Part shown: positions 1 to 64,000 of the stretch, piece after piece | How the letters are laid out: the number at the start of each line of letters is the position of its first letter | How positions within the stretch are numbered: position 1 is the first letter of the stretch | DNA from: Spraguea lophii | Lineage: Eukaryota; Microsporidia; Spragueidae | Length of the DNA: 64,000 nucleotides | Direction: 5' to 3' | Assembly (NCBI GenBank): GCA_001887945.1 | Contig: LDOQ01000051.1 | Location: 85,474-149,473 of the forward strand | Made by a program: the position numbers and the translations under genes | Notes under the pieces: model-generated | Database searches by the model: none | The model's input: the letters and a program-made list of their open reading frames with translations, nothing else | Told to the model about the DNA's origin: nothing

Positions 1-2
1 CT

Positions 3-557
3 AATAAAGATATTCAAAATAATAATAGACCGCCCGAAACCTTAGAACCAAAAACTAAAAGAAATAATATTTTTAAATACAACAAATATATAAATAATAA
101 TAAAGATATAGTTATTGAAGATCTTAGTATGATTAGCAACCACAAAGAATTTGTAATACCTGAGCCTACAGAAACAAAGAATTTTGATAATTTTCAAAAT
201 ATAGAAGATGAGAAAGGAAATATTTTTACAATGAAAAGAATAGTAGAAAGATATACTAGCAGTATAGATGTATTAAAAAATATTGAAAGTTTTGAAGAAA
301 AGAAAATATCAGCAACGACATTGATAGATCTTACTGAATCTTTGCTTGGAAAGGAGAAAACATACGATATGTTCAATAAAATAAAAGGATATACGAATAA
401 GAAAGTCAAAAATGAGCTTGTAGAATATTTGATAGTTTATAAAAAGAATATGGATTTTCCACCGTTTGTTAAAGAAAAAGCCATCGAGAGAAAAGTTATA
501 AGAAAAAAAGAAGAAATAAAAACAACATTTAAAATAATAAATTTAAGAAAGAGATAA
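3..557 (+). CDS. Unknown protein, 5' end outside the window
   Basis: The reading frame is open from base 3 and has no stop before the TAA at 557, so the gene starts outside the window; the first ATG inside it (129) is probably internal. About 184 residues are visible. They are rich in Lys, Asn and Glu, with no signal peptide or membrane segment, and the C-terminus is very basic. I recognise no domain. It is the only gene before the p24 gene, which faces the opposite way. Confidence that this is coding is good; function unknown. Confidence 0.7.
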   Translation, partial: NKDIQNNNRPPETLEPKTKRNNIFKYNKYINNNKDIVIEDLSMISNHKEFVIPEPTETKNFDNFQNIEDEKGNIFTMKRIVERYTSSIDVLKNIESFEEKKISATTLIDLTESLLGKEKTYDMFNKIKGYTNKKVKNELVEYLIVYKKNMDFPPFVKEKAIERKVIRKKEEIKTTFKIINLRKR

Positions 558-732
558 AAATAAAAACATAATTGACGCTATGTGGAATATTTTATTATAA
601 TTTTAAATAAAATATTTTATATAGAATATTCCAATCACTTTTTTTAATTTCATTTCAATTTTGAATTAAATGTTTTTATTTTTTATTAAGACAAAAGATT
701 TTATAAAAATAATAACTTTTAAGTATAACAAT

Positions 733-1395
733 TTATTTACCTACCACTTTCTTTACCAAACAGAATTCTTTCATTTTTCTATTAAAATAATAGAAAGTAA
801 AAATAACTATTATAATTTTGAAAAGAACTGAATAAAATATTATTCTTGAAATAGATTGTAAGATAGATTTATATGTCTCTTCATCCACAGCATCTGCATA
901 TTGTAGGTTAGAAATTTCTTTACATGCACCTATTGCCATCTTAATGTTCATTTCGATTTCTTTTAAGACTGTATCCACATTGGAAACAATTCTTGTATCT
1001 CTTTCAGCTCCTTCGTAGATTGTTGTACATAATCCATATTGTAATTGTCCTTGATCTTTTATTTCAATTTCAAATTTATAATAAGAAGGTACGGTTGTGG
1101 TGAAGAAGAAAGAATTTTTTGCACCATGTCTGGCATATTCTGTCACGTATGTTCCAGAATCTATAAGTTTCATCCAATCTCTATCTGGAGAATAACTTAC
1201 TCTCAATGTAAGTTCTATATTAGGATCTTCAAGAGGTTTCCAATCAGAATAAGGACTAACGCGGTACATTACTTCAGTGTTGATAAAAACTACTGTACTT
1301 TCTCCTAAATTTCTAATGGATGAGAGAATATTAGTTTCTGGAAACTGTCTTATAGTGCATAATGCGGATAAAAATAAAATAAACATTTTAAACAT
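733..1395 (-). CDS. p24/emp24-gp25L family cargo receptor
   Basis: 220 residues with the full p24 architecture: an N-terminal hydrophobic signal peptide (about 1-17), a luminal beta-rich GOLD region (about 25-130), a helical stretch (about 135-180), one transmembrane segment (about 185-206) and a short basic cytosolic tail containing KK. The family cycles between ER and Golgi in COPII and COPI vesicles as cargo receptors. Length matches the usual 200-220. The start is the ATG at 1395, preceded on the coding strand by CCC and two T's. Which p24 subfamily it belongs to was not resolved. Confidence 0.85.
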   Translation of the reverse strand: MFKMFILFLSALCTIRQFPETNILSSIRNLGESTVVFINTEVMYRVSPYSDWKPLEDPNIELTLRVSYSPDRDWMKLIDSGTYVTEYARHGAKNSFFFTTTVPSYYKFEIEIKDQGQLQYGLCTTIYEGAERDTRIVSNVDTVLKEIEMNIKMAIGACKEISNLQYADAVDEETYKSILQSISRIIFYSVLFKIIIVIFTFYYFNRKMKEFCLVKKVVGK

Positions 1396-1567
1396 AAGGG
1401 TAAATTAATTTTTTTTATTTTCCAATTGAGAAGTAAACCTTTTTAAATTGTATTTTACCAAATTTATTAATGAGGTTTAATCCTATTAGTAAACAGAATT
1501 TAGTTATACTTCAATTGTGAAAAAAATTTATATTCTATGAATTATTTAATTTTACTTTAATTTTTAT

Positions 1568-3025
1568 TTAAATTTCATTTAAATTTTCTATGTTGTCTTT
1601 AGCCCATTTCAACGCTGTAAATTTTTGCACATTTTCATAATTAATTTTACACCTTTTTAATTTTTCTTCTTCATCCATATCCATAGCTTGTTCAAGTGCA
1701 TCAGCTATAGTAGATTGATCCCAAGAATTAATTATAAGTGCTCCTGGAAGTGTTGATGTAGATCCAGTATGTTCACTCAATATTAATACACCATTGTTAT
1801 TTTCTTGACATGCTACATATTCTAAAGATACAAGATTCATACCATCTATTAGTGGTGTAATAAGGCAAATATCGCTTATAGCATAAAGTGCGCATAATTC
1901 TGGAAATGGGATAGATTTATTAAGCAAATAAAAAAAAGTTTCATCAACATTTCCAAATTTTCCATTAATATCACCGCAGTTTTTATTAAGTGCTAATCTT
2001 AAATTACTATATTCTAAAATATCCATTCTACTGGGAACTGTTATTTGTAAAAAAACTATTTTTCCTACCATTTCTGGATTTCGTTCTAAAAATTCTTCAA
2101 ACCCACGCATTCTATGCGGTATACCTTTAGTGTATTCATTTCTATCTACACCTAATATTATCTTTTTGTCTTTGTATTTTTCTTTTAATTCCTTTATTCT
2201 TTTAATCGTTTCGCTTGTTTTTAAACATTTGGTGAATATTGAAGGATCTATTCCAATAGAAATTGCAGAAAGTTTTATTGTATGGGTACCAATATCTATT
2301 TTTGAGAGAGTAAATTTATTTTCATTAGGATCTCGACAAAGATCGTAAACAGAATTTAAAATATTTACATCTTTTTTATATTCCTTATTTTCTATAAATT
2401 CCTTTGCTGTATTCATAAATCCTGTAACATATTCAAAAATATGAAATCCTAAAAGATCACTGTGTAAAAGACCTGTTACTATTTCTGTGTAATATGGATA
2501 CCTTTTAAATACTTCAGAACGTGGAAATGGGGTGTGTAAGAAAAATCCCACCTTTGCTTTATATTCCATTCCTTCTTTTATCATTCTAGGTAGAAGCATT
2601 AGATGATAATCATGTACCCATATAACATCATTCTCAGATGCTATTTCCATCACTTTTTTACAAAATATTCTGTTGTATTCTACATAATTCTCCCAGTCAT
2701 CTTGTTTAAATATCAATTCTTCTGAAAATTGATGTAGAATAGGCCACAAATTTCTATTACATACACCTGAATATGCTTTTTTGTTCATTTCTGTGTTAAT
2801 AAATACAGGACAGCTTTTGAATTGCTTCCAAACATCCGATGTTATCTTCTCTTTTTCTTCATCTGTAAAATTTCCACTTATATTTCCAACCCAGGTAAAT
2901 TCCATATTCTCACGCACACAAAGCAAGCCTGTGACTAAACCTCCACTATTTTGTATATATTTAAAACCATTCTTTTCTCTTTTAACAGTAATAGGAAGTC
3001 GATTACTTATAACAATAATTTTCAT
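1568..3025 (-). CDS. TPS1: Alpha,alpha-trehalose-phosphate synthase (UDP-forming), GT20
   Basis: 485 residues, close to fungal Tps1. It makes trehalose-6-phosphate from UDP-glucose and glucose-6-phosphate; trehalose is a major spore sugar in microsporidia. Visible motifs are the N-terminal VISNRLP and GGLVTGL, then HDYHLMLLPRMI, FFLHTPFPRSEVF, GVDRNEYTKGIPHR and the C-terminal donor-binding DGMNLVSLEYVACQ. The frame is open two codons further to a GTG at 3031, but the ATG at 3025 puts the family N-terminus (MKIIVISNR) in the usual place. Unlike most neighbours it has no CCC just before the start. No phosphatase domain is fused. Confidence 0.95.
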   Translation of the reverse strand: MKIIVISNRLPITVKREKNGFKYIQNSGGLVTGLLCVRENMEFTWVGNISGNFTDEEKEKITSDVWKQFKSCPVFINTEMNKKAYSGVCNRNLWPILHQFSEELIFKQDDWENYVEYNRIFCKKVMEIASENDVIWVHDYHLMLLPRMIKEGMEYKAKVGFFLHTPFPRSEVFKRYPYYTEIVTGLLHSDLLGFHIFEYVTGFMNTAKEFIENKEYKKDVNILNSVYDLCRDPNENKFTLSKIDIGTHTIKLSAISIGIDPSIFTKCLKTSETIKRIKELKEKYKDKKIILGVDRNEYTKGIPHRMRGFEEFLERNPEMVGKIVFLQITVPSRMDILEYSNLRLALNKNCGDINGKFGNVDETFFYLLNKSIPFPELCALYAISDICLITPLIDGMNLVSLEYVACQENNNGVLILSEHTGSTSTLPGALIINSWDQSTIADALEQAMDMDEEEKLKRCKINYENVQKFTALKWAKDNIENLNEI

Positions 3026-3687
3026 GATCACAAAGAAAAAAGAGAATTTATAAGAGTAGGTAACCTATTATTTTTAAGAAAATGATGATTTGTTGATAAA
3101 TCTTTTAAAATAAAAAACAATTGGTTAGGTTATTATAAATATTTTGGTTTTAGAAAACACAGGGTTTTGATTCTAAATCTTATTTAAAGGATACAAATAT
3201 ACTTCTTCTCCTTTTGAAATTTATTATAATTTTTTTATCTTAGTTTGTGAATATGAAAATAAATCATAGAGAATGAATGTAATTTACAAAAGAATATAAA
3301 AAATTATTTAATTTGTTGTTAATAAACTTACAAAGAAAGTTGTTCTCTTTTTTCAAGCAATCAATTATCTTTAAAAATAGTTAGATTTGAAATGTTTTAC
3401 ATATTATAATATTATTTCATAGGACATTTTAAAAATTACTTTGAAATGATGTATGAATAATCTTAAGATAAATTAAAAATATATTACAATATGTTCTCAA
3501 ATTAGAATGATAATTATATTAAAGAATATTTTATTGAAATTGTCCATAAATAAATATATTTTAACTGTAAATCATTGAGATTAACTTACCACCATTATTC
3601 ACATACTTGAAATACAATTGTTATTTGAAATAAAATAATTTTATAATGTTTTTAAAAAAATAAATTATAATTTTTAAATACAGTTTA
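3026..3687. other. Intergenic, no gene seen
   Basis: About 660 bases of AT-rich sequence between the start of TPS1 and the end of the four-TM gene. It should hold the TPS1 promoter. I see no ORF, tRNA or SINE remnant. Confidence 0.6.
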
Positions 3688-4170
3688 TTACCATATTCCA
3701 GATAAAAGATATAATTTTCTTATTATCAAATATTTGTTATATAATGAATTATTCAAACCAAAAGCAAATATAAAAATATTACTCAATATAACTGAGAGAT
3801 TAAAATATGCAGCTGTTCCTTTTAATCGTAGCATATAAAGTATATACGAAATAAGCAAAGACATATTAGATGTAATTGATAAATATTGGATAAATGATGG
3901 TGCAAAGGTTAAAGTTCCAATGAACATTGTTGTTGTTAACTGAAACAGAACAAAATTTGCGTATCTTTTTTTGTTAAAAAATTGGTTCATAATAAATATT
4001 AGAGTAGCTACGATAAAAAATAATAAAAGATATGGTTTTTGGTAGTTTGGGAAGTAATATTCTATAAGTGTTTCTAAATTTTGTGCTGTGGAGGATTCTA
4101 TGAAGGTAATAATCCACATAATAGAAAAAATAAATGCAATTGGAAGGAGATAGATTTGTAACAAAAACAT
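3688..4170 (-). CDS. Small polytopic membrane protein, unknown
   Basis: 160 residues, dominated by about four hydrophobic segments (roughly 3-22, 47-63, 73-95 and 100-135) with few charged loops. CCCC two bases before the ATG at 4170 supports the start. It lies immediately downstream of PTP1 on the same strand with about 60 bases between them. I recognise no family. Confidence 0.65.
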   Translation of the reverse strand: MFLLQIYLLPIAFIFSIMWIITFIESSTAQNLETLIEYYFPNYQKPYLLLFFIVATLIFIMNQFFNKKRYANFVLFQLTTTMFIGTLTFAPSFIQYLSITSNMSLLISYILYMLRLKGTAAYFNLSVILSNIFIFAFGLNNSLYNKYLIIRKLYLLSGIW

Positions 4171-4229
4171 ATGGGGTCAAAAATAAAAAATAATTTTTAC
4201 ATTCAAACTTTATTTTTTCATATACACAA

Positions 4230-5543
4230 TTAATTGTATCCATCAAACAATACCTGGAATAATCCTGATTGAATCAAATCACACAATCTTCTTCCTGTTA
4301 TAGGTACAAATCTAACATTAGGGAAAGCCGTGGTTTTTGAAGGATCAAATACTGGACCAAAGTAGGCATAATACAGAATTCCGTTATTTCTCACATACAG
4401 GTTACTATTGACATCGGTATATACACAAGGATTTGTAATTCTACAACATTTCTGAAGATATTCAAAGAATAAGAAGATGAACCTAGGATTATCAATTATC
4501 ACTGGATAAAATGGTGATGGTGAAAGTTGAGAAGGTCTGATCTTTTGGGTTTGGAATATTTCAGTACGAATTTGTTTTGTCGTTGTTATCATTTTAAAGC
4601 CCCAAGCATCAGGTCCACAATTATCTCTACTCAAAACGAACATTCTTGATGTTTCATTACATTTAAGCGAAACAAGTCTTTTTGCTCCATTTGTTGTGCC
4701 ATTGAGTTTTGTTGGTGGAGGAACATCAACAACCTTTGACTTTTGTGTGTATTGGTGGCATGGATATTTTGGTAGTGTATTAGTTAGCCTTTCCCATGAA
4801 CATGAAAAAGGAAATGAATTAGGCATTTCCTTTTGAGGAGTTCTTGATGCCGGGAAACAATCACTCAATTCAAATGGGTTACATTTGGTGAAGCATGAAC
4901 TTATTTCTAATGGGTATCTTGACCCCGGAGGACATATTGGAATACATGGTTGTTGTGGTGGGAATGATGGCTCGGGGCATGGCGGAAAAAAAGGGTATCT
5001 AGAATTTGGCGGGCATATTGGTATACATGGTTCTGGAGGACAAATTGGGATACAAGGATCGCATGGGAAAGGTGTGGGTGGAAATGGTGGGAAACAGTTA
5101 TTACGAGGTTCGAATGGTGAAACTGGTACACAAGATCTATTTTGTTCTGCTGGGAATGTATTTGCCGATGGTATTACTGATATCGCTGGGAATGTATTTG
5201 CTGATGGTATTACTGATCTTGCTGGAAATAATGGTGACATAGGTAGATCCCTTGTTGTTCTACCTGTTGTACAAAATGAATATCCAGTAGGATTTGTATT
5301 GGGATCATATGGTGCAACATTTCCTGTATCTCTTAAAACCAATTCCTGTTGAACACCATCCCATCCACATACAGCTGCAGAACTGATACCTGCAGTTTTC
5401 AGTAACTTTACAAGTGAGTCCCTATTTTTACTTGTAGCCATAACACCTTTTAAACCATATCTGGTGCAATCAAAAGGCTCTCCATAATTTCTTTCTACAA
5501 TTATAACTCGTGTTAAAACAGCTAGAAGATATAAAACTAACAT
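4230..5543 (-). CDS. PTP1: Polar tube protein 1
   Basis: 437 residues: a hydrophobic signal peptide (about 1-15), a central region extremely rich in proline and cysteine, and a C-terminal domain with spaced cysteines. PTP1 is the main O-mannosylated, disulfide-linked structural protein of the coiled infection tube of the spore. The central region has a 12-residue tandem duplication (core SVIPSANTFPA, twice) followed by several PCIPICPP-type repeats. The high proline content makes this gene much richer in GC than its surroundings. PTP1 sequences diverge quickly, so the call rests on composition, signal peptide, cysteine pattern and the PTP2-like gene nearby. Confidence 0.8.
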   Translation of the reverse strand: MLVLYLLAVLTRVIIVERNYGEPFDCTRYGLKGVMATSKNRDSLVKLLKTAGISSAAVCGWDGVQQELVLRDTGNVAPYDPNTNPTGYSFCTTGRTTRDLPMSPLFPARSVIPSANTFPAISVIPSANTFPAEQNRSCVPVSPFEPRNNCFPPFPPTPFPCDPCIPICPPEPCIPICPPNSRYPFFPPCPEPSFPPQQPCIPICPPGSRYPLEISSCFTKCNPFELSDCFPASRTPQKEMPNSFPFSCSWERLTNTLPKYPCHQYTQKSKVVDVPPPTKLNGTTNGAKRLVSLKCNETSRMFVLSRDNCGPDAWGFKMITTTKQIRTEIFQTQKIRPSQLSPSPFYPVIIDNPRFIFLFFEYLQKCCRITNPCVYTDVNSNLYVRNNGILYYAYFGPVFDPSKTTAFPNVRFVPITGRRLCDLIQSGLFQVLFDGYN

Positions 5544-6242
5544 ACCTTCTTATTTTTCAATCTTTTTATAGTTTTCAGAATTCTAGAACTGATCGCAAAA
5601 ATTACGTAAGAAAATGTAAAATACCGAAAAAATTTATCACTGACATAATTTTATAGTATATTACTCTATAAATTTTTTAAGGAAAGCAATATATCCATTT
5701 AAAACTCAATCTATGTCTATTAAACAAATATAATTTAATATTATTCTTTTTTACCATACAAATATAATTATCTACGAAGTATTTATTAAATAATTACAGG
5801 TTTAATGGATTTTATTCTATTTCACAAATATAATTTCATTTAAATAAATACCAATGTTTTTCATTCAACCTGTTTATATTCTTTCTATTTATAGAAATAT
5901 TCAAAATCTAATATGAATCATAATAGAATATTGAAAATATGTAAATATGTATAATAAGATACAAAAATAGTTTATAGGTTTCTATCAATTATTTTAATTT
6001 AGTATACAAATATATTCCAAAACATATTTTTTTGTAAATGTATTTTAATTAAAACAAAAACCAACAAAACAAACTTTTATTCATAACACAGACATTCATT
6101 TATATAATAAAATATTCTAATATTTTAGAGAATATCGTAATACCTGTTTTTTAATTAGAACTATCAAAAATGATGTAAATTTATTAAATAATTTATCACT
6201 AAGCAACATTTTAATTATTAAAAGGCGGGAAACAAACAACAA
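5544..6242. other. Divergent intergenic region between PTP1 and the CCCH gene
   Basis: About 700 AT-rich bases separate two divergent genes and should carry both promoters. A GCGGG run lies about a dozen bases upstream of the ATG at 6243. Nothing else recognisable. Confidence 0.6.
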
Positions 6243-7049
6243 ATGACTATAGAAGATTATTTTTATTTTGATAACGGATCTACAGAAGAAACTTACATGG
6301 ATGAATATGAATCTTTAGAAAATGAATACAAGAAAGATCGAGAGTGTATATCAGATATTTCTTACATGAATAGTTTATATGAAAACAAACATCTGCACGA
6401 TGTTACACAAAATACCAGAATGAAAACAGCCGCAGAGTCATCTGATAACAACAAAAAACAAAATGAATACAATCATCGCAAAAAAGAAGAATTATACAAA
6501 ACAGAGATGTGTAAATCGTATGAAGAATTTGGCACATGTAGATATGGAGAAAAATGCCAATTCGCACATAGTATCCAAGAATTAAGAAGCGTTACTAGAC
6601 ATCCTAAATATAGAACAGAAATTTGTAAAACATTCTGGATCCAGGGAAATTGTCCATACTTTAGTAGATGTTGTTTTATACATGATAGTGTTACAGAAGA
6701 AGATATTATTGAAAATAGGATATCTGCATCCATAGAGATTGTAGAATACCTAAAAGAAAAAAGAATAAAAAGAACCAACGAAGAAAAATACCAAAATGAA
6801 TTAATGAAACAATTCGAAGAAAATAATATTTTCCAAACAATAGATGAAATAAATATAGAAGAAATAAATATCAACGATAAAAAATATATTGGAAAATGGG
6901 AAAAGGAATTTGAATCCGTATTTGAACCGCAATTATTCTTTATCCCACTTACTACACGTATGAATGAAAGTACTGTTGTAGGGAATGAATATATATCAGA
7001 TCCAATGTCCAAACAGAAAGAATATATTCTTAAGAAGTTTAATATTTAA
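6243..7049 (+). CDS. Tandem CCCH zinc-finger RNA-binding protein (TIS11/CTH type)
   Basis: 268 residues. Two CCCH fingers of the C-x8-C-x5-C-x3-H type lie at about residues 91-147, each introduced by the typical lead-in (YKTEMC and YRTEIC). This tandem arrangement is diagnostic of the TTP/TIS11/Cth2 family, which binds AU-rich 3' UTR elements and promotes mRNA decay. N-terminal and C-terminal parts are acidic, low in hydrophobics and not recognisable. The RNA target is unknown, although in so AT-rich a genome AU-rich elements would be everywhere. Confidence 0.88.
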
Positions 7050-7738
7050 TCTTTTATAATTAAAATATTATATTTATAATTTTATTAGCAATCAATTGTT
7101 CCTAAAAGATAATAAGTGTATATTTCAAATTAAAATATTTTTTATAATATTATTAACTACCCAACTGAAGAGTATTATATCTTCCATTGAAATATTATAT
7201 CTTGAATTTTAAATACATGAAATATTTATTGTTTAAAAAATAATAATCCTATTTATATTATTCATAAAATCCTCTTGAATTAAGAATGCAAACAATAAAG
7301 AATATAAATAAAATGTTATATTTAGCTAATAAACATTCTTATATAATACTTTATAATTAAAAAAATGATTATATTCATATTCTTCTATAATTATTTTATG
7401 TTGATTAATCATAAAGATAATACATTTAAATATATTAATAACATATTTTATTATTTTATAATATTTCTATATCAAATACATAGTTTGTATTATAATACAT
7501 ATTAATTACATCTTTTATATTTTATGTATCATCTATATCATCTATATCATATACATATTTATTCAGAATATATTTTATTTTTATTCAAATACTAATAAAA
7601 TATTTCATTCAAAGAATATAATAATTTTTTATCTTAACCATTATTTATTTTATTTATTAAGCGTAATTTTACCAGAATATTTTCTCATACAAAAATATAA
7701 AACATTTTTTTAAATATTCAAATACACAATAACCCTCT
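7050..7738. other. Intergenic, no gene seen
   Basis: About 690 bases of near-pure AT sequence. Around 7525-7556 there is a short tandem repeat of an ATCTATATC unit. No coding signal found. Confidence 0.6.
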
Positions 7739-8200
7739 ATGGAGACAAAGCCTTTCACACCCAATCATGATAATATATTACAAAGAAAATCAATAATACC
7801 TTATGGTAATGTATCTCTTGGATCCATATCTACAAAAGATAATACTCCAATTTCTTTTAAACCCGTCAGTGCTGTCACTCAAACAGAAGCAAGTATAGGA
7901 GAATATAAATTTGAAGCAAAAATATTTGAATATACAAAAACAGAGCATTTTACACTTAAAATTAGTAATATACCAAATGATATGAGTAGGGGAGAACTTG
8001 AAAGATTGGTTGAGAGTCAATGTCATGTTGCAATAATAAATACATCGTTACCATTTAATAGAGAAATAAATAAAAATAAAGGATATGCATTTATTACTTT
8101 TCAATCAAAGGAAAAGGCAAAGATGGTAACAAAAACAATGGACAATTATCAAATAGGGTGTCAGTTGCTTATGGTGGAAGATGCAAGAAAACAATTTTAA
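7739..8200 (+). CDS. RRM protein, probable eIF3 subunit g
   Basis: 153 residues. The C-terminal half (about 70-150) is one RNA-recognition motif: RNP2-like LKISNIPNDM and RNP1-like KGYAFITFQS. A single C-terminal RRM after a nondescript N-terminus, and the ending LLMVEDARKQF, resemble eIF3g (yeast Tif35), which acts in scanning and reinitiation. It is shorter than fungal eIF3g (about 270). CCC lies three bases before the ATG. The RRM call is firm; the eIF3g assignment is an inference, and other single-RRM proteins remain possible. Confidence 0.65.
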   Translation: METKPFTPNHDNILQRKSIIPYGNVSLGSISTKDNTPISFKPVSAVTQTEASIGEYKFEAKIFEYTKTEHFTLKISNIPNDMSRGELERLVESQCHVAIINTSLPFNREINKNKGYAFITFQSKEKAKMVTKTMDNYQIGCQLLMVEDARKQF

Positions 8201-9540
8201 AATATTATAATAAAAATATATTTTTTATATTTATATGATTAATAATAACTTTATGTTCTATCACAAGTTTCATCATTCATTTATTTTTATTTATTTTAAA
8301 TAACACCTCAATTATAATCAAAACATTTTAGTTGGTTGCGGATCACTATGATCTGAGATTACTGTTTTGTTATAGATATTTTATTTTGTAGTTATAATTA
8401 TAGTTTTATACGGCCTATATTAATATATGATACACGAAAAATTTTTACCTGTAATTACTAAGTGGTATAATAATTATACTGATATATTCTTATATTATAA
8501 TTATAAAAGTTAAATTTATTATTTGTGGTCTAAGTTAATATGATATGTGATATTTGTTTTTAATGAATTTTCAACATCATTATCAAAATAATATCAATGA
8601 ACTACAAATTAATTATTACATGTAGATCAATCATTGTTTTGTATATAATTATTAGTGTTTTTATTTACTTAATAGTATTATTATATAAAAAATATTATTC
8701 TCACAAAATATTGATAAGATTATCAAACTTTCATATACTGTAAATATTTTATATAGATTAATTCAGACAAATATAATTCAATTTATTAATTAATAAAATT
8801 ATTTTATAACACAGTCATGAGTAATTTTTGTTTGCCGCACCATTTAACAATTAAATCTTTGAATCTGATAAATTTTTAAATGATATTTTATTATATGGAT
8901 TAAGTGGAACAATAATTTCATAATTGCAATTTTTAAAAAATAAGAATAATTTTAAAATACGATGGTTTTTAATTCATAAAAGATAAATATAGAAATAAAT
9001 AATTGATATGTATATAAAGTTATATCGATTGATCAGATTGTAAGGAAAAATGTTAATAATATCATGTTATAATTAATTGTTTTTATTTCGTTCCTGATAT
9101 TATACAATTATAGATTTTTTTAATAAAAAAATTCGGAATAAAAATGTATGGAAATATATCAATAATTCATGTCACGGAATACCATATCGAAATATATTGG
9201 ATGGGCTTGTTTTATGAAGTTTAATATGATTTTAAAGCTTCATTACATTAACATATTGTTCTTCGTTTTCCGATAGGAGACGAAAGTTTTCCACATATCT
9301 ATTATTAAAATCTTGCAACAATTATATCTTGAAGATAACAAGGATCGTGAACCCTATAATAAGGAAATTGAAGGTAATATATTATTCTAAAGCTCCAAAT
9401 AGGAATAAATAAATGTTTATTAAAAATTTATTTAATGAATTAATATTTAGAAATGGCCTTTTTGAACAAAATACTGATAAACTCGGCGAAGATTAAGATT
9501 AAATTATTATTGATGATTAATTATTTTTTTAATAAATTTA
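8201..9540. other. Gene-free AT-rich stretch
   Basis: About 1.3 kb with no convincing ORF. It holds a short SINE fossil at 8325-8375. From about 9150 onward it belongs to the inverted segmental duplication, although the part at roughly 9230-9380 has no counterpart in the other copy. Confidence 0.55.
8325..8375 (-). repeat. SINE fossil fragment
   Basis: TTGGTTGCGGATCACTATG and the next 15 or so bases correspond to the 3'-proximal part of the SINE (CGGTTGCGGCCTACCATGG in the young copies). Only this short piece is recognisable, so it is tentative. Confidence 0.45.
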
Positions 9541-9554
9541 TCGAATTTTTCTAA
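9541..9554. repeat. Target-site duplication, left copy
   Basis: TCGAATTTTTCTAA, repeated exactly at 10047-10060 on the other side of the SINE. A 14 bp duplication is typical of LINE-type target-primed insertion. Confidence 0.9.
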
Positions 9555-10046
9555 TTTTTTTACGAATGAAACTTTTATTTATCAAAGCTTCCTGGCCGGT
9601 TGCGGCCTACCATGGTCTGTGACCTTCGGTTCCTCGAGCGAAATTAAACTTGTACTAACTGGTTTCGCTACAGATATGCATTAATCTCATCTTACCTTAT
9701 GCTCCAGAGTGTTAGGATTTTGCGTCTGGTGCGCGTCGCCGCCCCCACTTCCAGCTCTTAAGGAATTCCCAGCCTCTTTCGTTGCATAGTATTGGCCGAG
9801 TCACAAATCAATACAGGGATTGCAACTACATCAGCTGAACATTACTTTAATCTAGTAGCGGGGCCGTCATACAAGACACAGCTATGCTGCGCTATCGAAA
9901 CCTCACCCACTCAACAACCTTTTTCTTCTCTTCTGCGTTTATTATTATTATTTTTTTTTTTTTGAAAATTTTTTCTGGATGAGGGATTCGAACCCGCCAG
10001 GCTTGGGGTTTGGTTACCACCCCACGACCACTGGGCCAGGCGGGAC
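9555..10046 (-). mobile_element. tRNA-derived SINE, full-length young copy
   Basis: 492 bp. On the reverse strand it opens with a tRNA-like head starting GTCCCGCC. Box A (TGGCCCAGTGG, element bases 9-19) and box B (GGTTCGAATCC, bases 53-63) sit at real-tRNA spacing, so internal Pol III transcription is expected. A body of about 400 bp unrelated to tRNA follows, ending in GTTTCATTCGT and a short A run. It is about half GC in a 20% GC setting and nearly identical to the copy at 59241. Exact 14 bp duplications flank it. It encodes no protein and would need a LINE in trans. Confidence 0.92.
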
Positions 10047-10060
10047 TCGAATTTTTCTAA
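10047..10060. repeat. Target-site duplication, right copy
   Basis: Exact repeat of 9541-9554, directly abutting the tRNA-like head of the SINE. Confidence 0.9.
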
Positions 10061-10180
10061 AATGCAAAAAAATAAATCATATTAAACATTCACTTAAAAT
10101 AGGCTTTATTACTTATTAGGAAAAATTTTTTAAAGTTCATTTGAAACTCAAAACCAATAGAGATTAGTCCATTCTTTATA

Positions 10181-10500
10181 TTATGGATAGGCTTCAACGA
10201 TTTTTACTATCATTTTTTCCAGATCAACTATTTCTTTTTGTTTTGATGCTAATAAAGATTCATAGACTTTTTTATCATTTACCTTTCCGTATATTTCTTC
10301 CGATTGCTTCATATTTCGTAACTTTGTGTTCAAATCGACATATTCCTTTTCCAAAGACTAAATGTACTTCATAAATTCTTCTCTTGTCATATCTTTCCTT
10401 ATTTCATGTTTGTTGTTATCATCTTCAGCCGTGCAAAAACATAATTTTGTTAAAATATTAAATATAAGGATAATGTTTAGAAATATCATTAGTAAGGATT
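10181..10500 (-). pseudogene. Dead copy of secreted family B gene
   Basis: On the reverse strand this matches the intact family B gene at 62492-62833, including the hydrophobic leader (core LIFNILTKLCFC) and the C-terminal helix. Three lesions are visible: the expected start codon reads ACG, there is a one-base insertion in the leader, and an in-frame TAG lies at 10358-10360 with homologous sequence continuing beyond it in the same frame. An internal ATG at 10489 could give only a truncated product. Confidence 0.82.
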
Positions 10501-10910
10501 AACGTGATTTGATTATAAGTCATTTAAATCAACTTTATTAAATTTTTATAATATTAAACTTTACATTTAAAAGCAAAATATATTTATTTATTATGTTATT
10601 TTTTTCTAAGAATTTTGTTGGCTTTAAAGTTTTTTTTTAAAAAAATTATATTCTTTCATATTGTGTTCGACTTATTTTACACGAATAATTAACTATATAT
10701 GTGATATATTGGAAAAGCATACTTTTAATTCGGATTTTAAAAAACATTTATTTATTTTTAACATAGAAGTTTGTCTGAATAATGTATTGCTGTAGTTTTA
10801 ATAAATGTCGAAACAGATTTTATAAATATAAAGAAAAATGATTCTTTTAGAAAATAATTAAATAATTATTTTAACTTTTAATTTATTATGAAAATCGATT
10901 ATGGTAATAA
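10501..10910. other. Non-coding flank shared by both duplication copies
   Basis: About 400 bases upstream of the dead family B gene. The reverse strand aligns along its length with 62100-62490 upstream of the intact copy, for example through TTAAAAGTATGCTTTT. No ORF of its own. Confidence 0.65.
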
Positions 10911-11376
10911 TCCGCTTGACCCGGTAATCGTGGGATGGTAACCAAATTCCAAACCTAGCAAATTTGAATCCTTCACACAGAAGAAATTTCAAAGAATTAA
11001 TAATAAAAGGTAGGAAAGAAAAGTTGTTTAATGAGTGAAAGTTTGGTAGTGTAGCATTATCCATATCTTGTACAACAGCCCGCCACTGGATTAAAATAAT
11101 GTTTAGTTGGTATAATTGCAATCCCTGTATTGATTTGTGACTCAGTCAATACGATATCAGAAAGATGTTAGAAATTTTTAAGAAATTAGGAGGGGGAAAT
11201 ACATTATACGCAAACTCCTAATCCTCTAAAACTCAAGGTAAGATGGAATTAATGTATATATGCAATGAAATTAGTTAATACAAGTTTGAATATACTTCAG
11301 GAACAAAAAATCATAAACCACTGTAAGTCACAACCGGTGAGGAAACTTGTATAAATAAAAGTTTCATTAAAAAAAT
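10911..11376 (+). mobile_element. tRNA-derived SINE, old degenerate copy
   Basis: Full-length layout with many substitutions: a head with GGGATGGTAACC and a decayed box B (TTTGAATCC), then the body, ending in AAGTTTCATT plus an A run. It corresponds to the SINE at 61627-62100 in the other duplicate, with shared flanks, so it was inserted before the duplication. GC has dropped towards the genome average. Confidence 0.8.
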
Positions 11377-11377
11377 A

Positions 11378-11565
11378 AAATTAATATAAATCTATATCAA
11401 AGGAAATAAGTACAAATATATTATACGATTTAGGAAGAATTAGCATACTTATATTATAGCTAACAACAACTTTAGCAACCAATTTTACAACAATTTTAAC
11501 ATTAATACTTAAATTTTATAAATATTTTTGTTTTATTTTAAAAAATTGAAAGATGAAAAAAGTAT
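11378..11565 (+). repeat. Segment S, also at 61440-61626
   Basis: About 190 bp of AT-rich sequence (for example GAATTAGCATACTTAT and AACTTTAGCAACC) that recurs in the other duplicate. Both copies read the same way on the plus strand, whereas everything around them is inverted. It is non-coding; this copy lies between the old SINE and the 3' end of family A. Confidence 0.7.
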
Positions 11566-11671
11566 TCTGTAACTATTTAATAATACGTTTTATTAAATAA
11601 AATGGTGTTTAAAAATAGAACATATTTTTTGAATAAAAAATAAATCCAATCTTTAGAATCTTAAATTTAAT

Positions 11672-12634
11672 TTATTCACTTCCCCCTATCTTTCTCTTTA
11701 TTTTATTGAGAAATTTTCTTTTTAGTTTGGCTAATTTCGATTTACTGTGCGCATTCATGTCGGATCGAATATCCGTTTTATTAACGTTTTGCACTTTTGG
11801 CATTGTATGCTTCTCATCTTTATTTGTAGTATCAATTGATAAATTGTCTTTAGAACAATCCTGGTCGTCTTCAGCTGTCTGTAGTTTACAATTTGTAGCA
11901 TTTTTTTGTTCTTCTTTAGCTTTAATGCATTCATTTATTAATTCTATGGTAAGTGTACTACCATCTACTCTGCATTCTTGCAAGATATTAAGATGTGATA
12001 TGCTATAACATTTAATTTCATTTTGAAATTTCAAATTATATATTTTTAGTCGTCGAAAATCTTTATAACTTTTTTCATGCTGAGTAGATGAATATACTGA
12101 TATTCGCATAAGTTCCCATGTAATGTTTTTTTCATCCGGTTTGTTTATATTTGAATACCCGTCATAGTTAGTGTTTTCATATCCATCACCATCAACTTTT
12201 ACATAAAAACCAATAATGTATATTTCTCTAGATAATATATCTTCAATCGTATAACTATCACTACTCAAATCCCCTTTTATTATTTTTTTTTCTTCTCTGT
12301 TACTCAATGGATCTATTGATGTATGAACAAATAATATTCCAGTAACTATAGATTCTAATATATTCTCTCTATTAATATCGCAATTTTCATTATCTTCTAG
12401 AAGTATTCCTATCACAGAAAAATCGGTGTTCGTCCTGTTTATTGATTTCCTTGGCCCATCAAAGTTTATTTTATAACCAGAAAGATTATATATATTTCCT
12501 CTCCAATCTTCTCCCATTAATACTATGTTTTGTGTTTTATCATTTCCAGCATTTTTCATATTACTAAAATATGAATTCTTATGAACAAGATAATTTGAAA
12601 TTAAAAAGTTAAAAAATAGCAAATTGAAAAACAT
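11672..12634 (-). CDS. Lineage-specific putative secreted protein, family A (intact)
   Basis: 320 residues with an N-terminal hydrophobic leader (about 1-16), an acidic mixed middle and a strongly basic C-terminal tail (about 300-318). Only three cysteines or so lie beyond the leader. I recognise no domain. Its paralogue at 60748 shares about 150 N-terminal residues, including NIVLMGE, CDINRENILESIV and YTIEDILSREI, then is cut off by a SINE. CCCC directly abuts the ATG on the coding strand. A leader, a fast-evolving paralogous family and a repeat-rich setting fit a secreted host-facing protein, but that role is inference. Confidence 0.72.
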   Translation of the reverse strand: MFFNLLFFNFLISNYLVHKNSYFSNMKNAGNDKTQNIVLMGEDWRGNIYNLSGYKINFDGPRKSINRTNTDFSVIGILLEDNENCDINRENILESIVTGILFVHTSIDPLSNREEKKIIKGDLSSDSYTIEDILSREIYIIGFYVKVDGDGYENTNYDGYSNINKPDEKNITWELMRISVYSSTQHEKSYKDFRRLKIYNLKFQNEIKCYSISHLNILQECRVDGSTLTIELINECIKAKEEQKNATNCKLQTAEDDQDCSKDNLSIDTTNKDEKHTMPKVQNVNKTDIRSDMNAHSKSKLAKLKRKFLNKIKRKIGGSE

Positions 12635-12816
12635 GGGGTTAAATATTTAGCGTTTATTTATTTATTATCAAAATATAATATTTTGATTATTTTTATCTTT
12701 TTTTTACTATTTATATTCTTTTAAATTAAATTGGAATGCTTATTATTTAATTTAGAATGTTTTTCTTTTTATGTTATAATTTCTAAAACGATCCTTTTTT
12801 TGATAAGATTTTTTTT

Positions 12817-12829
12817 TAATTTTTATAAA
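12817..12829. repeat. Target-site duplication, left copy
   Basis: TAATTTTTATAAA, repeated at 13303-13315 on the other side of the SINE. The matching site in the other duplicate (about 60529-60540) carries a single related copy and no SINE. Confidence 0.75.
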
Positions 12830-13302
12830 TCCGCTGTCCGAGTGGTCGTGGGGTAGTAATCAAATCTCGGCCGGCAGGTTCGAATCCCTGCGCTCGGGAG
12901 AATTTTCAAAAAAATAATAATAAAGGATAGAAAAGAAAGGTTGTCGAGTGGGCGGGGTTTGATAACGCAGCATTAATTGTGCTTGTATGACAAGCTCCTT
13001 TATTAGAATAAGTAGCGTTTGGCCTGTGTAATAGTAATCCCTGGGTTGATTTATGACTCGCCTAATACTATACCAAGAAAGAAGTTGACAATTTCTAAAA
13101 AGGTGTGAGTGCCAGCGCTGTGCACCATACACAAAATTCTAGCACTCTATAGCATAATATAAGATAAGATTACTGCATATCTGTAGTGAAGTCGGTTCGT
13201 ACAAACTTAGATATGCTTTAAGAACCAAAGGCTATAGTCCATGGCAAGCCCCAACCGGCCAGGAGACTTCTATAAATAAAAGTCATATTAATAAAAAAAT
13301 TA
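12830..13302 (+). mobile_element. tRNA-derived SINE, full-length divergent copy
   Basis: The head reads TGTCCGAGTGG (box A, one mismatch) and GGTTCGAATCC (perfect box B), then the same body and A-rich 3' end as the other copies. It is clearly diverged from the copies at 9.5 and 59 kb and may represent an older subfamily. A 13 bp target-site duplication flanks it. It lies upstream of family A and is missing from the equivalent site in the other duplicate. Confidence 0.88.
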
Positions 13303-13315
13303 TAATTTTTATAAA
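13303..13315. repeat. Target-site duplication, right copy
   Basis: Repeat of 12817-12829 following the A-rich tail of the SINE. Confidence 0.75.
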
Positions 13316-14772
13316 AAAATGGAAAAATAAAAAAATGTATTAAAACATGTCAATCTTATTTAAATTATAATTTTTATTATTTTTTTTTTAGTATTTTGCA
13401 TTGTAAAAAGATATATTTTTGGTAGTTTTCAAAATAGGAAAATTTAAAATAGCTATTATACATTTATTACGTGAAAAAATATTTAAATATTTTTATATAA
13501 ATTTTAAATCAGAAAAATACATCATAATACATATCTATATACATCTTTTTCAAAGACAAACACCCTCTACATCATATTTTAGGATATATGAAAAAAATAT
13601 TTTTTTCTTTGGGATTATACGAGATTAAAATCCATTCAATAATTTATCCATGATCCAATTTCATATATTCATCTCCGATTAAATATTATTTAAATTCTTT
13701 ATGGAGTTCATTAATAATATACATTCATTTTAACATAAGTTATTTATTATAATCAACAAGTCGTATTAAAATACCGAAAGTTTCTGTTTCTAATTCAACC
13801 CCTGTGTTAAATAATTGTAAAAAACATGTTTTATAAACTTTATAATGCGGTTCATATGATTGTAATCTGTTCGATATCCTACCATTTAATAATTTATAAA
13901 AAATATTTTATTCTAAAGACGAGAATTGTAGGCAATCAATTTTAGTTATTTTTTGGTATAATCTATAATATTTTACTTATAATATTTGGACAAAAAACAT
14001 TTATTTTTATAACTGTTCTTTAAATATAATGTTGTCAATTTTCTTAAATTTCACATATACATCTCAGATATATGATTTTAAATTAGTAAAATGTTTAATA
14101 TAAGACATTGGTTTTCTAATAAATAAATATGATTAATAAACAAATATAAAAGAAAAGAAGTAAAAATACGAATATAGCATAACATTATAAACACTATTTA
14201 TTTTTAACATAACCTTTCTATAAATCTATTCGATCATTGTTGTTTTTTATATATTTTATTGCATACCAATGTAATATGAAAGGTTAAATTCATTAATGAT
14301 ATTGCCATTAATAATACAACTTGATTGGCATGCTTAATTTTAAATATAACTATTAAAATTGTATAAAAAATGGGTTTTCATATAATAATCAATATTTTAA
14401 TGTTAGTTTGATTTCAGAATTGTATTTGCAGAATTTTGGCAATATGAATAACTAAATGAATTACTCTGCTTATGTGTAAAATTATCTTATAACTCTAACC
14501 TGATTCAATTTTTCAAATTTCATTGAAATATAATTAAACCCACATTTATTAACAATGTATTCATTTTTTCTGTAAATATTTTGATATTATCAATTCAAGA
14601 TATAAAAACACGGTAATATACAATTAACACCAAAAAATTCAATGTGAACAATGTAGTATAGACCATATAATTATCCCTGCGGATTTATATCTTTATACAA
14701 CACTTTAATTTTTATTAAGAGAATCCAATAATTTTAAATTACCACTTAAACAATATTTATTTCACATAACTT
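13316..14772. other. Gene-poor stretch with a gene relic
   Basis: About 1.45 kb. The first 145 bases belong to the duplication. A decayed coding stretch on the minus strand is listed separately (13750-13975). The rest is AT-rich with no intact gene. Confidence 0.5.
13750..13975 (-). pseudogene. Decayed gene fragment, unknown
   Basis: On the minus strand about 52 codons without a stop encode a protein-like sequence (for example QSYEPHYKVYKTC and ETETFGILIRLVDYNK), ending in TAA near 13755. The same frame continues upstream past one TAA with more protein-like sequence. Mixed residues and normal-looking codons suggest a real former gene. I cannot name the family. Confidence 0.4.
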
Positions 14773-14967
14773 TTATCCTTTTTTTCTTATAATTTCTTCC
14801 TGTTCTTTTCCATTTTCTTGTCGTTGCCGGTTTCTTCGATTTTCTTCTTTAACTCTTCTTCGTTCTTCTTCCTTTTCTCCTTGGGTTCTTTCATCATCAT
14901 TATCATTCACACAAAAACCAAGTTCCGCTAGAATGTTAATTATAAGAAAAAGTTTCAGATAATCCAT
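14773..14967 (-). CDS. Small putative secreted protein, family B-like, short
   Basis: 64 residues. The leader (core LIINILAELGFCVNDND) resembles that of the family B gene at 62492. The rest is a low-complexity Glu/Arg stretch that ends early, without the conserved C-terminal helix. It is either a shortened, diverged member or a remnant. Confidence 0.45.
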   Translation of the reverse strand: MDYLKLFLIINILAELGFCVNDNDDERTQGEKEEERRRVKEENRRNRQRQENGKEQEEIIRKKG

Positions 14968-15734
14968 TTAGAGTTGAATGTCTGTTTATATGTTTATAAT
15001 AATATTGGTATAATTGTACTTTTATATAACATTTTATCATAATAAAATTTTTCGATATTGTGATTATTTTCTTGACTTTATATTATTTTCTGTAATGTTT
15101 TTCGGAAAGATTTTGTATTTCCTTTACAGTTTTTGGTATATAAAAAGCAGAAAAAGTGTGCCATATATGGAAATAATAATTGAAGGAATTTACATATAAT
15201 ATATAAAATGAATTATTTATGCATTGTTTAAAATATTTGTAAATAGATATTACCATTTTATATATAAGTTATCATTACTGTTTTAATGCATTGATCGATT
15301 GCTAGATGAAAAAATAATTACATGGAATCAATGATATAATAGCCACCAAGTTTTAAAATATTTGGTTATTAATATTCAAATAATTATGGATATAAAATTA
15401 TTGTGATGCCATAATATTCTGTGACTGGAAAAATCACATTATTAATCCAAATAATGTTTATTGGGTCTGTGACTTTATTTTAATTATTGATTCCTGTATG
15501 GTATAATTGAGGATATGAATTTCAAAGAAGTAATGAGAACAAAATGTGTCTTATGCACAAAATTTCGATATTTGGAATATAAAGTAAGATAGGCCTGATA
15601 TATTTATCATAAAACTATGTATATATATCATTTCAGAATCCTAAAGTCATAGGCTACATTAAATTAAACTGATTAAAAAATTTATATAAATAAAATTTTC
15701 ACAAAAAAAAAATTTCATATTATGGAAATTTATT
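14968..15734. other. Intergenic with SINE fossil
   Basis: About 770 bases. The right-hand part (about 15465-15712) is a degenerate SINE. No gene seen. Confidence 0.55.
15465..15712 (+). repeat. SINE fossil, 3' half
   Basis: Ordered matches to the SINE body in plus orientation: GATTCCTGTATGGTATAATT (the copies' CAATCCCTGTATTGATT region, rearranged), AAAGTAAGATAGG, CATAGGCTACA, and the tail TTTATATAAATAAAATTTTC before an A run. Heavily substituted towards AT. Confidence 0.55.
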
Positions 15735-16331
15735 TTACCCTAATGCCTTTTCTATTAATATCGTAATAACTACTCCCGCACAAATCCCAATAAAAAACCA
15801 CATAATGTAAAATTTCAATTTACAATTAGCCTGTTTTTTTTCTATATTATTATCAATTTCAAATTTCTCATCTTGTACATTAAATCTAAAGAAGTTAGAT
15901 CTCATCTGCGATCCATCCTTATCTTTTTCTAGAAGTAAAAATGTTTTTTCGTTATCTTTGAATATAGAATCATCTACTTCAACAAGAATTTCATTTTCTT
16001 CATCTTTCTCTTGGTTATCACTTCCATCCTCTATGGACTTTTTGTTCAAATCAAATTTGATATCTTCTAACTTAATCTCATTTGTTGTTATATTATACGA
16101 ATAGAATTGCAATGAACTAATATCAGAAAGTGGACTTCCAGTTTTTGCCAACAATGTATTATTTTTTTTATCAAAGTTTAAAGACATATTCTTAATTATC
16201 CTTATATCCTTTAAAAAACCTATGTCATTATCACTTTTTATATTATTTTTCAGGCTTTCTTTACAAGTCTTGTCTTTTTTATGATTACTTTCACAAACAG
16301 AGAAAAATAAAAAATACAAAGCATTCACCAT
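15735..16331 (-). CDS. Putative secreted or membrane-anchored protein, unknown
   Basis: 198 residues: a short hydrophobic leader (about 1-13) ending near two cysteines, a charged soluble region rich in Asp, Glu, Lys and Asn (about 15-170), and one strong transmembrane helix at the C-terminus (about 173-193) with a few residues after it. The layout suggests a type I anchored protein. I recognise no domain. It lies between the family B-like small gene and PTP2. No CCC at the start. Confidence 0.62.
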   Translation of the reverse strand: MVNALYFLFFSVCESNHKKDKTCKESLKNNIKSDNDIGFLKDIRIIKNMSLNFDKKNNTLLAKTGSPLSDISSLQFYSYNITTNEIKLEDIKFDLNKKSIEDGSDNQEKDEENEILVEVDDSIFKDNEKTFLLLEKDKDGSQMRSNFFRFNVQDEKFEIDNNIEKKQANCKLKFYIMWFFIGICAGVVITILIEKALG

Positions 16332-17326
16332 CTATATAATTATAACAAAACCTTATATATTTATACTTTATATTAATATTTTCAAATATATCTTATTTGT
16401 AAAAAATATTTCTTTTCTGTCTAAATTATAAAATATTTGTAAATAACTTTTATTATTAAAAAATCTTATTTAGAAAATTTTCGTATTTATATATTTTTTT
16501 ATGTTTCCACAACCATCAATCTTTATTATAAAGACAATAATCTTTTTTGGTATAGATGAAAAACATTACAATATAGAATATATTATTTTATATTATATTT
16601 TGACATCAACTTTCTTAAAAATATTTTTAAATATGAAAATAAAATATTATACTATACAATAAAAAGTTTTTTTTGAAAACGATTGTTGTGTATTTCCACC
16701 GATATTTGGGTTTATCTTTAATATCTGTTTTATATTCTATTTATTTTATTTAGAATGAAATTATACATATATTTTATATCAAATAAATATAAATTCGTCT
16801 CGCTGATTAAAAATATATGAGAATACGTCATAATAATAAATATTGATTTAGAAAAAAATATTTGGTTGTATAATATTTTTTATGATATTTATACTATTAT
16901 TGAATTGTTTTTATAATTTTGTATTTAAAGTTTATCATAGTATAATATTAAATATCGATAATCTGATCATGTTTAATAGTTATGAAGTTGATATATATAT
17001 TTAAATAAAAGATACAACGTGTATATATTTAATATAAAAACAATAAATAATTAAATATTTTTGATATGGTTATTGTTTTTTTTCTATTAATAATATTCAT
17101 ATACAGATAATTATACATGATAATTGATGTTTATAATTGATCTGTTTCAAACTGAAACTTACAAATCATGTTGTTGTCTTTTATATTTTATCATAATTAG
17201 ACCGGAGTTTCACAATCTGAAACATACTTAGTTATTTTTAAAAAAATTTATTGGTATTTTTGTTCATCATCGGCTAAAACAGTTGTATCCGATAAAAAAT
17301 ATAAAAAGGAATAATGTAAAAAAAGT
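16332..17326. other. Divergent intergenic region, no gene seen
   Basis: About 1 kb of AT-rich sequence between the membrane-anchored protein and the PTP2-like gene, probably holding both promoters. No coding or SINE signal found. Confidence 0.6.
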
Positions 17327-18007
17327 ATGATTTCGATTCTTTTACCATTAATATATGGAAACCCATTGGCATCAAAACCACAGATATATTGTAATAATAC
17401 GAATCCTCCTATAACACCAATGGATCCGCGTTGCCTTCCATATACACAACAAAATAATTTAGCACCACCAAGATATTTACCTATTCGTACTTCACCCTCA
17501 ATACAAAACCGTATAATAAAACCCCCTAGAGCCGGTGATCCTTTCAAAGAGATTTTGAAAACAAATCCTGAATTGTCAGAATCCATAAAAAAGATACTTG
17601 AATACTCCGGTATAATGACGCCATGGAACCAAGTAATGGATTTTTTTGATGTCAATCAACGTCAAATGCCTGATCCATATATGTTGTACATGAAAATAAA
17701 AGATATATTAAAGCTTCTTGATTCCGTCAAAGAGAAAATATCTGAAGAATTAATGAAGGTTGAAACCTATATTAACCGTGCAGAAACATATGCAGAGGAA
17801 AATCATAAAAGATTAAAAAGAAATATGGATCAAATGACTCATTATTATAAAAAAATACAAAAGAGTAAGGATCAAGGAGTAAAAAGTGAATATATACAAA
17901 AATTCGAAAAAATAAAAAGAGAAACACAAGGCATCATTAATAGATATATGGGACTGAAAAACTGGTTATTTAAAATTATGGCGTATTTTAAACAATTATT
18001 TAATTGA
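17327..18007 (+). CDS. PTP2: Polar tube protein 2-like protein
   Basis: 226 residues with a short hydrophobic leader (about 1-11), a Pro/Asn-rich N-terminal section with two cysteines, and a Lys-rich, largely helical C-terminal two thirds. PTP2 proteins are basic, lysine-rich, secreted, and encoded next to PTP1 in the microsporidia studied. Size, charge, leader and location 12 kb from PTP1 fit. I could not match a diagnostic motif, so this is a reasoned guess; another secreted coiled-coil protein is possible. Confidence 0.55.
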   Translation: MISILLPLIYGNPLASKPQIYCNNTNPPITPMDPRCLPYTQQNNLAPPRYLPIRTSPSIQNRIIKPPRAGDPFKEILKTNPELSESIKKILEYSGIMTPWNQVMDFFDVNQRQMPDPYMLYMKIKDILKLLDSVKEKISEELMKVETYINRAETYAEENHKRLKRNMDQMTHYYKKIQKSKDQGVKSEYIQKFEKIKRETQGIINRYMGLKNWLFKIMAYFKQLFN

Positions 18008-18204
18008 TTTGTATATTAAAATTTTATATAATAGAAATATTCTTTTTAATTACAAATAAAATAATCGTAAATGTTAATAACTAATGGATTATAATATATT
18101 TGATATATAACAGATTTTAATTTAAACGCTATTTTCAATATTTTATTAAATATAATAAATATAATATTTTTCAATTGGATATTCCTGTGAAACATTGAAA
18201 ATAA

Positions 18205-18417
18205 TTATTTGTGTGCAAGAAAGTTTTCTATCGAATCTCCACGTACTAATAATATTTCACAATCATCATCATAATCTACTTTCACATCTTCTAATATCAT
18301 ATTCATAAATCCATCATATCCAATTAAAGTTCCAATTACATTACCTTTTTCTTTAATTTTTACTTTTATAAGACAATTTAAAAATGGAGATAAATCTGGG
18401 ATAGTGTTGTTCTTCAT
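18205..18417 (-). CDS. Sm-like protein (SmF/LSm6 or SmG type)
   Basis: 70 residues covering one Sm fold. Sm1 is visible as PFLNCLIKVKIK with GTLIGYDGFMNMILEDV, and Sm2 as LVRGDSIENF. The opening PFLNxL and DGFMNM resemble SmF/LSm6; LVRGDSI resembles SmG. It is a subunit of a heteroheptameric ring in spliceosomal snRNPs or an LSm mRNA-decay ring. CCC directly abuts the ATG. Same strand as Emg1, 71 bases downstream of it. Confidence 0.82.
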   Translation of the reverse strand: MKNNTIPDLSPFLNCLIKVKIKEKGNVIGTLIGYDGFMNMILEDVKVDYDDDCEILLVRGDSIENFLAHK

Positions 18418-18488
18418 GGGTACGTAAAATTTACAATAAAATAAAATAATATTTTTTTAAGTTTGATAAAGCATTTTAATATTTATTT

Positions 18489-19055
18489 TTAGAATATTCC
18501 TAAAATATCTTCTAACATAAAACATATCTTTGATATAGCTGTTGCTCCAGATAATGCAAAATTCGAAACCTTTATCATCATATAAAGATCTTTGAAATTT
18601 TCTTCTGTTCCTTTGGATATTGCATTTACATAGAAACAATAACCATTTTCTATGTTATGAGATATTTTTTCTTTTGAAATCTTCTCACCATCTTGCGATA
18701 ATCCAACTTTACGAATATTTGGTGGCAAATATGATTCAACTGGTCCTTTTATTATTTTCATCAAAATTTCTCCATCGTTAGATTTAATTTTTAAATTTTT
18801 AAATAGTTGTTTAAAAAGACCCTGGAATCTTGAATATGTTCGTGGTATTCTTATATTAGGATTTACATCAATTAAAATATTATTCGTAGTATTTATAAAT
18901 ATTTTCATTTTTTTTGATTTATTTAAAGGAGAATCTATTAGTGTCAAAAGTATATGATGTGTTATATCTGCTCTTTCATCTTTTCTAAATGTCTTCTTAG
19001 ATGATTGCATATCTGTTAATTGTGCTTGGTCGATTATAAAAAATATTTGTTCCAT
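18489..19055 (-). CDS. EMG1: Emg1/Nep1 rRNA pseudouridine N1-methyltransferase
   Basis: 188 residues (yeast 252). It methylates a pseudouridine in 18S rRNA and is needed for small-subunit biogenesis. Family signatures: RADITHHILLTLIDSPLNK, then VNPNIRIPRTYSRFQGL (the RIPRT block is characteristic of the SPOUT-type active site) and LPPNIRKVGLS. The coding strand reads CCCATGG at the start, placing CCC against the ATG. Confidence 0.93.
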   Translation of the reverse strand: MEQIFFIIDQAQLTDMQSSKKTFRKDERADITHHILLTLIDSPLNKSKKMKIFINTTNNILIDVNPNIRIPRTYSRFQGLFKQLFKNLKIKSNDGEILMKIIKGPVESYLPPNIRKVGLSQDGEKISKEKISHNIENGYCFYVNAISKGTEENFKDLYMMIKVSNFALSGATAISKICFMLEDILGIF

Positions 19056-19515
19056 GGGATAAAAAAACTTTGCATTAAAATTTTTTAGTTATGAATATTT
19101 AATTATAGTTAAAGTTCTCTCATATATTTATCTCTCGATCATCTGTGATTATTAAATTTATTCAGATTTTTTTTAAAAGTCATTTTTAGAATAATATTAA
19201 AAATTCGTTAAAAATAAATATTAATTAAAAATATTTTTATATTGTTTTTACACACTGGTGGGCTGTAATAACCATAAAAGTTTTATTAATAGGCAGGTGG
19301 TGGTTTTCTCTTCCTCTAATAGAAAACAAAAAAAAGTTTTTTACTAAGATAATATCCAGTTTTGCTCTAAATCAATAATAACGTATTTATTAAAAGAAGA
19401 TGAAGAATTTTTGTTTGAGTGATAATTTATAGGTGTGTACTATAAATCAACAATTTATGTTGTAATAAAAAATTTAAAATATACTTTAACTTTAATTAAG
19501 ATTAATTATTTCCTA
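19056..19515. other. Intergenic, no gene seen
   Basis: About 460 bases between the end of the forkhead gene and the start of Emg1. AT-rich, with the GC-richer patch CACACTGGTGGGCTG near 19250. Nothing recognised. Confidence 0.55.
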
Positions 19516-20175
19516 TTATATATTGAATGAGAACATTTTATCGAAGAAATCATGAGGATCTTCATTATTTTGTTGTAAATCTAGAAGATCGTAACAATCG
19601 AATCCTTTAAACTCTTCATCAAAATAACTATGTGTTTCTCTGATTGGAGGATTGATAGGTTGTACTCGTTGTATTTCCAATCCTGTTTCAAAGTCAATCT
19701 CTTCCATAGGAACTAAAACAATTTTAGATTTTTGAGTATAGTTTTCAACCGATTCATTAGCCATTTTCCCAATACCTCTTGATCTTCTTACTTTTTTGTT
19801 GTTTCTTCTAATTACTTCACCTGCTCGTTCCAAATCAACAGTCCAAAAAGATCCTTTGTTTCCATATTCTTTAGACTGTTTTTTAAAACAATCATAGACC
19901 GATAAATTGTGTCTTACTGAATTCTTCCACTTGGTTCCTGAAATTTTGAAGTAAGGATACGTTTCTTCTATCCAGCGATAAATCTCACGTAGGGGAAGTC
20001 TCCGTTGTTTAGAACTTATTATTGCCTGTGTTATCAAATGTGCATATGATTCTTGTGGCTTGTTACTACCAATATAACCTTCTTCTATGTTTTGCATTAA
20101 TAATTTGATCAATCTCTCTTCTTTTCTTCCGTTTTCTTCAATGTTCGACAATCTGTTGAAGTTGTCTTTATTCAT
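19516..20175 (-). CDS. Forkhead-domain transcription factor
   Basis: 219 residues. The winged-helix forkhead domain spans about residues 42-125: SYAHLITQAI, LPLREIYRWIEETYPYF, the recognition helix WKNSVRHNLSVYDCF, then KGSFWTVD. NSVRHNLS is the forkhead hallmark. C-terminal to it lies a basic KKVRRSRG. No FHA domain is present, unlike yeast Fkh1/2. It faces away from METTL5. Targets unknown. Confidence 0.93.
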   Translation of the reverse strand: MNKDNFNRLSNIEENGRKEERLIKLLMQNIEEGYIGSNKPQESYAHLITQAIISSKQRRLPLREIYRWIEETYPYFKISGTKWKNSVRHNLSVYDCFKKQSKEYGNKGSFWTVDLERAGEVIRRNNKKVRRSRGIGKMANESVENYTQKSKIVLVPMEEIDFETGLEIQRVQPINPPIRETHSYFDEEFKGFDCYDLLDLQQNNEDPHDFFDKMFSFNI

Positions 20176-20836
20176 ATTAATTTTGTGTGTTGTTTAATTA
20201 TTTTATACAAAAACATTGATCGGATCATAACTTTTATCATTTATCATCTTTTTTGTTTTACTAATTATGTTAATAAAAAATAAAAACATTTAAAATATAG
20301 ATCGTAAAGATAAATTTGAATTGTTTTTAATATTGAAATCTTATTTTTGTGATATTTTCATGTTTCAGAATTTTCAGGGGATTAAACTTTAATATTTTTT
20401 TAAGTTAAATTTTTATCAGAGAAAATCATATAATATAATATAAAATATCTTTAGAACATTAGATATATATTTATTTGATATAGTAATTAAAATATCATAT
20501 TGATCAGTACCAATTGATATAACATTAAATATATTTTTATGATGTTTTAGTATAATTTAATACTATGAAATATTTTGACGTAATATTTTGTGTACAAGTT
20601 ATACGCTTGATACGATCTGATATATTTTATCTGGATTATGATAAAATATATCACTATATCTAAGATAAATATAATATTTATTATAAATTTAATAGCTATA
20701 TTTGAAGTTAATTAAACGCTATAATAATATTTTTGTTTCAATAAACTGGAAATCAACATTTTAAAAGTATCAATTATATATGTGAATATGCCAGTTGTAT
20801 TGATATAAATAAAAAATATTTTATATTCCCCTTTGA
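20176..20836. other. Divergent promoter region, forkhead/METTL5
   Basis: About 660 AT-rich bases between two divergent genes. A perfect 14 bp inverted repeat lies near the METTL5 side (listed separately). No ORF. Confidence 0.6.
20618..20653. repeat. Perfect 14 bp inverted repeat, 8 nt loop
   Basis: TGATATATTTTATC at 20618-20631 is the reverse complement of 20640-20653. It sits 184 bases before the METTL5 start. It could be a factor site or a hairpin, but AT-only palindromes also arise by chance. Confidence 0.5.
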
Positions 20837-21433
20837 ATGAAACAATTAAAATGGGATTTGTCTCGAATCCAATCTTTTAAAAATCCTAATATCAAATATG
20901 AACAGTACGTTACACCACATGATATTGCAGCAGACATATTAAATCTTATACACACGGAATATGATGACATTGAGAACAAAACAATACTGGATTTGGGTGT
21001 GGGAACTGGTATGTTAACAGCTGCGGCTTCCTATTTCAATCCTGCATATCAATTAGCTTTAGACATTTGTCCCAATGCATTGGAAATATGTAAAGAAAAT
21101 TTAACAAATCTTGAATTGGATGTAGATTTGGTGAGATGTAATTTTGAAAATTTTTTCACTAAAAAAAAATTTGATACAACCATAATGAATCCACCATTTG
21201 GTGTTCATAACGAGAAAGCTGATTCGATAGCAATAGAATGCGCTTTGAAAAATTCATCGATTGTGTATTTTTTACATACTAAATCTACAAGAAATTTTAT
21301 TCTTAAAAAATATAAAGAAAATATTAAAGTTATAGCTGAACTCAAATATGAGCTCCCTATGACATATAAATTTCATAAAAAGAAGAAAAAGATTATTGAT
21401 ATGGATCTTTACAGGTTAAAATCAACTAAATAA
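20837..21433 (+). CDS. METTL5: METTL5-type 18S rRNA m6A methyltransferase
   Basis: 198 residues, near the animal length (about 209). SAM-binding motif I is LDLGVGTGML, the acidic motif is ALDI, and the catalytic motif is NPPFG (about residue 120), the amino-methyltransferase signature. LEQYxT at the N-terminus reads YEQYVTPHDIAA, and LHTKSTR and LPMTYKFHKKK near the C-terminus are METTL5-specific. Family members methylate one adenosine in 18S rRNA with Trm112; no Trm112 gene lies in this window. CCCC lies five bases before the ATG. Confidence 0.93.
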   Translation: MKQLKWDLSRIQSFKNPNIKYEQYVTPHDIAADILNLIHTEYDDIENKTILDLGVGTGMLTAAASYFNPAYQLALDICPNALEICKENLTNLELDVDLVRCNFENFFTKKKFDTTIMNPPFGVHNEKADSIAIECALKNSSIVYFLHTKSTRNFILKKYKENIKVIAELKYELPMTYKFHKKKKKIIDMDLYRLKSTK

Positions 21434-24400
21434 TAAAGAATAAAAAATCAATATGAAAATATATTATATTTATATTATTTTCTATTTTAACATCAATGTT
21501 TAACAAGATAAAGAAATATTTTTAATAAAAATAAATGTTATAAATGAAGATACATAAAATAACTTTATTGTCATACTTATTAAAATACGTGTTAATTTAA
21601 AAATTTATTTTATATTTAATGAGAAAATTAAAACAATATTTTCTGTTTAAAAGTTATATAATCAATCTATTAAAATGAAATAGGATTATTTTTAACTACG
21701 AATATACATAATAACTTATATAAATAAAATTAATATTTTATTTTAAAAAAAATTCTATATGTTTTTGAAAAAAGAAATTTCTTTATATATTTTTTTGCTT
21801 TTAATTATAACACTTTACTTGCTGTAAATATATCATGATGAATTGAAAACTGAAATTACATATTAATTTATTTTATAAAAATTTCTGTTTTCTATTATTC
21901 ACAAATGCATCTATTTTTTTAAAGATAAATATCTAATTATTAGAAATTTTTAAAAAGAAGTGGTCGGATATTTTGTTCAATTTTTTAATAATAAAGTTGT
22001 AATTATACCTAAAGTGCTTCGTATCTATTGCCACACCAAGATCTGTGATCTTTTGTCCTTAAAACAAACAATAAGAATATATATTGATTGGTTTCATTAT
22101 ATATACTTCCAATTTCATTTCAACTTATGTTTCAAAATATTGGGTTTATTCATAATACATACAACTTTCCACCGCCATTTTGATGCGATGCTAATCTCTT
22201 TATTGGCATAATATTGTTGGGCTTACAGACTAATGATAAAGTTATAATTATATTCATAATTTTTATTTTAATTATTATGACTTTCGTGTAAAGCAAATAT
22301 GGTTATTTTGTTGATTCATAACGCACTTGATTCTTTCTATTTCATATACTTTATTATCTTTTGCTTTAAAAATATTTTTTATGTGAAAACTTCGAATTAT
22401 ATAACATTATAACTTTAATGCTATCTCAATATCATTGAGTTATGTTAATATATAAAAATATAACTTAAATTCTTTTTTTATGTATATAATAATGTCTATT
22501 ATAAATATATTTGGCTTTATAGTTTTTATGAGGAAGTGCTTGGTTAAGCTATATATTATTCGTAAAATTCATAGAATGGAAATAAATCTCAAAAACTTTA
22601 CTATTTATTTAAAAATATAACTTTCTTTATCTTTATAATATTATATATTTAAAAATTTTACGTCCTATTATTATGTTAAAAATATTTTTTTTATAAAATT
22701 GCATATTTTCATAATCTTTATCTGAAACTACATACTGTATAGTTAAAATAACTTTTATTGAGTGTTTTGGATTATTTGATTATCTTTGTTTTATTACATC
22801 TAATTTTTTATTTATTCTTGAAAAGTTATGAAAATTATTTGAAAATAAATAATTCCGAGATCTTTTATTCCCCTTTGATATCTTTGTAATTACTTTATAT
22901 TAGTAGAATTATACATATCACTTTAAAATATGTCATAAAATTTCCTTTTAATATAATATTATGTCTCGTAATGAACATTTTTATTTATATATTAAAATTT
23001 TCTTATTGTTTATAAAGATTAATATGTTTTACTTTATAACACCAAAATTATTTATTTAATAAACAATGATATAATCAAAACAAATTTTATGTATAATGAA
23101 TTTTAATTAATCCTTATATGGAAATTAGTATATATATTTACTTTAATGGGTTTAATTAAATTTTTTACTTTATTGTAATAAATTCAATTAATTATTTAAT
23201 AAATAATTCTATTTATATTAAGGAAATTGAAAATATTTATTTTTCTGAAGTTTATATAAAGTCTAGATTTGATATTATTTTAATTGTATTTGAACATACT
23301 AATGTTAATTATGATATTTTTTATATTCTTTTTGATGGTTTAAATAAATATTTAATAATATTTTATATTATTTTACATTTTTCTTTTTTTAAAATCTAAT
23401 AAATTTATCAAATATGAAAAAATTAGATAAGTTATTATCAAATAAGAAACATTTTTATTTTCAAAAAAAAATATTTTCATTATTTTTTTATAACCTGTCA
23501 TATTTAATTATTGTCTTATCAAAAAAAAAATGAAAAAAATAATTTCAAAAAAAACCTTATATCCCATGTTAAACTTTACTTATTCATTACTCTTTAAAAT
23601 TGAGAAGGTTATCGATGAGATATGATCAATATAATCATAAGAGAAGAGTAAAACCAATATTTTATGTAGTTTATAGATACCAGAAAGCAGGCAAAGAAAT
23701 TTGATTAAATATAATGTATTATAGTAAACCTATGTGGAAAATTTACTATTTAATCGATATAGATTTTATGTTAAGAAGTAACACGCTGAATAAATCAGTT
23801 ATAAGAAAAAAAGACGAAAGAAAAATTATATATGGTGAAATTGGTTTTTTGTAAAACCTAATCGATTGTAAAAGGAATTAAAACCTTATAGACATTTTTA
23901 TTAGATAATAATCTTTTAAACCATTTATTATATTGATGTATTGGTTATGTTTGTGAACATAATATTAGTTATTATTTAAATATGTCCTCATAGTGATATC
24001 GAAAGTATCAAGATATTATACAAATTTTATCATGATGTTCAATTAATAAAAACGATAGAATTAAACGTATATTCATTATTACATGAATATCTTAAAACCC
24101 AATAATTATATATTATTGGGATTGTTCGATATATACATATATTAATTTTTAAATTATATTTTCACTAATGAAAAAAACATTTAAAAGTAAAATATTAGTT
24201 CAAAATGATTTAGTAAATCAAATAATAAACTTAATATATTGGGTTCGAGAAAATAATATCGAGAATTCTTATTTTTTGTTACCGTGTTAATTATACGACC
24301 TGCCATTGAAAGCATATTTATATGGCTACAGCATTTGTGTATTATACAATACATAATATTATTTAACGTAATATTAAGATCGAAATGGTTTTGTTTTGTT

Positions 24401-25623
24401 AAACATATAAATACATTGTATTTATTATTATATGTGTATAGTACATATAATAATTGTTTTGGCACATTCTATAAAATACAATATTAACATGTATTTCTTA
24501 TCGACAGCATTAATTTATTCGAACATTATAATATATATAATTGTATTATATATCTAGATTAACAAATCTTAATTTTTTAATATGTATATTTCATTTTCAT
24601 TCGAATATATATATATATTTGTAATGTTTTAAAACATGCTATGCTTTTAATCACAAAATTTTGTATTTTTTATGGCTTATAATAGATGCTTGGTATTCTA
24701 AAAATATCATGTAGTTTTCATACATTTATAGCTGCACATCTTGTTAATTACAATATTATATTATTTTTATAAATATAACATATCTTATTATTCCGTATTA
24801 CGGTATATTCGTATAATAAAGACTTAAATATTATTAATACTGATCTCGTTATAAAATTATAATCATATGCAAAAATGTAAATTATTTTTAATAGAGCCAA
24901 TGGTGAGTTTTTAAAACCCCATTTATTATTATTGAATATATAACGTTAAATACATTTGCATAGGTCTCGATTTTCTAAATTTGTTATATTGGTATACTAC
25001 GACTTAAACATTCTGGGGGTTCGTCTTTTATAACTAAAAAAATTAATGAAATGAATGTTGATCGAATATATAATTATAATTCGAAATAAATCATAATTTT
25101 AACAAAAAATTTTCTTTGTTGAAATATGAAATTGCATTAATTGTATATAAAAACTTAAATTTCAAAATATAAAAAAATCGTAACTAATTCTTTTTCACAA
25201 TACATGTTTGGTTTTATTCGTTAACCAAAATATACTAATGAAATTATTTTTTTGGAAAAAAATATTATTTTCTATTTTTGACATATATTTTTTTCATTTT
25301 TTACAAATAAATGATTTTTCATTGATTCTATAAAAAACTTAGAAAGTTCGATTTAAGTATAATAAGTATCCATATACTTTATTTAATATTGAAGTTTCAA
25401 ATAAGTGTCATTTTTGAAAAAAAATATTTATATGTTTAGCAAATTTATATTAACTTTTATTTATAAGTGTTCTGATTTTTCGTAAAACTAAGGATCTAAC
25501 TTATTATATTGTTGCTATTCTTAATTAATGAAATTTTGTATAATAATACATTTTTGATGACTAATTTTACATACAGAGTAACAAAAAAATAAACTTTTAA
25601 AATCATTTTTTTTGAAAGGATAT
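21434..25623. other. 4.2 kb gene desert
   Basis: Extremely AT-rich sequence with long A and T runs. The only recognised item is a SINE fossil near 21955-22255. The part at 24180-24490 is open in both directions for 65-95 codons but shows no family signature and no CCC start. There is no tRNA, rRNA or transposase relic that I can name. Confidence 0.5.
21955..22255 (-). repeat. SINE fossil
   Basis: Ordered but decayed matches to the SINE 3' half, minus orientation: TATTGCCACACCAAGATCTG (young copies: GCGGCCTACCATGGTCTG), a TTTGTCC match to TTCGGTTCC, then TTTCCACCGCCA and CTCTTTATTGGCATAATATT (young copies: CTCTTTCGTTGCATAGTATT). Confidence 0.6.
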
Positions 25624-25968
25624 ATGAAAGACATTGAAAAATTACAGACAAAGTTCTTCGTTAAACGTCCTAAAAAATCCAAAGTTACAAAAAGGAAAGA
25701 GGACAAAATTGGAAACAATAAAGATTCTATTATATATGGCAGTAAAATGGCAGCAAATCGGGACTATTCTAATTTGTATGGATTTTCTGGAATACGGGAT
25801 TTCGAACACTCGAGTAACAATGTATATTTTAAAAAATGGATAATTATAAAAGAAAAATCATTAAAATATAATAACAAAAAAGTATTACCCATTGACAATA
25901 TATTTTTGGATGAAAAGGAATTAGAAGCTCTGGAGGGTTTAATTAAATTGAAAAATTTGAAGATTTAA
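25624..25968 (+). CDS. Small basic hypothetical protein
   Basis: 114 residues from the ATG at 25624; an upstream TTG at 25612 is in frame but unlikely to be used. It is very Lys-rich at the N-terminus (KRPKKSKVTKRKEDK), which could be a nuclear signal, with a more ordered C-terminus ending in Leu/Lys-rich helix. No family recognised and no CCC at the start. It is isolated in a gene desert, so it may be a remnant. Confidence 0.42.
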   Translation: MKDIEKLQTKFFVKRPKKSKVTKRKEDKIGNNKDSIIYGSKMAANRDYSNLYGFSGIRDFEHSSNNVYFKKWIIIKEKSLKYNNKKVLPIDNIFLDEKELEALEGLIKLKNLKI

Positions 25969-26524
25969 ACGTGGCATGTTTATAGCTAAAAATCAGAATA
26001 ATTAAAATCCATATAGACTAGATTAGACTTGATCTATATTTGTTTTTTAAATATTAATGCCACAGTTAGTTAATGTAAATATAATATAAATGTGACAATA
26101 ACTTGTATATAATGAGGTTATAATTGGATTATAGGTATGTATCATATATGCTAACTACCACGTTTAAAAATTCGACTATATACAGTATTTATAATAAGTT
26201 AATAAAAATTGAATATTTATTATAATTAGAATATAAAATATAACAATAAATAAAATCAGTATATTCAGCTGGAAAAAATATATTTTATATATCATATTGT
26301 TTTTATACATATATCTTTCAACAATTAACAGTAGTATTATCTAAAAGAAACCAATATGTTCATGGCATCAACAAACAACAATGTAATTGTTCCTGGGTTA
26401 TGCTATAAATATAAAAAATCAATAAAATTGAGAGTTAAACAGTTTATATTAAATAAATATTATTTATTCGTTTTTGTACTATCATAGGACTCATTTACAA
26501 GGATGACTTGTGTTATATACTTAC
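25969..26524. other. Intergenic, no gene seen
   Basis: AT-rich, with no recognisable content between the small basic ORF and a degenerate SINE. Confidence 0.55.
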
Positions 26525-26990
26525 TTTTTTAATGAAACTTTTATTTATAGAGTTTTCTGGCATTTGTAACTTGCTATGGTCTATAACTTTTGGTTCATAA
26601 AGTACATTTAAACTTGTATTAACTGATTTCGTTGCAATATGCTAATCTTATCTCACTTTGTGTTCCCAAATCGGCGGGGGTTTTGTATATGCTACACATC
26701 ACCATCTCCTCTAGAATTTTTAAAGATTCCCTATCTTTTCTTGATCTAATAATATAAATTTATGAATCAATACAGGAATTACAATTACATCAGCTAACCA
26801 TCATTTTAACCTAGTAATAGGCCGTCATAGAAAGCATAGATAATGCTACATTGTCGAACCCTCACCCATTCAACAACTTTTCTCTGTTACCTTTTATTCT
26901 TTTTTTTTTGAAATTTCTTCAAGGGGAAGGATTCGAACCGCTAGGCTTGGTACTTGGTTACCATCCTACGACCATTATGCTAAACGAACT
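26525..26990 (-). mobile_element. tRNA-derived SINE, old full-length copy
   Basis: Complete layout with many changes. The 3' end is AATGAAACTTTTATTTATAG and the body includes CTATGGTCTATAACTTTTGG and GAATCAATACAGG. On the minus strand the head keeps box B as GGTTCGAATCC and GGATGGTAACC, while box A is decayed. A run resembling TTACTTTTT occurs on both sides and may be the remains of a target-site duplication. Confidence 0.8.
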
Positions 26991-28000
26991 TTTACTTTTT
27001 TTTTAATCATTATTATTTCGTTGTTTTAAATTATTGGTTTAACGGTATCTAAAACCATAAAATCCAAGAAATTTTTTTTATAGTAATATATTTGAAAATA
27101 GAAATTTCACTAAAAATGGTATGTAATTGATTAGCTAATTTATATAAGTTATGAATTCGTTTGTAATACTGTAAGTTATGTGAATAAATAGTAAGAATTC
27201 CCGGATTTTTTTAGGAAGTAAATATAATAATAATCTAAAATACCAAAATATATGATCATATTAGACTAAGAAAAAATTACAGAAATTTGAAATTTATTCT
27301 AAACACATAAAAAAAATCATTGGAATTTTTTAAAAAATATTATATATCAAAACTATTTAATTTTTTATTTATAGTAATTTATAAATATTAATTGTTTTTA
27401 TATATATCAAATATATAAACTAATGGCTAAATAAAGAAATGTTTGGATCATTATAAAATATTCAACAAAAAATTGTGAAAGAATTATTCAAGAATAAATA
27501 TTGAAAGATATATATTAAAAATACAAGCAGCAAAATAATATTTTTTAAAAATAAAATTATTGATTTATGATAAAAGATTACGAAAATTATTTTTAAAAAG
27601 GATATATAATATCAATTTTTATTTGTTTAAAATATAAATCATAATGATAACATAATGGTTAAATACTTATTTTCTGTTTTTAATGTCAAATATTTGTTTC
27701 TTTTTCTTAATATTTTGAAAGTTTTGATATAACATATAACAAATAATTTAATATATATTACATAATAATATGTAATATATATATGATATATTATGAAATT
27801 AATTAATATAAAGATTATATTTAATTTATTTTTTAAAAAAATTCATATTCTAAATAATCAAAGTCAAAATTTCGGTTTTGTTTTAAATGTTAAAAAAATC
27901 TAACAAATTACTGTATTTATCTGTATAAATGATATCATTCCTTTTTTGTCTTATCAATATTTAATAATAGATTTATATTAAGATTGAAAATAAGATCCAT
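26991..28000. other. Intergenic, no gene seen
   Basis: About 1 kb, nearly pure AT. It contains an AT-only palindrome near 27750-27785 (13 bp arms), which at this composition may be chance. Probably includes the homeobox promoter. Confidence 0.5.
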
Positions 28001-28435
28001 ATGAAAATAGAAGGTTTAAATCTACTTGAAGTCGATGCTGCTGTTGGTCTTTTGAAGTTAGATTATATATATAGGATGAAATCCATATATGGATTAAAGA
28101 CAAAAAAGACGATGTTACAACAAGAAGTTTTGAAAGAAGTTTATAAATTAACAAGCTTTCCTTCGACAGAAACGAGAATAGAGATGGCATTATTACTTGG
28201 AGTCACACAAAGGAGTATCCAAGTGTGGTTCCAAAATAAGAGACAAATGGCCAAAAGAAAGAAGAGATTTAAGAATGAAGATCAAGAAAAATATGTTAAC
28301 GAATATAATAAATTTTTAGAAAAAAATATTAATTGCGAAGAACAAGATGAGTTATATGATATTCCAACTTATACTCTATACAAAATAATTGTAAAATGTG
28401 AGAAAAGATTGGATAAAAGAGAATTAAATAAATAA
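28001..28435 (+). CDS. Homeodomain protein
   Basis: 144 residues; homeodomain at about 33-90. Helix 3 carries IQVWFQNKRQMAKRKKR. The invariant W, F and N are present, and K replaces the more usual R in WFQNRR, a substitution seen in other homeodomains. The spacing is that of a typical 60-residue domain with no TALE insertion. Microsporidia are known to carry small sets of homeobox genes. The acidic C-terminus has no other domain. Confidence 0.9.
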   Translation: MKIEGLNLLEVDAAVGLLKLDYIYRMKSIYGLKTKKTMLQQEVLKEVYKLTSFPSTETRIEMALLLGVTQRSIQVWFQNKRQMAKRKKRFKNEDQEKYVNEYNKFLEKNINCEEQDELYDIPTYTLYKIIVKCEKRLDKRELNK

Positions 28436-29232
28436 TTAATAAATAGACGAGATTATGGTTTTTTTTATATTTTTAAGTTTAAAAATAAATATAATTTCGA
28501 GATTATAATAACTTCCGTTACTAATGTTTATATATAAATAGGTCGAGAAAAAGTAGTTTCCATAGCAAATATATTTTGTTTTTCCTTTCTTTTGGATTAA
28601 AACATATTTATAGATATCTTTACTGAACATTATATTTGTTCTTTTCCTTATTTATTTTTGAATTTTAATCATCTGTCTTGTTTAAAATACATATTATCCT
28701 CTAAATAAAAATAAAAAAAACTTTAGATCTGTTCATAGGATACCTGAAAATAAATTTTTCAAAGAAAATATGAATTTCTTGATCATTTTTGGGTTGGTAG
28801 ATTTTTATATAAAAGTACAAAAGTCATTTACGTATTGAAATTCCATTCCTTTGTAAAGATAAGATACATTTTAATACATAATAGAGATTTGACTTTCTTT
28901 ATTTATTTATTCTTTAATTTAAATGTCAAAAATAATTCTTTCAAGGTTAAGTAAGTAATAGTAAATATACATAAATATTATAATAATTTTAAGAGAAACA
29001 AAAAGATTATTATTCATTTTAATGTTTTTTTAATATAAATGAAGATTAAATGAAAATAAATTGTTTCTAGAACATTTTTAAAAAATCAAAATAATAGGAA
29101 TAATTTTGTTTCTTTACAAAAATAAACATTAAATTGAATGAGAAAAGTTGAAAGAAATTAAAAAATTAAGATGTCAAAGTGAAAGGAAATTTAAATAAAA
29201 AAATAATTAAACATCAAACGAGTTTTTAATGT
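28436..29232. other. Convergent intergenic region, no gene seen
   Basis: About 800 AT-rich bases between the 3' ends of the homeobox and actin genes. A 64-codon minus-strand ORF here has no signature and was not accepted. Confidence 0.55.
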
Positions 29233-30366
29233 TTAGAAGCACTTACGATGAACAACGGAAGGTCCAAATTCATCATATTCAGATCTTGTTATCCACATTT
29301 GTTGGAATGTAGAAAGTGATGCAAGAATTGAACCACCGATCCATACTGAATACTTTCTCTCTGGTGGTGATACTACCTTAAGAGTGATTGATGATGGGGC
29401 TAATTCTTTCAATTCCTTATGTAATCTCTCAGAAATACCTGGGAACATTGTTGTACCTCCTGATAAAACAATATTGCTGTAAAGGTCTTTTCTTATATCA
29501 ATATCACATTTTTGAATTGATTGGTAGCATGTTTCGTGGATTCCTAATGATTCTAATCCTGCAAGACTTGGTTTAAACAATGCTTCTGGACATCTGAATC
29601 TTTCATTTCCGACTGTAATGACGGTACCATCTGGCATTTCATAATTCATGAGGATTGAATTATTTGGTTTTGCAGATTCAAGGAGCTCTTTATCGAAATC
29701 TTCTGCAACATAACATGTCTTTTCTTTTATATCTCTAACTATTTCTCTTTCTGCTGTTGTCTCTAAGAAAAATCCTCTGTCTTTCAAAACTCTTGCACAA
29801 TATCCTGTCAAATCTCTTCCAGCAAAATCAATTCTCTCAATTGCATGTGGTAAAGAATATCCTTCAAAGACTGGAACAATGTGTGTAACACCATCACCAG
29901 AATCTAAAACTAATCCAGTTGTTCTACCACTTGCATATAATGAAAGTACTGCTTGGATGGATACGTAAAATGCTGGAGAATTGAAGTTCTCAAACATAAT
30001 CTGTGCCATTTTTTCTCTGTTAACCTTTGGATTCATTGGTGCTTCTGTCATAAGAACTGGGTGTTCTTCTGGTGCAACTCTTAACTCATTGTAAAAAGTG
30101 TGATGCCATATTGTTTCCATATCATCCCAATTGTTAACTATACCGTGTCCTATTGGGTATTTAAGTGTAAGAATACCTCTCTTTGCTTGTGCTTCATCAC
30201 CAACATATCTGTCTTTTTGACCCATTCCAACCATTACACCCTTGTGTTTTGGCACTCCTATAATAGATGGGAATACTGTTCTTGGTGAATCATCACCTGC
30301 GAAACCAGCTTTACACATACCAGAACCATTGTCTATAACTAATGCTTGAACGTTTTCCATACTCAT
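29233..30366 (-). CDS. ACT1: Actin
   Basis: 377 residues, canonical length, ending VHRKCF. Conserved blocks include [17 protein letters not shown] (phosphate-binding loop 1), [38 protein letters not shown] (loop 2) and [11 protein letters not shown]. The frame is open further upstream, but the ATG at 30366 gives the actin N-terminus and is preceded by a run of six C's. Codon use is less AT-biased than its neighbours, as expected for a highly expressed gene. Confidence 0.98.
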
Positions 30367-30851
30367 GTTAGGGGGGTCAAAAATAAAAATATTAATACTA
30401 AAAAGATCAAAAAAAAGGAAGGAATGTAGAAAAATAAAAACCAAAAAAAACATTCTGGATATATTTAGCTATGAGATAATAAATATTTTGATGAAAGGAA
30501 GACAAAGAGATAAGGAAGAAATAATAAAAAATATTTTTTTTGTGTTTTATAAAAGGAAATGTTCAATATGGAAATCATAAAAAGAATAAATATCAACTTT
30601 TATTTTTTAGTTATTTGAAAATGGAAAAGTATATTGATAAGATTTATTCATAATTATTTCTTTAGTCCCATGAACACCTAATTAATTAAAAATAAATGAA
30701 AGTTATTGAAATATGTCAAATAAACTAAATGATAATCGAAAATATTATTTGGTCCAGATCTTCCAAATTTATTTTTATGATCAATAAACTAAATCATCTT
30801 TCTTACATTGTTTGTGATGGATTTAAAAAAAACTATTCTTATTAAATTTAT
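30367..30851. other. Divergent promoter region, actin/Slm-like gene
   Basis: About 485 bases with no gene. The C run before the actin start lies at its left edge (30369-30374). Confidence 0.6.
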
Positions 30852-32249
30852 ATGAGAAAGATAGAAGATGTGTTGACTGATTTTAATACACTTCGAGATA
30901 AAGTGCAATGGATAAAAATGTATGTTGAACATTCTGATATGGTTTCTAAGCGTGCAACAGAAATATTTTTCAGAAGTACACAAATCCCACGGGATAGCAA
31001 ATGGAGAGACCCAATAATCATAGATTTAATAGAAATATCTGATAGGCATAGAGAGTTGTATGACGGTTTACATAGATTATACGAGCTAACAATCGGAAAT
31101 GATATAAATAATCTTTTGAAAAAATTAAATGAGAGAATAAATTTATTAAAAAAACATTCTACAAATAGGGAGGAGTTATTGTCTGTATGGTTGAGTACAA
31201 TAAAAGAGAAAAAGGATTTACATTATGTAGCCTGGACAGAAAACAAACTTGATCCATGGTATACTGAATATGATTTGAAAAGAACAATTAAAAAATATTT
31301 AAAAGTAGATTTAGATTCAAATAATGAATTGAAGGAGGTTGTAACACAAAATGATGAACTTCTGCGAGAGCTTAACATCAACTATAAAAATATTGCTTTA
31401 AATTATATAAAAATACAAAAAACACATTTTTCAAATATATCAGAATCCCTTGATAGCAATTTATTTGATGCTGTGACTTTTAGTAAATCGGATATTTTTT
31501 ATGATTTTCCAGATTCAGAGGCCTGTGATCTACAAAGTAAAGATAATAAAGGAGAAGATAATATTAACGAAGAAGTTATTTATAATGAACTGGTTGTGAG
31601 TATTAATGAAGAATTAAAATCGTTAAAAAAAGGATTTATCAAAAAAAAATTTAGAACTAAAAAATATGGATTTTTCAACATAAAAAAGCATAATGGAAGG
31701 GAATACAAGCCAATGTTTCTCATATTAACAGAAAATAATTTCATACATTGTTATGATATTTCGGCAAAACCATTTGATTTAACAACAAAACTTCTAAAAA
31801 TATCGCAAAAAACTTCGCCATCCTTTTTTGATAATTCTAAGATTGTAAATCTAACACAACAAGACGAAAAAGAGTTGAAAAATATCACAGAAATATTTAT
31901 GAAAGAGATAGATTTTACATGTAATGTTATAAAAGGATTTCCTATACAAACAACAGAAAAACTTATTAAATTACACAAAGAAAAATCTGAAATAAATATT
32001 ACGAGTAAAAAAAGTAATAATATGTTAAATATATTCTGGGATAGTAGTATAAAAATCAAAGGATACACACTTAAGGATATTTATGAGTTGTATTTTGCTA
32101 TTCTCAATGAAAATAAGACAGAAGAGAAAGAGAAAAAATTTTTGTTAAATAACCAACAGGAAAAAGATACTGATACTACTGATAAAGGAGCGACGATGGA
32201 AAAAATATCCGAAAATATTCTTGGAGAAAATCCATGGAGAAATTACTAG
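30852..32249 (+). CDS. Probable BAR/PH-like membrane-binding protein (Slm-like)
   Basis: 465 residues, no leader or membrane segment. The N-terminal 200 residues are helical and charged, compatible with a BAR-type coiled coil. At about 270-370 a stretch beginning KYGFFNIKKHN, then MFLILTENNFIHCYD, resembles the first strands of a PH domain. A BAR-like then PH-like order recalls yeast Slm1/2, which bind PI(4,5)P2 and signal through TORC2. Similarity is pattern-level only. The C-terminus is Glu/Asp/Thr-rich. Confidence 0.5.
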   Translation: MRKIEDVLTDFNTLRDKVQWIKMYVEHSDMVSKRATEIFFRSTQIPRDSKWRDPIIIDLIEISDRHRELYDGLHRLYELTIGNDINNLLKKLNERINLLKKHSTNREELLSVWLSTIKEKKDLHYVAWTENKLDPWYTEYDLKRTIKKYLKVDLDSNNELKEVVTQNDELLRELNINYKNIALNYIKIQKTHFSNISESLDSNLFDAVTFSKSDIFYDFPDSEACDLQSKDNKGEDNINEEVIYNELVVSINEELKSLKKGFIKKKFRTKKYGFFNIKKHNGREYKPMFLILTENNFIHCYDISAKPFDLTTKLLKISQKTSPSFFDNSKIVNLTQQDEKELKNITEIFMKEIDFTCNVIKGFPIQTTEKLIKLHKEKSEINITSKKSNNMLNIFWDSSIKIKGYTLKDIYELYFAILNENKTEEKEKKFLLNNQQEKDTDTTDKGATMEKISENILGENPWRNY

Positions 32250-32733
32250 AATATTTTAACTGTATATAAATTATTTATTTTTAAAGTCATAATTTTTATT
32301 TATTTCTATAGAATTAAATGATTGTTTAAAATTTATAAAGATTTTTTAATAAAAGTCTTTTTTATTAACATTTTAATTATTATCAAAGCACATTTTGGAT
32401 TGCAATGGAAATTATTCTTTATAAATAAAATTCCATAATTATAATTTCTACACTATTTTACTTTTAAAATTTAATTATAAAATGTAAATTTATGTATTTT
32501 TAGTTTTAAAGAAATTTATTTTATGTTATTCCTTTATAATTATGATATTGAAATTATTCAATAAAAAGATATATACTTATGCGACAATATAAGAAGCATA
32601 TAAAAATATTCTAAAATATTTTATTTTTCATCATAAAATTTTTATATTTTTTTTGTAAATTTTTATATTTTTTTTGTAAATTTTCTTGTAATGTTATTTG
32701 TGTAATGAAACTTTTAATATAAAGTATTGGTCT
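32250..32733. other. Convergent intergenic region with a short tandem repeat
   Basis: About 480 AT-rich bases. Near 32638-32681 a 22 bp unit (core ATATTTTTTTTGTAAAT) occurs twice in tandem. No gene. Confidence 0.6.
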
Positions 32734-33822
32734 TTATTCTTTACTCAAATAATCTTTATATGTTGATTCGTCACATGTTTCTACCAATATCCTTTTTCCT
32801 CCATAAAATCTTCTATCTAAGACATCAGTAGCTATTTTGATTGATTTATTTTCTTTAAACTTCACAAAGAGAAATACAGAATTTTTACATGATATATTTT
32901 TATTTGAAATGAATACATTTGGTAGATGTATTGAAGATTTTTGAAATATTACAACTTTCAATATATCTATTTCTCCAAATCTACTCATTTCATTATGCAT
33001 TTCTTCAATAAAATCTAAATCTAGTTCATCAAATTCTATTAAATTTTTAAGAAGAATAAAATTATTCTGATTTTCTTTTTTATTAAGTCGCTTAGCAATT
33101 TCTTTTATTTGTGATGGTATCTCTTGATTTTTATCCATTATTTTAATTTTTTCTACGGATGTTACTGTATGTCCAACTCTTAATTTTCTACCACCAAATT
33201 GAAAATCCTTCATTCCTTTTACAGCAGCCGTGGCAGAACTATTTGCGTTAAATTTAATATATCCATATCCTACATCTTTTTTGCAGTTTTCTGGGTTTTC
33301 AGAATTAATATTTATATCTTTTATATCTCCAAAACACTCAAAAACCTTCTTAATTTCATCCGTATTCAATTTTGGATTAATATTGCTTATAAAAATAATT
33401 GATCTGTCAATTTTTGATAATTCCTTTGGTATGGTATTAGGATAATTAACGGGTCTTCCTACTTTTAATTCTTTGTTATCTAAATATAATCCTTTAAAGT
33501 TTATTACCATTTGTGCAGAATGTGGATTATCAAATTCTACAAATGCAAATCCTTTATGTTTCATAGTTTTGTGATCCATAGTAAAATTTACATTAACTAT
33601 TGGTCCGAATTGTTTAAATAATTCTAAAATATCTTTTTTTGTGACGTTTACACCAACATTCCCGACATATACTCTATTTAACAACCTATGAGAAAAATTC
33701 TGTTTATCAACATCTTCTTTAATTGGTGGTAAAAGACCTATAGGCGGTAATGTCCAACGCCCATACTTAAAAACCTCTTCTTCATCACTATTCAATTCCG
33801 CATTACTTCTCTTCATATCCAT
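32734..33822 (-). CDS. PUF60: PUF60-type poly(U)-binding splicing factor
   Basis: 362 residues. RRM1 (NRVYVGNVGVN with MKHKGFAFVEF), RRM2 (SIIFISNINPK with GYGYIKF) and a C-terminal UHM-like RRM are in order. The RRM1 RNP1 block is characteristic of PUF60, which binds U-rich tracts with U2AF at 3' splice sites. Human PUF60 is 559 residues; the long N-terminal and linker parts are reduced. The start ATG (33820-33822) lies six bases from the ATG of the divergent TXNDC9 gene; an in-frame upstream extension would run through that gene and is rejected. Confidence 0.88.
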   Translation of the reverse strand: MDMKRSNAELNSDEEEVFKYGRWTLPPIGLLPPIKEDVDKQNFSHRLLNRVYVGNVGVNVTKKDILELFKQFGPIVNVNFTMDHKTMKHKGFAFVEFDNPHSAQMVINFKGLYLDNKELKVGRPVNYPNTIPKELSKIDRSIIFISNINPKLNTDEIKKVFECFGDIKDININSENPENCKKDVGYGYIKFNANSSATAAVKGMKDFQFGGRKLRVGHTVTSVEKIKIMDKNQEIPSQIKEIAKRLNKKENQNNFILLKNLIEFDELDLDFIEEMHNEMSRFGEIDILKVVIFQKSSIHLPNVFISNKNISCKNSVFLFVKFKENKSIKIATDVLDRRFYGGKRILVETCDESTYKDYLSKE

Positions 33823-33828
33823 ACCCCA
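33823..33828. promoter_or_regulatory. Shared 6 bp start-site spacer with CCCC/GGGG
   Basis: The whole space between two divergent start codons is ACCCCA. Read rightward it puts CCCC one base before the TXNDC9 ATG; read leftward it puts GGGG one base before the PUF60 ATG. Microsporidian starts are known to be marked by CCC-like or GGG-like triplets, so one motif may serve both genes. Confidence 0.7.
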
Positions 33829-34251
33829 ATGAAAATAAAACCAGATAATTTTTCTGATGATGAAGAATTCAAAAAATACAAAGAAAATAGAAAAAAACAA
33901 CTTACACAAATAGTGCATGAAATAACTGATGAAAGATTTCTTATAAAAAAAATCTTTAAAGATAGAGTAATATTACACGTATACAAAAATGAATTCACTA
34001 CATGCAAAAGAGTAAATACAATACTTGATAAACTGGTGGGATTATATCCTCAAATACAATTCTATAAAATAGAAGCAGAAAAAGCACCAATAATATCAGA
34101 AAAATTAGAAATTAAAACATTGCCATACTTAGGTCTTTTTGCAGGTGGATACTATATAGATTCTATCGTAGGATTAGATAAAGTTGGAGGAATGGATTTT
34201 AATTTAATGGAGTTTAAGAATTACATAGATAAAAGTGATATACTAAATTAA
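33829..34251 (+). CDS. TXNDC9: TXNDC9/phosducin-like thioredoxin-fold protein
   Basis: 140 residues (human 226). The thioredoxin-like fold covers about 35-130: VILHVYKNEFTTCK, then YKIEAEKAPIISEKLEIKTLPYLGLF, then VGLDKVGGMDF and the family ending SDILN. EKAP followed by the ERLxIKxxP pattern identifies the TXNDC9/Plp1 branch, cofactors of the CCT/TRiC chaperonin in actin and tubulin folding. There is a single cysteine where a CxxC would be, as expected for a non-redox member. The N-terminal helix is shortened. Confidence 0.88.
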   Translation: MKIKPDNFSDDEEFKKYKENRKKQLTQIVHEITDERFLIKKIFKDRVILHVYKNEFTTCKRVNTILDKLVGLYPQIQFYKIEAEKAPIISEKLEIKTLPYLGLFAGGYYIDSIVGLDKVGGMDFNLMEFKNYIDKSDILN

Positions 34252-35060
34252 CGTTGAATATCAATAAAATAATTTTAAGCAAATTATTCCAAATAATGCT
34301 GATTATTTATTCTCAAAAGATTCTTATTCTTTGATGTTTATTATTTCTGAAATTTATTTTAAATTCAATAATAATTATTTTAAAAAAAATTATATTTTAT
34401 CATAAAGAATATTTTCATATTTTAATAAAAATAAAAGATGGTCATTTAAATGTTTAAGTCATAGAAATATTTTTATTATCTTTGGATTTATTTTGGTTAA
34501 ATTTAGAAGGTTTTTTGTTATAAGATTTTAATTATCACGACAAATAACTGTATATTTATATTTTGAAATAACTTGAAGTCATTGATTTAATAAAAATATG
34601 TAATGTTTGTACCATTTAATTCCATTGCATATATACATTAATTCAGCGTATTCTATAATTCATCATTTTATATATTTTTATACGTGCATTTATTATTCTT
34701 TTAATTTTAACGAGATTTTAATCAATTTCTTGGAGTAATATTTATCAAATCACAAAATCAATACAGGAATTATAACCACATTAACCAAACATTACTCTGT
34801 CAAAATAATAGTATTTCCGTAAAAGAAGTATATTGAATATATTATCAAATCTTCTCAATTATACATCTTATATTTCTATTTAATATAATTATATTTTTAA
34901 CATAATTATTTGGAAGAAAGATTGGAAGCATTGCTTTTGGAACTTAGCTATCATTTTATAAACAATTGTTTTTTTAAATATAATCTCATTAAAATTTATT
35001 ATTTAAAACTTTCTATTTTTAAATTATTCTTTATACGGTATTATATAATTATTACATATC
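34252..35060. other. Intergenic with SINE fragment
   Basis: About 800 AT-rich bases. A partial SINE fossil lies near 34735-34860. Otherwise empty. Confidence 0.55.
34735..34860 (-). repeat. SINE fossil fragment
   Basis: AAAATCAATACAGGAATTAT, then AACCACATTAACCAAACATTA, match the mid-body of the young SINE (ACAAATCAATACAGGGATTG and the ensuing CAACTACATCAGCT). Ends are unclear. Confidence 0.6.
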
Positions 35061-35096
35061 AAAGTTAACATAAAAAATAAGAATAATAGAATAAAA
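35061..35096. repeat. 36 bp direct repeat, left copy
   Basis: This block matches 35521-35556 with two mismatches and flanks a degenerate SINE. It is longer than the 13-14 bp duplications seen elsewhere, and the right copy overlaps the SINE tail. It could be an unusually long target-site duplication or part of an older nested repeat. Confidence 0.7.
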
Positions 35097-35537
35097 ATCC
35101 ATTTAATTGTGTGGTTGTAAGATGGTAACCAAATCCCTCGTCTAGAAAGATTTTCAAAAAAAGGAGTAAAACGTAGAAAAGAAAGGTTATTGAGTGGATG
35201 AAAGTTCGATAGTGTAGTATTAGTCGTGACCTGTATGGCGGTCGTATTATTAGATTAAAGTAGTGTTTAGCTAGCGCAATTACAATCCTTGTATTGATTT
35301 ATAAATTTATATTACTATACCAAAAAAAAGTTAGGAATCTCATTAATGATGATAGAATGACGATTACACCATATGTAAATCCTACTGTTCCAAAGCATAA
35401 GATAAGACGAGATTAATGCATATATGTAGCGAAACCAGCCAATACAGGTTTAGATGTTCTTTAGGAACCAAAAGTTATAGACCACAGTAAGTCATAACCA
35501 CACGAAAAACTTCTATAAATAAAGTTCACATAAAAAA
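35097..35537 (+). mobile_element. tRNA-derived SINE, old full-length copy
   Basis: The head keeps TGTGGTTGTAAGATGGTAAC (decayed box A region) but box B is lost. The body keeps GAAAGGTTATTGAGTGG, AGGAACCAAAAGTTATAGAC and TAAGATAAGACGAGATTAAT in the right order, ending in TTCTATAAATAAAGTTCA and an A-rich run. Confidence 0.78.
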
Positions 35538-35556
35538 TAAGAATAATTGAATAAAA
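35521..35556. repeat. 36 bp direct repeat, right copy
   Basis: Right-hand partner of 35061-35096, two mismatches. Confidence 0.7.
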
Positions 35557-36070
35557 CGATATTATCCTTCTTTTTTATAAACAAAAGATATTTCTAAAAA
35601 TTATTTAATAAAGCTATAAAAAAATAAATTGTACTTAATAATATTAATTTATAATTTTGTATATTTATAGTCAAATATATTTTTTTATATTTTAATTTAT
35701 TTATAATTAATAATCGTATATAATTTGATATATTAAAACAAAATATACAATCATTATAATATTCATATTATCATTTACTTATATTATTTAAAAATAAAGT
35801 CATCGAATTTAAATATTTTTAGTTTTAAAAAGTTTTATTTTATATAGTATCCTAATAATTATAGTATTGAAATGATTTTATAAAGAAAAAGATTTATATA
35901 ACAATCTACTAAAAATATTTTATATTCCTAAAATATATTTCATAATAAAAATAATAAATAAAAAGTTATATTATTTTCTATACAGAATTAATATGTTATT
36001 ACATTGAAAATATTTTATGTTACATCTGACCCTTATTTATTATATTTTATATAAAAATTATCAATATATT
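35557..36070. other. Intergenic, no gene seen
   Basis: About 510 AT-rich bases between the SINE and the 3' end of the coiled-coil gene. Confidence 0.55.
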
Positions 36071-37555
36071 TTATACACCACTTATTGTATTAACTCTTCT
36101 TTGTAATACTTTTAATTCTTTTTTTAACGTTTTATTCTCTTCTCCTTTCCTTATCAAATATTTCTGACATTCATTTAATTCTATTCTAGCATTATTAAAT
36201 TCTTTGGTAAATTCTTCTAATAGCTTTTTAGTTCTATCATGAAGAATACTTTTATTATTTTCAGCAAAAAATGTTATTTCTTTTATTTCATTCTCTAAAA
36301 TATGATTTTTTCTTGTTAACTTGTTAAAAATATTTCTTATTTCTTCTAATACCTCACTTACTTTATTGTAATTGTTTATTTTTAAATCTTTGATAAATCT
36401 TTTATTATTTTTTGTTAATTTTACATTATCTTTTTGATTATCTATTATATTATCTATTTTATTTATATAGGATTGAAATACATTTAAATATTCGTTTATT
36501 CTTTTAAGATTATCTGGATTATTTATTTTTTCTATCAATTTATTATTTTTTATTTTCAATCTGTTATTCTCGTCGTAGAAATTTTTCATTTCTTTTTTAT
36601 TCATTTCATTTTCTTTATGTGTATTATTGATTATTTCATTTAAATTGTTATTTTCCTCTGTTAATTGTTTAATCTGTATTTTTATTTTATTAATTTCTTC
36701 TAAATATTCTCTTATCTCTGTTTTATTACCATTATCTTTCATTTTTACTAATTCTTCCATCTTCTTCTCTTTATCATATAAAACATTTTCTAAATCTTTT
36801 ATTTCTAAATTCTTATTATGAATTATTCTTTCTGATTCTTCAAAATCAGTTTCTATTTCTTTTAAATTCTTCTTTAACTCCTCCACATTTCTATACAGCT
36901 CTTCTATTATTCCATCTTTACTTTGTATTTCTTGATTATATCTGTTAATGAGCTCGTCCCTTTGTATTATTTCATTTCTCAAATAACCACTATCTTTTTC
37001 TTTTATATTGTTTGTTTCTTCTAAAATATTTTCATATTCTTTTATCCTATTATTAAGATTTTGTAATTCTTTATTATTTTGCTCTAATTCTCTTTTTAAT
37101 TTAATAACCATTGTATTTTCTTTTTGAACTAAATCTCTAAATCCATTTCTCTCTTCTTCTATTTTACTTTTCAAAATTTTCTCATCATTATCTCTTTTCA
37201 CAATTTCATTTTTATATTTGTTTATTTCATTCAATAGAATTTTATATTTCTGATTTATCTCCTCTAAATAACCGATAAGCTTTTGATTCTCTTCTTCATA
37301 AGAATTTATCTTATCATTTCTTATATTTAATTCTTTATTAAATTCCATTATATTATTTTCCTTCTCTCTTTTTAAAACCTCTATAATCTTAATATTTTCT
37401 TCAATAGCCTTTCCACTATCTATACCACTATTCATAGAAAGTTTGTGTTTTAATTCAAAGTTTTCACTCTTTAATGCTTCTATTTCACTTTCATATTCTT
37501 TTACTGTTTTTACAGTAGAAATAGGATTGAATTGTATAGCAAATGAATTTTCCAT
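36071..37555 (-). CDS. Coiled-coil spindle-pole protein with CM1-like motif
   Basis: 494 residues, almost entirely Lys/Glu/Asn-rich heptad coiled coil. At about residues 15-40, VKEYESEIEALKSENFELKHK matches the centrosomin motif 1 core (LKxENFxLK), by which Spc110, Pcp1 and Mto1 recruit gamma-tubulin complexes. An N-terminal CM1 followed by a long rod is the layout of those spindle-pole receptors. No calmodulin site or PACT domain is evident at the C-terminus. CCC lies two bases before the ATG. Function inferred from the motif. Confidence 0.7.
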   Translation of the reverse strand: MENSFAIQFNPISTVKTVKEYESEIEALKSENFELKHKLSMNSGIDSGKAIEENIKIIEVLKREKENNIMEFNKELNIRNDKINSYEEENQKLIGYLEEINQKYKILLNEINKYKNEIVKRDNDEKILKSKIEEERNGFRDLVQKENTMVIKLKRELEQNNKELQNLNNRIKEYENILEETNNIKEKDSGYLRNEIIQRDELINRYNQEIQSKDGIIEELYRNVEELKKNLKEIETDFEESERIIHNKNLEIKDLENVLYDKEKKMEELVKMKDNGNKTEIREYLEEINKIKIQIKQLTEENNNLNEIINNTHKENEMNKKEMKNFYDENNRLKIKNNKLIEKINNPDNLKRINEYLNVFQSYINKIDNIIDNQKDNVKLTKNNKRFIKDLKINNYNKVSEVLEEIRNIFNKLTRKNHILENEIKEITFFAENNKSILHDRTKKLLEEFTKEFNNARIELNECQKYLIRKGEENKTLKKELKVLQRRVNTISGV

Positions 37556-38104
37556 AAGGGCAAGATAGAAAATGATATGTATTAATAAAGCCTACAACAA
37601 AAAATATTTATAAAAAAATGTATTATAAGAGGTTAAACAATATTTATAAATAAGATTATAAAAAAACAAATAATATTTATATAAGAACTTTCTATTATTT
37701 ATATGTGATTATGGCAAATTTATTAAAATAAAATTTTATTATTAGAAAATCAACAAAAAACTAAAAAGTTTAAAAAACACGTAGACAAACATTTTTAATT
37801 ATATCAAAATATTATGTGTTATTTTTCGTAGGCAATTCGAGCATAGATATATATTTATGAAGTCTGAGAATGTTTATAACTAAAATAATATTTTTACCTA
37901 TCACATTATCTATCATAGCATATGTTATAAAGTTTTAAAACTATCAATATTATATGTACCATCTAATAAAAATAAATTTTCTGGCGAAAATGGAAAATAT
38001 AACGTATATTGATATATTTTTCCATATAATGAATCATGTATGTTACTGCTAGTATATTTACAAAACCATATCCATAAGCATTACTGATATGTATATTGGT
38101 TTCA
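37556..38104. other. Intergenic, no gene seen
   Basis: About 550 AT-rich bases upstream of the CM1 gene, presumably its promoter. Confidence 0.55.
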
Positions 38105-38565
38105 TGATTATTCAAAAATTGGATGTTTTTTCACTCGTTCACAGTAGATTGAGCAAAAACTCACAACTTGTTTTATATGAACGTCTAAGGAATGGAAAAA
38201 GTCTCCTTTGATCCATTTACTGTGGAGGTTATCGGGTTTCGTCATCTTTTGAATATTGTATTGAGAAACTACATTACCATGTTGTGGTATCATCTCATCA
38301 TAGGTATCAACCTGAGTCAACGAATCCTCTTTGGTTACCTAATAATTTCCCATTTATTGTCATATCCACTGGTTTCCTACACTCTGTGGACATAATCACA
38401 AATAGATCGAAAGATAATTGTACCCAAACTTTAACATTTTATAGATGCTGTCCTCCTCTATATTGATTATATTAATCGGTTTAAACAGGCTTCAACAGCT
38501 TTGAGACATTTAATTATTTCAAGCAAGTCTTCTGGCACAATAACAAACTCATTTCATTGAACAAT
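38105..38565 (-). pseudogene. Decayed gene, unknown family
   Basis: The GC content here is higher than in the flanks, and the minus strand holds protein-like blocks in different frames. In order they contain VPEDLLEIIKCLKAVEAC, then VIMSTECRKPVDMTINGKLL, then DNLHSKWIKGDFFHSLDVHI and a run ending KKHPIFE. At least two frame changes and several stops interrupt them. This looks like a former gene or transposon ORF; I could not name it. Confidence 0.5.
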
Positions 38566-38951
38566 ACCATTTATGATTTAAATAAATAAAAACGTTTAAT
38601 TGAATAAAAAATATTTTATCTTTTTCCGGAATTCCCCTGTCTAATAAACTTATTATTTTTTAATTGAAATTATTAGAAGTATTTAGGTTGGTTTCTAATC
38701 TACTGTATTTTGAATTAAAATAAACATTTATTATGATTAAATGTTTTTAATTATAAGAAATATTTATTCATAATCAATAAACTTTATATAACATTTTAAA
38801 AAATTTTAAAATTAAACAAAAGAAATAATAAAATTGTTAAACTACAATTGAAGAAGCTTTTGTTCTCTTAATAATTGAATGTATATTTAAATATAATAAA
38901 AATTTATTATAAAATAATAAGATAGTGGTTTAGTTACAAAGATTTTACTTC
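38566..38951. other. Intergenic, no gene seen
   Basis: About 385 AT-rich bases downstream of the kinase gene. Confidence 0.55.
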
Positions 38952-39881
38952 TTATAAAAATCTATAAAAATATTTTTCTTTTTTTTCTTCTAAAGGTATT
39001 TCATCGTTTGTGTATGTTAAGAAGTTAGAAGCATCTCCTTCGTATCTTACTTTAGGAATAATAGGAGGTACCATTTTATCGATATTTTCGATATATCCTT
39101 TAAAAAATGGATGTTCAAAAAGTTCATCAATAGAATTATTTCCTAATCTTTTAAATTGATCTCTTACAAGTATTTTTTGCAAAAGATCTTTTGCATCTTC
39201 ATCTAAATTTTCTGGGATAATAATTTCTTCATCTAATACTTTTTTATATACTTCGCTTGGTGTGTTTCCAACAAATGGTGTTGATCCTATTAACATCTCA
39301 TATATTAAAATTCCTAATGACCAAATATCAGCAGAAAATGAATGTCCATCTCCAAGAATTTTTTCAGGCGACATATATTCTGGTGTTCCACAAAATGTAA
39401 ATGTTTGATTATCTAAAATTTTTGCAAATCCAAAATCCGTAAGTTTTATAGAACCGGTGAGATCTAAAAGTATATTTTCTGGTTTTAAATCTCGATATAC
39501 AATATTTCTATGATGTAACGATTGTAATGCTAAAAGTAATTGTGATGAATAAAATCTAGTTGTTTCTAAATTAAAAGCATTAGAATATTGAATATATGAA
39601 AACAATTCTCCACCAGGAACATATTCCATTACCAAAATTAATTTTTTATTTTCTATAAAAGAATAATAGAAATGCACGGAATACTTATTTCCTCTTAAAA
39701 GGGTTAATATTTTTTTTTCATCATACACATGATCCACTTGACCTAAGCGTATAATTTCATAATATTTCATAACCTTAACAGCATAGTATTTTTTAGATAT
39801 TTTATGTTTACATAAAAATACCTTTCCAAATGTTCCCATACCAATAATTTTCATAATAAGAAAATCCGAAAACTTAAACAT
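38952..39881 (-). CDS. AGC-family protein kinase, PKA catalytic subunit-like
   Basis: 309 residues, nearly all kinase domain. Visible: glycine loop GMGTFGKV, catalytic lysine in YAVKVMK, catalytic loop YRDLKPEN (Y in place of H, usual in PKA), DFGFAK, activation loop TFCGTPEYMSPE, where the T before FCGTPEY would be the PDK1 site, and the AGC C-tail ending FYRFL. FCGTPEY and the FxxxF-like tail place it near PKA. CCC directly abuts the ATG. No regulatory subunit lies in this window. Confidence 0.93.
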   Translation of the reverse strand: MFKFSDFLIMKIIGMGTFGKVFLCKHKISKKYYAVKVMKYYEIIRLGQVDHVYDEKKILTLLRGNKYSVHFYYSFIENKKLILVMEYVPGGELFSYIQYSNAFNLETTRFYSSQLLLALQSLHHRNIVYRDLKPENILLDLTGSIKLTDFGFAKILDNQTFTFCGTPEYMSPEKILGDGHSFSADIWSLGILIYEMLIGSTPFVGNTPSEVYKKVLDEEIIIPENLDEDAKDLLQKILVRDQFKRLGNNSIDELFEHPFFKGYIENIDKMVPPIIPKVRYEGDASNFLTYTNDEIPLEEKKEKYFYRFL

Positions 39882-40866
39882 GGGTTAATACCTCATATAT
39901 AGAATTATAAAAATATTGATAACAAAGAAAATAATTATATCATAAATATCAAAACACAAATGAACGTATATGCTATCATATTCTTTAATGTAAAAGATAT
40001 TTATATTATGTCTAATAAACAAATGACTTATTAAAAGTTTATAAATATATTTATATCAATTATATTATAATATATTACCATATTATAATATAATTTATTA
40101 AAGTTTACTTTGGTACAACACCAATATTACAAATATAGTAAATAAAATATATTTTATAATATAAAAATATTATAAAATCAATAAAAGAGTAAATAATAAA
40201 AAAATTTTGAAAGAATAAAATCAATAAACTTTCTGCTTTGCCATCATATTTTTTAAAAAAAGAAATAATATATTTTATCGGTTTTTTAAAATGTAAATTT
40301 ACTATCCATGATAATTTATAAAATGTAGTATACTATTTTTACAATAAATAATGAATTTATAAGAGTAATTGGAAATATATTTTATTTCTCTAATTATAAT
40401 TATTATTTTACATTAAAAATATAGATTATTAGGATTCAAAAAATATAATATAACTTGAATTTAAAATAATTTTATATAATCTTTCTTATATAACCTTTTC
40501 ATCTTATGGAAATATACTCATTCGAAGTTTATATTCTCACCATCTTCTTTTATTCTAAAATCATAACTAATTATCTCTATCGCTTTCTTTAATGTCAAAA
40601 CTTATATATATGAAAATATATATTTATTTATTTCTAATTTTTGGTTATCTTCTTTTCTCTCTTAGAGAAATGTTATTTTTATATTTCATTACAATTATAT
40701 ATCTGTTTTTTGTTTTTTCCTAATGAGCCTGTTCTATTCTTCAAACTCTATTAAAATTAAAACAATATAAGGAATAAAATAGTAATCTTCTTTGATGAAA
40801 ATTAAAAAAGAATAAAATATTATAAAATAAATAAAATAATATATCATTTCAATGAATAAATGTTAT
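39882..40866. other. Intergenic, no gene seen
   Basis: About 985 AT-rich bases between the kinase start and the end of the next gene. A pyrimidine-rich part lies at 40500-40740. No ORF accepted. Confidence 0.55.
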
Positions 40867-41661
40867 TTATCTTTTAAAAGCTACTTCATCCTTGATTACA
40901 TCATAAGTTATTATATCTTGATTTTTTAACCTATATATTATATCTTTTAATGTTTTTCTATCTATACCTGTTTCTTCTTGTATCTTTGATACTGAAACCT
41001 TATAATTATTATTTAATAAAAAATATATCTTTTTAAAATTTTTATTCTTTATTTTCTCAGCTACAAAACTTAATTCATCGTTTTTTAATCTGTTTTTCTT
41101 TGATGTATAATTATTATGTAAACTTAATAATGAAATATTTTCTTTATTTCCATATTGTAAATCTTTTATTTTATCACAAATATTATTTATTGTATCTATT
41201 TTATCGATAAAATCATGATATTCTTCTTTTAATTCATCATATTCATTTTTTAACATATTATAATACATATTTTGTATTTCTATAGCCTTAAGATATTTAT
41301 CTCTCAATCTACAAATATTAACTTCTAATTTATCACATTCTATTTCTATTTCCTCTTCTTTAAGCATTTTATTATACAATTCTTCACATTTTCCAAGATT
41401 GGGAATATTTATATTCATGTTTTGATATTCAATGTTTAGATTGGCTAGGAATGTTGATAATCTGTTTATATCGTTTATGATATCTTTGTTAAATTCTGGG
41501 AATTCTAACATTTCAAAAAAAGTTTGTAATGTATCAATAGATATTGGTAGGTCTTTCATCTCATCATATTCCTTTGGTCTGAGAATAAGATCAGTATTTT
41601 GATATTCTAATTCTTTATTATCTGATAACATTAGGATAAAAATATTTTTGTTTATTAACAT
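40867..41661 (-). CDS. Coiled-coil protein with C-terminal winged helix, unknown
   Basis: 264 residues from the first ATG, or 254 from a second ATG at 41631; neither has CCC before it, so the start is uncertain. The middle (about 75-185) is coiled coil. The last 65 residues, with KKIYFLLNNNYKVSVSKIQE and TGIDRKTLKDIIYRLKNQDI, look like a winged helix-turn-helix. Coiled coil followed by winged helix occurs in transcription, meiotic and kinetochore proteins; I cannot choose. Confidence 0.6.
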   Translation of the reverse strand: MLINKNIFILMLSDNKELEYQNTDLILRPKEYDEMKDLPISIDTLQTFFEMLEFPEFNKDIINDINRLSTFLANLNIEYQNMNINIPNLGKCEELYNKMLKEEEIEIECDKLEVNICRLRDKYLKAIEIQNMYYNMLKNEYDELKEEYHDFIDKIDTINNICDKIKDLQYGNKENISLLSLHNNYTSKKNRLKNDELSFVAEKIKNKNFKKIYFLLNNNYKVSVSKIQEETGIDRKTLKDIIYRLKNQDIITYDVIKDEVAFKR

Positions 41662-41892
41662 TTGGATAATTATTGTAATGTAAGATAAAATATTAAATGT
41701 TTGGAGTAATTTATTGTTTTTATAATAATTCTCTTACAAATTTACTTTTAATTATTCTACTTGTTTTTTAAATAATACAAAAATATTATTGTAACGCTCT
41801 AATTGGTTGTAACCAATAATTTTTATAAAAGATTATGATGTACTACTATTGTAAAAAGAGTTTTCTATGTAATTAAAAAGTTATAAAAATAA

Positions 41893-42315
41893 TTATTTAA
41901 TTATTTGGTTGAAATTTTTAATGATATTCTTTAGAATGTTTGCATCGTTTATATTTTCTTTTAAATCCATCTGTTTTCTTTTGCTTGAAGAATATTCATA
42001 TTCCAAATCATCATTTTCATGTCTAGGAACTATATGCATATGAACATGCCTAACTGTCTGCCCTGCAGATTTTCCATCCTGCAAAAAAATAAAAAAACCA
42101 TCGCAAAAAATTTTAAATATCTTCATCATCTTCTGAACTATTATATGCATGTCTTTCATCTCTTCAGCGGTCATTTCGTGATAAAATTTAATTTTTCGTA
42201 TAGGAGATATTAATATGTGAAATCTACGTATAGGTTTGTGATTAAGAAATACAAATGTCAAATCTGTTTTATAGATTATAGTATTTAATGGTATAATATG
42301 TTCACCAAACTCCAT
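41893..42315 (-). CDS. HIT-family (FHIT-type) nucleotide hydrolase, copy 1
   Basis: 140 residues. The HIT signature GQTVRHVHMHIVPR carries the histidine triad (HVHMH), and GQTVxHxHxHVxPR is typical of the FHIT branch, which cleaves diadenosine polyphosphates. N-terminal residues FGEHIIP fit FHIT as well. CCC lies about eleven bases before the ATG. It faces a same-length paralogue at 43493, 1.2 kb away. Which dinucleotide it prefers is unknown. Confidence 0.9.
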   Translation of the reverse strand: MEFGEHIIPLNTIIYKTDLTFVFLNHKPIRRFHILISPIRKIKFYHEMTAEEMKDMHIIVQKMMKIFKIFCDGFFIFLQDGKSAGQTVRHVHMHIVPRHENDDLEYEYSSSKRKQMDLKENINDANILKNIIKNFNQIIK

Positions 42316-43492
42316 TTATGATATAGGGATACTACAAAAAAATTGAAAGATAAATAAAAATAATCATCAAAAGTTTATTATATTTTTTGGTGGTTTAATA
42401 AGTTTCTTAGACGAAGAAATATTATATACAGATTAATATATATTTATCATATCTTTTATAATTATGATTTACTTTTCGTTAGAGAAATAATTTACCATCT
42501 TTATATAAATGGAATATTATATATTTATTACTTGTTTTATGTGCTGGATTTGTTGATGGTATTATTATCCAACAATTTTATTTATTTTTCTATCTTTTCG
42601 TAATATCTCGGTATTAAACAAAAGAAGAGAATAAATATTTGAAATAATATCTTTTGAAGTCACGAGTTTTAATCCTTCTAAATCAAAATCAACTAGATCG
42701 CAATGATGTTATAATGTATGCTTCTGTCCAGTTTTCTCATTAAATTAGAATAATATTTAGTCAGTTTTGTGGAAGAATTTGCATTGATTAATGACGTGCC
42801 CAATTCTAATACCATATAAAAAAATTATGAATCCCAAAGAAGCATTAAGAGAACGTGAACTATACTTTAAATAATAACATTTTAAATCATAATATAAAAT
42901 GATTAATTACAATTATTGTATTATTCAACAAGTAAAATACAAGGAAACATCAACAATTAAATATCCATATCATCATTTTAAAAAGCTTATATAAGTAAAA
43001 TTTCTTTTTTTTTGAAATATCATATTATCTTTACATTTATTTTTTCCCGACAGTGTGATGGTTATATATTTTCAATAATTATCTCATATTAATCAAATTT
43101 TACAAATTACAATTATTATTCTTTTTAAACTTTATCAATGATTAAAAACAGGTTTTTAAATACAAGAATCACAGAAATATCTTCTTAAATTAAAAATATT
43201 AAAATTTCAATAATAACGAAATTCAGTGTTTCAACAACACTTCTATTTTTTTAATAAGATTTATTTTATAAGATATTTATATAACTATTTTTAAAATCTC
43301 AACAATAAAATATTAAACTATTATTTTGAAAATTTAAACTTTACAATAATTTTCAAACACATACAATTTTATTTGTTAATATAAAATAATAATTCAATAT
43401 CACAATCCAGTAACATAACATATTATCTAAATTAAATATTTTAATTAAAATATATTACACAATATATTATTATATTACGTTTATTACCCCTT
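42316..43492. other. Divergent intergenic region with SINE fossil
   Basis: About 1.2 kb between two divergent HIT genes. It carries a degenerate SINE at about 42655-43012. The rest is AT-rich and should contain both promoters. Confidence 0.55.
42655..43012 (+). repeat. SINE fossil between the HIT paralogues
   Basis: Decayed body in plus orientation. A box B trace (GAGTTTTAATCC) is followed by ATTAGAATAATATTTAGTCA (other copies: TTAGAATAAGTAGCGTTTGG) and GCATTGATTAATGACGTGCC (other copies: TGATTTATGACTCGCC). It ends near ATATAAGTAAAATTTC. Confidence 0.55.
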
Positions 43493-43915
43493 ATGGATTT
43501 TGGAGGTAATTTTATACCACAAGAACATATAATATTTGAAACACAATACACTGCTGTTTTCCCCAATATATCACCTTTTCTTCCATATCATATGCTTGTT
43601 GTACCGAAACGCTCAGTTATGCTATTATCAGAATTAACAGAAGAAGAAGTAACAGATATGTTTTTAACAATACAAATGATAACACGTAATCTTAAAAATA
43701 TATGTGATGGATTTACAGTAAATATACAAGATGGTGAATGTGCAGGACAAACTGTATTTCATATACATGCACATGTTGTACCAAGAAAAAATAATGATTT
43801 AAAAGTTAATAATGAGATATATAAAGAAGGTTCTTTGTCTTTTAAAAGAAAAAGAATATCAAACGAAGAAATGATAAGCATAACTAATTATTTAAAAAAA
43901 TATATTACAAAATGA
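43493..43915 (+). CDS. HIT-family (FHIT-type) nucleotide hydrolase, copy 2
   Basis: 140 residues, the same length as the divergent copy at 41893. The triad motif reads GQTVFHIHAHVVPR. Parallel landmarks are FGGNFIP, CDGFTVNIQDGECAGQTV and an acidic EELTEEEV helix, so the two are paralogues, now well diverged. CCCC lies two bases before the ATG. Differences such as HIHAH versus HVHMH and a proline-rich NISPFLPYH block suggest separate substrates, which is speculation. Confidence 0.9.
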   Translation: MDFGGNFIPQEHIIFETQYTAVFPNISPFLPYHMLVVPKRSVMLLSELTEEEVTDMFLTIQMITRNLKNICDGFTVNIQDGECAGQTVFHIHAHVVPRKNNDLKVNNEIYKEGSLSFKRKRISNEEMISITNYLKKYITK

Positions 43916-45515
43916 TAAAAAGAAATAACATTTTTTCAATAAGATAAATATAATTAAAAATATTTTTGATTATTATTATATTGACATTACAGAAAGGAAT
44001 ATAGATGTATCTTATTTTCTTATGTTGAAAAAAGAATATAAATTATATATTTTAATTTTATACTAAAAAAATAAATATTGAAAATATAAATATTATTTAT
44101 GTAATATATTTATTTTATATTTAGAAAATTATATATTTTAACTTAGATATCCTTTATCTTTATATTCGGAACAAATAAAAAATTATTATTTTTAAAAGAA
44201 ATTATTTATTCATTATTGTTTTATAATAATTCTAAAACTAAAATAAAATTTATTTCAAGATTAAAATATCAATATCTAAATATACTTTTTTTATGGAATA
44301 TTTCCAATATCCTTATTTAAGAAAAATAAATAATATAATTAACTTAAATCATAAAGAGATAATTTATTTAAAAGTATTATTAACAAATATCTTTTATAAT
44401 ATAAATATACATAATATTCTCTTTCTTTACAATATAAATATAGATAATATTTTCCTTTTTTAAATATAAATAGTTTTTGGTAATACTACATTAATTATAT
44501 TTAAAATATTCTGTATAGCTAATTCATCATAATATAAGATAATTAATTTTTAAAGTAGATTAAATACTTTTAATAACTAAGTTTAATAAATATTTTAATA
44601 TTTTGCATATAATGTAATCATAATCTTATTACCATCAATAGTATTATAACTTTTTTAATGGTTTATTACGGTGATGGTATCAGTTGATATAGAAATTTTA
44701 CAATAACAATGCAATATTAATATGATCTGATAATAAAATGATGTACACCATATAATATTCACAAATTCAATTCATATTCTTATTTCCTCTTTCTAGTTTC
44801 AATTAAATTTTTTATTTTCTGCCAAACGAGAAAGCTTTTTCATCCGTCTATTATTATGATTATATTTATTAATAATATTATTATAAGAAAATATCTTAAT
44901 CATATAAAAATATTTTTAGAAGATATATTTCATTTTCTTATAATAATATTATTAATAAATATAATTTGAGTAAATTCTTATGTATATTGAGTTTATATGA
45001 TTATAAGGTGGTCTGTGTCTATATAAATGCTTATGACTAAAAAATTTTAATGTATGTAAAATAAACTTTTATTTATTGTAAATATAACTGTAATGAACAA
45101 TGGTTTTATTTCCTCTCCTTTTTAAATATATTTGTATTTATTTCAATTCTAGATCATATTGCTTTAAAATTATTACAATACAAATCATATTTTTCGATGA
45201 ATAAAAAATAAAAAAATAAAAGATCAACGAAATATCATAAATATTATTATTAGTTAGATTCTTTAAATAAATATTATTAAATGAAGATTTTTAAGAAATA
45301 AGTGCAATAATTCTATATTTAGTTTTTATTATTAATGGATAATTGCTTACAAAATAAGAATGAATTATAAAAATATCGATGAATAGAAATTAAAATAATT
45401 ATATTTTATTTCTATGATAATTTTATATCAAATAAATTTGTTTGTCTTAAAATATTTTTATAAAATAATTTTTTATTCTTCTTATCAATAAATCTATTTA
45501 TTAATCTTTTTTATT
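43916..45515. other. 1.6 kb gene-free region with a large hairpin
   Basis: AT-rich, no ORF. It contains a perfect 34 bp inverted repeat (44859-44965, listed separately) and an imperfect tandem repeat of about 32 bp near 44396-44461. Probably includes the IQGAP promoter. Confidence 0.6.
44859..44965. repeat. Perfect 34 bp inverted repeat, 39 nt spacer
   Basis: The arm at 44859-44892 (beginning ATTATATTTATTAATAATAT) is the exact reverse complement of 44932-44965. A 34 bp perfect match is more than expected for chance palindromes of a few bases, even in AT-rich DNA. It could be a MITE-like foldback, a replication or recombination scar, or a structured transcript. Confidence 0.8.
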
Positions 45516-48500
45516 ATGCCCCAACAAATGTATCAGGGAAATTATGACAAGATGACTGAGAATAAATCAGCAGATCAACTGAAGGAAGAACTTGATAGTA
45601 ACAAAAATAAACGTCTTGGTGGTTATAAGACAATTGAGATTATTGATGATAATATGAAAAAGAGTGCTGTGTACGATTATATTTGTAAATTGGAAGCTGC
45701 AAATCTTTGGATTACTGATGTGTTGAAATGTGAACCAATGAGTAGAAGTGGATTTAAGTTGGAATTGCAAAGAGGTGTACTTTTAGCACAATTTGGTAGA
45801 ATATTATCACCAATATCAGTAGGTTCTATATATTATGGTGATACAAGAGAATATAAACGTGTGGATAATCATACACATTTTTTAAGAGCGTTAGAAGCTA
45901 TAAAATTTCCAAGTTTTTTGCATTTTAACATCATAGATGCTTATGAACAGAAAAATATTCCAAGAGTTGTTTATTGTTTGCATGGATTGGCTAGATATTT
46001 GAATAAACATAATATGTTTTCTGCTATGCCTAATATCGATAGAAATGATTTAGTTGTATCTAAAGAAGAATTAGAACAACAAGAGAAAGAGTTTAAAGAT
46101 AAAGGAATTACATTGAAAACCATAGAGAATTTTGAAGAAAAGATAGAACAAACGGATGAACTACCCGAGGAATATGCTTTTGAAGAGATTGATTATGAGA
46201 AATTGAATAAAGAAAGAATGAGTAATCAAGAAGAAGAGGAAAGCATATTATTAAAAGAGGAGAATGAAAAAGTTGACGAAGAGGAAAAAGAAAAAATGAG
46301 ATTACTTGAAGAAGAAAGAGAAAGAGCTGAGGAGGAAGAGCGAATAAGATTGGAAGAGGAAAGAAAAAGAGCTGAAGAAGAAGAGAGGAGAAGATTAGAA
46401 GAGGAAAGAGAAAGAGCTGAAGAAGAAGAGCGAATAAGATTGGAAGAGGAAAGAAAAAGAGCTGAAGAAGAAGAAGAGAGAAATAGATTATGTAAAGAAG
46501 AATATGATGAATCTCTAAAGAAAATACATGAAATGAATAAAATACATATAAAATTGGCAGATGATAATGAAGATGAATGTATTGATGAGTATCAGAAAAT
46601 TTTACGTGACACAGAAACATCACAGTTTGTTTATGGAACCGGAGAAGAAATTTTTAATTCTATAAAAAAGCTTTATAATTCTTATAACGATTATAAAATC
46701 TTTGAAATAGAAAAATGGACAGAATTTATTTATACTGCTAATCAAAAATATACATTTAATGACATGGTTAATCATGCAGTTACAAAAAGACAAAGTTTAG
46801 AATCTTGTGTTAACAATACAGAAGATATCAAAACAGCTGAAAATATTATTGCCACGCTACAATCAGATAATGAAGTATTTTTAAACTATTTGGAGCAGTG
46901 CGAAACAGATTTTGAATTAAAAAACTTAGCTGATAAGCTTATACCAATGATTTACAAAGGAAAAATGTTTAAAGAGAATAAGTATTTCTTCCCCATACAA
47001 AATATATTGATTGAAAAAGCAATACGTTATCATAGAAAAAATAATATTCCTCTTAAATACAGGAACAGTGCATCTAATCATTTAATAACTGAAAATAGAA
47101 ATACCATAGAAACTCTTAATAATTTCTTAGGATATATTTTCTCTGATCATCCATATTCAACAATCTTCAAAAGAAAATTCTACGAGAAAAATACAACTCT
47201 TACATCTGAGATTTCTATTTCAACATTTAATAAGTTTTTCACAGCTATAACATCTAATATATCATCAATACCATTATATTTAAAATATCAAACAGGAAAA
47301 CTCTTAGAAATAGATAATAGTTATATAAAATATTTTTATAAAAATATTAAATCTATGCTAAATGATAATCATATTGATAAGATTGTGGAAATAATAGAAC
47401 AGGTAATTCTTAGTAAACACGAAACAAAAGAAGATACAATAAAACAGAAGGAAGATAATGTAGAAGAAGATTCTGAATTATCATTAGGTATGCTTAAAAT
47501 AGACAAAAAAGATGATAATGAAAACAAAGAAGATGATAGTATTGAAAAAAATGAAATGGAAGAATATAAATCTGAGAACATCCAAGCGTCCGAAATAAAT
47601 AATACAGAAATAATGGGAGCACAAATCCCTCAAGATGTAAGAGAATATATTATAAAAAAGAATACTGAGATATCATTAGCACTTAAAATGGTTGTTGAAT
47701 GTTATTTAGAAGAAGTTAATGATGAAGAAACAACATCAGTAGAATTTATTCATACTTCTGCTATAAATAATGGTATTCTTTATCTTAAAGAGAAAATAGA
47801 ATATATTGCAGATAGAAATTCTCTTTTATACAAAAATATATTAGAGAGTGTTCTTCTATATGAAAGAATAGACAGAATAAAAATTAACAATAAATACGAT
47901 GAAACAGCATTTTTATTTGATAAAATAAAAATAGGAATAATAACTTTGGTAAAAATGATAAGAAATCAAGAATATTTCAATAACATAGACATCCTGGATA
48001 AAAAAGAAGTGGATGGTAATTCATCAGACAAAGAAGAAATACATAATACAACCATAGATCCAATTGAAATAAATTTCGTAAACATAGAAGATATGATTTA
48101 TACAAGCAATATTTCTGATGAAATCTATAAAAATATCATATACTCATTCCTCTACAAGCAAATATATTTCTCTGGTTTATCCTTCAGAGGATTTAAAGAA
48201 GAATTACTAAATGACATACAAAAATATTCCACGCTTACATCCACTGATATGCCCACCATTCTTAAATCTATCAACGAAGAACAAAAAAATGGTAGTATTG
48301 GAATAGATGATGATTCTTCTTTAAGATATTTATACTGGAAAGTATTTAAGAAATTAACAAAATTAGAAATCGAATTAGATTATCTTGTTCCATATTTCAA
48401 TTCATTTTACGATCTTATATTTATATCTCTTGATACTGAAAAGAAAATATCACTTAGAGATTCTATAATTGATGGTATAATAGTTATTGATAAAACCAAG

Positions 48501-48734
48501 ATGAATAATGATATTAAAAAATCTACTGTTCATATAAAATTGAATAAAGAAAGAGAAGTAAATATTAAAATTATGTTAAAAGATAATGTATTAGCAGAAT
48601 ATAATAATAAATTCTATAAAATTATAAAAGAAATAAGTTACTATAACACAGGAGTACAAATAAAAGAATCTATGTTCTTAGAACTGAGTGGATTAGTAAA
48701 ATATATTTCTAAATTATATTTAAAAGAAAAATAA
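45516..48734 (+). CDS. IQGAP-family protein (Iqg1/Rng2-like)
   Basis: 1072 residues: an N-terminal calponin-homology domain (about 48-165, with LWITDVL and FLRALEAI), a Glu/Arg-rich rod with four 15-residue repeats (about 264-325, LEEERKRAEEEERRR type), a GAP-related region (about 370-690) and a C-terminal RasGAP-C-like part (about 900-1072). IQGAPs organise actin and the cytokinetic ring. IQ motifs normally lie between CH and GRD; the charged repeats occupy that place. Two starts are possible: the ATG at 45516, or the ATG at 45528, which has CCCC five bases before it and better fits local start signals. Confidence 0.8.
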   Translation: MPQQMYQGNYDKMTENKSADQLKEELDSNKNKRLGGYKTIEIIDDNMKKSAVYDYICKLEAANLWITDVLKCEPMSRSGFKLELQRGVLLAQFGRILSPISVGSIYYGDTREYKRVDNHTHFLRALEAIKFPSFLHFNIIDAYEQKNIPRVVYCLHGLARYLNKHNMFSAMPNIDRNDLVVSKEELEQQEKEFKDKGITLKTIENFEEKIEQTDELPEEYAFEEIDYEKLNKERMSNQEEEESILLKEENEKVDEEEKEKMRLLEEERERAEEEERIRLEEERKRAEEEERRRLEEERERAEEEERIRLEEERKRAEEEEERNRLCKEEYDESLKKIHEMNKIHIKLADDNEDECIDEYQKILRDTETSQFVYGTGEEIFNSIKKLYNSYNDYKIFEIEKWTEFIYTANQKYTFNDMVNHAVTKRQSLESCVNNTEDIKTAENIIATLQSDNEVFLNYLEQCETDFELKNLADKLIPMIYKGKMFKENKYFFPIQNILIEKAIRYHRKNNIPLKYRNSASNHLITENRNTIETLNNFLGYIFSDHPYSTIFKRKFYEKNTTLTSEISISTFNKFFTAITSNISSIPLYLKYQTGKLLEIDNSYIKYFYKNIKSMLNDNHIDKIVEIIEQVILSKHETKEDTIKQKEDNVEEDSELSLGMLKIDKKDDNENKEDDSIEKNEMEEYKSENIQASEINNTEIMGAQIPQDVREYIIKKNTEISLALKMVVECYLEEVNDEETTSVEFIHTSAINNGILYLKEKIEYIADRNSLLYKNILESVLLYERIDRIKINNKYDETAFLFDKIKIGIITLVKMIRNQEYFNNIDILDKKEVDGNSSDKEEIHNTTIDPIEINFVNIEDMIYTSNISDEIYKNIIYSFLYKQIYFSGLSFRGFKEELLNDIQKYSTLTSTDMPTILKSINEEQKNGSIGIDDDSSLRYLYWKVFKKLTKLEIELDYLVPYFNSFYDLIFISLDTEKKISLRDSIIDGIIVIDKTKMNNDIKKSTVHIKLNKEREVNIKIMLKDNVLAEYNNKFYKIIKEISYYNTGVQIKESMFLELSGLVKYISKLYLKEK

Positions 48735-48945
48735 GAAGAGAGATTAAATAAATCTTGATAAGTTAATATTTTTATATTTTATTTATAAATGTTATAAAAA
48801 GATTATTGTCTGGTAATATTTTATATTATTTCGTATTATTTATTTTTATTGAAAATATAATACGTAATATAAAATAAATCTTGATAACCTACTATCTCTA
48901 TATAGCACTTATATTAATATTCTATTTTATATTATTTATTTTTAT

Positions 48946-48949
48946 CCCC
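48946..48949 (+). promoter_or_regulatory. CCCC start motif that fixes the Tah18 start
   Basis: TTATCCCCGTTATGATAAAA: four C's three bases before the ATG at 48953. Placing the start here removes an N-terminal hydrophobic stretch that soluble Tah18 does not have. Confidence 0.7.
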
Positions 48950-48952
48950 GTT

Positions 48953-51736
48953 ATGATAAAAATACCAGTAATTTATTCTACACAAACAGGTAAATCTTCT
49001 GCTGTAGCAAATATTATATCTAAAAGAATAAACAATGATTTAAATAATATATCTAAAAGAATAAATAATAATTTAAATAATACATATAACGATAATAATT
49101 TAAATAATACATATAACGATAATAATATAAATAATGATAATAACATCAATAATTTAAATAATACATACAATGATAATAAATATACGAATAACGGCATTGT
49201 AAGTTTTAGTGTTGATATAGAAGATATTAATATAATAAATATATTTAAATATAAATATGTTCTATTTGTATGTTCTACAGCAGGAGATGGTGATATACCA
49301 TATTCTATGAATAAATTATGGAAATTATTGTGTTATAGATATAGGAATAAAAATGATAATAATAATAGTAATAATAAAGATAGTAAGTGTAATGTGAGTA
49401 ATAGTAAAAGTAATAATAACAATAATTATCAACATAATAATAACAATATAATAGTTAATAATAATGATAATTTATTTGTTAATTTACATTATGCAGTATT
49501 TGGTCTTGGTGATTCTTCTTTCTCTAAATATAATTATGCCTCTAAGAAGTTATACAATATATTAAAACGGTTAGATGTAAATATGGTATTAGAAAGAGGA
49601 GAAGGTGATGATCAGGATAGAAATGGATATAAAGATGGATTAGATCCATGGATAGAAGAATTAATAAATAATTTAAAAAAATTAATAACAGAAGAAAGAA
49701 ATATTGCTAATATTGATAGTAGTGATCGAGATGAGTGTAATAGTATTGATAATGGTGATAGAGATAAAGATAATAGTGATAAAAAGGAAGGTAGAGATGA
49801 GTATAATAACATCGATAAAAAGAATATGATAAAAAATAAATATAATGATACGAATAAAAAGGTAGAAGTATTAGCATATAAAGAAAAAAATAATATTATA
49901 GATTATAATCTTTATCCTGTGAAAGTAGTAAATAAGAAATATTTAACAGATGAATGTTATGAATATCCAGTAATAGAATTAGAAATAGAATTTTTAAATG
50001 AACATAACGAAGTAACAGATAATGAAGTAACAGATAAAGAATATAATAATAAAAATGAACATAAAAATAAAAATGAACATAATAAAGTAACAAATAAAAA
50101 ATACAATGAACATAATGAAGTAACAGATAAAGAATACAATAAAACTGAATGTAATAACAATAAAATAACAGATAAAGAATATAACGAATATATAAATAAT
50201 AATATAAAAAAATATATAAATTACAATGATAATATACAATACAATTACAATTACACTGATTGTATTGGTATAAAACCTATAAACTATAATTACAAAGAAT
50301 TTATAGAATATATGAATTATAATATGAAAGATATAGAATATAATTATAAAATATATTCTATAGAATATTTATTACAATATATTATAGATATTAATATTAT
50401 ACCTGATCAATCATTATTTAATGAGATGTATAAATATGTATTATGTAATAAAAATACTACAGATATATATTGTTGTAGAGAAAATACAAATATTAAAATA
50501 AATGATATAAAAACAAGAAATGAAAATATTATAATGATGCAGAATAAATTAAAAGAAATAAGCGTGGATTATAATTTATATTATAATTATGTTTTATCAG
50601 TTAAAAGAACATTCTTTGAAATCGTAAAAGACTTAAGAATAACATTATGTGTTAAAATATTAAAATATCTACCAGTAATAAGATATAGATATTATACGTT
50701 AGTAAGAAAACTTTATAGCCCTACTGAACACAATATAAATAATAATAATAAAAATAAGGATAATAAAGATAATAAGAATAAAGATAATAAGAATATAGAT
50801 AATACACATAGAGAGATTGATGTTAATACTATAAGTAATAATATAGACAATATAAATATTGAGGATAATATTAAAGATATAAATAATATTACAAAGAATA
50901 ATACTACACATACTACACATACTGCACATATAAGTAATAATATAAATACTACACATATAAATAATATAAATAATACACATAGAGAGGTTAATGGTTATAA
51001 ATATTTTATTACAATAAGAATAATAGATAGTATAGATACAAAAGCTAAGAGAATTACTAAAGGATTATGTTCTGAATATATTAAGAATATAAATATAAAT
51101 GATATTTTATATATAAAATATTGTAAAGGTAATATAAATATTACTAAGAATAAAATATTATTTATATGTACTGGAGTAGGTATATCTGTATGTAGATCTA
51201 TATATTTAAATAATAATAATAATATGTTAGATAGTAATAATAATAACAATATAATAGATAATAATAATAATAATATAGTAGATGGTAAAGAAATTGTATT
51301 ATATTATGGAATAAGAAATGAAGATAAAGATTTATTTTATTATCGTGAAATAATAGAAAATAATATAAAATTAATTATATCTAATTCAAGAGTGAAAGAT
51401 AAAATGTATATTCAAGATAAATTTTATAAAGATAATAGGAATACTAAGAATAAGAATGTTGATAATAGTGATAATTCTAAGAATAATAATAATAATGATA
51501 AAAATATAAACAGTAATATTAAAACTGATAATAAAAATATAAACAGTAATAATATTACTATTACTACTACTACTACAAATAAGAATGATGGAAGATATAA
51601 TCTAAAATATAAAATAGATAATATAGATGAATATGATATTATTGTTTGTGGGAATTATAAAGTAAGTAAGGATATGGTAAATATATTGAAAAAATTATAT
51701 GGGAGAGATATAAAATTTTATAGTGAGACATGGTAA
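48953..51736 (+). CDS. TAH18: Tah18/NDOR1-type diflavin reductase with Asn-rich insertions
   Basis: 927 residues against about 600 usual. FMN domain: STQTGKSS (about 9), CSTAGDGDIP (about 107), FGLGDSSFSKYN (about 182) and GDDQ. FAD/NADPH part: RITKGLCSEY (about 699), CTGVGISVCRS (about 738), MYIQDKF, and the ending FYSETW with the terminal aromatic. Tah18 passes electrons to Dre2 in cytosolic Fe-S assembly; no Dre2 gene is in view. The excess length is Asn/Asp-rich insertions between domains. CCCC three bases before 48953 sets the start; an in-frame upstream TTG would add a spurious membrane helix. Confidence 0.85.
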   Translation: MIKIPVIYSTQTGKSSAVANIISKRINNDLNNISKRINNNLNNTYNDNNLNNTYNDNNINNDNNINNLNNTYNDNKYTNNGIVSFSVDIEDINIINIFKYKYVLFVCSTAGDGDIPYSMNKLWKLLCYRYRNKNDNNNSNNKDSKCNVSNSKSNNNNNYQHNNNNIIVNNNDNLFVNLHYAVFGLGDSSFSKYNYASKKLYNILKRLDVNMVLERGEGDDQDRNGYKDGLDPWIEELINNLKKLITEERNIANIDSSDRDECNSIDNGDRDKDNSDKKEGRDEYNNIDKKNMIKNKYNDTNKKVEVLAYKEKNNIIDYNLYPVKVVNKKYLTDECYEYPVIELEIEFLNEHNEVTDNEVTDKEYNNKNEHKNKNEHNKVTNKKYNEHNEVTDKEYNKTECNNNKITDKEYNEYINNNIKKYINYNDNIQYNYNYTDCIGIKPINYNYKEFIEYMNYNMKDIEYNYKIYSIEYLLQYIIDINIIPDQSLFNEMYKYVLCNKNTTDIYCCRENTNIKINDIKTRNENIIMMQNKLKEISVDYNLYYNYVLSVKRTFFEIVKDLRITLCVKILKYLPVIRYRYYTLVRKLYSPTEHNINNNNKNKDNKDNKNKDNKNIDNTHREIDVNTISNNIDNINIEDNIKDINNITKNNTTHTTHTAHISNNINTTHINNINNTHREVNGYKYFITIRIIDSIDTKAKRITKGLCSEYIKNININDILYIKYCKGNINITKNKILFICTGVGISVCRSIYLNNNNNMLDSNNNNNIIDNNNNNIVDGKEIVLYYGIRNEDKDLFYYREIIENNIKLIISNSRVKDKMYIQDKFYKDNRNTKNKNVDNSDNSKNNNNNDKNINSNIKTDNKNINSNNITITTTTTNKNDGRYNLKYKIDNIDEYDIIVCGNYKVSKDMVNILKKLYGRDIKFYSETW

Positions 51737-51965
51737 ATATATATTTAATATAAAATATAGAATTAGTAGAATCATTAAGAAGAGTTCAGAATAAAGGATA
51801 TTTAAGTAGAATCATTAAATTTTTGTTATTAAAATAAAATATATTTTTAAAAACAAAATATAATTATAAATATTATTGTTTCTTTTAAGTATCTTTAAGT
51901 AAACACGAATAAAAATAAGTATTGTTTTAGTTTTTATAAATATATTTTATTTTAATAAAAAAGTT
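51737..51965. other. Short intergenic region
   Basis: About 230 AT-rich bases between the end of Tah18 and the tRNA. The minus-strand tRNA ends at 51966, with a T-rich terminator-like run just downstream on its own strand. Confidence 0.5.
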
Positions 51966-52038
51966 CGCCTCGTGGGGGACTCGAACCCCCGACATTTCGG
52001 TTAAAAGCCGAACGCTCTACCGACTGAGCTAACGAGGC
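51966..52038 (-). tRNA. tRNA-Lys (anticodon UUU)
   Basis: 73 nt on the minus strand. The acceptor stem GCCTCGT pairs with ACGAGGC (7 bp), the D arm contains TTAGCTCAGTCGG, the anticodon loop reads CTTTTAA (anticodon TTT), and the T arm GGGGGTTCGAGTCCCCC forms a perfect stem. Box A and box B are both present. No intron and no encoded CCA. It lies about 80 bases upstream of AC40 on the opposite strand. Confidence 0.97.
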
Positions 52039-52117
52039 TTGAAGATATATTCAATGATAATATTTATATATTCTGTGTAAGAAATAATATTTTTCTAATT
52101 ATATATTTTTCAATCCT

Positions 52118-52966
52118 ATGTTACAATTGAAAAAAGAAAGTATAATTTCTTTATATTCTTCTATTAGCAATGATTTAAGAATTAACATTGTAAAAAGAGA
52201 TAAAAATTTTATGGAGTTTGATATAATAGGTGTTCATCCATCTGTTGCTAATTGTATACGAAGAGTCATTATGAATGAAATACCAACATTGGCAATAGAT
52301 ACTGTAATTGTAAAAGCAAATACAGGAGTAATGGCAGATGAGATTCTTTGTCATAGAATAGGTCTTATACCAATAATGATAGATCCGGATACAGTAGAAT
52401 TTAGAACTGGTGATTTATCTCCAACTAATTCTATTAAATTTCATTTAAACGTAAAAAACGATACAAAAAATATAACAACCGTTTATTCTGATAGTATAGA
52501 AGTAGATCAACAACATAATTTATCAGATGTTGTAAAAAAAGGATGTATAATAACAAAATTAGCACCAGGACAACATATTCACTTGGAAATGTACGCAGAA
52601 AAAAATATTGCAAAAGTACATACAAAATGGTCACCGGTATGTCCAATAACATATAGATTACATCCAATAATTCAAATAGGAGATTTTTATGGAGATGATG
52701 CTATAGAAGTAAAGAATAAATTCACTAAAGGTGTTATACAGATAGAAGAAAATAAAGCTGTTGTTAAAAATGAAAGAATAGAACGAATGAGCAGAAATTC
52801 AATGGAAATTAATACAGAAGATATTTTTATTGGTAAAAAAACAGATCATTTTATTTTTACCATTGAAACTTTGTGGATGGACCCATTAGATATTCTTAAA
52901 AGAGGATTAAAAGTTTTTAAAGAAAAAATATTAAAAATGAAAGAAGAAGCATATAATATTTCATAA
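52118..52966 (+). CDS. RPC40: RNA polymerase I/III subunit AC40
   Basis: 282 residues (yeast 335). It resembles the alpha/D/Rpb3-type assembly subunit shared by Pol I and Pol III. Characteristic blocks: GVHPSVANCIRRVIMNEIPTLAID, then the AC40 stretch DEILCHRIGLIPI, and the C-terminal dimerisation segment FTIETLWMDPLDILKRGL. Shortened mainly in the middle domain. Start at 52118; only CC, not CCC, precedes it. Confidence 0.93.
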   Translation: MLQLKKESIISLYSSISNDLRINIVKRDKNFMEFDIIGVHPSVANCIRRVIMNEIPTLAIDTVIVKANTGVMADEILCHRIGLIPIMIDPDTVEFRTGDLSPTNSIKFHLNVKNDTKNITTVYSDSIEVDQQHNLSDVVKKGCIITKLAPGQHIHLEMYAEKNIAKVHTKWSPVCPITYRLHPIIQIGDFYGDDAIEVKNKFTKGVIQIEENKAVVKNERIERMSRNSMEINTEDIFIGKKTDHFIFTIETLWMDPLDILKRGLKVFKEKILKMKEEAYNIS

Positions 52967-52988
52967 AAGTTACTTAGAATCATGCACT

Positions 52989-53516
52989 TTAATTAAAAGA
53001 TTTATATTTACTTTTAACTCTCTTTGACAACCATTTCATTCCTTGATCTACATTTTCCCATTCTTCAATTCTACATGGAAAAACACTGATATTCTTATAA
53101 CCACCATATTCCTTCTCCAACACATTCAATCTTCCATCCATATTTGTAGCATTGTTACAAAATAACAATACATTCATCTTTTCTATATTTTTCTCTCCTT
53201 CTATTATTGTTTTAAACTCACTGACAGAATAATCAAAATTTTTAGAATCTGCTGCATCAATTACGTATATGAGCGCATCTGCCAATTTTGCATTGCATGA
53301 CCATAATTTTCTCATTCCTTCATTCTCATCTAACAAACAAAGATAGATTTGAAGTCCATTATATTCTATCTTCTGTTCTAAATGTTTTACAAGTGTATTT
53401 TCAATCTCATCATGTTCTCCAGTTAATTTTGAATAAAATCTTCTTTTTCCTGGTCTATCTAATCCTATAACAATCATTCTACATCTTATTGCGGGAGAAC
53501 AACAATTAAATACCAT
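52989..53516 (-). CDS. ARF-like small GTPase with degenerate motifs
   Basis: 175 residues, ARF/ARL-sized. The P-loop reads GLDRPGKRR: the GLDxxGK frame of ARF proteins is kept, but the S/T that binds Mg is R. The WDxxG region is altered (LLDENEGMRKLW). WSCNAKLADALIYVIDAAD matches the ARF strand-helix unit. The NKxD base-recognition motif reads as CNNATN. Residue 2 is not glycine, so no myristoylation. This suggests a GTPase fold that binds nucleotide poorly, or not at all. Convergent with AC40. Confidence 0.72.
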   Translation of the reverse strand: MVFNCCSPAIRCRMIVIGLDRPGKRRFYSKLTGEHDEIENTLVKHLEQKIEYNGLQIYLCLLDENEGMRKLWSCNAKLADALIYVIDAADSKNFDYSVSEFKTIIEGEKNIEKMNVLLFCNNATNMDGRLNVLEKEYGGYKNISVFPCRIEEWENVDQGMKWLSKRVKSKYKSFN

Positions 53517-53802
53517 GGACTAAAAATTATTATTTTTTTTAAATATCAAAAAAAGCTTTAGATTTTGTTTTAAGAAATATTCATTTAAAGAAAAAAAATA
53601 AAATTTTTATTTTAACAATATCTATGTTTCTTTTATTTATCATTTTTTTTTTGATTTAGATAAAAATAATTACAATAAAAGAATTTTCAAATCAAGAATT
53701 TTTTATCTAAAAAAGAAAAAGAATAAAATTATTCTAAAAATAAAATATTAATTTATTAAAATATTCATCTTTCCTTTTTTGTTTAATGAATTTTGATATA
53801 TT

Positions 53803-54996
53803 TTAATTACCATTCTTAACAAAGTTTTTAACCATTTTATGACCATCTGCGGTTACTATTAGAATTCTTCTATCATCATCTTTTTCTAATAACAAATTAT
53901 TTTCTATTGTAAAATCCATTACTTTTTTATATTCAACAAATCCAGAGAATCCGGAATAAAGATACGATTCTTGTGTGTAGATTCTATTTCTATTATTTTC
54001 CCAAATAAAAAACTGATCTTTTATAGTATTAGGAAGAGGTTTCTCTGAAACATTCTGAAGATAATGTACTATTTGTTCTGCTTTGATCCCTTTATTAAAA
54101 GCTTGTGATACACTTTCTTCAGTAATCATTCCTACTGTAAGATTTGGAAGTGCAAGATAAAGTGTAGAAAATAATTTTAGAATAGCAATCTCATGCATAT
54201 GTGAGCAATACGCGTATATCTTAAAATTGGTTTCTATAATAAGATATTCTTCTTTTTGTTCTTTAGTGTTGCTGAACAACCATTTCATTTCATTGTAAAT
54301 TCTAATTCCATTCTGTTCAATCTTCACCAAACCAATTTCATCCAAATATTTTAAAAGATCTTTTTGTGCAGCTGATATTGCTTTTACCCTATAAAATTTA
54401 CCACCGCAATTTCCCATTTCAAAAAGCATAATCAATAAATCTATTTTTGCACCCTTATTTAATTCATTTATAAAATCTATACTAGAAAGAATAATCTCCC
54501 ATGTTTGCTCTCTTTTACTTTTCAACAAAAATTCAAATCCTTTCTGTGTAACCTTCCCATGCTCTATAATTTTTTTATATTTTAAAATATTATCTATTCT
54601 TCCTATACATTTATCATATCTTCCTTCCACAATAAGTTGTAATATTTTTATTTTCCTTTCATCAAACAACCCTTTCTCTTCCAATACATATTCTTCATAA
54701 AAAATATTTGTAGGATTTTTCTCTGCAAAACCCTTTTTTATAGAAGAAAGAAATATTTTGTTTATAAAAATATTATTACCATCTTTATAAAGTATATTAA
54801 GATTTTTCAATATTTTATATCTACTTTTATCACCCTTGGTATTCTTTACATGCTTTGCTATACACATTAATTCTATAATTAACTTTGATATATCAGAACC
54901 CAATATTTTTAAAAGTCTTAAACAGAATATATTATTCTTATAAAGATATTCTCGTTCTTTGATAGATAGAAGATATTGAATTACCATGTAATTCAT
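53803..54996 (-). CDS. TFB2: TFIIH subunit Tfb2 (p52)
   Basis: 397 residues (yeast 513). GFEFLL with QTWEIIL in the middle and the C-terminal block LIIETNFKIYAYCSHMHEIAILKLFSTLYLALPN, GMITEESVSQAFNKGI, QIVHYL and DQFFIWENNRNRI are typical of the family. Tfb2 holds and stimulates the XPB (Ssl2) helicase in transcription and repair. CCC four bases before the ATG at 54996 fixes the start; a TTG at 55008 in frame is less likely. N-terminal winged-helix part is shortened. Confidence 0.88.
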   Translation of the reverse strand: MNYMVIQYLLSIKEREYLYKNNIFCLRLLKILGSDISKLIIELMCIAKHVKNTKGDKSRYKILKNLNILYKDGNNIFINKIFLSSIKKGFAEKNPTNIFYEEYVLEEKGLFDERKIKILQLIVEGRYDKCIGRIDNILKYKKIIEHGKVTQKGFEFLLKSKREQTWEIILSSIDFINELNKGAKIDLLIMLFEMGNCGGKFYRVKAISAAQKDLLKYLDEIGLVKIEQNGIRIYNEMKWLFSNTKEQKEEYLIIETNFKIYAYCSHMHEIAILKLFSTLYLALPNLTVGMITEESVSQAFNKGIKAEQIVHYLQNVSEKPLPNTIKDQFFIWENNRNRIYTQESYLYSGFSGFVEYKKVMDFTIENNLLLEKDDDRRILIVTADGHKMVKNFVKNGN

Positions 54997-55227
54997 TGAA
55001 GGGTGCAAATAAAAATATCTTATAATTATATATAAGTATAATTTAATAACAGAATGAAATATAATATAAATTATTTAATGTTTTAAAGATAAAGTTGCAT
55101 CGAAAATAATAAATTATATTTTATAAACGTATTACAATAAATTACTTAATAATAAACTATTTAAAATATAATGATAGTAATTTACTATAACAAAACTACT
55201 TAATAAAAAAATATAATGCTAATAATT

Positions 55228-58200
55228 TTATTCAAAAGAATTAAATAATCCATATCTTTTCAATAAAATAATTATACTAAAATATAACACAGGATAATTT
55301 TCTATAAAATATTCTATTCCCCGATTATCATTAACTTTTAACAATTTTAATATCATTTTGGGGCCCATAATCCTTGATTTTAAAATTATATCATATTCTT
55401 CATTACAATTATCATTATCCGTATCTGAAGAACTACAATCATATATTTTATACACAGTAAATATATTATCTTCTACTTCCACTTTACATTCTATATCTTG
55501 TAATTCATCAAAAAATACTCTCTTTCTATCTTTATAATATTTTATATTTAAAAGCATATCATCTTTCATCTTAATTTCTAAATTATCTATCAATCTTTTA
55601 AATTCTATTATTTCATCGTATAATTCTCTTTCAGAATAATATTTAAATATATAAGGTATTATAAGCTTAAAATTATCTTTCATATGATTATTATTATTAT
55701 CTCTCATAGTATTTTCATTGTTATTGTTGTCGTTGATAGTATTTTCATTATTATTGTTATCGTTAATGGTATCGTCGTTATTATTGTTATCCTTAATGGT
55801 ATTTTCATTCTTATTGTTATTAATTGTATCGCGTCTATTACTATTCTCTCCATTATTATCTTCATTGTTATTATTTTTATATTCTTTTAATAATCTTTCT
55901 ATTAAATGTTGTAATGGTCCATTATAAAGATATAAATATAATTCTAATATATCTATGTATTTATATTCTTCTTCTATATAATTTATATACAGATTATAAT
56001 CTCCTATTTTTTTAATAAATATATTTTCTATATTATTATCTATTTTATCTTCTTTTACTAAATAATATTTTCTATAATTATTCACATCTTCTTTTTTTGT
56101 AATAATATTACTTTTATCTGTATATTCATTGGTTATAACATATTCTTTATACATAGATGTTTTATTAAATTCTTTAAACCATTGTTCTTTATCTTTTAAA
56201 GCATCTTCTATATTATATAATATTTTGGTTAGTTTATTCTTGTTATTCTTTTTTAAAATTATTAATATTTTTTCTTCTAATCTTCTGTTTATTACGGATG
56301 TTAGCATAGAAATATAATTTTTTAATATTTTTATTTTATCGTTACTTTTATTGTATTTTTCTATTAATCCTTCTTCAAATAATAATTCTATGTAATGATT
56401 CTTTTTATTGGTGGTGTAAATAGATTTATTCTTTTTATGTTTAGTAATTTTAATTTTATTTTTTTTATCTGTTTTTGGGATAGTTTCTTTGGTATTTGTT
56501 TCATTGTTTGTGGATTTATTGTTATTTTCGTTGTTATTATCTCTACTGTTATTATTGTTTTTAGATCTAATATTATCTTCGTTATTATTACAGTCATCAG
56601 ATTTAGTATTATCTTTGTTGTTATTACAATCATCAGATTTAGTATTATCTTTATTATGTTCGTTTATATCATTATCTTTAAATTTATTTTCTTCATTTAT
56701 CTTACAGTCTCTATTATCGTTATCACTTTTATTGATAGTTTTATGTTTTTCATCGTTTACTTGGCCTTCTGCATTATTATTAATAGGTTTACCTTCTTTT
56801 ACTTCTACGCTTTCATTTATTCCATTTCTTTTATCGATATTCCCATGTTTTATATTTTTATCATCATCTTGATATATTTTAACTCTTGCACCATCTTTAT
56901 AACTTTCATTATAAACTTCTTCCTCCTCATCATCTTTATTTTCATTCATAAATACTCTTCCACCATCTAAATCTATTATTACAATATTATCATTATATTT
57001 ATTAGCCATTATTCTATCAAAATATTTATAATTATGATTATGTTTACCATTTTCCTTATTCTTACTCTTTCTTAATCTGTTAAATATATTTGATTTATCT
57101 TTACTTTTATCTTCTTCCATTACATAACAAAGTATATAAGGAAATGGCGATTCTACCAATATTTCAGTCTCTTTGCTTATTCTACTTATTATAGTATTTT
57201 TATATTTGAAAGGATTTATAATTTTTAATATACAAACAAGTATATTGAATATCTTATTATTGGATGAAGAATAAATTATTATTCTTTTTTCTAATAACAC
57301 TGAATTTAATAGTTCTATGATAAATGTAGATTGATATGATTCGTAATTATAATTAGATAATTCATATTTTAAAATTATATTATTATTGGTGTTGTTATTG
57401 GTGTTATTATTTTTATTATTATCATTATTGCTATCATCCCCATTAACAAAATTATTATTACATTTATTATCTTTACCATCATCTTTATTATCAATCGATA
57501 ATAATATTTTATTGTCTATTCTTATTGTTTCTAAAAATATATTCATATCAATTTTACTTTCAATTTCACTAAATTTTATTATCCAATTTTCTATATTATC
57601 TGTATATTTATCAGCATGTAATAATAATACATGTATTTCTTCTAAGAATAAAATTACTAAAGAATATACACTAGTATCTTTATACGAGAACAATACTTTC
57701 TGTATTTCTCCTATTCTATAAGAATCAAAACTATTAATGGTGGATGATACCAATGGTATTATATCTGGTATTATAGTATTTGAAGATATTAAATTATATT
57801 TAATATCGTTATATATATTATTTTTATCTTTCATTTTATTATCATTCTCTTCTAATTTATTATCTGATAATATTTTTTTATTACTTTCTTCTTGTATATC
57901 CTGTTTTTCATCATCTGATACTCTATTGTAAAATACCAACTTATTATTTCGTATAGTTACACTATGAAACTTTTTACTTCCTTTCTTCTTCAGAATATAT
58001 TTTTTGTTGTCTATGCATATAACATCTTTATTTATATTTCTATTTATTTCTGAAATATTGGTAGCATAAAGAATATAATTTTGAGGATGTTTACCCGTGG
58101 TATAAATTATATAATAGTTTTCTGATGAAATATCATTAATAATATTTCTATCATCGATATTCTTATTTGATATATTTCTATCTTTTATATTCTTATTTAA

Positions 58201-58377
58201 TACATTATATGATTCCGTATTGTCAAACACACATACTTTATTGTTATTATTTACAAGTAAATAATAATCATTGGGTATTTGCTTGTTTACTGGATGTACT
58301 TTCATATGTGATATAGGATATTTATCTTTTACTAATAATTTAGTGGATTTGTATTTAAAATAACCTGATATTTGCAT
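55228..58377 (-). CDS. DENN-domain protein with Asn-rich insertions
   Basis: 1049 residues. The DENN core is visible as TFIIELLNSVLLEKRIIIYSSS, then INPFKYKNTIISRIS, then VESPFPYILCYV and VIIDLDGGRVF, with an upstream part near YSLVILFLEEIH. DENN proteins act as exchange factors for Rab GTPases. The remainder is inflated by Asn/Asp/Lys runs, including the repeated DNTKSDDCNNN and NDNNNNENTI. CCCC lies three bases before the ATG at 58377, so a further upstream hydrophobic stretch in the same frame is not part of the protein. The C-terminus carries a helical d-DENN-like region. Confidence 0.75.
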   Translation of the reverse strand: MQISGYFKYKSTKLLVKDKYPISHMKVHPVNKQIPNDYYLLVNNNNKVCVFDNTESYNVLNKNIKDRNISNKNIDDRNIINDISSENYYIIYTTGKHPQNYILYATNISEINRNINKDVICIDNKKYILKKKGSKKFHSVTIRNNKLVFYNRVSDDEKQDIQEESNKKILSDNKLEENDNKMKDKNNIYNDIKYNLISSNTIIPDIIPLVSSTINSFDSYRIGEIQKVLFSYKDTSVYSLVILFLEEIHVLLLHADKYTDNIENWIIKFSEIESKIDMNIFLETIRIDNKILLSIDNKDDGKDNKCNNNFVNGDDSNNDNNKNNNTNNNTNNNIILKYELSNYNYESYQSTFIIELLNSVLLEKRIIIYSSSNNKIFNILVCILKIINPFKYKNTIISRISKETEILVESPFPYILCYVMEEDKSKDKSNIFNRLRKSKNKENGKHNHNYKYFDRIMANKYNDNIVIIDLDGGRVFMNENKDDEEEEVYNESYKDGARVKIYQDDDKNIKHGNIDKRNGINESVEVKEGKPINNNAEGQVNDEKHKTINKSDNDNRDCKINEENKFKDNDINEHNKDNTKSDDCNNNKDNTKSDDCNNNEDNIRSKNNNNSRDNNNENNNKSTNNETNTKETIPKTDKKNKIKITKHKKNKSIYTTNKKNHYIELLFEEGLIEKYNKSNDKIKILKNYISMLTSVINRRLEEKILIILKKNNKNKLTKILYNIEDALKDKEQWFKEFNKTSMYKEYVITNEYTDKSNIITKKEDVNNYRKYYLVKEDKIDNNIENIFIKKIGDYNLYINYIEEEYKYIDILELYLYLYNGPLQHLIERLLKEYKNNNNEDNNGENSNRRDTINNNKNENTIKDNNNNDDTINDNNNNENTINDNNNNENTMRDNNNNHMKDNFKLIIPYIFKYYSERELYDEIIEFKRLIDNLEIKMKDDMLLNIKYYKDRKRVFFDELQDIECKVEVEDNIFTVYKIYDCSSSDTDNDNCNEEYDIILKSRIMGPKMILKLLKVNDNRGIEYFIENYPVLYFSIIILLKRYGLFNSFE

Positions 58378-58964
58378 AAAGGGGAGAAAACAAGAAACAC
58401 TTATAAAATGATAAGAAAAAAATATTTTTATTATCATTTTATATTAATTATATTATAATAGTTTTTAAAGCATATGATATATAATTGGAATAAATGCAAA
58501 ATGTATTTAAAAAAAAATAAAATCATTTATCGCTACAGTTTAAAATGAACAACAGTTATATTTAACACAAATAAAAATATATTTCATACGGTAAAAATTT
58601 TTTAATCTAAGCATTCATATAAAAACAGATCGCATCATAATCATTTAACATCAATATATGTATGAAACTTATCGGGACTTCCAATCATCTCAGAATATAA
58701 CTATACAATATTCTATTTAAATAATTTTATTGCTAGGAAGAGAAAGCAATAAGGAGTTTGGATCTTATATTATTATACGTTTTATCAAAGGTTAGCTTAT
58801 AAATAACTTATCTTTTCCTCATCAAAAATGTGGGTAAAAAGTCGTTTTAACTTTCAAAAAAGGTGTATAAAAAGTAGTTTTAAAAGAAAATAAATTCATT
58901 GATAATATTTAATAAGTTCAATGATGCGGAAAATGAGCATTTTTATCGTATAAATAAAAATATT
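58378..58964. other. Intergenic, no gene seen
   Basis: About 590 bases upstream of the DENN gene, AT-rich, with no recognised element before the Merlin relic. Confidence 0.5.
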
Positions 58965-59226
58965 CTCTTATATAATTTTTTATATTTTTGACTTCATTAG
59001 ATCCTCTTGTTTTTAAAAAATCCTTCACGTGTTTCCATTTATTCTTTATGTTTTATGTGCGGATTATAGGATTATTTGGATCCACAAATCCCTAGAGTGA
59101 TTTACGCTGTAATGGATATAATTCATTTCAGTCAATAATTATATCCTTCCACGAAGAAGAAATAATGTTATTCCCTTTTTATATTGCGAAATACAATTTT
59201 TTTAAGTTTTAATGCATTTCTTTTAG

Positions 59227-59240
59227 TAGTTATTTCAACA
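59227..59240. repeat. Target-site duplication, left copy
   Basis: TAGTTATTTCAACA, repeated exactly at 59740-59753. The site lies inside the dead Merlin transposase. Confidence 0.92.
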
Positions 59241-59739
59241 TTTTTTTTTACGAATGAAACTTTTATTTATCAAAGCTTCCTGGCCGGTTGCGGCCTACCA
59301 TGGTCTGTGACCTTCGGTTCCTCGAGCGACATTAAACTTGTACTAACTGGTTTCACTACAGATATGCATTAATCTCATCTTACCTTATGCTCCAGAGTGT
59401 TAGGATTTTGCGTATGGTGCGCGTCGCCGCCCCCACTTCCAGCTCTTAAGGAATTCCCAGCCTCTTTCGTTGCATAGTATTGGCCGAGTCACTAATCAAT
59501 ACAGGGATTGCAACTACATCAGCTAAACACTACTTTAATCTAGTAGCGGGGCCGTCGTACAAGGCACAGCTATGCTGCGCTATCGAAACCTCACCCACTC
59601 AACAACCTTTTTTTTTTTTCTCTTCTGCATTTATTATTATTATTTTTTTTTGTTTTGAAAACTTTTTCTGGATGAGGGATTCGAACCCGCCAGGCTTGGG
59701 GTTTGGTTACCACCCCACGACCACTGGGCCAGGCGGGAC
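59241..59739 (-). mobile_element. tRNA-derived SINE, full-length young copy in Merlin relic
   Basis: 499 bp, nearly identical to 9555-10046 apart from scattered substitutions and a longer T run. Box A (TGGCCCAGTGG) and box B (GGTTCGAATCC) are intact on the minus strand. Exact 14 bp target-site duplications flank it, and removing the element and one duplication rejoins the two Merlin pieces. Confidence 0.93.
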
Positions 59740-59753
59740 TAGTTATTTCAACA
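59740..59753. repeat. Target-site duplication, right copy
   Basis: Exact repeat of 59227-59240. Confidence 0.92.
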
Positions 59754-60029
59754 AAAAACATTCTTTTGTCTCTCTACATACTCCTCCAACACACTATTTT
59801 TTTGTTGTTCTATCCCTATTATACTTTCTTTTTGTACGATAAGTTTCATCTATCTCAGCTGATAATTTTTTTCTCTTATTCTTTTTTGGATAGATATTTT
59901 ATTTTATTCTATAATATATTCCTAATATTTCCATAGATAATATTAGAAATACTGTTTTCTCTTAAAATTTGTTTTTTTTTTGAAATATCATAAATTATCA
60001 ATAAAATTTTTGATAAAGATGTCTTCAAA

Positions 60030-60415
60030 CTATATAATAATGTTTTTTTCTGGTGAAAATGAAGTATTTGTGCATTTAAATTTAAAATTAGTACACTTCC
60101 ATAACCATTTGTTTATGTCTTCATTAATCATCAGTTTCAATGTTTTTTTACATTTAAAATATTTTTCAAAAATTTTTAAAATACTCAAATCTACCAAATA
60201 ATCAAAAAAAACTTTAGAGTTTCTCATTAATGAGATCAATTCTAATCTATTGATAACATGAGCTTTATCATAAGAATCTCTTTTATACATCTTTTTTGTA
60301 AGTTAAAACGATCTTTTACCAAAGCGTTATATAATTAAATTTATTCTCTAATATAATATCTGATTCTAAGATATATTCCACATGTTTTATAAATGTTGTA
60401 TTTTGTTCAATTGTC
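60030..60415 (-). pseudogene. Possible Iws1/Spn1 (TFIIS N-domain) relic
   Basis: The minus strand holds two protein-like blocks in different frames: HVEYILESDIILENKFNYI (upstream) and INRLELISLMRNSKVFFDYL with LVDLSILKIFEKYF (downstream), then INEDINKWLW. Order and spacing recall the TFIIS N-terminal/LW domain of Iws1 (Spn1), with a frameshift and an internal deletion. Similarity is by pattern only; it may be another helical-repeat protein. Confidence 0.35.
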
Positions 60416-60747
60416 ATATATAATAGCTGTTTTACATTTTTTTATTTGAAAACAATCAAAATAAAAATTAAATAAGATTGACATGTTTTAGTACGTTTTT
60501 AATTTTTCTATTTTTTTATTAAAAACTATTATAAAATTTAAAAAAGCCTATCAAAAAAAGATCATTTTAAATATTATAAAATAAAAAGAAAAGCATTCCA
60601 AATTATATAACAAGCATTATAAAGCAAATAAAAAACGTTCTGACTTAATTTAAGAGAATATAAATAGTAAAAAAATATATAAATAATCAAAAAATGTTTT
60701 ATTTTGATAGCAAATAAGTATATAAACCGATTTCAACATTTAGCCCT

Positions 60748-61218
60748 ATGTTTTTCAATTTGCTATTTCTCAATCTTTTAACATTAAAGCATTTTGACCA
60801 TAAGAATTTATATTTTAGCAATATCAAAAATGCCGAAAGTGATAGAACACAAAATATAGTATTAATGGGAGAAAATAGTAAAAGAAGTATATATGATCTT
60901 CATAACTACAAAACGGGATTTTATGATTGTAGTTGGGAATCAATGAATAGATCAAACGTTTACTTTTCTGTAAAAGGAATACTTCTAGAAAACGATGGAA
61001 ATTGTGATATTAATAGAGAGAATATATTAGAATCCATAGTTAGCGGAATATTATTTGTTCATATATCAATATGTCCATGGAATAACATCGAAGAAATAAA
61101 TATAATAAAAGGGGATTTGAGTAATGACAGATATACAATTGAAGATATATTATCTAGAGAAATAAAAATTGATAATTTTTATGTAAAAGTTAATAGTCAT
61201 TTTTTTTTTTACGAATGA
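60748..61218 (+). pseudogene. Family A gene truncated by SINE
   Basis: The first 150 or so codons match the family A gene at 12634, including the leader, CDINRENILESIV and YTIEDILSREI, and keep a CCC one base before the ATG. Homology stops at about 61197; the frame then runs into the SINE's T run and halts within a few codons at 61218. The 3' half (about 170 codons, including the basic tail) is missing. A short secreted product could still be made. Confidence 0.82.
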
Positions 61219-61437
61219 AACTTTTATTTATCAAAGCTTCCTGGCCGGTTGCGGCCTACCATGGTCTGTGACCTTCGGTTCCTCGAGCGACATTAAACTT
61301 GTACTAACTGGTTTCGCTACAGATATGCATTAATCTCATCTTACCTTATGCTCCAGAGTGTTAGGATTTTGCGTATGGTGCGCGTCGCCGCCCCCACTTC
61401 CAGCTCTTAAGGAATTCCCAGTCTCTTTCGTTGCATA
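61201..61437 (-). mobile_element. tRNA-derived SINE, 5'-truncated young copy
   Basis: Nearly identical to the 3' half of the copies at 9.5 and 59 kb, starting inside the body (GTTGCATA) so the tRNA-like head is missing. Truncation at the 5' end is usual in target-primed insertion. No target-site duplication is visible, which points to a rearrangement at this junction. Confidence 0.88.
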
Positions 61438-61439
61438 AT

Positions 61440-61626
61440 TAAAAAGTAAGGTTAATATAAATATATATCGAAGAAAATTAGTACAAATATATTACGTGGT
61501 TTAAGACGAATTAGCATACTTATGTTATAGTTAACAAGAACTTTAGCAACCGTTTTTTACTACAATTTTAACATTATTACTTAAATTTTATAAATATTTT
61601 TGTTTTATTTTTAAAAAATTGAACGA
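61440..61626 (+). repeat. Segment S, inverted relative to its flanks
   Basis: Matches 11378-11565 in the same orientation even though the duplicated flanks are inverted. It is bounded by the truncated SINE on the left and the old SINE on the right. Confidence 0.7.
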
Positions 61627-62100
61627 TTTTTTTATATAAAACTTTTATTTATTAAAATTATTCTGGCTGATCGCGACTTACCATGGCCTAATACCTTTGG
61701 TTCCTAAAGCACATCTACATTTGTATTAACCAGTTTCACCGCAAATATACCCAAATTTGATCTTATCTTATGCCCTAGAGCGTTGGGATTTTGCGTATGA
61801 TGCAATCATCATTCTATCATCATCAACGATATTCTCGACCTCTTTTTTGGGATAATATTGACCGAGTTACAAATCAATACAGGGATCGCAATTATACCAA
61901 TTAAACACTATTTTAATCTAGTAATAGAACCGTCATACAAGACATAACTAATGTTGCATTGTCGAACTCTCATTCACCCAACAACTTTTCTTTCCTATCT
62001 TTTATTTTGTTTCTTTGAAACTTCTCCTGGGTGAAGGGTTTGAATCTGTTAGGTTTTGACTTTGGGTACCATCCCACGACTGTCATGTTAAGCAAACTAT
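61627..62100 (-). mobile_element. tRNA-derived SINE, old copy shared with 10911-11376
   Basis: Full-length layout, decayed. The 3' end is AAAACTTTTATTTATTAAAA, the body has TTACCATGGCC and CAAATCAATACAGGGAT, and the head on the minus strand has GGGATGGTACCC and box B reduced to GATTCAAACCC. Its flank on the head side matches that of the old SINE in copy A, so the insertion came before the duplication. Confidence 0.82.
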
Positions 62101-62491
62101 TACCACAATAAATTTTTATAAGTAATTACTTAATTATTTTTCTTTATATTTATGAAATCCGTCTCTACATTTAAGAAAACCATTACGATACATTGTCTCA
62201 GACAAATTTCTATATTAAAAAAATACAAATTAAAAGTATGCTTTTGTAATATTTTTTATATACAATTAATCCACTGTATAAAACAAGTCGAACACAATTT
62301 TTTAAAATATAATTTTTTTAAAAAAAATCTTTAAAATCAACAAAAATTTTTAGAAAAATTAAAAAAATGAAAAAAATAGATATATTTCATTTTTAACAAG
62401 TAAAATTAAATATTTTAAAAATTATAATAAATAAAAATCAGTACTTCATAAAAATTCAATAAAATTGATCTAAAAAACTTATAATCAAACC

Positions 62492-62833
62492 ATGTCAATC
62501 CTGCTAATGATATTTCTAAACGTTTTCCTAGTATTTAATATTTTAGCAAAATTATGTTTTTGTGCGAATGAAGATAACGATAAAGATAATGAAATAATGG
62601 AATATACAACACCAGAAGAATGGGGAAAGTGTATTGCTTCTTTGAGATTTAAAAGGGATGACATACGTACAGATTTATATTGCATAAGAAGAGTCGAAGT
62701 GCTGTGCAGAAAGATCGATCTTAATACAGATCTTGAGTCTTTAAAAAACGCAAAACAAGAAGAAATGACTGAGATAGATAAAAAAATAGCAATGGCGAGT
62801 CAAGGGTATTCAAAATGCATTAACTCCCACTAA
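62492..62833 (+). CDS. Small putative secreted protein, family B (intact)
   Basis: 113 residues with a leader (about 1-25, core MIFLNVFLVFNILAKLCFC), an acidic spacer, four more cysteines, and a charged C-terminal helix (about 75-105). No domain recognised. The paralogue at 10181-10500 has lost its start and gained a stop; a shorter relative lies at 14773. The leader and the expanding family fit a secreted, host-facing product, which is inference. No CCC directly before the ATG. Confidence 0.65.
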   Translation: MSILLMIFLNVFLVFNILAKLCFCANEDNDKDNEIMEYTTPEEWGKCIASLRFKRDDIRTDLYCIRRVEVLCRKIDLNTDLESLKNAKQEEMTEIDKKIAMASQGYSKCINSH

Positions 62834-63246
62834 AAAATATTCTGGTAAGCAGTAAAGTTTATTTTTAAACGGATTTTTTAATATGGTTTATTTTTTGTTT
62901 TTATAAAAAATCAGGTAGATTTGTTCAAAATATTTAATCATCAATAATATTTAATTTTAATGTTTCGGCAAGGTTAATAATAGTTTGTTCAAAAATATTA
63001 TTTAAAACATTAATTTATCAAATAAACTTTTATTTATTCTTATTTAAGGTTTTAGAATAATATATTAATATAATAATTAAAATTTTTAAAAATATATTAA
63101 ACTTCATAAAACGAACCCATCCACATATTTTGATCTTTTTCCTCATAACAGAATGATGTCTTCCAATTTTTAATTAGCTAATAAATAAGAAAACGATTTA
63201 ATTATAAAAGACATCGTGTTTCTTTTTAAGCAATATTTTTCATTCC
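62834..63246. other. Non-coding flank of the duplication
   Basis: About 410 bases. The first 330 or so align with the reverse strand of copy A (for example GTTTTAGAATAATATATTA and TTAAACTTCATAAAAC). No gene seen. Confidence 0.6.
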
Positions 63247-63260
63247 TGGTACAAGAGGAT
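63247..63260. repeat. Target-site duplication, left copy
   Basis: TGGTACAAGAGGAT, repeated exactly at 63445-63458 around a truncated SINE. Confidence 0.92.
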
Positions 63261-63444
63261 GACGTGCACCATACGCAAAATCCTAACACTCTGAAGCATA
63301 AGGTAAGATGAGATTAATGCATATCTGTGGTGAAACTAGTTGGTACAAGTTTGACTACGTTTTAAGAACAAATGATCATAGATCATTGTAGGTCATAACT
63401 GGCCAGAAAGTTTTAATAAATAAAAGTTTTATTAGTAAAAAAAA
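63261..63444 (+). mobile_element. tRNA-derived SINE, 5'-truncated copy
   Basis: 184 bp beginning at GACGTGCACCATACGCAAAA inside the SINE body and ending with TTTTATTAGT and an eight-A tail. It lacks the tRNA-like head but has exact 14 bp target-site duplications, the classic result of incomplete reverse transcription by LINE machinery. Confidence 0.9.
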
Positions 63445-63458
63445 TGGTACAAGAGGAT
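63445..63458. repeat. Target-site duplication, right copy
   Basis: Exact repeat of 63247-63260, directly after the A tail. Confidence 0.92.
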
Positions 63459-64000
63459 TTCATTTCTATAATATTTCTTCTCTTAAAGTTTGAAAGTTAC
63501 ATTGTTTTTTTAATCATAATGGATTGAACCATATATAATTATTTCCTCTCCTATCCCTAATCTTTTTCTAAATTTACTATAAATTCACTTACCACCATCA
63601 CAGGCTGGTATAAATGGTATTATCTCTATATTTGCTTTGCGAATAAATTTTATTTTATATATAATAATAAGTTATATTTTTTATATTTTTGAACTTCCAA
63701 TCGTTTAAAATCGTCTAAACACATAATTCCTATCCTATAATCTTTATACGGATATATAAATAAGGTTTACTTAATATAATAAATATTTTCATAAAAAAAT
63801 ACCACTAAACTCTATTTTTAAAAAATGTTAGTGAATCTCTATTAACCTGATTATAAACTAAACATCTAAATCTAAATTAAACATATAAATCCAATTTAAA
63901 TCTAAATATAACTATAAAATATACTTAACATTTATAAATCTTTTATCTTATATATAAATATAAATGATAAAATATACTTAATATTTTATATCCCATTTTA
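63459..64000. other. Gene-free end of window
   Basis: About 540 AT-rich bases. On the minus strand near 63515-63670 a short coding-like relic can be read (IEIIPFIPACDGGK, a stop, then IYSKFRKRLGIGEE). It is too short to name. Nothing else recognised. Confidence 0.4.

Follow-up and report, generated by a model that had tools for sequence, protein, structure and literature searches.

A probable LINE-mobilised SINE family of the microsporidian Spraguea lophii, with copies joined to tRNA and 5S genes

The stretch of Spraguea lophii DNA analysed here (64,000 nucleotides of contig LDOQ01000051.1, in the following called the window) raises the question to which kind of mobile element a repeat at its positions 9555-10047 belongs, how this element is multiplied and how some of its relatives came to lie directly behind tRNA and 5S genes. 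A reading of the sequence alone had described the repeat at 9555..10046 as a tRNA-derived SINE. The element was confirmed. This full-length young copy runs on the minus strand from a 5' end at 10047 and shows 99.4% identity to a consensus of 492 nt. Box A (TGGCCCAGTGG) occupies element bases 10-20 (10028-10038, minus strand) and box B (GGTTCGAATCC) element bases 54-64 (9984-9994, minus strand), both one base away from where they had been placed before (9-19 and 53-63). Near the 3' end a block at 9583-9662 (minus strand) is common to the 3' UTR of a LINE from the same genome, here named LINE-B (nhmmer against LINE-B 648-728, E 1.1e-6). It is followed by a terminal block at 9555-9582 (minus strand) that reads ATAAATAAAA...TTTC plus an oligo(A) tail, contains AATAAA and is also found at the 3' ends of LINE-B. 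As had been noticed already, the tail is short (9555-9561). The copy is flanked by an exact target-site duplication (TSD) of 13 bp, located at 9542-9554 on the SINE 3' side (12 of 13 bases recovered by TSD scoring) and at 10048-10060 on the 5' side.

Within the whole window a profile search yields 14 matches at E<=0.01 and none in the reversed window; together they make up 7.3% of its length. The earlier count of about 14 copies is reproduced as a number of profile matches, one of which (51933-51999) overlaps a tRNA-Lys gene, so that 13 SINE copies remain, the weakest with E 6e-4. Three of them are young, with 98.1-99.4% identity to the consensus and a GC content of 45-46%. Besides the copy under study these are a second full-length copy at 59243-59740 (minus strand, 98.1%, TSD TGTTGAAATAACT) and a 5'-truncated copy at 61204-61439 (minus strand) inside a protein gene. 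The ten old copies show 60-83% identity and 22-40% GC. On the plus strand they are located at 10912-11371 (74.8%), 12834-13295 (77.0%), 35109-35531 (74.4%) and, 5'-truncated, 63245-63439 (83.2%), on the minus strand at 26527-26986 (75.5%) and 61635-62081 (75.4%). Very old fragments are found at 22035-22396 (minus strand, 64.7%, E 2.5e-13), 34708-34953 (minus strand, 68.0%, E 1.7e-11) and 42729-42902 (plus strand, 60.0%, E 2.2e-7), and a weak one at 15545-15701 (plus strand, 63.2%). In all ten old copies C>T plus G>A changes exceed T>C plus A>G changes, in line with the proposed decay from near 50% GC towards the AT-rich background, and the two truncated copies bear out the claimed 5' truncation. 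A 156-aa frame at 60748-61218, with 68% identity over 133 residues to a 320-aa protein encoded at 11672-12634, ends within the tail sequence of the young truncated SINE; this paralogue is therefore broken. Another protein encoded in the window, a trehalose-phosphate synthase, shows 100% identity to the one from Spraguea lophii 42_110.

The suggested search of the genome with this copy covered 5.27 Mb in 73 contigs, which is incomplete if compared to the 5.77 Mb in 295 contigs given in the consulted part of PMC4948709. It revealed at least 40 full-length copies at 96-100% identity, the query included, and at least five shorter matches (40 of 457 candidates scored). A set of 35 young full-length copies (>93% identity, >470 nt) was drawn from 309 kb in 81 stretches, most of which were chosen for containing a SINE, so that the copy number there is no measure of density. 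The 5' end of these copies is fixed, their A tail is short and their flanks differ. From the consensus they diverge by a median of 1.0%, with at least one identical pair among them, which means that the family was recently active. Exact TSDs of 10-16 bp (median 14 bp) accompany 31 of the 35, which accords with the 13-14 bp expected beforehand, and 29 of 35 have a TSD score at or above the 99% point obtained with permuted flank pairs. The preference for the insertion point is mild: of 31 TSD-defined sites, 21 have T at position -1 relative to the first nick. One failure of TSD scoring concerns a copy on contig C1 whose flanks are swapped with those of a neighbouring inverted copy: at C1:142809-144271 two SINE copies in opposite orientation have exchanged their TSDs (GTATACACAATA and TTCATTGATT), which fits inversion of the intervening DNA by SINE-SINE recombination.

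Also old copies are informative. In 27 of them (E<=1e-8, >=150 nt, <93%; identities 63-90%) changes are shared that differ from simple decay, including C to A at 266 in 20 of 23 and G to T at 321 in 22 of 25, therefore earlier masters differed from the present one. Their majority sequence retains box A unchanged and box B with one different base. Taken together, the element is dispersed, short, non-coding and present in many copies, it carries boxes A and B, and it shows TSDs of the type left by target-primed reverse transcription (TPRT), 5' truncation and an oligo(A) end with a LINE-like 3' region. These properties support the earlier view of a SINE family with LINE-type mobilisation. In view of the constant 5' end and short A tail of the young copies and of the exact TSDs in most of them, we consider the element, with a probability of about 80%, as a SINE family of Spraguea lophii that is mobilised by a LINE via its LINE-B-like 3' end.

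The origin of the head is less distinct. Boxes A and B are spaced as in tRNA, and this part of the proposed tRNA derivation stands. A comparison with 45 of 58 tRNA-like genes of the genome (those below 80 nt, with the 13 longer ones left out) shows that, outside of the boxes, 77 of 200 box-keeping shuffles score as high as the head itself; if everything is shuffled none of 200 does. Among these 45 genes no parent tRNA could be identified. The covariance-model check proposed for the head turned out negative, as the Rfam tRNA model reports no match for the window copy, and with this model and the shuffle comparison neither a cloverleaf nor a named parent is detectable. The window copy gives a 13-nt T-arm match to tmRNA, which belongs to the same clan as tRNA (9.7 bits), and one old copy beside a tRNA-Asn gene reaches 13.4 bits in the T-arm only. 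Judged from the boxes, the head is a tRNA-type Pol III promoter, which probably descends from a tRNA.

Several SINE copies are joined to RNA genes. The genome contains at least 58 tRNA-like genes, 57 of them above the family cut-off (63 of 485 candidates scored), and their flanks were covered for at least 120 nt on both sides in all 58 and for 400 nt downstream in 45. Eight of the 58 are followed on the same strand by a SINE whose profile match starts 9-21 nt past the tRNA; the SINE itself begins at the T-run terminator or shortly behind it. These are the genes for Ala (C45), Leu (C43), Lys (C47), Asn (C40), Ile-aat (C33) and Ile-tat (C56) together with an Ile-gat-like gene (C52) and a Lys pseudogene (C29). 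The SINE is 5'-truncated in two of these eight cases, and of the tRNA copies seven remain above the family cut-off for tRNA (six high, one weakly). In addition, one of nine 5S genes (C31; nine 70-nt stretches searched) has a truncated SINE after its T-run (E 3e-4), the 3' part of which is recognisable farther on (72.1% over 104 nt). At the SINE density of the window 0.15 fusions to tRNA genes would be expected in same-strand windows of 25 nt and 0.17 with 5S genes included, corresponding to Poisson probabilities of 5e-12 and 3e-13 for the observed excess. No further SINE match at E<=0.01 lies within 50 nt on either side of the 58 tRNA-like genes, and tails of LINE-B or of a second LINE (LINE-A) occur near tRNAs only as two LINE-B matches at E<=0.05, both where SINE copies lie. 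Among the 35 young SINEs there is none that is fused to a tRNA or preceded by one in sense; a single copy (C16) has a tRNA-Arg gene within 150 nt that faces away. At least one U6 gene is also present in the genome (48 of 935 candidates scored).

All eight fused tRNAs belong to multi-copy families (assigned by hand from the anticodons), which comprise 27 of the 58 genes (P 0.0012; if the pseudogene is excluded, P 0.0025), and every family with a fused member retains a SINE-free copy. An identical paralogue exists for the fused Ala, Leu, Lys, Asn and Ile-tat genes (72/72, 83/83, 73/73, 74/74 and 117/117), and the SINEs beside these five show 68.6-91% identity to the consensus. The remaining ones differ from their paralogues (Ile-aat 72/74, Ile-gat-like 77/83, pseudo-Lys 58/73). 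The intact fused genes must have been kept by selection or gene conversion. The tRNA-Ile(TAT) gene at C56:81625-81741 equals that at C4:30880-30996 over 117 nt, intron included, and its SINE has decayed to 76%; the identity of this pair reflects either gene conversion or selection on the intron. In the case of tRNA-Asn on C40 about 1.3 kb of AT-rich DNA splits the SINE (locus L055 from about 1685); by eye, a part of this DNA reads like a putative helix-turn-helix transposase of the Tc1/mariner type.

How these pairs came about can be approached from their target sites. A SINE that jumped beside an existing tRNA gene should leave a duplication that repeats the tRNA end and T-run, whereas joint insertion of tRNA and SINE should place the duplication before the tRNA. 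Seven tRNA cases were compared in this respect (tRNA-Asn on C40 was left out). In an unconstrained search for a repeat around the whole unit none of 57 control upstream regions scores as high as C56 and four of 57 as high as C43, and for the remaining five fusions 20 to 54 of 57 controls do so. The repeat around tRNA and SINE on C56 matches in 13 of 15 positions (TACAAAACTTCTT vs TACAGAACTTCTT). A position-constrained, transition-tolerant test, which was devised post hoc after the sequences had been seen, gives a Fisher value of 0.011 for joint insertion over the seven cases, vs 0.38 for insertion at the junction. By site the values are 0.017 for C56 (the minimum possible with 57 controls), 0.034 for C43, 0.052 for C33, 0.14 for C45, 0.17 for C52 and, in the two old cases, 0.85 for C29 and 0.88 for C47. 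C43 carries little weight because its best repeat in the constrained test is a 9-mer in the A-rich tail, unlike its repeat in the earlier comparisons. A duplication around the whole tRNA-SINE unit is therefore clear for C56, suggestive at best for C43 and C33, and not significant for C45, C52, C29 and C47, and the reading as chimeras rests mostly on the one site C56. At the 5S gene on C31 an 8-nt match (TTTATAAA) between the upstream side and the SINE 3' side was seen by eye and is not included in any count.

The pairs fit what is known of chimeras in that a small RNA and a retroelement are joined in sense at the 3' end of the RNA, as seen here for eight of the 58 tRNA-like genes and for one 5S gene out of nine. 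We lean towards regarding them as chimeric retrocopies that were inserted as one unit. The competing explanation, which we hold to be less likely, is that the LINE machinery directed SINE insertion to the Pol III terminators of tRNA and 5S genes already in place and that only redundant genes tolerated this. It would account for the fact that the SINEs recur directly behind the T-run and in the same orientation, the restriction to multi-copy families would follow from selection, and targeting downstream of tRNA genes is known in dictyostelids according to the consulted part of PMC5911963. At the junction on C45 a repeat of 8 nt is possible, but 18 of 57 controls do as well. Against such targeting stand the duplications at the SINE junction, which in the post hoc test are no better than chance, and the location of the C56 repeat outside of the tRNA. 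Moreover, a T-run at the insertion point is absent from the 31 young sites defined by TSDs, and full-length and 5'-truncated SINEs both join at the same RNA end. Finally, the two lowest-scoring tRNA matches among the 58 (41.2 and 20.1 bits) are both SINE-fused, as expected of retrocopies left to decay. If the chimera reading is extended to its consequence, the SINE/LINE machinery acted as a gene-copying engine for Pol III genes in Spraguea, by which seven of 57 above-cut-off tRNA genes, a tRNA pseudogene and one 5S gene out of nine arose as chimeras and several were kept as working genes while the SINE decayed; for this we see chances only slightly better than even.

The next question concerns the LINE partner. 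The sequence-only reading reported that no LINE reverse transcriptase is visible in the window; this holds, and LINEs are present elsewhere in the genome. A search with RVT_1 gave nine matches, and four loci with long open frames were examined by Pfam scan. Two loci match RVT_1, one of which (L031) in contrast with the other (L033) also contains retroviral-type protease and RNase H domains; both are read by us as LTR elements. The Asn-rich gene at C2:65028-68276 encodes the reverse transcriptase of telomerase. Of the LINE-type frames found, the longest lies at the far end of the window's contig (C72:1-1646). It matches no Pfam family at 1e-3, yet it matches 20 database proteins, of which one is named LINE-1 reverse transcriptase-like and eight have precomputed endonuclease domains. 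This copy looks frameshifted because the adjoining stretch continues in another frame.

C21:1-2008 holds two LINE 3' ends in succession, namely LINE-A (1-1153) and LINE-B (1155-2008). With LINE-B at least 41 genome matches were obtained (40 of 109 candidates scored). Twenty-four of them are confined to bases 665-720 (84-86% over about 50-55 bp, E 4e-9 to 1.5e-8), and at least 13 of these 24 fall inside SINE copies that were seen independently. Among the other 17 matches 13 end at 851-856, within six bases of each other, which is the pattern of 5'-truncated LINE copies, and in six of the 17 the 5' side is less than 1 kb from a contig end, which suggests that the remainder of LINE-B is too repetitive for the assembly. 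An intact LINE-B was not seen, the copies nearest to full length being cut off 5' at contig ends, nor was a reverse transcriptase seen in the LINE-B copies examined. LINE copies at or near contig ends occur on C63, C11, C61, C27, C34, C21 and C72, and four of them (both ends of C63, C11 and C27) are cut 68 nt before one and the same LINE base. Such cuts correspond either to an assembly break in a young repeat or to subtelomeric LINEs.

When 16 LINE-B copies are aligned with the SINE, the rows that span the two blocks have both of them in common, including the terminal ATAAATAAA..TTTC..AAAAAAA; about 125 nt of LINE between the two blocks are missing from the SINE. The terminal block on its own is weak, as 28 of 2000 shuffles score as high. 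The proposed comparison of the last 50-100 bp with LINE 3' ends of the same genome thus yielded two blocks common to LINE-B, the inner one with E 4e-9 in the genome search, and the body of 400 bp that had been described as unrelated is present, except that its last ~90 nt resemble the LINE-B 3' UTR. A structural claim for two predicted hairpins in the LINE/SINE block was dropped, since no compensatory changes were noticed in the pair counts. From the shared 3' end we infer that LINE-B supplies the machinery for mobilisation of the SINE.

It is doubtful that the shared 3' blocks merely reflect common ancestry and that another LINE is the working partner, be it LINE-A or the element on C72, if this is a separate family. 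LINE-A also has a discrete 3' end (17 of 17 matches, query included, end at 1148-1153), the element on C72 has the longest LINE-type frame, and LINE-B has not revealed a reverse transcriptase of its own. On the other hand, of the two LINE 3' ends compared it is LINE-B that has sequence in common with the SINE. On C21 a piece of 198 nt (locus L048, 956-1153) ends in oligo(A) and has near-full matches starting from base 956 or 958 on C20, C47, C42 and C16; perhaps it represents a second SINE family that uses the LINE-A tail.

With LINE-B as the preferred partner the origin of the SINE itself can be considered. Acquisition from the fish host or another animal, which would explain the high GC content (46% in the young consensus vs 23% in the window), appears improbable to us, even if an exchange of transposons between microsporidia and animals is reported in the consulted part of PMC4202319. 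The 27 old copies speak for a long residence. A LINE with a related tail is present in the same genome and is GC-richer as well (0.37-0.55 over C21:1-2000). Furthermore, RNA genes are usually GC-richer than the AT-rich genome around them. Judged from their setting, the copies belong to parasite rather than host DNA: they are found among microsporidian genes, with AT-rich local TSDs and in part beside the parasite's own tRNA and 5S genes. A tandem or inverted-repeat origin was ruled out by TSDs, flanks and oligo(A) ends. That the repeats are parts of a DNA transposon or copies in segmental duplications, of which the window has some where several copies lie, is hardly credible in view of the oligo(A) 3' end, the variable 5' truncation, the contradicting pattern of TSDs of varying length, the differing flanks of young copies and the fact that the 5' end (AGTCCCGCC) and the 3' end do not form terminal inverted repeats.

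In a putative scheme of the SINE life cycle, drawn from its sequence features, Pol III would produce SINE RNA from boxes A and B, the RNA would be recognised through its LINE-B-like 3' end, and insertion would occur by TPRT with LINE-B proteins. Successive masters followed each other, the youngest of them recently. More likely than not, though with less assurance than for the SINE family itself, the reverse transcriptase copying SINE RNA would sometimes have switched to a nascent Pol III transcript at its U-tailed 3' end, or the two RNAs would have been ligated beforehand. The tRNA or 5S RNA and the SINE would then have entered the genome in a single insertion. Owing to the internal promoters of tRNA and 5S genes, such chimeric copies could function as genes immediately.

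Microsporidia are models of genome reduction. A recently active SINE that makes up about 7% of the window, together with a candidate partner LINE in a genome of 5 Mb, offers a small system for studying SINE-LINE parasitism. If the chimera reading is right, there is a direct route for tRNA and 5S genes to multiply and scatter, as a reverse-transcribed copy is at once a working gene by virtue of its internal promoter; this bears on the origin of dispersed tRNA families and on the birth of tRNA-headed SINEs. In agreement with the earlier suspicion of novelty, no description of a SINE in microsporidia was found among the papers listed by our searches of the open-licence literature, in which, according to titles, counts and abstract starts, the terms seem to co-occur only incidentally (e.g., PMC6416283, in part). 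Non-LTR elements of microsporidia are treated in PMC4202319 and PMC3486916, the main texts of which lack 'sine' at the start of a word. The consulted part of the S. lophii genome paper (PMC3749934) mentions transcripts of non-LTR retrotransposons and 53 tRNAs and lacks 'sine', as does that of PMC4405373 on Nosema MITEs. PMC4948709 gives a repeat content near 4%, with 'sine' at word start absent from its main text. A search of the open-licence literature for retroposed functional tRNA genes found no paper that combines all the terms used.

SINEs with a tRNA head and a LINE-derived 3' tail are known from eel (UnaSINE/UnaL2) and salmonids (HpaI/RSg-1). The Spraguea element resembles both in its 5' Pol III boxes, its body, a 3' end common to a LINE of the same genome, TSDs and 5' truncation. 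It differs from UnaSINE and HpaI in having no detectable cloverleaf or parent tRNA, in a tail that lacks about 125 nt of internal LINE sequence and in its occurrence in a microsporidian genome. As to the fusions, mammalian U6/L1 and related chimeras as presented in the consulted part of PMC13174262 likewise contain a small RNA in sense with a full-length or truncated retroelement and TSDs around the unit; template switching or RNA ligation is proposed there for sense chimeras. The same part describes 21 human tRNA/L1 chimeras, typically of half tRNAs and predominantly antisense. In contrast with these, Spraguea has eight whole tRNAs or tRNA-like copies in sense, joined past the T-run to a SINE, seven of them scoring as tRNA genes, with a clear TSD at one site only. 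The location downstream of tRNA genes is shared with Dictyostelium TRE3 (40-150 bp downstream, same orientation) and Skipper-2 (8-23 bp), as given in the portion of PMC5911963 drawn on here. Those are autonomous elements that target existing tRNA genes, whereas the Spraguea element is a SINE, its 35 young copies show no bias towards tRNA genes, and the repeat test leans to joint insertion.
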